Below, piece by piece: positions 1 through 20,043 of a DNA stretch of 20,043 nucleotides; positions within the stretch are counted from its first letter, which is position 1; every line of letters starts with the position of its first letter. The translations under genes were made by a program, and so were the position numbers. The stretch is from a virus. The DNA is taken from positions 1-20,043 of IMG/VR virus record IMGVR_UViG_3300027302_000035, one strand, 5' to 3'. The notes beneath the pieces are model-generated. The model was given only the letters and a program-made list of their open reading frames with translations. It ran no database searches and was not told the DNA's origin.

Positions 1-536
1 ACATTCATTAACTTATTCTTACCTTGAGACTGATAATGTTTAATATAGCCAAAATTACTGTATAAGATTACGCCTTCAACTAAACTAAAACCAGCTAATG
101 AAACTAAATCATCAGGATCATTAATAATTGCATTGATATGCTGCATCCGATCACGTAGTACAGCAGTATCTACATATGATAGATAGAATTCTGGTGTATC
201 AACATTCAATAGTTGATTCAGTTTGTTATAGAAAGGACTATGCACAGCCAGTTCAAACATACCAAATACAGATGCCATTCGGTGAAACTCAGCACCATCG
301 AACATCTTACGATACCGAGTCAACCAATACTCATCGCCAGCGTGAGTTTCATACAGACTGAACAGCTTTAGTGTAGTAATAATACCGTGTCGCTCGGCTT
401 CGGTAAAATTTACAAGTACATCTTGAATATCTTTTTCTACTTTAATTTCATCAGGTAACCAAAAGATTGAAAGTTGCTTATTGGCAAACTCAATTGGTTC
501 CTTATACTCTTCAATTGGTAATAGGTGTTTTTCCAT
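1..536 (-). CDS. nrdB: Ribonucleoside-diphosphate reductase small subunit (NrdB-like), N-terminal part, cut by window edge
   Basis: Small (R2) subunit of class I ribonucleotide reductase, which holds the metal-radical cofactor for making dNDPs from NDPs. The frame stays open to base 1, so only about 178 residues are visible. They run from MEKHLLPIEEY to QGKNKLMN. Motifs seen: FELAVHSPFY near residues 95-104, with a metal-ligand Glu, a His, and a Tyr four residues after the His as in E. coli H118/Y122; and LVEGVILYSNF near residue 154, matching the E204 helix. The spacing between Glu and His is one residue longer than in E. coli (see findings). The ATG at 536 follows an AAGGAAGA ribosome site, 8 bases after the upstream gene's stop. 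It lies at the end of a nucleotide-metabolism run with ThyX and two nucleotide pyrophosphohydrolases. The large subunit is not in the window and may lie beyond base 1. Confidence 0.9.
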   Translation of the reverse strand, partial: MEKHLLPIEEYKEPIEFANKQLSIFWLPDEIKVEKDIQDVLVNFTEAERHGIITTLKLFSLYETHAGDEYWLTRYRKMFDGAEFHRMASVFGMFELAVHSPFYNKLNQLLNVDTPEFYLSYVDTAVLRDRMQHINAIINDPDDLVSLAGFSLVEGVILYSNFGYIKHYQSQGKNKLMN

Positions 537-544
537 ATTCTTCC

Positions 545-886
545 TTATTCAACATCAACCAGACCACGTTGCCGATACAGGTCGATAATCAATTTGTTAC
601 CCTTACTTTTGTCCTTGGCTTCTAGACTTGCATTACCTGATTCAATCCAAGCCTTATCGATTCTCTCATTCCCAACCCACCTATCGCAAGTAACAACTTC
701 ATTAAAGAAATTACGGTGTGGAATATTCTCTTGCCAATCCCAAGGAATAGAAGTATCTAACCCTAGTTCAAATAGAATAACCTTAAATTGTTCAGGGTTA
801 TTTTCAATCCAAGCTAGTGTAATCTCAGGGTTAGTCTTTTGAATCTCAGACAGTGAGATATAACGCAATGCAATAATGTTTAACAT
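545..886 (-). CDS. Hypothetical protein, 113 aa, upstream of nrdB
   Basis: I do not recognise this family. The start is placed at the ATG at 886 because AGGAG lies just upstream with good spacing. An in-frame start at 910 would lie upstream of that ribosome site. The protein is soluble in appearance: no signal peptide and no membrane segment, with a Trp-rich centre (IPWDWQENIPHRNFF, near residues 53-67) and a charged C-terminus. The stop lies 8 bases before nrdB, so the two are probably co-transcribed. A role in nucleotide metabolism is only guilt by association. Confidence 0.75.
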   Translation of the reverse strand: MLNIIALRYISLSEIQKTNPEITLAWIENNPEQFKVILFELGLDTSIPWDWQENIPHRNFFNEVVTCDRWVGNERIDKAWIESGNASLEAKDKSKGNKLIIDLYRQRGLVDVE

Positions 887-899
887 ACTTCTCCTTTTA

Positions 900-932
900 C
901 CAAGGTACAAACGGATAGCGATTATACCTTGG
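900..932 (-). promoter_or_regulatory. Dyad CCAAGGTA / TACCTTGG overlapping a consensus -10 box
   Basis: On the minus strand an 8-base inverted repeat (925-932 with 900-907, 17 bases between) brackets the spacer between ThyX and the 113-aa gene. A perfect TATAAT lies at 926-921, overlapping the first arm. The best -35 at 17 bases is TAGTAA, which is weak. This could be a promoter with an operator, or an RNA hairpin just before the AAAGGAG ribosome site of the gene starting at 886. No T-run follows, so I do not call a terminator. Confidence 0.4.
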
Positions 933-951
933 AATTAATGATTTTACTAGT

Positions 952-1869
952 TCAGATTAGCTGACGGTACTGAATCCAGCCTCTGAAATTCCCTGACCAG
1001 AACATATCATCTTGGTCAACGTGAGTAACCCCTTTTTCCCAAGGAAGATCATTTTCAAATTCATAGTCATATACAACTTTAGCTTGGTGTTCTACTGGAC
1101 TCAGGTGAGGTTTTGGACCACTGAATAACCGATCAAAGATTTCAATTGCTTTCTCCTTTGAATCATTCAGTTTACGATATGAAACTTGAGCACAGCAACT
1201 AGCAGAGATCTTTAATGCATCTTCCAACGACAGAGAGTTTCCATCTGAATCAAAGAACTTTTGAACACGCCTTCCCCAATCAGATCCTGTACTTTCCCAT
1301 TCAAAAGTATAGTCTACATAAGGTATGTGCCACTCACCAGGGCCTAAGCAATCAGGCCGACTTTGTTGCATTGCATCCTTAATCTGCCGAGTAAGTTCAA
1401 CAATTTCAGGTTGTGCAGCATCAGGGTCATCACGCAACCAAAAGAAATTCTCCCATTCAGTAGCTGTAATAATTACCTTAATTGTACTGTATGGTTCAGT
1501 CCCTCGGTTAGCCCATTGTTTATGTAAACCAACTTTAGCTAACGCTCGTGCAACCCAAACAGAAGTCTTAACTCCAAAGTTCCAGACTGATTCAGCCCAC
1601 TTCTGACTGACAGCATCAAGAATAGAAGTACTACTCATGCCTGCTTTATTTGCACCCCACACAATGGGTTTTACAGGGTTTGATTCAATAATCTCTAAAG
1701 CTTTCTCAACAGGTACAGCACGACTAGATTGTGCATTACGAGAGAACATTCGGTGAGTCATGATCTCTGCATGAATATACCTAGGGTATTCAACTTCAAT
1801 TGTAGTAATTCGATCACCCCAGACTGAAATACTATCTGTAATAATTTTTACATTAATTGGATACTGCAT
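952..1869 (-). CDS. thyX: Flavin-dependent thymidylate synthase ThyX
   Basis: Makes dTMP from dUMP using methylene-tetrahydrofolate, FAD and NADPH. The ThyX signature (RHRxxSxxxxSxR) appears as THRMFSRNAQSSR at residues 38-50, with the first Arg replaced by Thr. A second family stretch is SPVEHQA near the C-terminus. The ATG at 1869 is chosen because it has AAAGGA 7 bases upstream. A TTG further upstream at 1896 has no such site. The product is about 305 residues, longer than typical bacterial ThyX (about 220-250). It overlaps the upstream gene's end by 17 bases, so it is likely translationally coupled. It replaces or supplements host ThyA during infection, alongside the pyrophosphohydrolases upstream and RNR downstream. 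Confidence 0.93.
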   Translation of the reverse strand: MQYPINVKIITDSISVWGDRITTIEVEYPRYIHAEIMTHRMFSRNAQSSRAVPVEKALEIIESNPVKPIVWGANKAGMSSTSILDAVSQKWAESVWNFGVKTSVWVARALAKVGLHKQWANRGTEPYSTIKVIITATEWENFFWLRDDPDAAQPEIVELTRQIKDAMQQSRPDCLGPGEWHIPYVDYTFEWESTGSDWGRRVQKFFDSDGNSLSLEDALKISASCCAQVSYRKLNDSKEKAIEIFDRLFSGPKPHLSPVEHQAKVVYDYEFENDLPWEKGVTHVDQDDMFWSGNFRGWIQYRQLI

Positions 1870-2416
1870 TCTTATCCTTTCTATTTTGTTCTTCAATCTT
1901 TAGTTGTAACTTAAAAATCAAGTTGCTACATGCATGGGCAAGGTGCCATAGACCAGATTCATCATCCATATCTTCACCTAAGCGATCAGCATAGATGTGT
2001 CGTTGTCCTGCTGAAAAGAATCTTTCTTGAGCGTTATCAAGCTTCTTCCAGTTTAGGATTAACTTACCATCTTCACCCATCAGACTAGGATACTTATTTT
2101 CTCCATAGGTCACGACCTTAATAATCTCGATTAGAGCCTCTGCAGGGAGGATATCGAACCTGAGCTTATCCCTATCGTATTTAGAGCCCTGTAGAGCCTT
2201 CTGAGGGCTTTCCTGGGGTACTACGGATTGTTTGATTACTTCAATTGGTTCAAGAGTAGGAAAGGAAGGTAAACTTAGTTGTAAAGAACCTCGCCAAACT
2301 GTCTCTACACCATCTTCAGTTTCAACCTTGGCGTATGTACCATCATCACAGATATAGACACCTGTTCCTTTGAAATATTTGGAGACTACCTGATCCCCTG
2401 TCTTAAATGGAATCAT
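1853..2416 (-). CDS. DUF5664 protein (dATP/dGTP diphosphohydrolase N-terminal-like) with an extra N-terminal domain
   Basis: Residues about 75-175 match what I know of DUF5664 (Pfam name: dATP/dGTP diphosphohydrolase, N-terminal). Visible elements are SKYDRDKLRFDILPAEAL, then TYGENKYPS, NWKKLD, then RHIYADRLGEDMDDESGLWH and LAHACSNLIF. This is an all-alpha fold related to MazG-type nucleotide pyrophosphohydrolases, so hydrolysis of a dNTP is likely but the substrate is unknown. Residues 1-50 (GDQVVSKYFKGTGVYI and following) look like a small beta-barrel, SH3/KOW-like, joined by a Pro-rich linker. The start ATG lies 3 bases after the upstream stop (TAA ACT ATG) with little ribosome site, which suggests coupling to the MazG-like gene. 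Confidence 0.8.
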   Translation of the reverse strand: MIPFKTGDQVVSKYFKGTGVYICDDGTYAKVETEDGVETVWRGSLQLSLPSFPTLEPIEVIKQSVVPQESPQKALQGSKYDRDKLRFDILPAEALIEIIKVVTYGENKYPSLMGEDGKLILNWKKLDNAQERFFSAGQRHIYADRLGEDMDDESGLWHLAHACSNLIFKLQLKIEEQNRKDKNAVSN

Positions 2417-2419
2417 AGT

Positions 2420-2923
2420 TTAATTCAAAGCAGGGAAGCAAGAAGACAGATCTACACCCTTGAAACCAATAGGCTTCTTGACTTTATTTGTAACCTTATC
2501 TCGGATTACATAACAATCATAGTCTGAGTTGTAAGTATAGTAGGTTTCAACACCTTTGTTCTTGTACATTTCAACTGTATCAATAGCTACTTCTTCATCA
2601 CAAGGATATTTATCTAGATTATTCTGACCAATAAGTTCCATTGCCTTAGCAAAATCAATACCATACTTCTTTTGGATCTTTTGCATATAACCAAACAAAG
2701 TAACAAAGGTATCAATAATACCATCTGTAGTCTCTGTCAAGTCATTATTCAAATGACCATGAACAAATTCTTGAAATTCTTCTTCAACATATGCAAATTG
2801 TTCAGCAATGCTTTGCTCTGAAAGCTCATTAGAACCTCCTGAGATTTCATTGAAAGTGCTTGTATCATGATATAGCTCTGCAAGGGCTTGAGCATTGGTA
2901 TAGGTCTTGTCATCAAAGTTCAT
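2420..2923 (-). CDS. MazG-like nucleotide pyrophosphohydrolase
   Basis: All-alpha NTP pyrophosphohydrolase, about 167 residues. Family marks are VEEEFQEF (EExxE metal site), then DGIIDTFVTLFGYM (the DxxxD metal helix common in phage MazG/HisE-like proteins), and IGQNNLDKYP, matching the usual xxxNMxK stretch. The C-terminal 50 residues (YYTYNSDYDCYVIRDK) are an added, unrecognised tail also seen in some phage versions. It probably cleaves a (d)NTP to monophosphate and PPi; phage relatives have also been proposed to act on ppGpp. It is the second gene after the 3192-3220 promoter. Its start has a TAATATG junction with GGAAC upstream. Confidence 0.82.
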   Translation of the reverse strand: MNFDDKTYTNAQALAELYHDTSTFNEISGGSNELSEQSIAEQFAYVEEEFQEFVHGHLNNDLTETTDGIIDTFVTLFGYMQKIQKKYGIDFAKAMELIGQNNLDKYPCDEEVAIDTVEMYKNKGVETYYTYNSDYDCYVIRDKVTNKVKKPIGFKGVDLSSCFPALN

Positions 2924-2939
2924 ATTAGTTCCTTTCTAA

Positions 2940-3137
2940 TTACTTCGGGATAATCTCTGAAGCGTCTTCTTTAAAGACAATGTTCAGAGCGTTGTAGCAG
3001 TTTGGTTCACGAATCCAGTATACATCAAGATCTTCTTTATGGACTGTAAATATTTCTCCAATGTATCGTTTGTACCACATCATTGGATGATTACAGTCTT
3101 CAATCTTGATGAGTTTGATTTGTTCTGTTTGTTTCAT
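2940..3137 (-). CDS. Hypothetical protein, 65 aa, first gene after promoter
   Basis: Unrecognised. It has a clear ribosome site (GGAAGGA, about 7 bases before ATG). The sequence looks like a small mixed beta domain: a conserved-looking YIGEIFTVHKEDLDVYWI, and a C-terminal FKEDASEIIPK. No membrane segment or signal peptide. It would be the first coding region transcribed from the promoter at 3192-3220, ahead of the nucleotide-metabolism genes. Confidence 0.72.
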   Translation of the reverse strand: MKQTEQIKLIKIEDCNHPMMWYKRYIGEIFTVHKEDLDVYWIREPNCYNALNIVFKEDASEIIPK

Positions 3138-3154
3138 ATATTCCTTCCTAGAAC

Positions 3155-3189
3155 GAAGAAAACCCCCTGCAACTAATCGCTGCAGGAGG
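3155..3189 (-). terminator. Rho-independent terminator downstream of endonuclease VII-like gene
   Basis: On the minus strand CCTCCTGCA pairs with TGCAGGGGG (9 pairs, one U-G wobble) around a 9-base loop, and TTTTCTT follows. The wobble pairs only in minus-strand RNA, supporting a function on that strand. The first arm starts 3 bases after the -10 box of an overlapping promoter. Confidence 0.82.
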
Positions 3190-3191
3190 CT

Positions 3192-3220
3192 AATGTACCT
3201 TATTCTTTCTTCTCTGTCAA
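3192..3220 (-). promoter_or_regulatory. Sigma70-type promoter (TTGACA-17-TACATT)
   Basis: Minus strand: a perfect -35 TTGACA at 3220-3215, a 17-base spacer, and -10 TACATT at 3197-3192. It overlaps the end of the endonuclease VII-like gene. The expected start site near 3185 falls inside the first arm of the terminator hairpin, so new transcripts would lack about four bases of that arm. It would drive the 65-aa gene, the pyrophosphohydrolases, ThyX and RNR. Confidence 0.7.
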
Positions 3221-3700
3221 GATCAGTTCACGTAAGTATTCATAAGAATAATCACGAGATAGAACAGCTTTCTTGAACTCTTCTTTACGTTGTTTACCGT
3301 TAGAGCCTGTTCTGTTTAGTTGCTTCAATACAGACTCTTTCTGGCCTTCTGTTAAAGAATTGAATAGCGTATGAATCTTCTTGATCCAACCATTATGACG
3401 ATATCGAGTGTCAGGATGAGCTTCTAGGTACGCTGCACATTGTCTTAGAAAATCAGATAACTTCCCAGGATACCAATAAGATAAATATCTGACATACAAG
3501 TTCTCAACCTTCCCTAGTGCTGCGTTAGCTTGGCGATGCGCTACACCACGAACAAACTGATCCATGTCATGAGCATGATCTAAACAATGTTGCTTAGATG
3601 GAATCTCAATACTTGTAATCTTGCATCTATTATTTTGTTCATTAGTTAACTTCTCCCTAACTCTCTTAACATCGTTTGCTGTATATAAGTCCTCTGTCAT
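3200..3700 (-). CDS. Recombination endonuclease VII-like protein lacking most zinc cysteines
   Basis: Resembles T4 gp49, the resolvase that cuts Holliday junctions and branched DNA before packaging. The core reads NRCKIT, then HCLDHAH, then RGVAHRQANAALGKVEN (residues about 25-67). The catalytic Asp-His-x-His (D41, H42, H44) and the Asn (N59) are kept. The four zinc cysteines of the family appear as Cys26, Thr29, His55 and Ala58, so a normal C4 zinc site is not possible (see findings). The C-terminal part (WYPGKLSDFLRQCAAYLE) follows the usual helix after the nuclease core. The ATG at 3700 is chosen: AAAGGAG lies upstream and it overlaps the HNH gene stop as ATGA. An upstream in-frame ATG at 3721 would put this site inside the gene. 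Confidence 0.8.
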   Translation of the reverse strand: MTEDLYTANDVKRVREKLTNEQNNRCKITSIEIPSKQHCLDHAHDMDQFVRGVAHRQANAALGKVENLYVRYLSYWYPGKLSDFLRQCAAYLEAHPDTRYRHNGWIKKIHTLFNSLTEGQKESVLKQLNRTGSNGKQRKEEFKKAVLSRDYSYEYLRELILTEKKE

Positions 3701-4005
3701 CCGTAGTTCTCCTTTATCCATTTAGCAAATAACAAAAGTTTATCTGCAGTTGCATCTTGTTTCATTGTATTAGCAAGCATGCTAATAACTTGAACATTTC
3801 CTTTGATATACCCTAACTTTGGGTTAATTCTATCAAGAGTGGGACTATTAGATTTAGAGCTACCTTTATTATTCACCAAAGGTATTAATAGAATAGGACA
3901 GACCTCTGGTATATTAATATCATCTATTGTTATATCAAACTCTAACTCTTTCTTAACAGCCCTGCTTTTAGCCCAACGGAGAAGATTCTTCTTTGGGCAT
4001 CGCAT
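3697..4005 (-). CDS. Small HNH-type endonuclease-like protein
   Basis: A 102-residue phage protein with the pattern CPILLIPL (residues 36-43), then SPTLDRINPKLGYIKGNV (54-71), then VISMLANTMKQDAT (73-86). This LDRI...GY..GNV..IS..AN pattern is typical of compact HNH-like phage nucleases. The basic N-terminus (KKNLLRWAKSRAVKK) suits DNA binding. It starts 1 base into the upstream stop (TGATG) and ends in an ATGA overlap with the endonuclease VII-like gene, so the two nucleases are translationally linked. It could be a homing-type or a structure-specific nuclease; the sequence does not decide. Confidence 0.75.
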   Translation of the reverse strand: MRCPKKNLLRWAKSRAVKKELEFDITIDDINIPEVCPILLIPLVNNKGSSKSNSPTLDRINPKLGYIKGNVQVISMLANTMKQDATADKLLLFAKWIKENYG

Positions 4006-4208
4006 CAGTAGTTATCCTGCCAATTATCTAATTCATACTGAGACATCTTTTTGTAGATAATATCTTCACTACATCGAAAGCAATCCAATACATCACAAAG
4101 TTCTTCAGTAGTAATTGTAGCACCTTCCCAAATAACCTCGCCTTCGAACACTACTTTTGTAAAGTTAGGGTCTTTTGGATTACTTAATAAGTATAAATTA
4201 CTTCCCAT
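4005..4208 (-). CDS. Hypothetical protein, 67 aa
   Basis: Unrecognised small acidic protein (MGSNLYLLSNPKDPN at the start). It may be a beta-rich N-terminus followed by a helical C-terminus with two Cys close together (LDCFRCSED). Its start follows AAAGGATAAAT 9 bases after the exonuclease stop, and its stop overlaps the HNH start by one base (TGATG). It sits between two nucleases in one operon. Confidence 0.7.
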   Translation of the reverse strand: MGSNLYLLSNPKDPNFTKVVFEGEVIWEGATITTEELCDVLDCFRCSEDIIYKKMSQYELDNWQDNY

Positions 4209-4217
4209 ATTTATCCT

Positions 4218-5198
4218 TTATTCAATGACGACGCCGTACTTCTCAAATAACCAATCAGGTTCAGAGTTATCATCCCTTGATCGTTTCATATAAGCGCATT
4301 TGAAATACAGGCGCATTATGAATTTCCAATCAGCTTTAACTAATTCTCCATTCCAAGCTTTGTATTCAAAAGGTTCTGGATACCATTCTTTATATTTAGA
4401 GACTATAACCTCTAAGCATTCTTTTACTGATTGGCAGTCTACAAGTAGATCATAAGCAGATTTATTACCAAAACCTGCATTAGCTAATTCAGAACCTTTG
4501 TAGTTATCTGAAGGATCTCCCCATAACCATTGGAAGCATAAGAACTTCAATCCTGTACCCTTTACACCCTTAGTCTTTTCAAATGTAAGTTCTCCTAGCT
4601 CAGGCATTAACTCTGGTTTAGGATCTTTCTTATTTTCATTTAGGATATAGATACCGTCAGCTTGGGTACTATCTTTATCAAAACTAGAGATAATAGGAAT
4701 GTTACCTTTCTCTAATTCCTCATACGCTCTGATATTGACAGAATCGTCAGTTTCCATTCCGTAAGATCTTTGAGCATTGTGAGTACGTCTTAGATAATCT
4801 TTAGCATCCTTTAATAGCAGAGGTCTGAGCATACTAGCTCGCTGACCTTTATATAATGAAGGCAGAGGTAAATGTAATCTGAAGTTATCTACATCTTCAC
4901 ACCATACTTCTACTTCATCAGCTTGTGTAATCTTCTTTAGTTTTTCAATTTTCTGTCGGATTACTTTAAAGCAGAATGCAGGAGATTCAGCTTCTTGCTG
5001 ATCTTCAATTGAATAATCACCTGTAATCTCTTTATTACGTTTCTTCATAGACTCTTTGAAAGCAGTCCTTGTCTTGAAACTCTTATTGATTCCTGTAGGT
5101 TTGTGAGTTACTAGGATTGATCTCTCTTCTGCTGCAGCAGCACAGACATAAGCAAGTAGATCACCATCTACAATCAGAATACGTTTAGGATCTTTCAT
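4218..5198 (-). CDS. T7 gp6-like 5'-3' exonuclease (PIN/FEN fold)
   Basis: Metal-dependent 5'-3' exonuclease. In T7 the homologue degrades host DNA and removes RNA primers. Motifs in order: ILIVDGDLLAY (residues 7-17, first metal Asp), ETDDSVN (about 150-156), SFDKDSTQ (about 172-179), and the helix-hairpin area WLWGDPSDNYKG with ANAGFGNKSAY (about 225-252). At 326 residues it is close to T7 gp6 (about 300). The ATG follows AAGGAGATCT and lies directly downstream of a strong terminator. It heads the nuclease group of exonuclease, 67-aa protein, HNH and endonuclease VII. I see no clear promoter between the terminator and the gene, so read-through may set its level. Confidence 0.88.
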   Translation of the reverse strand: MKDPKRILIVDGDLLAYVCAAAAEERSILVTHKPTGINKSFKTRTAFKESMKKRNKEITGDYSIEDQQEAESPAFCFKVIRQKIEKLKKITQADEVEVWCEDVDNFRLHLPLPSLYKGQRASMLRPLLLKDAKDYLRRTHNAQRSYGMETDDSVNIRAYEELEKGNIPIISSFDKDSTQADGIYILNENKKDPKPELMPELGELTFEKTKGVKGTGLKFLCFQWLWGDPSDNYKGSELANAGFGNKSAYDLLVDCQSVKECLEVIVSKYKEWYPEPFEYKAWNGELVKADWKFIMRLYFKCAYMKRSRDDNSEPDWLFEKYGVVIE

Positions 5199-5212
5199 AG
5201 ATCTCCTTATGC

Positions 5213-5236
5213 AAAAAGCCCTCCGAAGAGGGCTTG
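5213..5236 (-). terminator. Rho-independent terminator with TTCG loop
   Basis: Minus-strand AAGCCCTC pairs with GAGGGCTT around a TTCG tetraloop, followed by TTTGC after the stem's own Ts. This is a textbook terminator after the 80-aa gene and just before the exonuclease ribosome site. Confidence 0.88.
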
Positions 5237-5238
5237 TA

Positions 5239-5481
5239 TTAAAGACCTAGTTCTTCAGCTTTATCTAGCTTTGCCTTAGTCTTTTCTAGTAGTCCACCAA
5301 GCTTGTTCCAAACCTTAGCTTTAACTAGTTCCTTGATCAGAGGTACATCTTCAATTTCAGCTTCCTTAGCTTGATCTAGAAGATCCTTTAAATCAGCTTC
5401 ACATTCCCACAAGGTGTTGTAGGTTACTGTTAGCTTCTTGATGAATTGTGCTTCTGTTAGTTGAGTATTTTCTTCTGTCAT
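5239..5481 (-). CDS. Hypothetical helical protein, 80 aa
   Basis: Starts MTEENTQLTEAQFIKKL. The ATG at 5481 has AAAGGAAAT upstream, better than an ATG ten codons earlier that would overlap the previous gene. The sequence is almost all helix with heptad-like spacing (LWECEADLKDLLDQAKEAEI, then LIKELVKAKVWNKLGGLLEK), so coiled coil or helical bundle is likely. It is vaguely like small nucleoid-binding proteins of the GapR/DUF2312 type, but the match is too weak to name. It is the last gene before the terminator at 5213-5236, downstream of SSB. Confidence 0.72.
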   Translation of the reverse strand: MTEENTQLTEAQFIKKLTVTYNTLWECEADLKDLLDQAKEAEIEDVPLIKELVKAKVWNKLGGLLEKTKAKLDKAEELGL

Positions 5482-5491
5482 AATATTTCCT

Positions 5492-5644
5492 TTACTTTTG
5501 TTCGATATCAATTACTTTATAATCAATAGATGAATCTGCATCTAGACTGTCAAAGAATCCATCTATAGCCTTATCAAAAGCGATTTGCGCATCATCAACT
5601 TCTGTAGCATCAATATCTACAGTGATATAAACCTTGAACTCCAT
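5492..5644 (-). CDS. Small acidic protein, 50 aa
   Basis: Reads MEFKVYITVDIDATEVDD at the start and ends KVIDIEQK. By hand count it has 14 acidic and 4 basic residues. The alternation suggests a beta-alpha-beta unit. Its ATG overlaps the previous stop (TAATG), and its stop lies 10 bases before the next ATG, so it fits the operon exactly. Function unknown. Confidence 0.7.
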   Translation of the reverse strand: MEFKVYITVDIDATEVDDAQIAFDKAIDGFFDSLDADSSIDYKVIDIEQK

Positions 5645-5826
5645 TACTTATTCCAAGCAAGTACTGCACGAATACCAGCAAGCACACAACCTACTGCAAA
5701 CAAATTCAGCAGGTTAAACTTAATCAGACCTGGGAGTGATAGGCCATAAAGTACAAGCCCAGGCACTGCTACCCAACTGATCAATACAGCAATAAGCACT
5801 ACCAATAAAGAAATCAATGTATTCAT
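5644..5826 (-). CDS. Small membrane protein, 60 aa, two predicted TM segments
   Basis: Two hydrophobic stretches: residues about 4-28 (ISLLVVLIAVLISWVAVPGL) and about 40-57 (LFAVGCVLAGIRAVLAW), with a short loop containing Lys. There is no enzyme motif. Its ATG overlaps the preceding stop as ATGA, and its own stop overlaps the next ATG (TAATG). It could be a holin-like or exclusion protein, but nothing specific shows this. Confidence 0.72.
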   Translation of the reverse strand: MNTLISLLVVLIAVLISWVAVPGLVLYGLSLPGLIKFNLLNLFAVGCVLAGIRAVLAWNK

Positions 5827-6029
5827 TTTAGATCATCCAAGATTTCAGCATAGGACTTTAGATCACGATCAGTTGTCAATGCAACCAATGAATCTAGAAC
5901 TAAAAGCACAGGGACAGTAACGACTAATTTATATACATCATCAATCAGAGCAAGAAGCATGATTGGGAAGACAACTACCAACGTCAACAAGCCAGTGATC
6001 AATTTCCCTACTAATTTTAGGTATTTCAT
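5823..6029 (-). CDS. Small membrane protein, 68 aa
   Basis: Starts MKYLKLVGKLITGLL. One or two hydrophobic segments (residues 8-27 and 34-52: LVVTVPVLLVLDSLVAL), then a charged tail SYAEILDDLK. The ATG at 6029 has AAGGAAGA upstream and follows the previous stop in a TAATATG junction. The frame extends further upstream, but that part only shadows the 44-aa gene. It ends ATGA-overlapped with the next membrane gene, suggesting a pair that acts together. Confidence 0.74.
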   Translation of the reverse strand: MKYLKLVGKLITGLLTLVVVFPIMLLALIDDVYKLVVTVPVLLVLDSLVALTTDRDLKSYAEILDDLK

Positions 6030-6030
6030 A

Positions 6031-6165
6031 TTAGTCTTCCTTCTTAGTCTTGAACTTCTTATTCCAAGTAGCGTTCTTTGCCAGACGCTCTTGAGCCTGC
6101 TTCTTTTGATTGCTGTCATGCAATTGCTTACCTTGACGGCTTGCTTCAATATCTTTATTGTACAT
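6031..6165 (-). CDS. Small basic protein, 44 aa
   Basis: Begins MYNKDIEASRQGKQLHD and ends KKFKTKKED. It is rich in Lys, Gln and Asn with no hydrophobic stretch, so it is probably a flexible nucleic-acid-binding or disordered protein. AAAGGATTCGA precedes the ATG, and the stop forms TAATATG with the next gene. These junctions make it more credible than its length alone would. Confidence 0.68.
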   Translation of the reverse strand: MYNKDIEASRQGKQLHDSNQKKQAQERLAKNATWNKKFKTKKED

Positions 6166-6202
6166 TCGAATCCTTTCATCGTACTTTAGGAGAGTTTTTA
6201 GT

Positions 6203-6238
6203 AATCTCCCTAGTCTTGGTATTACCAGGGAGATTTTA
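6203..6238 (-). promoter_or_regulatory. Intergenic hairpin overlapping an extended -10 box, after SSB
   Basis: Inverted repeat AATCTCCCT / AGGGAGATT (6227-6235 with 6203-6211, 15-base loop). On the minus strand TGATAAAAT, an extended -10, runs into the first arm. I see no -35. In minus-strand RNA no T-run follows the hairpin, so it may be a processing or stabilising structure rather than a terminator. On the plus strand TTTTATC follows, but no plus-strand gene is present. Confidence 0.4.
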
Positions 6239-6263
6239 TCAGCTTACAGAGCGTTCTGAGGGT

Positions 6264-7214
6264 TTAGAAAGGGATCATATCATCATCCTCATCTACTACA
6301 GCAGCCTTACGCTTTGGAGCAGGGGTTGCAGCAGGCTTTGGTTGACTTAGTGAATCTTCCTTAGCTTCCTTATTACCTTCTAGATACTCTTGAATCTTAG
6401 AACCATCATAGTTGTTAGCTTGCTTGATTGTGTTAATAATATGATAACGCAGGTTATTCATATTTGACTTAGTCAACTCACCATCAAACTCAATTAGGAA
6501 AGGTTGAGCAGCAGGTTCAGGAGCTACTTGACCACGACCCAGACCACCAACAAACTTTAGGTACTCAGTAAAATACTTCTTACCCTTAGATTCCTTGAAA
6601 TAAACCTGAGCATCGAATTGAAAAGCTTTACCAAGTAATTGATCAATACTCTCAGGTACGAATACTTCAGTTGGTTTAATCAACTTAGCAGCAACAGCCA
6701 TCTTGTGCAGCATATGCTTTTGGTCAAAACTCCAGGCACCTAGGCTCGTATTAACCTTTAGGTATGTTGGTCGAGCAACAATCATTGTAGTTCCATTATA
6801 GAACTGACCACCAGTAAAGATACGCAATGGTTGAGGATTACTTTCTCCAAAGAATTGACCCTTATCAATAATGATATCAGGGAAGTCAATTGCAAGAGCT
6901 ACAGCTTGCTTAGGTGCTTGAGGGAAGCACTTTAGACGAGCAGGTTTACCTTTTTCATTTAGACCATCCTTGAAATAAGTATTAGGATGCTTTTCAATCT
7001 CTGCAAGTTCATCGTCTGCATCACCGTCAAACTCATATTCTGCATCAGGTTGCTCTTGATTACCAAGATCAACAATACCAGCAACATAACCAATCAAAGT
7101 TTCACGATCTTCCAAGCCTGCAGTCTTTACTACATATTCATTTAGAGCATCATAGTCAACCTTTGGTTGATCGGACTTGTCATTCTTAGCTACAGAAGTT
7201 GTTTTAAAACCCAT
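6264..7214 (-). CDS. Single-stranded DNA-binding protein with acidic C-terminal tail
   Basis: 316 residues. The C-terminus ends DEDDDMIPF, the acidic tip with terminal Phe used by SSB proteins and by T7 gp2.5 to recruit polymerase and primase-helicase. A Pro/Ala/Lys-rich linker (about 285-305) precedes the tip, and the OB-fold-like core spans about 80-235. An acidic insert (about 57-75) is also present. Role: coats single-stranded DNA during replication and recombination. It is preceded by AAGGAG and by its own promoter (7296-7324), which would allow higher expression than the polymerase operon upstream. This fits a protein needed in stoichiometric amounts. The core itself is diverged, so the call rests mostly on the tail, the length and the context. 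Confidence 0.8.
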   Translation of the reverse strand: MGFKTTSVAKNDKSDQPKVDYDALNEYVVKTAGLEDRETLIGYVAGIVDLGNQEQPDAEYEFDGDADDELAEIEKHPNTYFKDGLNEKGKPARLKCFPQAPKQAVALAIDFPDIIIDKGQFFGESNPQPLRIFTGGQFYNGTTMIVARPTYLKVNTSLGAWSFDQKHMLHKMAVAAKLIKPTEVFVPESIDQLLGKAFQFDAQVYFKESKGKKYFTEYLKFVGGLGRGQVAPEPAAQPFLIEFDGELTKSNMNNLRYHIINTIKQANNYDGSKIQEYLEGNKEAKEDSLSQPKPAATPAPKRKAAVVDEDDDMIPF

Positions 7215-7261
7215 ATTAATTCTCCTTAAAATATTAGACTGATAAGGCGTCTACCCATATA

Positions 7262-7293
7262 AAATTATTAAGTTTAGCCCTTTCGAGCTAAAC
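7262..7293 (-). terminator. GAAA-tetraloop hairpin with AT-rich tail, overlapping promoter start
   Basis: Minus-strand GTTTAGCTC pairs with GGGCTAAAC (9 pairs, one U-G wobble) around a GAAA tetraloop, then TTAATAATTTTAT. The wobble and GNRA loop indicate minus-strand RNA. It is probably the terminator of the polymerase operon, although the T-run is imperfect. An operator or a 5' stabilising hairpin are alternatives. Confidence 0.6.
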
Positions 7294-7295
7294 GA

Positions 7296-7324
7296 ATTGT
7301 ACTACTTAATAGAAGTTAAGTCAA
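7296..7324 (-). promoter_or_regulatory. Sigma70-type promoter (TTGACT-17-TACAAT) for SSB
   Basis: Minus strand: -35 TTGACT at 7324-7319, a 17-base spacer, -10 TACAAT at 7301-7296. The spacer region carries the dyad ACTTAA-N6-TTAAGT, a possible operator. The expected start near 7289 lies inside the first arm of the hairpin at 7272-7293. The leader to the SSB ATG would be about 75 bases. Confidence 0.75.
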
Positions 7325-7728
7325 GCTTGAACTTTCTCAAATTCAGTAGTATACCACCCATCAATGTAGTAGAATCGTTTATCGTGTCGATTCCACTCTG
7401 GTTTCACTGTAACCTTAATTAATTCACCATTGATGTCAAAAGTTTCAGATTTATCCATTGGACCATATTCTAATCCTTCATCCCACTCTGTTTCATACTT
7501 TAAATATTCTTCAGCGTATTCCTGATCATCGAACTTTAAATAAACAGGTGGCTTTGGTTCAGCTTTAATCCAAATAACATTCTCATCCAAGCAACGACTA
7601 CTAGGACATTCACATTTCCAGCCAGCGAAGGATGGATTCGTAAAGAACTCACAACCTTCGCATAGCGGGATACCTTCATGGAATTCTAAACTAGGGACAG
7701 CAACTAAGTCAATACCTTTGTAATTCAT
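7321..7728 (-). CDS. Hypothetical Cys-rich protein, 135 aa
   Basis: Unrecognised by name, but of a type common in phages. The N-terminus carries CEGCEFFTNP, then GWKCECPSSRCL and NVIWI. This cysteine set (residues about 23-46) could bind zinc. The C-terminal half is rich in Tyr, Trp and acidic residues (ETEWDEGLEYGPMDK). It is ATGA-overlapped with the end of the DNA polymerase gene and is the last gene before the hairpin at 7262-7293, so it is co-expressed with polymerase. Confidence 0.72.
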   Translation of the reverse strand: MNYKGIDLVAVPSLEFHEGIPLCEGCEFFTNPSFAGWKCECPSSRCLDENVIWIKAEPKPPVYLKFDDQEYAEEYLKYETEWDEGLEYGPMDKSETFDINGELIKVTVKPEWNRHDKRFYYIDGWYTTEFEKVQA

Positions 7729-9929
7729 GATAATTCATCCTCATCTTCTGTTGTTAAATCACCACGAAGCAACAACTTATTAGCTTGTTGAATGTAGTAC
7801 TCGAAATCAATGTCTTGAAGTTTACTAGGAACTTTATTGCATGTCAACACTTTATAACCAACTTCAATACCAAAACGACGATCACCTTGATCTTCTTTGC
7901 CTGCCAAAGGAGGCATGACCTTTACAAGATTACCTCCTGACGTAGATACATAGTACCTGCAGATATTTTGTTGTTGAATTTCTTTACCGTCTTCATCAAC
8001 TAAGAATAACTTAGATGAACGAGGTACTTTAGTACGAAGTAAGAAGTCCCACTTATTATCGTGCTGACAGATGAATTCCTCAACTGTACCTTTTCCTAAC
8101 AACTCAAACTCAGCAGCCATTGGGATAACTAAACCACCTTGATTCTGATGGAAACCAAGATCTTCATATTGATATGCACCTTTACGCTTTACCTTACCAT
8201 TTGTATACACCGCAATATAGTTATTCACGTCACGAATCAGCATAGTAGAATAATCAGCAAATTCCAAATCCAATTTGACCTGTTTCTGCCAATCAGAACA
8301 AATCTGATCATATAAAGCTTTCTGATCACGAGGAAGCTTTACTGTAATACCATCGGTATTCACCTGAACAATTTGTAAACCTACAATCTTCATAAGTTTG
8401 TCGGCAAGTAAACATAAAGATAATTGTCCATTCAGTGTAATTGACATTGTAAACTGTGGATCATAGAAAGGACTATATTTGTTATTGGAATCTCCGTATG
8501 TACCGTTTAGAGCAAGTTTAAGCATTGCATTTTCTGCACTACCTTTTGGATAACTCTTACGTTGTTCGTACATGTCCTTGTAAATGTCACAGAACTTTGC
8601 AGTAAGGTGTTCAGGATAGATTTTGTTGCTGATTGCAATGTTAGGATACATACTGCTAACGTCAGCGTCAATTACTTGATTATCTGCATCTTCTTGTACT
8701 CTTGCGTTAATCAAACTACCGTGAATACCACCAACACCAAAGTCAAATCTAAAACCATTTACAACTACGTTTAAACAGTCTGCAACTCTCCAATTCCACC
8801 AGTAAGACTTCTTAGGTACTTTGACCTTGAGTTTCTTTTCTTTACCTTTTTCATTGATTACAGTTTCATAAACCTGATTACCGTCAGCATCAAATAGATT
8901 TTCGGTAGCTTGCAACTCTTCAACTTCAATCCAACTCAAAGGTCGTTGTTTCTTAAACTCTGCAATTTGTTCTTCTGTAGGAGCCTTAAACAACTTCTTT
9001 CGTTTACTGATTAATTCAGCATACTCACGCACAGGACCAAGTTCATGTTCTTCAATATCTGTAAAGACACCTTTTGTTTCTGTAATCTCTTGCGCTGCAA
9101 ACCATTGTTGAACAGCTTTGAACGCAGGGATACTGAAGTCATAATAATCAAACAAACAATCCTTTAACTTAATAATAGGTCGTTTGGTTTGATTAATCTT
9201 ACGTGCTCCACCTTTGAAAGTATAACAAGCAATACCCTCTTCCTCTAGTCGCATGATGAAGTAATCTTTACCAATCTTAGTATCGTTATGATTGGTAAAG
9301 TCACGATTGTATTTCTTTGATAAAGAATCTCGGAAATCAATCATTGGAATACTCTTCTGATAGAACTTTAAAGTTTCTTTTACGTCATGTTGGTTATATG
9401 TAATCAATACATCCATTTCATGATCCTTTAGGTGTGTACCTACTGGATATGGAAGATCTTCAATGTTGTCTGATCGCATATTGAACTCAAGCATCTTTAG
9501 ACTTGTAGATTTTGCCTTGTTATCAAAGTGATGGATCTTGAACAAGTCTAATTGCGGAATAAAACATTCAGAAGATTTGATTGTATGACCAAACTCACCT
9601 TTGAATGATTCAATTTGTTTTTGGGCAAGAGAATACATCTTTTCAGGTGTAATCACATACTCACGCTTTGTAATTCGATATGCAACAGCTTCATTAAGCA
9701 TTTCATGCAATACAGGATAGTCGAATCCAATATTGTTGAAACCAACAAATCGTTTCTTATTCTTTACTGCATTTCGTAGATATGCAAGAAGTTCATTAGA
9801 TTGATTCTTTCTTGAACTGCACTCAAAGGTAATTAAGTTTGAACCATCTGAATCAATGAATGTAACTGTAAAAATGTTTGGGTAAGTTTCTTCATCATAA
9901 ATTACATCATTAGCAATAAACTTCTGCAT
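7725..9929 (-). CDS. Family B DNA polymerase with 3'-5' exonuclease
   Basis: Replicative polymerase, 734 residues. Exonuclease motifs: YDEETYP (11-17, Exo I), FNNIGFDYPVL (64-74, Exo II) and YNQHDVKET (178-186, Exo III). Polymerase motifs: DADVSSMYPNIAI (421-433, motif A), KLALNGTYGD (471-480, motif B) and QVNTDGI (522-528, motif C). GGIHGS (400-405) may be the YxGG-like link. Motif C has Asn in place of the first Asp of the usual DTD; the catalytic second Asp is kept. It has AAAGGAAG before the ATG and follows the primase-helicase gene. T7-like helicase, exonuclease and SSB with a family B polymerase is an unusual mix compared with T7 itself, whose polymerase is family A. Confidence 0.93.
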   Translation of the reverse strand: MQKFIANDVIYDEETYPNIFTVTFIDSDGSNLITFECSSRKNQSNELLAYLRNAVKNKKRFVGFNNIGFDYPVLHEMLNEAVAYRITKREYVITPEKMYSLAQKQIESFKGEFGHTIKSSECFIPQLDLFKIHHFDNKAKSTSLKMLEFNMRSDNIEDLPYPVGTHLKDHEMDVLITYNQHDVKETLKFYQKSIPMIDFRDSLSKKYNRDFTNHNDTKIGKDYFIMRLEEEGIACYTFKGGARKINQTKRPIIKLKDCLFDYYDFSIPAFKAVQQWFAAQEITETKGVFTDIEEHELGPVREYAELISKRKKLFKAPTEEQIAEFKKQRPLSWIEVEELQATENLFDADGNQVYETVINEKGKEKKLKVKVPKKSYWWNWRVADCLNVVVNGFRFDFGVGGIHGSLINARVQEDADNQVIDADVSSMYPNIAISNKIYPEHLTAKFCDIYKDMYEQRKSYPKGSAENAMLKLALNGTYGDSNNKYSPFYDPQFTMSITLNGQLSLCLLADKLMKIVGLQIVQVNTDGITVKLPRDQKALYDQICSDWQKQVKLDLEFADYSTMLIRDVNNYIAVYTNGKVKRKGAYQYEDLGFHQNQGGLVIPMAAEFELLGKGTVEEFICQHDNKWDFLLRTKVPRSSKLFLVDEDGKEIQQQNICRYYVSTSGGNLVKVMPPLAGKEDQGDRRFGIEVGYKVLTCNKVPSKLQDIDFEYYIQQANKLLLRGDLTTEDEDELS

Positions 9930-9940
9930 ATCTTCCTTTC

Positions 9941-11680
9941 TTAAAATTCTTTTCGATTCATCATGAACTCATCAAGATCATGCAAGGTATGTGTTTCAAT
10001 ATCATAGTAATAGGCACCTGCTTGACCTGTCTTACCTGTCCAACGAATCTTAGTTGCTTTCATATACGTTGTGTTGCGTTCAATAGCATCTTCAGCTTCT
10101 TTATTTCGAGTGAACAATAAATTACATGCACCAGATTTAAAGATAGCCGACGACCCTTGAAAGTCCTCTTCGTAAAGTTCACCACCTGTTGAATTAGCTT
10201 TCTGACCTGTAGCATTCTTACGAACGTGATTAATGTTGATGAAACTAATATTGTGAGATTTCACAAGACCTTTCTGATATTTCATGAACAAAGCTTGGTC
10301 TTCATTTGATAACCCATCCAGAATATCTTGGAGCGGGTCACATATAATTACTTTACAACCACAGCCAATCACTAGATTATCAATCAAATTCTTCAACGAG
10401 TCAATACCCCCATCACGCTCATCAATTAGGAAGAACCTAGGTGTACCATCTGAATTGTTGAATAACTCATGCTCTTTTTCTTTTACATGTTCACTATTCA
10501 CAATAGATAAAGCTGTTTCATTATCTCGTAGTTCTAGTTTATTTGAAATATGACGAGACAACAACTTAATACCATACTGACCAACAGAAGATTCAAGAGT
10601 TACAATACCAACTAAATGTGGAGAATTGAAGATCCAATAATAAATCATTTCATCAACAATGGTACTCTTACCTGTACCTGAAGCACTACCCATGTTAACA
10701 ATACGACCCAAAGGAATACCACCAGCCATCATATCCTGCAGCTTATGCATGAAAGGAGGTAGAGGTACTTTGACAGTCATCAATTCTTCTCTGATCTTAT
10801 CACAAAGTTGATTACTTGCTACGATACCATCAGGTACAAATTGCTTTGCTGAATAAAAATCTTGAATGAACTGTTTATCTAAACCTTTCTCAAGCATTTC
10901 ATTAGGGTCTTTCTTGCTCCACTTAGCAAGGAATACCTTACCCTTTGGTAGAACCCTTAGAGCCTTCTCAGCAGCTTCTAAACCAGCCTGATCATTATCA
11001 AAACCAAGAATGATCTTTTCATACTGATTGAAGAAGTCGTATTGTGCAGCCAGTTGTTTATCACAACCTGTTTCACCTACAGTAGGAGATACTACAGGTG
11101 TGTCATAATCATGACCTTTACTTTTTGAGTAATTCTGTAGCATTTGAAATGCAGCTAACTGATCATGTTCACCACCAACAATTAGTACATACTTCCCTGG
11201 TCGTGTAAATCTAAACTGACCGAAGAGGTCACAAGACTTACCTGTTCGACCTACATTTCCTGTACCAAATGATTTTGGATGGTTTCTGCACTTATAACCA
11301 ACTAATTCACCACCTTCAGTACAAGGGTAATATGTTGCACAGACTTCATCTGTTTTGGAATCATACTCAGTGCGTACACCAAAAAACTTTAGTGTTTCAT
11401 CATTAATACTTCTGTAATCACTACCGGAAGAACTTGTTTTAGCTTTCAAAGCTTCATTCTGTTCTTGGGTGATCTTTTCTTTTTCAGACACAATAACTTC
11501 CTTTCGTTCTTTTGAACTATTCGATTTGGAGGATCTTTTAATACCTTTTTCTTCTAAGAAATCATCAGAGGCTTTTACATCTTCACAAGCCCAACAGAAA
11601 TGACCTCCGTCAGCGTAGATAGCTTTAGCATCTGAACTACCACAAACATCACAGCTTTCATGCCGTACAAATTCACCCAT
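9941..11680 (-). CDS. T7 gp4-like primase-helicase (Twinkle-type)
   Basis: 579 residues. An N-terminal zinc module has Cys10, Cys13, Cys29 and Cys32 (CDVCGSS...CWAC). A TOPRIM primase domain follows: VGGEHD (168-173) and GFDNDQAG (226-233). The C-terminus is a RecA-like ring helicase: Walker A GSASGTGKST (331-340), TLESSVGQYG (361-370), Walker B VIICDPLQDI (444-453), and a likely arginine-finger region KIRWTGKTGQ (544-553). It unwinds DNA at the fork and should make primers. The TOPRIM glutamate that in T7 is Glu157 (TEGE) is Gly here (VGGE), so primase activity is in question. The ATG has AAGGAG upstream at somewhat long spacing. It lies directly before the polymerase gene. Confidence 0.92.
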   Translation of the reverse strand: MGEFVRHESCDVCGSSDAKAIYADGGHFCWACEDVKASDDFLEEKGIKRSSKSNSSKERKEVIVSEKEKITQEQNEALKAKTSSSGSDYRSINDETLKFFGVRTEYDSKTDEVCATYYPCTEGGELVGYKCRNHPKSFGTGNVGRTGKSCDLFGQFRFTRPGKYVLIVGGEHDQLAAFQMLQNYSKSKGHDYDTPVVSPTVGETGCDKQLAAQYDFFNQYEKIILGFDNDQAGLEAAEKALRVLPKGKVFLAKWSKKDPNEMLEKGLDKQFIQDFYSAKQFVPDGIVASNQLCDKIREELMTVKVPLPPFMHKLQDMMAGGIPLGRIVNMGSASGTGKSTIVDEMIYYWIFNSPHLVGIVTLESSVGQYGIKLLSRHISNKLELRDNETALSIVNSEHVKEKEHELFNNSDGTPRFFLIDERDGGIDSLKNLIDNLVIGCGCKVIICDPLQDILDGLSNEDQALFMKYQKGLVKSHNISFININHVRKNATGQKANSTGGELYEEDFQGSSAIFKSGACNLLFTRNKEAEDAIERNTTYMKATKIRWTGKTGQAGAYYYDIETHTLHDLDEFMMNRKEF

Positions 11681-11687
11681 ATAATTA

Positions 11688-11846
11688 CTACTCCTTTAAC
11701 TCCTTAAGTAGCTTAAAGTATTTCTCTTGAATCTCCTTAAGGTGCTTATCTAATTTATCAATCTTTGAATCTAGGTACAAATCATAAGCTGTAGAGCCTC
11801 TTTGTAAATATAGATTCTTGTAATGAATTTCTTTTGGGTTATTCAT
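11688..11846 (-). CDS. Small helical protein, 52 aa
   Basis: Begins MNNPKEIHYKNLYLQRG. The C-terminal 30 residues are a Lys/Leu/Glu-rich amphipathic helix (LDKHLKEIQEKYFKLLKELK), probably a coiled coil. Its ATG overlaps the RNA ligase stop by 8 bases (ATGAATAA), and its stop is 7 bases before the primase-helicase ATG, whose AAGGAG overlaps its last codons. Function unknown; a helicase or ligase partner is possible from position only. Confidence 0.68.
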   Translation of the reverse strand: MNNPKEIHYKNLYLQRGSTAYDLYLDSKIDKLDKHLKEIQEKYFKLLKELKE

Positions 11847-12885
11847 TCTTCAATAGCCACTTGTTTGAAATTGCCTTCCATGAGACATCTTCTGTATTTC
11901 CTTTAAATACAAGACCTTCACGTTCTGTCTTAGGATTTAAGACAGATTTACCTTCAGCTTGAACAAGCATATCAGAAATATTATCAGCAGGAATATGGTT
12001 TTTATCGATTACAGGAACATAGTTCAATCCATAGTGTACAGTAATTCCTTGAGCAACCAATGGAAGGTAGTATTCTTGATTGTCAATATTAAACACATCA
12101 TACACATAGAATTCATGCTTACTTAGGTTGTACTTATTCCCTTGGATTCCTGGGCCAATTAATTCACCTTGGAATGCAATACAATCTGGATTTAACATAT
12201 TATCATACTTCTTCTTTAGAAGATCGACTACACCAGACTCAATAGCAACTTTCCAGAAAGTATTATTAACATCTTCCTTAAGCTCTAGATTACGAGAGCA
12301 TACACCAACAATTCCATCCTTGATAAATACAGTCATAGAAGATCCATCAAGCTTTTCAGTAACTTCAAAAGTATACATTAAGTCATGCTGATCCTTGATT
12401 GTTCGTGCAATATTCTGGCAACGCTCTTGATCTGTCTTACGCAAGAAATGCGGAAAGTTACCTTTAGAATCTGCACTCTTAAACTCTTCAGGGGCTTCCC
12501 ACTTCTGGATATTCAAATCCTCAGAAACATCATCACCTTCTTGATAATCACCTAAACCAATATTACCTTCATGTTCGCATTCAAGAACGTACAATGGTAG
12601 CAACAAACCTTGAGAGATAACACCCTTAAGCTTCTTAGTCTTTAGGCGTTCACCCTTAACTCCATTATATTCTTTTGGGAACTTCCCTGGTTGAGTCAGG
12701 AATGGTGCAACTGAATCTGGGATGAAACTATCAATCTCGCAGTATACTACAAGATCACCAACCTTGTAGTTCATTTCCTTTTGAGCTACGACTGTCCAAC
12801 CGCCAATCTTAACAGTATGGATAAGGTCAGCACCTTCAATTGGTTGAATATCATCAATCTTACGGATTGTTGCCATCTTTCGCAT
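11839..12885 (-). CDS. RNA ligase, Rnl5/DraRnl type with N-terminal OB domain
   Basis: ATP-dependent RNA ligase, 348 residues. Nucleotidyltransferase motifs: I, EVTEKLDGSSM with Lys178; Ia, CSRN (196-199); III, FQGELIGPGIQGN (238-250); IIIa, FYVYDVFNI (259-267); IV, EREGLVFKG (321-329); V, SWKAISNKWLLK (335-346). The first 120 residues form an OB-like N-terminal domain, as in the Deinococcus radiodurans enzyme, which seals nicks with a 3'-OH RNA strand. The start ATG follows AAGGAGATATA. It has no polynucleotide kinase partner in the window. A role in repairing RNA cut by host defence is plausible by analogy to T4, but the partner context here is a macro-domain gene and acidic proteins. Confidence 0.87.
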   Translation of the reverse strand: MRKMATIRKIDDIQPIEGADLIHTVKIGGWTVVAQKEMNYKVGDLVVYCEIDSFIPDSVAPFLTQPGKFPKEYNGVKGERLKTKKLKGVISQGLLLPLYVLECEHEGNIGLGDYQEGDDVSEDLNIQKWEAPEEFKSADSKGNFPHFLRKTDQERCQNIARTIKDQHDLMYTFEVTEKLDGSSMTVFIKDGIVGVCSRNLELKEDVNNTFWKVAIESGVVDLLKKKYDNMLNPDCIAFQGELIGPGIQGNKYNLSKHEFYVYDVFNIDNQEYYLPLVAQGITVHYGLNYVPVIDKNHIPADNISDMLVQAEGKSVLNPKTEREGLVFKGNTEDVSWKAISNKWLLKNE

Positions 12886-12901
12886 TATATCTCCTTAAAA
12901 G

Positions 12902-13234
12902 TTACTCGTCACGTTCATCTTCTAGATCATCCAAATCTGCAGCTTCGTCGATCTCTTCTTCCTCTTGAATATACTCTAGAGGATTAAAGCCCGAAATATT
13001 TGAACCTAGAAGTTCTTGTAGTTCTTCAATAAATTTCTGAGTTGTTTCAACAATCTCGAAATCATCTTCATTAATTGTACCAGAAATTTCGCTGTGCTTC
13101 CCAAGAACTTCACCGAAATAAGCTTCTTTTCCATAGGATTTTTCTAAGGCTTCTTTTGTTGTAATAAAGATACCATCTAGATCACCCATACGACCACAGT
13201 CCCAAAAGAACTTGACTAAAATTAAATCTTGCAT
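12902..13234 (-). CDS. Very acidic hypothetical protein, 110 aa
   Basis: The N-terminal 50 residues look folded (KFFWDCGRMGDLDGIFITTK), like proteins I have seen in other phages without known function. The C-terminus is extremely acidic (QEEEEIDEAADLDDLEDERD). By hand count there are about 31 acidic and 8 basic residues. No membrane segment. Strong ribosome site (AAGGAG). Candidate nucleic-acid mimic or protein-interaction tail, not shown. Confidence 0.74.
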   Translation of the reverse strand: MQDLILVKFFWDCGRMGDLDGIFITTKEALEKSYGKEAYFGEVLGKHSEISGTINEDDFEIVETTQKFIEELQELLGSNISGFNPLEYIQEEEEIDEAADLDDLEDERDE

Positions 13235-13236
13235 AG

Positions 13237-13548
13237 TTAAAACTCCTTGTAGAAAATAGAGTTAGTTTTTGGGTTAATTAAGTTTACACGAAACCGTCCA
13301 GCCCCGCACTCAAAATCATCGCAGTTATACATTTTGAGGCCACGATTACAGTCACATTCAAAATTACCCTCTTCCCATAGGTATGTGTCAGGCTGATTGT
13401 GTTCAAGATCAAATAATATGTGATCTCTAATGCTCGTTCGATTATTGTTTAAAGTATCAAGAATATTGACAGTGACTTGAATTGTAGGACATTCTTCTGT
13501 AGAAGATGAATCAACATCCCAAGAATCTCCCAAATCTTTGTATTGCAT
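13237..13548 (-). CDS. Acidic Cys-containing hypothetical protein, 103 aa
   Basis: I take the ATG at 13548, which has AGAGG about 5 bases upstream; a GTG two codons earlier is possible. The C-terminal half has FECDCNRGLKMYNCDDFECG then GRFRVNLINP, so four or five cysteines could bind a metal. Hand count is 19 acidic to 9 basic residues. The stop is 2 bases before the next start. Unrecognised family. Confidence 0.7.
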   Translation of the reverse strand: MQYKDLGDSWDVDSSSTEECPTIQVTVNILDTLNNNRTSIRDHILFDLEHNQPDTYLWEEGNFECDCNRGLKMYNCDDFECGAGRFRVNLINPKTNSIFYKEF

Positions 13549-13557
13549 GATCACCTC

Positions 13558-13842
13558 TCAATAAGAACAATTACTTAAATAAACTTTTGCATCTAATCCT
13601 GTGATTTCATTAAAACTCAGGATAGCATCTTCAACAAGGTTTGTCAAAGATCTGACATCAATTTCATTCCAAGACGATGAACCACTGGATTTAACTACAA
13701 TCCCTACGATCCGATCTCTTTCATTACAATCATAGTAATACGGGATTTCCTCTAAGCCAAAATCACTGTAGTCATTGCAATCCATTAGTAATTCATTCTC
13801 AGGTAACCCTACTACAATAACAGCTTGATTAGATACTGACAT
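13558..13842 (-). CDS. Acidic hypothetical protein, 94 aa
   Basis: The ATG at 13842 overlaps the upstream stop (TGATG), with GAGGA upstream; the GTG just before it at 13845 is an alternative. It has a hydrophobic first strand (AVIVVGLPENELL), an acidic Tyr-rich region (DYSDFGLEEIPYYYD) and a helix near the end. Hand count is 16 acidic to 5 basic residues. It may be a small alpha/beta domain. Function unknown. Confidence 0.7.
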   Translation of the reverse strand: MSVSNQAVIVVGLPENELLMDCNDYSDFGLEEIPYYYDCNERDRIVGIVVKSSGSSSWNEIDVRSLTNLVEDAILSFNEITGLDAKVYLSNCSY

Positions 13843-14150
13843 CACAAATCCTCGAAGAGTTGTTCAGCTTCATCTCTTGGCAAAGCATTTGAAGTTAAGA
13901 ATACTAGAATACCTACATCACCTGTGCAGAGATTCACTTTTACAAAAGTAAACTCGTCAATCTCCTTAACATAGGCAACTTCTTCAGAATATTCGGATTC
14001 TCCATCTGTCCAGAGTAGCAGAGAATTACCAGTGAGATAGAATTTACATTCCAATGTGTCATCAATATCTGCATAATCTTGCAAAGTATCACACAGGTAT
14101 TTACGATTATTGAAATATTCACTTAATACGTGAGTTAGACTTAGGTTCAT
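13842..14150 (-). CDS. Acidic hypothetical protein, 102 aa
   Basis: Begins MNLSLTHVLSEYFNNRK with AAGGAG upstream. Beta-rich centre (LECKFYLTGNSLLLW, then FTFVKVNLCTGDVGILVFL) and an acidic C-terminus (PRDEAEQLFEDL). Hand count is 21 acidic to 6 basic residues. It is the first of four acidic genes in a row, all in the spacing-minimal style of an operon. Not recognised. Confidence 0.7.
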   Translation of the reverse strand: MNLSLTHVLSEYFNNRKYLCDTLQDYADIDDTLECKFYLTGNSLLLWTDGESEYSEEVAYVKEIDEFTFVKVNLCTGDVGILVFLTSNALPRDEAEQLFEDL

Positions 14151-14160
14151 AATTAACTCC

Positions 14161-14601
14161 TTATAGTACCCAGAGGGTTGTTTCTCCCAAGTGATTTTTA
14201 ATCATTCCTTGAATAATCTCCCAATCCCCTCCACCTAGACCTGCACCAATTTTAGGATGATGGATCTTTGGTTTAGGCAATCTTTCTAATGCAATAGCTA
14301 ATTTCTCCAGACAAAGATCCAGAGCTTTGTAATCAGTAAACTGAGATTTGTCATACCCATAATTTAACTGAGAGAATAAGTTCACCACAGCAATATCATC
14401 TGTAACTTGAATAAACTGAATTTCACCTAAAAGTTTGTCAGGTGTTGTTTTATTACAGAAGTTCTTATATCGGTTATAAACTTCTGGATACTTATTCCGA
14501 ATAGCTTTGGCAACTCCGGAGTTCATCTTCCCTTGACAATTAACTTGTTGGAGGATAATACCTGAAGTTACATCAAGAATATTACCTATGACTTCTTGCA
14601 T
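14161..14601 (-). CDS. Macro-domain (ADP-ribose-binding) protein
   Basis: 146 residues, a bare macro domain. Signature loops: ILQQVNCQGKMNSGVAKAI (residues 16-34), followed by KYPEVYNRY, and the second phosphate loop IGAGLGGGDWEII (118-130). Such proteins bind ADP-ribose and may remove it from proteins, DNA or RNA, or dephosphorylate ADP-ribose-1''-phosphate. The loop pattern resembles the DarG/TARG1 side of the family to me, but that is a judgement by eye. The ATG at 14601 sits in a TAATATG junction with the upstream stop. An upstream in-frame ATG at 14637 would add 12 residues inside the previous gene and has no ribosome site I can see. It lies two operon steps from an RNA ligase. Confidence 0.85.
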   Translation of the reverse strand: MQEVIGNILDVTSGIILQQVNCQGKMNSGVAKAIRNKYPEVYNRYKNFCNKTTPDKLLGEIQFIQVTDDIAVVNLFSQLNYGYDKSQFTDYKALDLCLEKLAIALERLPKPKIHHPKIGAGLGGGDWEIIQGMIKNHLGETTLWVL

Positions 14602-14602
14602 A

Positions 14603-14818
14603 TTAATAACCCCTCTGCTTTTCATTTGTTGGAACATATAGAGTATTTATTGTCTCAAACGACCCATCTGGGCTTACTTTCACGACAGTACTTGTGAAGA
14701 CATGTTGTGTATTTGATACAAAAGGGCTTGTATGATCAATTGGTTTAATCATAGCAGACTTTCCTACTTTAAGAGATCCAATGATTGAATCAGATTGGTA
14801 TTTTACAATTAGTTTCAT
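14603..14818 (-). CDS. Hypothetical protein, 71 aa
   Basis: Probably a small beta-barrel: alternating strands KLIVKYQSDSIIGSLKVG, then HVFTSTVVKVSPDGSFETIN and TLYVP. The FET.NT.Y ending is familiar from other phage small proteins of unknown role. AAAGGGAAG precedes the ATG, and both ends have TAATATG junctions. Confidence 0.7.
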   Translation of the reverse strand: MKLIVKYQSDSIIGSLKVGKSAMIKPIDHTSPFVSNTQHVFTSTVVKVSPDGSFETINTLYVPTNEKQRGY

Positions 14819-14819
14819 A

Positions 14820-15086
14820 TTACTTCCCTTTAGTTGGATGTTTAATCATAAAGTCTTCAAAAGACTGGATGCTTTCTTCTCTGCGAGTTACAGCAATCTT
14901 AATAACTTCCCAATTTTCAAGATCTAAATATAGACGACTTCCACCTTTAGATAAACAACGCACATGGTTCTTTAGTCCAGAAAGATTAGTCCAACTCTTA
15001 CCTTTATTGCTCCAACGCAACCAAGAACCACCTTCTTGCCAAAGACCTGAAACCTTATGTTTGATTTTATATTCGTAGGTTAGCAT
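14820..15086 (-). CDS. Hypothetical basic protein, 88 aa
   Basis: Starts MLTYEYKIKHKVSGLW, chosen for AAGGA upstream; the frame runs five codons further but only to a TTG. Contains KGKSWTNLSGLKNHVRCL, a pattern reminiscent of phage proteins that describe a 'scale-bar' beta-alpha domain, without assigned function. Trp-rich and basic in the first half. Confidence 0.7.
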   Translation of the reverse strand: MLTYEYKIKHKVSGLWQEGGSWLRWSNKGKSWTNLSGLKNHVRCLSKGGSRLYLDLENWEVIKIAVTRREESIQSFEDFMIKHPTKGK

Positions 15087-15094
15087 ATTATTCC

Positions 15095-15358
15095 TTACCA
15101 AGAGATTTTCAAATAGTTTTCATGGAACCAACCATCAAGATTCACTTGAGCAACATCGTAACCAAGACTTTTCAATTGATTAACAATATCATGTTGTGTA
15201 GTAGTCCAACCAGCCCGGCAGGCAAGATCACCAAAACCAGCACCAAAATAGTTTATACTAGACGACCCATACTCAGCATTTTCCTTAATCTTTTCAAAGA
15301 TTTCTTTCAAGGTGCTTGAGTTCTTGTTTGACAACTTACGCGCTTCACTTGCTTGCAT
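15095..15358 (-). CDS. Hypothetical protein, 87 aa, first gene after promoter
   Basis: Begins MQASEARKLSNKN, continues LKEIFEKIKENAEYGSSSIN and ends GYDVAQVNLDGWFHENYLKISW. This arrangement (helical start, aaekG-like turn, then L...GY.V) is common in small phage proteins, with no role that I know. Strong ribosome site (AAAGGAGAAAA). It would be the first gene transcribed from the promoter at 15388-15416, with a short leader of about 23 bases. Confidence 0.75.
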   Translation of the reverse strand: MQASEARKLSNKNSSTLKEIFEKIKENAEYGSSSINYFGAGFGDLACRAGWTTTQHDIVNQLKSLGYDVAQVNLDGWFHENYLKISW

Positions 15359-15387
15359 GAGTTTTCTCCTTTTGTTTCAATACTTGA

Positions 15388-15416
15388 ATTGTCTCTAAGA
15401 TTTTTGATCTTGTCAA
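15388..15416 (-). promoter_or_regulatory. Sigma70-type promoter (TTGACA-17-GACAAT)
   Basis: Minus strand: perfect -35 TTGACA (15416-15411), 17-base spacer, -10 GACAAT (15393-15388). The spacer contains the dyad AAGAT-N5-ATCTT, and a second dyad TTCAA-GTA-TTGAA starts at the last base of the -10. Either could be a repressor site. Start site expected near 15381. Confidence 0.7.
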
Positions 15417-15430
15417 GTTTTGTTCAGACA

Positions 15431-15508
15431 CTACATTCCTGGGATAGTTGCAACAAACAGAATGATCCCGATAGCAACAAGTACTATCACTTCAATAGGT
15501 GTGAACAT
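15431..15508 (-). CDS. Single-span membrane microprotein, 25 aa
   Basis: Reads MFTPIEVIVLVAIGIILF, then VATIPGM and a TAG stop. Almost all of it is one membrane helix. The preceding stop is fused with its ribosome site (TAAGGAGAAAAC then ATG), which is stronger support than the length. It occupies a gap with no other coding frame. Function unknown; comparable microproteins regulate membrane partners. Confidence 0.6.
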   Translation of the reverse strand: MFTPIEVIVLVAIGIILFVATIPGM

Positions 15509-15517
15509 GTTTTCTCC

Positions 15518-15733
15518 TTAACCCGGTCCGAATGATTGTTGACGAGGGAAAATTAATCTCCGAATCTCTTCTGGTGTTTCTTTTACAATGTAAGCATTCT
15601 CTACTCCAAGAATTACATAAGTTCCCTTCATAGCCGTACTTACATAAAAACATTTAATATGATTGGTATTGATGACAATCTCAGGTGCAGATGGATACTG
15701 CCCAACATTCGTCAATGTGATAAATTGTTGCAT
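15518..15733 (-). CDS. Hypothetical protein, 71 aa, FlbD-like pattern
   Basis: Starts MQQFITLTNVGQYP in a TAATATG junction with AAGGTG upstream. The order 'ITLT...EIVINTNHI...' then TYVILGVENAYIVKETPEEI recalls the small beta domain of FlbD-like proteins, which appears in many phages without a defined role. That resemblance is weak. Confidence 0.7.
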   Translation of the reverse strand: MQQFITLTNVGQYPSAPEIVINTNHIKCFYVSTAMKGTYVILGVENAYIVKETPEEIRRLIFPRQQSFGPG

Positions 15734-15734
15734 A

Positions 15735-15950
15735 TTAAAACACCTTCTTATTCCAAAAAGAGGATTTAGATTGACACCCAATGATTGTTGAAGCTGCTGT
15801 AATAATAATCCAAATGTTAATGACAGGGATTAAAGATAAAAGTAGAGCAATCAAAAGAGCCTGAACAGTAACAAAACCATCATGGATTTTACAAGCCAAG
15901 GTAAACAACACAAAGCTAATAAAAACAGAGAAAATATAAAATAAAAGCAT
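15735..15950 (-). CDS. Small membrane protein, 71 aa, two predicted TM segments
   Basis: Hydrophobic stretches at residues about 2-20 (LLFYIFSVFISFVLFTLA) and about 31-58 (LLIALLLSLIPVINIWIIIT). The C-terminus is Ser/Lys rich (GCQSKSSFWNKK). The ATG follows the DNA ligase stop in a TAATATG junction, so it should be coupled to ligase translation. Role unknown. Confidence 0.72.
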   Translation of the reverse strand: MLLFYIFSVFISFVLFTLACKIHDGFVTVQALLIALLLSLIPVINIWIIITAASTIIGCQSKSSFWNKKVF

Positions 15951-15951
15951 A

Positions 15952-16914
15952 TTAATCCATATCCACTTCTGATCTCAAAGTCTCCCAAGTCGGGAACCGG
16001 GGCTTATCCTTATGACCCTTTGGAAAGAACTTAAACTTTGAAATCTTACCTACAATTTCAGATTGATTCTCAAAGTAGAACTTTCGTAAGTCATGCGGCA
16101 TCTTACCAGGGCTGATTGTAATCTCTTGTCCAGCATAAAGCAAGACTTGTTTTGTCTGAGGGTCTAGAACGTCCTTTAAGACCTTACCTTGCAAGTTACC
16201 TACCAATGCATTAGGCAGCATGTTTTCTTGCATTGTAGAGCGTTCTGTACGTCCTAGCAAGTTAGTCTTAGCTTCATTTTGATTTGTCTTACCTTCTTCG
16301 ATTGAAGTTACAATAGCTTCAGCATCAATAAAACGCTTTACTCGCCAAGCTCCCATGAAGGTCTTACCACAACGACCATATTTGAAAGGAGCCTTTGGAT
16401 CACGAATAATGATACCTTCGTAGCCTTCATCAAGGTACTTCTGTTCAAGAGCTAGAAGTGCTTCCATATTTTGGACAATAGTCGATGGAATAAACTTAAT
16501 TTTAGCTGCTAGGTATTGTAAATCAGGAGATAAGCTATCAAAAGCTTCATAAGCAAATGACATGCGAATAGTGTAAGGAAGATCCTTAGTTGCATCTGTG
16601 CAGTAATCAAAGATCCACCAATAAATATCTGGTTGTCCTTCATGCCTACGAAGATCACCTGAAGTAATTCTACACAAATCATTACCAATTGGATCAGAAC
16701 CTGTTGTCATTTCACCACAGAAACCATGTAATTCAGGTACAGACCAAAAATCTGTTGTGAACTTATTCTCATGAGGTTTCAGAGAACGACCTACAAGTTT
16801 ACCATGACGATTATATGATGCACATCCGTCAATCTTAGGTTGAACAATACAAGGAAAGGTTACACGATCTTCAAACCAATCACATGGCTGTTGACTTTTA
16901 AAATTATCCTTCAT
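15952..16914 (-). CDS. ATP-dependent DNA ligase, T7-like
   Basis: 320 residues. Motifs: I, QPKIDG with the adenylated Lys27; III, FCGEMT (65-70); IIIa, WWIFDYC (99-105); IV, EGIIIRDPKAPFKYGR (166-181); V, WRVKRFIDAEAIV (190-202). A C-terminal OB domain ends with a Lys-rich stretch FKFFPKGHKDKPRFPTW. It seals nicks and Okazaki fragments. It is slightly shorter than T7 ligase (359). The ATG overlaps the upstream gene by 11 bases. It leads a run of small genes into the region before the 15388-15416 promoter. Confidence 0.92.
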   Translation of the reverse strand: MKDNFKSQQPCDWFEDRVTFPCIVQPKIDGCASYNRHGKLVGRSLKPHENKFTTDFWSVPELHGFCGEMTTGSDPIGNDLCRITSGDLRRHEGQPDIYWWIFDYCTDATKDLPYTIRMSFAYEAFDSLSPDLQYLAAKIKFIPSTIVQNMEALLALEQKYLDEGYEGIIIRDPKAPFKYGRCGKTFMGAWRVKRFIDAEAIVTSIEEGKTNQNEAKTNLLGRTERSTMQENMLPNALVGNLQGKVLKDVLDPQTKQVLLYAGQEITISPGKMPHDLRKFYFENQSEIVGKISKFKFFPKGHKDKPRFPTWETLRSEVDMD

Positions 16915-17104
16915 ACTCTTCCTTCAATTGCTGATAGATTTCACGAGCTTCATCAAAACCTTCCCAATTATCAACTCCTGCAGCTTCTAGAGCATCTGAC
17001 CAGATCTGACAGTCAACCAGAGCATCATATTCAGCTTTGGGAATTGTAATAGTTTCAATTTCTTTTTGCATAGCTTGCCCTTTCAATCCTGAAAATAAGT
17101 TCAT
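16904..17104 (-). CDS. Small phage protein, 66 aa, 'ALEAAGVDNWEG' type
   Basis: Contains ITIPKAEYDALVDCQIWSDA then LEAAGVDNWEGFDEA, a pattern found in many unrelated phages with no assigned function; helix-turn-helix-like length but not called. The ATG at 17104 forms ATGA with the upstream stop and has AAGGAGCT before it. An internal ATG at 17071 also has AAAGGG upstream, so a shorter form is possible. Confidence 0.75.
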   Translation of the reverse strand: MNLFSGLKGQAMQKEIETITIPKAEYDALVDCQIWSDALEAAGVDNWEGFDEAREIYQQLKEEYEG

Positions 17105-17247
17105 TTTAGCTCCTTAATAAATCGATCAGCTTTTTGATCAAATTCTGATACATCCAAACGAGTTGGAGGATGAACTTTTGATGATAACAGTATTTTAAGG
17201 TAGACACCCGAGACGATAACAATAACAAATAAGCCAATCAATTCCAT
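17101..17247 (-). CDS. Single-span membrane microprotein, 48 aa
   Basis: Residues 2-22 are one membrane helix (ELIGLFVIVIVSGVYLKILL), followed by a soluble tail (PPTRLDVSEFDQKADRFIKE). It joins its neighbours by TAATATG at the start and ATGA at the end. Probably a type I-like anchor protein with a short cytoplasmic or periplasmic tail. Confidence 0.7.
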   Translation of the reverse strand: MELIGLFVIVIVSGVYLKILLSSKVHPPTRLDVSEFDQKADRFIKELK

Positions 17248-17248
17248 A

Positions 17249-17674
17249 TTAATCCTCTAATTTGTAGATAACTTTAAGATTACGACAACGTAGCATTCTT
17301 TTCAGTCGCTTTACAGTGTCTTTCAAGTCTGTTGTGTAATTGTAATACTTTCCTTTAACTTTACCTTGAAGTTGTGCATCTTTTACAACAAGACAAAACC
17401 AATATTCTTTCTTGATTTTATTACCTTGGATATTGGCTCGGTACTCCCACCACTCCTTATCTTCTTGGTTATGGAAAGAAGTAGGCCAAGTCGAACAGCT
17501 TCCGCCTTTATACTCAAGAATTGTTTCAACTCGTGTAATTTCGATGTGTGCTTCTGCAGCACGAAACAACTTCCGGTACTTCGGAATAATTTGAATATGA
17601 TTACGCTTATAACCATACATCAACCACCCAGGGTACTCACCTGAGAATTCACAAACTTTTTCAATTCCAGCCAT
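17249..17674 (-). CDS. Hypothetical basic protein, 141 aa
   Basis: Starts MAGIEKVCEFSGEYPGWLMY and includes YKRNHIQIIPKYRKLFRAAE, then RVETILEYKGGS and a basic C-terminus (DTVKRLKRMLRCRNLKVIYK). It seems a single folded domain rich in Arg, Lys and aromatic residues, consistent with nucleic-acid binding but unproven. AAAGGATTAATATG at the start. I remember similar phage proteins only as hypothetical. Confidence 0.76.
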   Translation of the reverse strand: MAGIEKVCEFSGEYPGWLMYGYKRNHIQIIPKYRKLFRAAEAHIEITRVETILEYKGGSCSTWPTSFHNQEDKEWWEYRANIQGNKIKKEYWFCLVVKDAQLQGKVKGKYYNYTTDLKDTVKRLKRMLRCRNLKVIYKLED

Positions 17675-17675
17675 A

Positions 17676-17921
17676 TTAATCCTTTACAGTAATACCTTTA
17701 AGCTTACGATATTCTACCTCAGTTAGTAGCATAACTTCAACATAAGTTCCTTTTACATGCTCCTGAGTCTCTAAGATGTTGCTAATATGCAAATCAGAAA
17801 GATCCTTAAGAGGAATCTCCTTCCTTGGTTGCTTACCATCCTTACCATAAGAACCCCAGGTAAGGATTTCTCTTTGCTTTAGGAAAATCTCTTTTGTTTG
17901 TTCAGATAAGACAGAGTACAT
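17676..17921 (-). CDS. Hypothetical protein, 81 aa
   Basis: Contains ILTWGSYGKDGKQ then IPLKDLSDLHISNILETQEH, a Trp-Gly start followed by a 'LKDL...HI..IL.TQ' helix. The pattern recurs in phage genomes without function. Ribosome site AAGGATTAGC. Confidence 0.72.
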   Translation of the reverse strand: MYSVLSEQTKEIFLKQREILTWGSYGKDGKQPRKEIPLKDLSDLHISNILETQEHVKGTYVEVMLLTEVEYRKLKGITVKD

Positions 17922-17929
17922 GCTAATCC

Positions 17930-18073
17930 TTATACAAGTTTATGAAATACAGCAAGGATATGATTGATCCCTTGAATAAACACTTGCTGTTGTTGTAAAG
18001 TAAGTTCAGACCATTTTCGTTGGTCATTAAACTTAGGTGCTGTTTGTTCCCAGAATAGCTCAACATCACTCAT
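17930..18073 (-). CDS. Hypothetical protein, 47 aa
   Basis: Begins MSDVELFWEQTAPKFNDQRK, then WSELTLQQQQVFIQGINHIL. The layout (acidic Trp start, 'W..L....Q..FI.GI..IL') resembles small phage proteins of unknown role. It starts two bases after the upstream stop, with AAGGG upstream, and ends inside the ribosome site of the next gene. Confidence 0.68.
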   Translation of the reverse strand: MSDVELFWEQTAPKFNDQRKWSELTLQQQQVFIQGINHILAVFHKLV

Positions 18074-18075
18074 AA

Positions 18076-18444
18076 TTAACCCTTGTATGAATTTAAAATA
18101 TCGAGTTGTTTATCCTGCTCAGATTTATTCTTTAAATAAGAGATAAACTGACTAATACCTTTGTATACTTGAATTTGTAGTTTACGTTTTTCAACTAACT
18201 TTTTAAAGTCTTCTACCCATTTACCTTCATGCTTCCAACCATAGATTTCGGACCACCCAGGCTGTCCTGAGACAATACCATAAACTTCTACAGAATCAGC
18301 CCATTTAAAGGTATCTTCAGTTGTCCCAGGAGGCACTACATAAATGTGAAATGTCTTTCCTCTTGCATGACCACCCGAACGAATATAAAGTTGACCATAT
18401 AAACCTGTACTGAACAGCATAGCATATTGAGTAGCACCTTGCAT
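18076..18444 (-). CDS. Hypothetical protein, 122 aa
   Basis: The N-terminal 70 residues look beta-rich with many aromatics (GLYGQLYIRSGGHARGKTFH, then VEVYGIVSGQPGWSEIYGW). The C-terminus is helical and Lys-rich (VEDFKKLVEKRKLQIQVYKG). No membrane part. Ribosome site AAAGGGTT with a TAATATG junction. Not recognised. Confidence 0.73.
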   Translation of the reverse strand: MQGATQYAMLFSTGLYGQLYIRSGGHARGKTFHIYVVPPGTTEDTFKWADSVEVYGIVSGQPGWSEIYGWKHEGKWVEDFKKLVEKRKLQIQVYKGISQFISYLKNKSEQDKQLDILNSYKG

Positions 18445-18445
18445 A

Positions 18446-18631
18446 TTAACCCTTTAAAGCAGAAACAATAAGACTACCGGCAATTACAATAAACAAAGCT
18501 ACTGCAGCGTACAGAACACTTTTAGCAATAGACTCTGTATGAGGTACTTCAATTGCACAAGCGTACTCTGTTGTCTTAGAGAATGCTTGATTCAAAGTAC
18601 GAGGATAACAACGAGAAGTTGGGTGCGACAA
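18446..18631 (-). CDS. Small TM protein, 61 aa, with TTG start
   Basis: The frame has no ATG. A TTG at 18631 lies 1 base after the upstream TAA stop and about 8 bases after AAGGAG, the same junction geometry as the TAATATG starts. The N-terminus SHPTSRCYPRTLNQAFSKTT is of the 'YPRTLNEAF' type seen in other phages ahead of a membrane segment. The C-terminus is one hydrophobic helix (LYAAVALFIVIAGSLIVSAL). Topology is probably N-in with C-terminal anchor; function unknown. Confidence 0.7.
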   Translation of the reverse strand: MSHPTSRCYPRTLNQAFSKTTEYACAIEVPHTESIAKSVLYAAVALFIVIAGSLIVSALKG

Positions 18632-18632
18632 G

Positions 18633-18974
18633 TTAAAACTCCTTAAAGTAAACAATCTTATTTGGTGAAATAAAGAGTTGGTTTCCTAACCAAGCTCCTG
18701 ACAATGCACCCAGTGTATCATAACCAATGTCTTTCCAAGAAGAACAATGCAAAGGGGATTGCATATCTTGTAGTTCTTTTACAACACCTACAGTAATACT
18801 TGCTCCAAAACCAACCCAAGGATCTTTAGTAATTGCTGTGGTTGTAAAAGCAATCAATGCAGAACCAGCGAAATGCTTCTGTTTATCAGGAGCAAAAGAC
18901 CAATTATCTTTACAAGTCCCTGCGTGAGAAGAAATCATAAAAGATAAAAGAATAATTGTTAATAATTTTTTCAT
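18633..18974 (-). CDS. YfiM-like (DUF2279) exported protein
   Basis: 113 residues. The signal peptide MKKLLTIILLSFMISSHA is clear. The mature part matches my memory of E. coli YfiM: DKQKHFAGSALIAF (residues about 30-43), then GFGASITVGVVKELQD, and SWKDIGYDTLGALSGAWLG. YfiM is a poorly understood small envelope protein; here a Cys at residue 21 follows a non-canonical SHAGTC, so lipid attachment is uncertain. AAGGACTGAT precedes the ATG. It is likely a cell-envelope factor made early in infection. Confidence 0.78.
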   Translation of the reverse strand: MKKLLTIILLSFMISSHAGTCKDNWSFAPDKQKHFAGSALIAFTTTAITKDPWVGFGASITVGVVKELQDMQSPLHCSSWKDIGYDTLGALSGAWLGNQLFISPNKIVYFKEF

Positions 18975-18975
18975 A

Positions 18976-19041
18976 TCAGTCCTTCAAAGCTCGGATGTTG
19001 TTTGCAGCGCAGTTTTCATCATATGAGGTATCAAAGTTCAT
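18976..19041 (-). CDS. Possible 21-aa microprotein
   Basis: The frame MNFDTSYDENCAANNIRALK ends with Asp and a TGA, and it holds the AAGGA of the next gene. No good ribosome site is visible upstream; coupling to the overlapping 131-aa gene would be required. It may be a remnant of a longer gene. Low confidence. Confidence 0.25.
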   Translation of the reverse strand: MNFDTSYDENCAANNIRALKD

Positions 19042-19426
19042 TTGAAATAGTTTTCATGATATAAATTTTACATCTATCCAAAATCTGTTTCTGTATTTTC
19101 TTGGGAATTCCCGCATCGATCAACGAATATTCAATTTCATCAATCGTCTGGAAATCCCAAATTTTATTCTTTCTGGCTTCATCAATGAAATCGGACCATG
19201 ATATCATAAAACCATCTTCATTGATGATGCGATCTAAAGATACACTAAGTGGTAATCCATATGTAGCTTTTAATTGATATACAAACGCACCATCGACAAC
19301 AAATGTGCCGTTGACTGTTACGCCAATAATTTTACCAAATGTTGTAAATAAGTTATATTTTTCATTATATTTTAATGCAACGCCATTAGCATCACTGGAA
19401 TCAACAACGATAATATCTGGTGTCAT
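19031..19426 (-). CDS. Hypothetical protein, 131 aa
   Basis: The N-terminal half seems beta-rich (TPDIIVVDSSDANGVALKYN, then IIGVTVNGTFVVDGAFVYQ). The C-terminal half is helical and basic (ARKNKIWDFQTIDEIEYSLI, then KKIQKQILDRCKIYIMKTI). No signal peptide. It is AT-rich but starts inside the GC-rich neighbour: ATGA overlap, with AAGGA 9 bases upstream within that gene. Not recognised. Confidence 0.72.
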   Translation of the reverse strand: MTPDIIVVDSSDANGVALKYNEKYNLFTTFGKIIGVTVNGTFVVDGAFVYQLKATYGLPLSVSLDRIINEDGFMISWSDFIDEARKNKIWDFQTIDEIEYSLIDAGIPKKIQKQILDRCKIYIMKTISNEL

Positions 19427-20043
19427 GGTGTTTGGTCCTTCGCAACGGCGCGGGCTGCTATGGCTGCGTCAATGGGTGGCTGTGGTATAGGCATCCAGTG
19501 TGTTGCGTGCTTGTACTCAAAACCATCATTGAGAGATTGCGCAACACGGTTGAACTTTGGTTGATAGATCAAAATGCTTTCCCCCTTCGGGGCCGTTTCA
19601 ATCGGTTGCCACGCATCCACCTTGTCCTGCTCATCAGGCGCAGCCTGGGCTGCCTGACCAGCGAGAAGTGCCAGCATTTGCATAACCATTTGGCGTTCAG
19701 TGCGACCGCGAACCTTCTTCCAGCCGCTTGCGAGTACGTCCAAGCAGTCATCAAGCGTCAGGTCATCGCGCTCCAATGCGTGATAGCTCAGGCGCTCGAT
19801 GATGTCGGGGCGTGCTGGTTCTAGCACAGCCTGGGCGGATAGGGCTGCTCGGGCGTAGTAGCCAACCGCCGCGATCAAGTCGTACAAAAGCCGACTCGGC
19901 TTATCTGACCATGTGAATCCGAGCGAGCCCTCACCACTCGGGGCGATGTGGTAGTCGTGCAAGCTGTACCGCAGCGGCTTTGGCTCAATCTCAACGCTAA
20001 ATAGATCAGGCAACTCGGCGCTGGCGGGGGCGGGTGGGGATTC
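19423..20043 (-). CDS. DUF551-like C-terminal protein, GC-rich, 5' end beyond window
   Basis: The frame is open to the window's right edge (reading ESPPAPASAELPDLFSVEIE at the edge), so the true start is outside. Of about 206 visible residues, the last 65 carry WQPIETAPKGESILIYQP and HWMPIPQPP, the DUF551 pattern common in phage proteins of unknown function. The middle part is an Ala-rich helical region (LLYDLIAAVGYYARAALSAQ). GC is about 50-63% in sampled lines, against 35-40% elsewhere, with GCG/CGC/GGC-rich codons, which suggests recent acquisition from a GC-richer phage or host. It overlaps the next gene as ATGA. Confidence 0.78.
   Translation of the reverse strand, partial: ESPPAPASAELPDLFSVEIEPKPLRYSLHDYHIAPSGEGSLGFTWSDKPSRLLYDLIAAVGYYARAALSAQAVLEPARPDIIERLSYHALERDDLTLDDCLDVLASGWKKVRGRTERQMVMQMLALLAGQAAQAAPDEQDKVDAWQPIETAPKGESILIYQPKFNRVAQSLNDGFEYKHATHWMPIPQPPIDAAIAARAVAKDQTP

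Follow-up and report, generated by a model that had tools for sequence, protein, structure and literature searches.

Four consecutive small ORFs encoding acidic proteins, P1 to P4, were analyzed in an IMG/VR virus record of 20,043 bases (the window, meaning the whole stretch of DNA that was analyzed) and are probably best regarded as genes of unrelated families that travel as accessory passengers within a hypervariable slot flanked by two ligase genes, rather than as genes for jointly acting DNA mimics. The phage lineage is related to Limnohabitans phage DC31 and Curvibacter phage P26059A; Megablast and distant blastn searches of the window against phages detected fragments only and no near relative. 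An original prediction, made from the sequence, had placed four head-to-tail genes of 110, 103, 94 and 102 residues at 12902-14150, between an RNA ligase gene and a macrodomain gene, and had proposed them as an anti-defense set. This layout was verified, with all four genes lying on the minus strand. The relevant features are as follows.

11839..12885, minus strand: RNA ligase (TIGR02306 / phrog_968), downstream flank of the slot
12886..15951: accessory slot from DNA ligase to RNA ligase, 3.07 kb, 10 ORFs
12902..13234, minus strand: P1, 110 aa, net charge −24, phrog_5848, modeled as a globular alpha/beta core (residues 1-88) with a disordered acidic tail (residues 90-110)
13237..13548, minus strand: P2, 103 aa, net charge −10, unnamed family with the pattern GN(Y/F)xCDCNR ... 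C, modeled as a compact beta-rich fold
13558..13842, minus strand: P3, 94 aa, net charge −11, relatives in four related viral contigs (48 to 60% identical)
13842..14150, minus strand: P4, 102 aa, net charge −15, orphan
14161..14637, minus strand: macrodomain protein, 158 aa, nearest solved structures including SCO6735 and DarG
15952..16914, minus strand: ATP-dependent DNA ligase (phrog_114), upstream flank of the slot

The ORFs of the cluster are closely packed, with a TGATG overlap of P4 and P3 and a plausible Shine-Dalgarno sequence 5′ of each gene. A scan for promoters and terminators around the cluster detected sites no more commonly than in shuffled sequence. Net charges, calculated as K + R − D − E, agreed exactly with those originally given for P2 to P4 and differed by one unit for P1 (−23 predicted). 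Charges per residue were −0.22, −0.10, −0.12 and −0.15 for P1 to P4, respectively, while the 40 genes of the window had a mean of −0.022 (standard deviation, 0.074). The four proteins were thus clearly more acidic than the window mean, and the original prediction, which was to fall if their charge was no different from the phage's average, survived on this point. A run of four equally acidic genes was obtained in about 2% of permutations of the order of the window's 40 genes, the window itself having been selected by scanning. Among 588 ORFs of 60 to 150 aa from fetched viral loci, 12.8% reached a charge per residue of −0.097, 4.1% reached −0.147 and none reached −0.218, and an acidic run of four was absent from 81 comparable four-gene windows in these loci; as the comparison ORFs were picked mechanically, these figures are approximate. 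The acidic cluster is moderately unusual, short of extreme. Further isolated and very acidic small ORFs were observed at 5492-5644 (net −10, 50 aa) and 4005-4208 (net −8, 67 aa), indicating that high acidity extends beyond the island.

The interval between the two ligase genes is a hypervariable accessory slot without a conserved four-gene set. In 38 relatives, the DNA ligase and RNA ligase genes lay a median of 44 bp and at most 858 bp apart, as compared to 3,066 bp in the window (distances between aligned ends); in Limnohabitans phage DC31, the two ligase genes abut, and in two further relatives (L144 and L146) only 38 bp separates the ligase from the primase. The slot of other relatives contained HNH-type endonucleases (L085, L108, L134 and L138), a nucleotidyltransferase-like gene (L096 and L142), both labels being read from the sequence, a macrodomain gene (L099) or a pair of P1 and P3 relatives (L097, L139, L142 and L145). 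All four families were found as one block nowhere else, and only P1 and P3 were adjacent. The comparison with related phages that the original prediction had proposed, therefore, detected strong presence/absence variation in this slot. Hypervariability of the slot accounts for the crowding of small genes of no assigned role there, with no need for a common function. Such accessory slots are also places where counter-defense genes occur. The proposal of an anti-defense set hence stood as regards a variable accessory location and a credible anti-DarT macrodomain neighbor (see below) and was not supported as regards a coherent set of DNA or RNA mimics.

All four proteins had been described as unrecognized, which proved incorrect for P1. 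This protein is a member of phrog_5848, with residues 6 to 95 matching positions 4 to 93 of the 97 in the profile (E value of 2.1e-34). Searches by tblastn detected relatives in 125 or more phage records, among them those of ICP1, Bacillus phage SPbetaL1, jumbo phages and a cyanophage; a consensus query matched 166 records, with a lax limit such that some of these matches arose by chance. Named relatives are ICP1 ORF187, S-CRM01 g187, Cronobacter GAP32_167 and Bacillus SPbetaL1 gp13, and the hosts of phages carrying this family comprise Vibrio (ICP1), Aeromonas, Pseudomonas, Agrobacterium, Cronobacter, Erwinia, Synechococcus and Bacillus. In an alignment of 19 family sequences, 19 columns were invariant, W, R, YFGE, LGKHSE and NP among them, and 6 more were nearly so. 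The conserved motifs are W-D-C-G-R, YFGE-x-LGKHSE and N-P-L, which P1 has as WDCGR, YFGEVLGKHSE and NPL; P1 also shares the acidic C terminus of the family, but its acidic tail is longer than that of most members. In three other members (L010:4992-5375, L014:4989-5366 and L020:5001-5414), a zinc-ribbon-like Cys-rich C terminus replaces the plain acidic tail.

An AlphaFold model of P1 predicted a compact alpha/beta domain, with a pLDDT of about 90 over residues 1 to 90 (blocks mostly 88 to 96, one of 79), followed by a disordered tail with a pLDDT of 50 to 56. The 21 residues of this tail (90-110) carry a charge of −13 and the globular part −11. Searches of the PDB for the fold of P1 with Foldseek and VIA-align yielded no significant or convincing solved relative, and no sequence relatives with solved structures were found for either P1 or P2. 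The search for a function was negative for all members of phrog_5848, as was that for papers on ORF187 and its relatives. The P1 model did resemble a T5-like protein that UniProt lists as "Antirestriction protein" (probability, 0.99; TM score, 0.47). This protein, from Providencia phage PSTCR5, corresponds to a probable CDS that was selected on the basis of a length of 546 bp and is termed hypothetical in its GenBank record; the CDS has no Pfam match and aligns poorly with P1, and the resemblance was set aside as evidence.

In other phages, relatives of P1 adjoin genes annotated as ThyX and DprA and are also located near genes that read as gp46/gp47 and RuvC-like, while in S-CRM01, GAP32 and SPbetaL1 the relative sits amid small genes of no assigned function. 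ORF187 of ICP1 falls within the gp176-gp211 stretch, assuming that the numbering is equal between records, and this stretch contains late-peaking nucleotide-metabolism genes (PMC7567579). The neighborhood of P1, which is context only, points to DNA metabolism over charge mimicry.

The P2 family is absent from Pfam and PHROGs. Relatives were detected initially in Tenacibaculum phage pT24 and Stenotrophomonas phage Sonora and then in 22 IMG/VR loci and three genome contigs. An alignment of 18 sequences, defined by a CDCNR...C motif, had eight invariant columns (G, N, C, D, C, N, R and a later C), and the model of P2 was a compact beta-rich domain with a pLDDT of 85. The best alignments of this model to solved structures were to the T4/RB69 antitoxin Dmd (Z score of 4.6; rmsd of 2.2 to 2.7 over 53 to 58 aligned residues) and to AcrIF9 (Z score of 3.6; rmsd of 3.7 over 59 aligned residues), both lower than the scores that unrelated models usually reach. 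Both of these are counter-defense proteins, with an identity to P2 of 3 to 7%. The likeness suggested by the model is a lead only.

A direct search with P3 detected no relatives; these emerged among 80 loci of related phages that had been fetched via the primase. P3 relatives were confined to the four loci with the P1-P3 pair noted above, where each adjoins a P1 relative or is one gene away from it in the interval from DNA ligase to primase. In two of these loci (L097 and L145), the P2 family was also present, approximately 1.8 kb upstream of P1. The P1, P2 and P3 families, therefore, are all found again within this phage lineage, arranged in another order and not in the same block. No relatives of P4 were detected in any collection searched. 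Scans of IMG/VR with single P2, P3, P4 and RNA ligase queries were empty, the successful scans being those with alignment-based queries for P2 (A1) and the primase (A5).

The adjacent macrodomain gene is a credible candidate for an anti-defense function, and a better one than the four acidic proteins. Its product matched the Pfam Macro profile at 27.3 bits (cutoff of 22) and DarG models in both PADLOC and NCBIfam, the latter at 53 of 250 bits, below the full-length equivalog cutoff. An E value of 9e-9 was obtained against PDB 5e3b, which we take to be SCO6735. Residues N33 and Q90 aligned with N27 and Q85 of SCO6735, and a glycine-rich phosphate loop, GAGLGGG, is present. SCO6735 strips thymidine-linked ADP-ribose and protects against DarT, relying on Gln85 and Asn27, and lacks the Lys80 of DarG (PMC9411070). 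The macrodomain protein of the window likewise has a Gln at the position of this catalytic Lys and, in contrast to DarG, has no C-terminal domain, its length being only 158 aa. Retention of the active-site residues N33 and Q90 suggested a DarT-neutralizing role, and the protein is probably a DNA ADP-ribosyl hydrolase that would reverse DarT-type ADP-ribosylation as a means of counter-defense. No DarT partner was detected in the window. The anti-DarT protein AdfB of ICP1 (Gp145, 77 aa) was considered as a precedent and dropped, its published similarity to either part of DarG being low.

Under the preferred explanation of accessory passengers, each of the four proteins would act alone as a small protein-binding factor in the DNA-replication phase. 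P1 would most likely bind a phage or host DNA-metabolism enzyme via its conserved WDCGR/YFGEVLGKHSE surface, and its disordered acidic tail may compete with nucleic acid or recruit a partner, as do the acidic tails of SSB-type proteins; the macrodomain neighbor would be a probable counter-defense enzyme undoing DarT-type DNA ADP-ribosylation. What unites the members of each of the P1, P2 and P3 families is a set of conserved residues, and not charge alone. Set against this explanation are the subthreshold matches of P2, the P1-like protein with the antirestriction name and the clustering itself, which at about 2% is somewhat unlikely to arise by chance. These same matches, weak hints from folds, are joined by the acidity of all four proteins, the variability of the slot and the anti-DarT-like neighbor in favoring a rival explanation, that of the original prediction, in which at least one of P1 to P4 is a nucleic acid-mimicking inhibitor of a host defense enzyme and the slot with its macrodomain gene is a counter-defense island. 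T7 Ocr and gp5.9, lambda Gam-type inhibitors and other DNA mimics are likewise small, strongly acidic phage proteins. P1 to P4, however, have no sequence match to Ocr, gp5.9 or Gam, and no significant hit to a mimic or anti-defense family was obtained for any of the four in Pfam, NCBIfam, PADLOC or the PHROGs of assigned function. Moreover, P1 and P2 combine invariant residues with compact folds, the acidity of P1 is concentrated in its disordered tail, and relatives of P1 are often found near DNA metabolism genes. The inhibitor explanation was consequently considered unlikely, and the original suggestion of a set of DNA or RNA mimics was not supported. Ordinary enzyme folds had been named as a finding that would count against that suggestion; the models of P1 and P2 went part of the way, being compact domains but not recognizable enzymes.

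A sharper form of the preferred explanation is that P1 is a core accessory of phage DNA replication or recombination that might, for instance, regulate the gp46/47 nuclease, a resolvase or nucleotide metabolism, with P2 to P4 as unrelated passengers. This is consistent with the gp46/47-like, RuvC-like, ThyX and DprA neighbors in unrelated phages, and the very broad phage range of P1 argues for a general target. Many phages, however, lack the P1 family, its neighbors are inconstant and in three of the named phages it is surrounded by small genes of no assigned function, such that this form was considered quite improbable. It is similarly doubtful that the P1 family, with members in Bacillus SPbeta-like phages, cyanophages and ICP1, is a phage-wide counter-defense or replication-control protein that acts through the WDCGR/YFGEVLGKHSE surface and the disordered acidic tail by an undescribed mechanism, with P3 and possibly P2 as traveling partners. 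The least probable explanation, and a very unlikely one, is that the clustering is a coincidence of charge with no meaning beyond the presence of small accessory genes. Approximately 13% of the small ORFs from related loci are at least as acidic as the mildest of the four proteins, and the permutation value is modest for a window chosen by scanning; the charge per residue of P1, however, lies above that of all 588 comparison ORFs, and acidity is retained across the P1, P2 and P3 families.

As this case illustrates, small acidic phage proteins encoded in succession are not necessarily a set of DNA mimics. The acidic island can be divided into testable pieces: a slot comparable across phages, a widespread P1 family with a member, ORF187, in the model phage ICP1, the unnamed CDCNR family of P2 and a macrodomain gene whose assignment predicts protection against DarT.

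Two further observations were made outside the slot. A 66-aa acidic protein encoded at 16904-17104 (net −10) matched PHROG families labeled "host RecBCD nuclease inhibitor" (3e-12), a label that is unproven because T7 gp5.9 falls in a different PHROG; in 11 related contigs, the surroundings of the ligase/primase slot also contained relatives of this protein. Finally, the G+C content rose to 0.47 at the end of the window (19001-20043), as compared to about 0.37 elsewhere, and the last ORF (19423-20013) had a DUF551 match, which together suggest a recent transfer or an assembly join.
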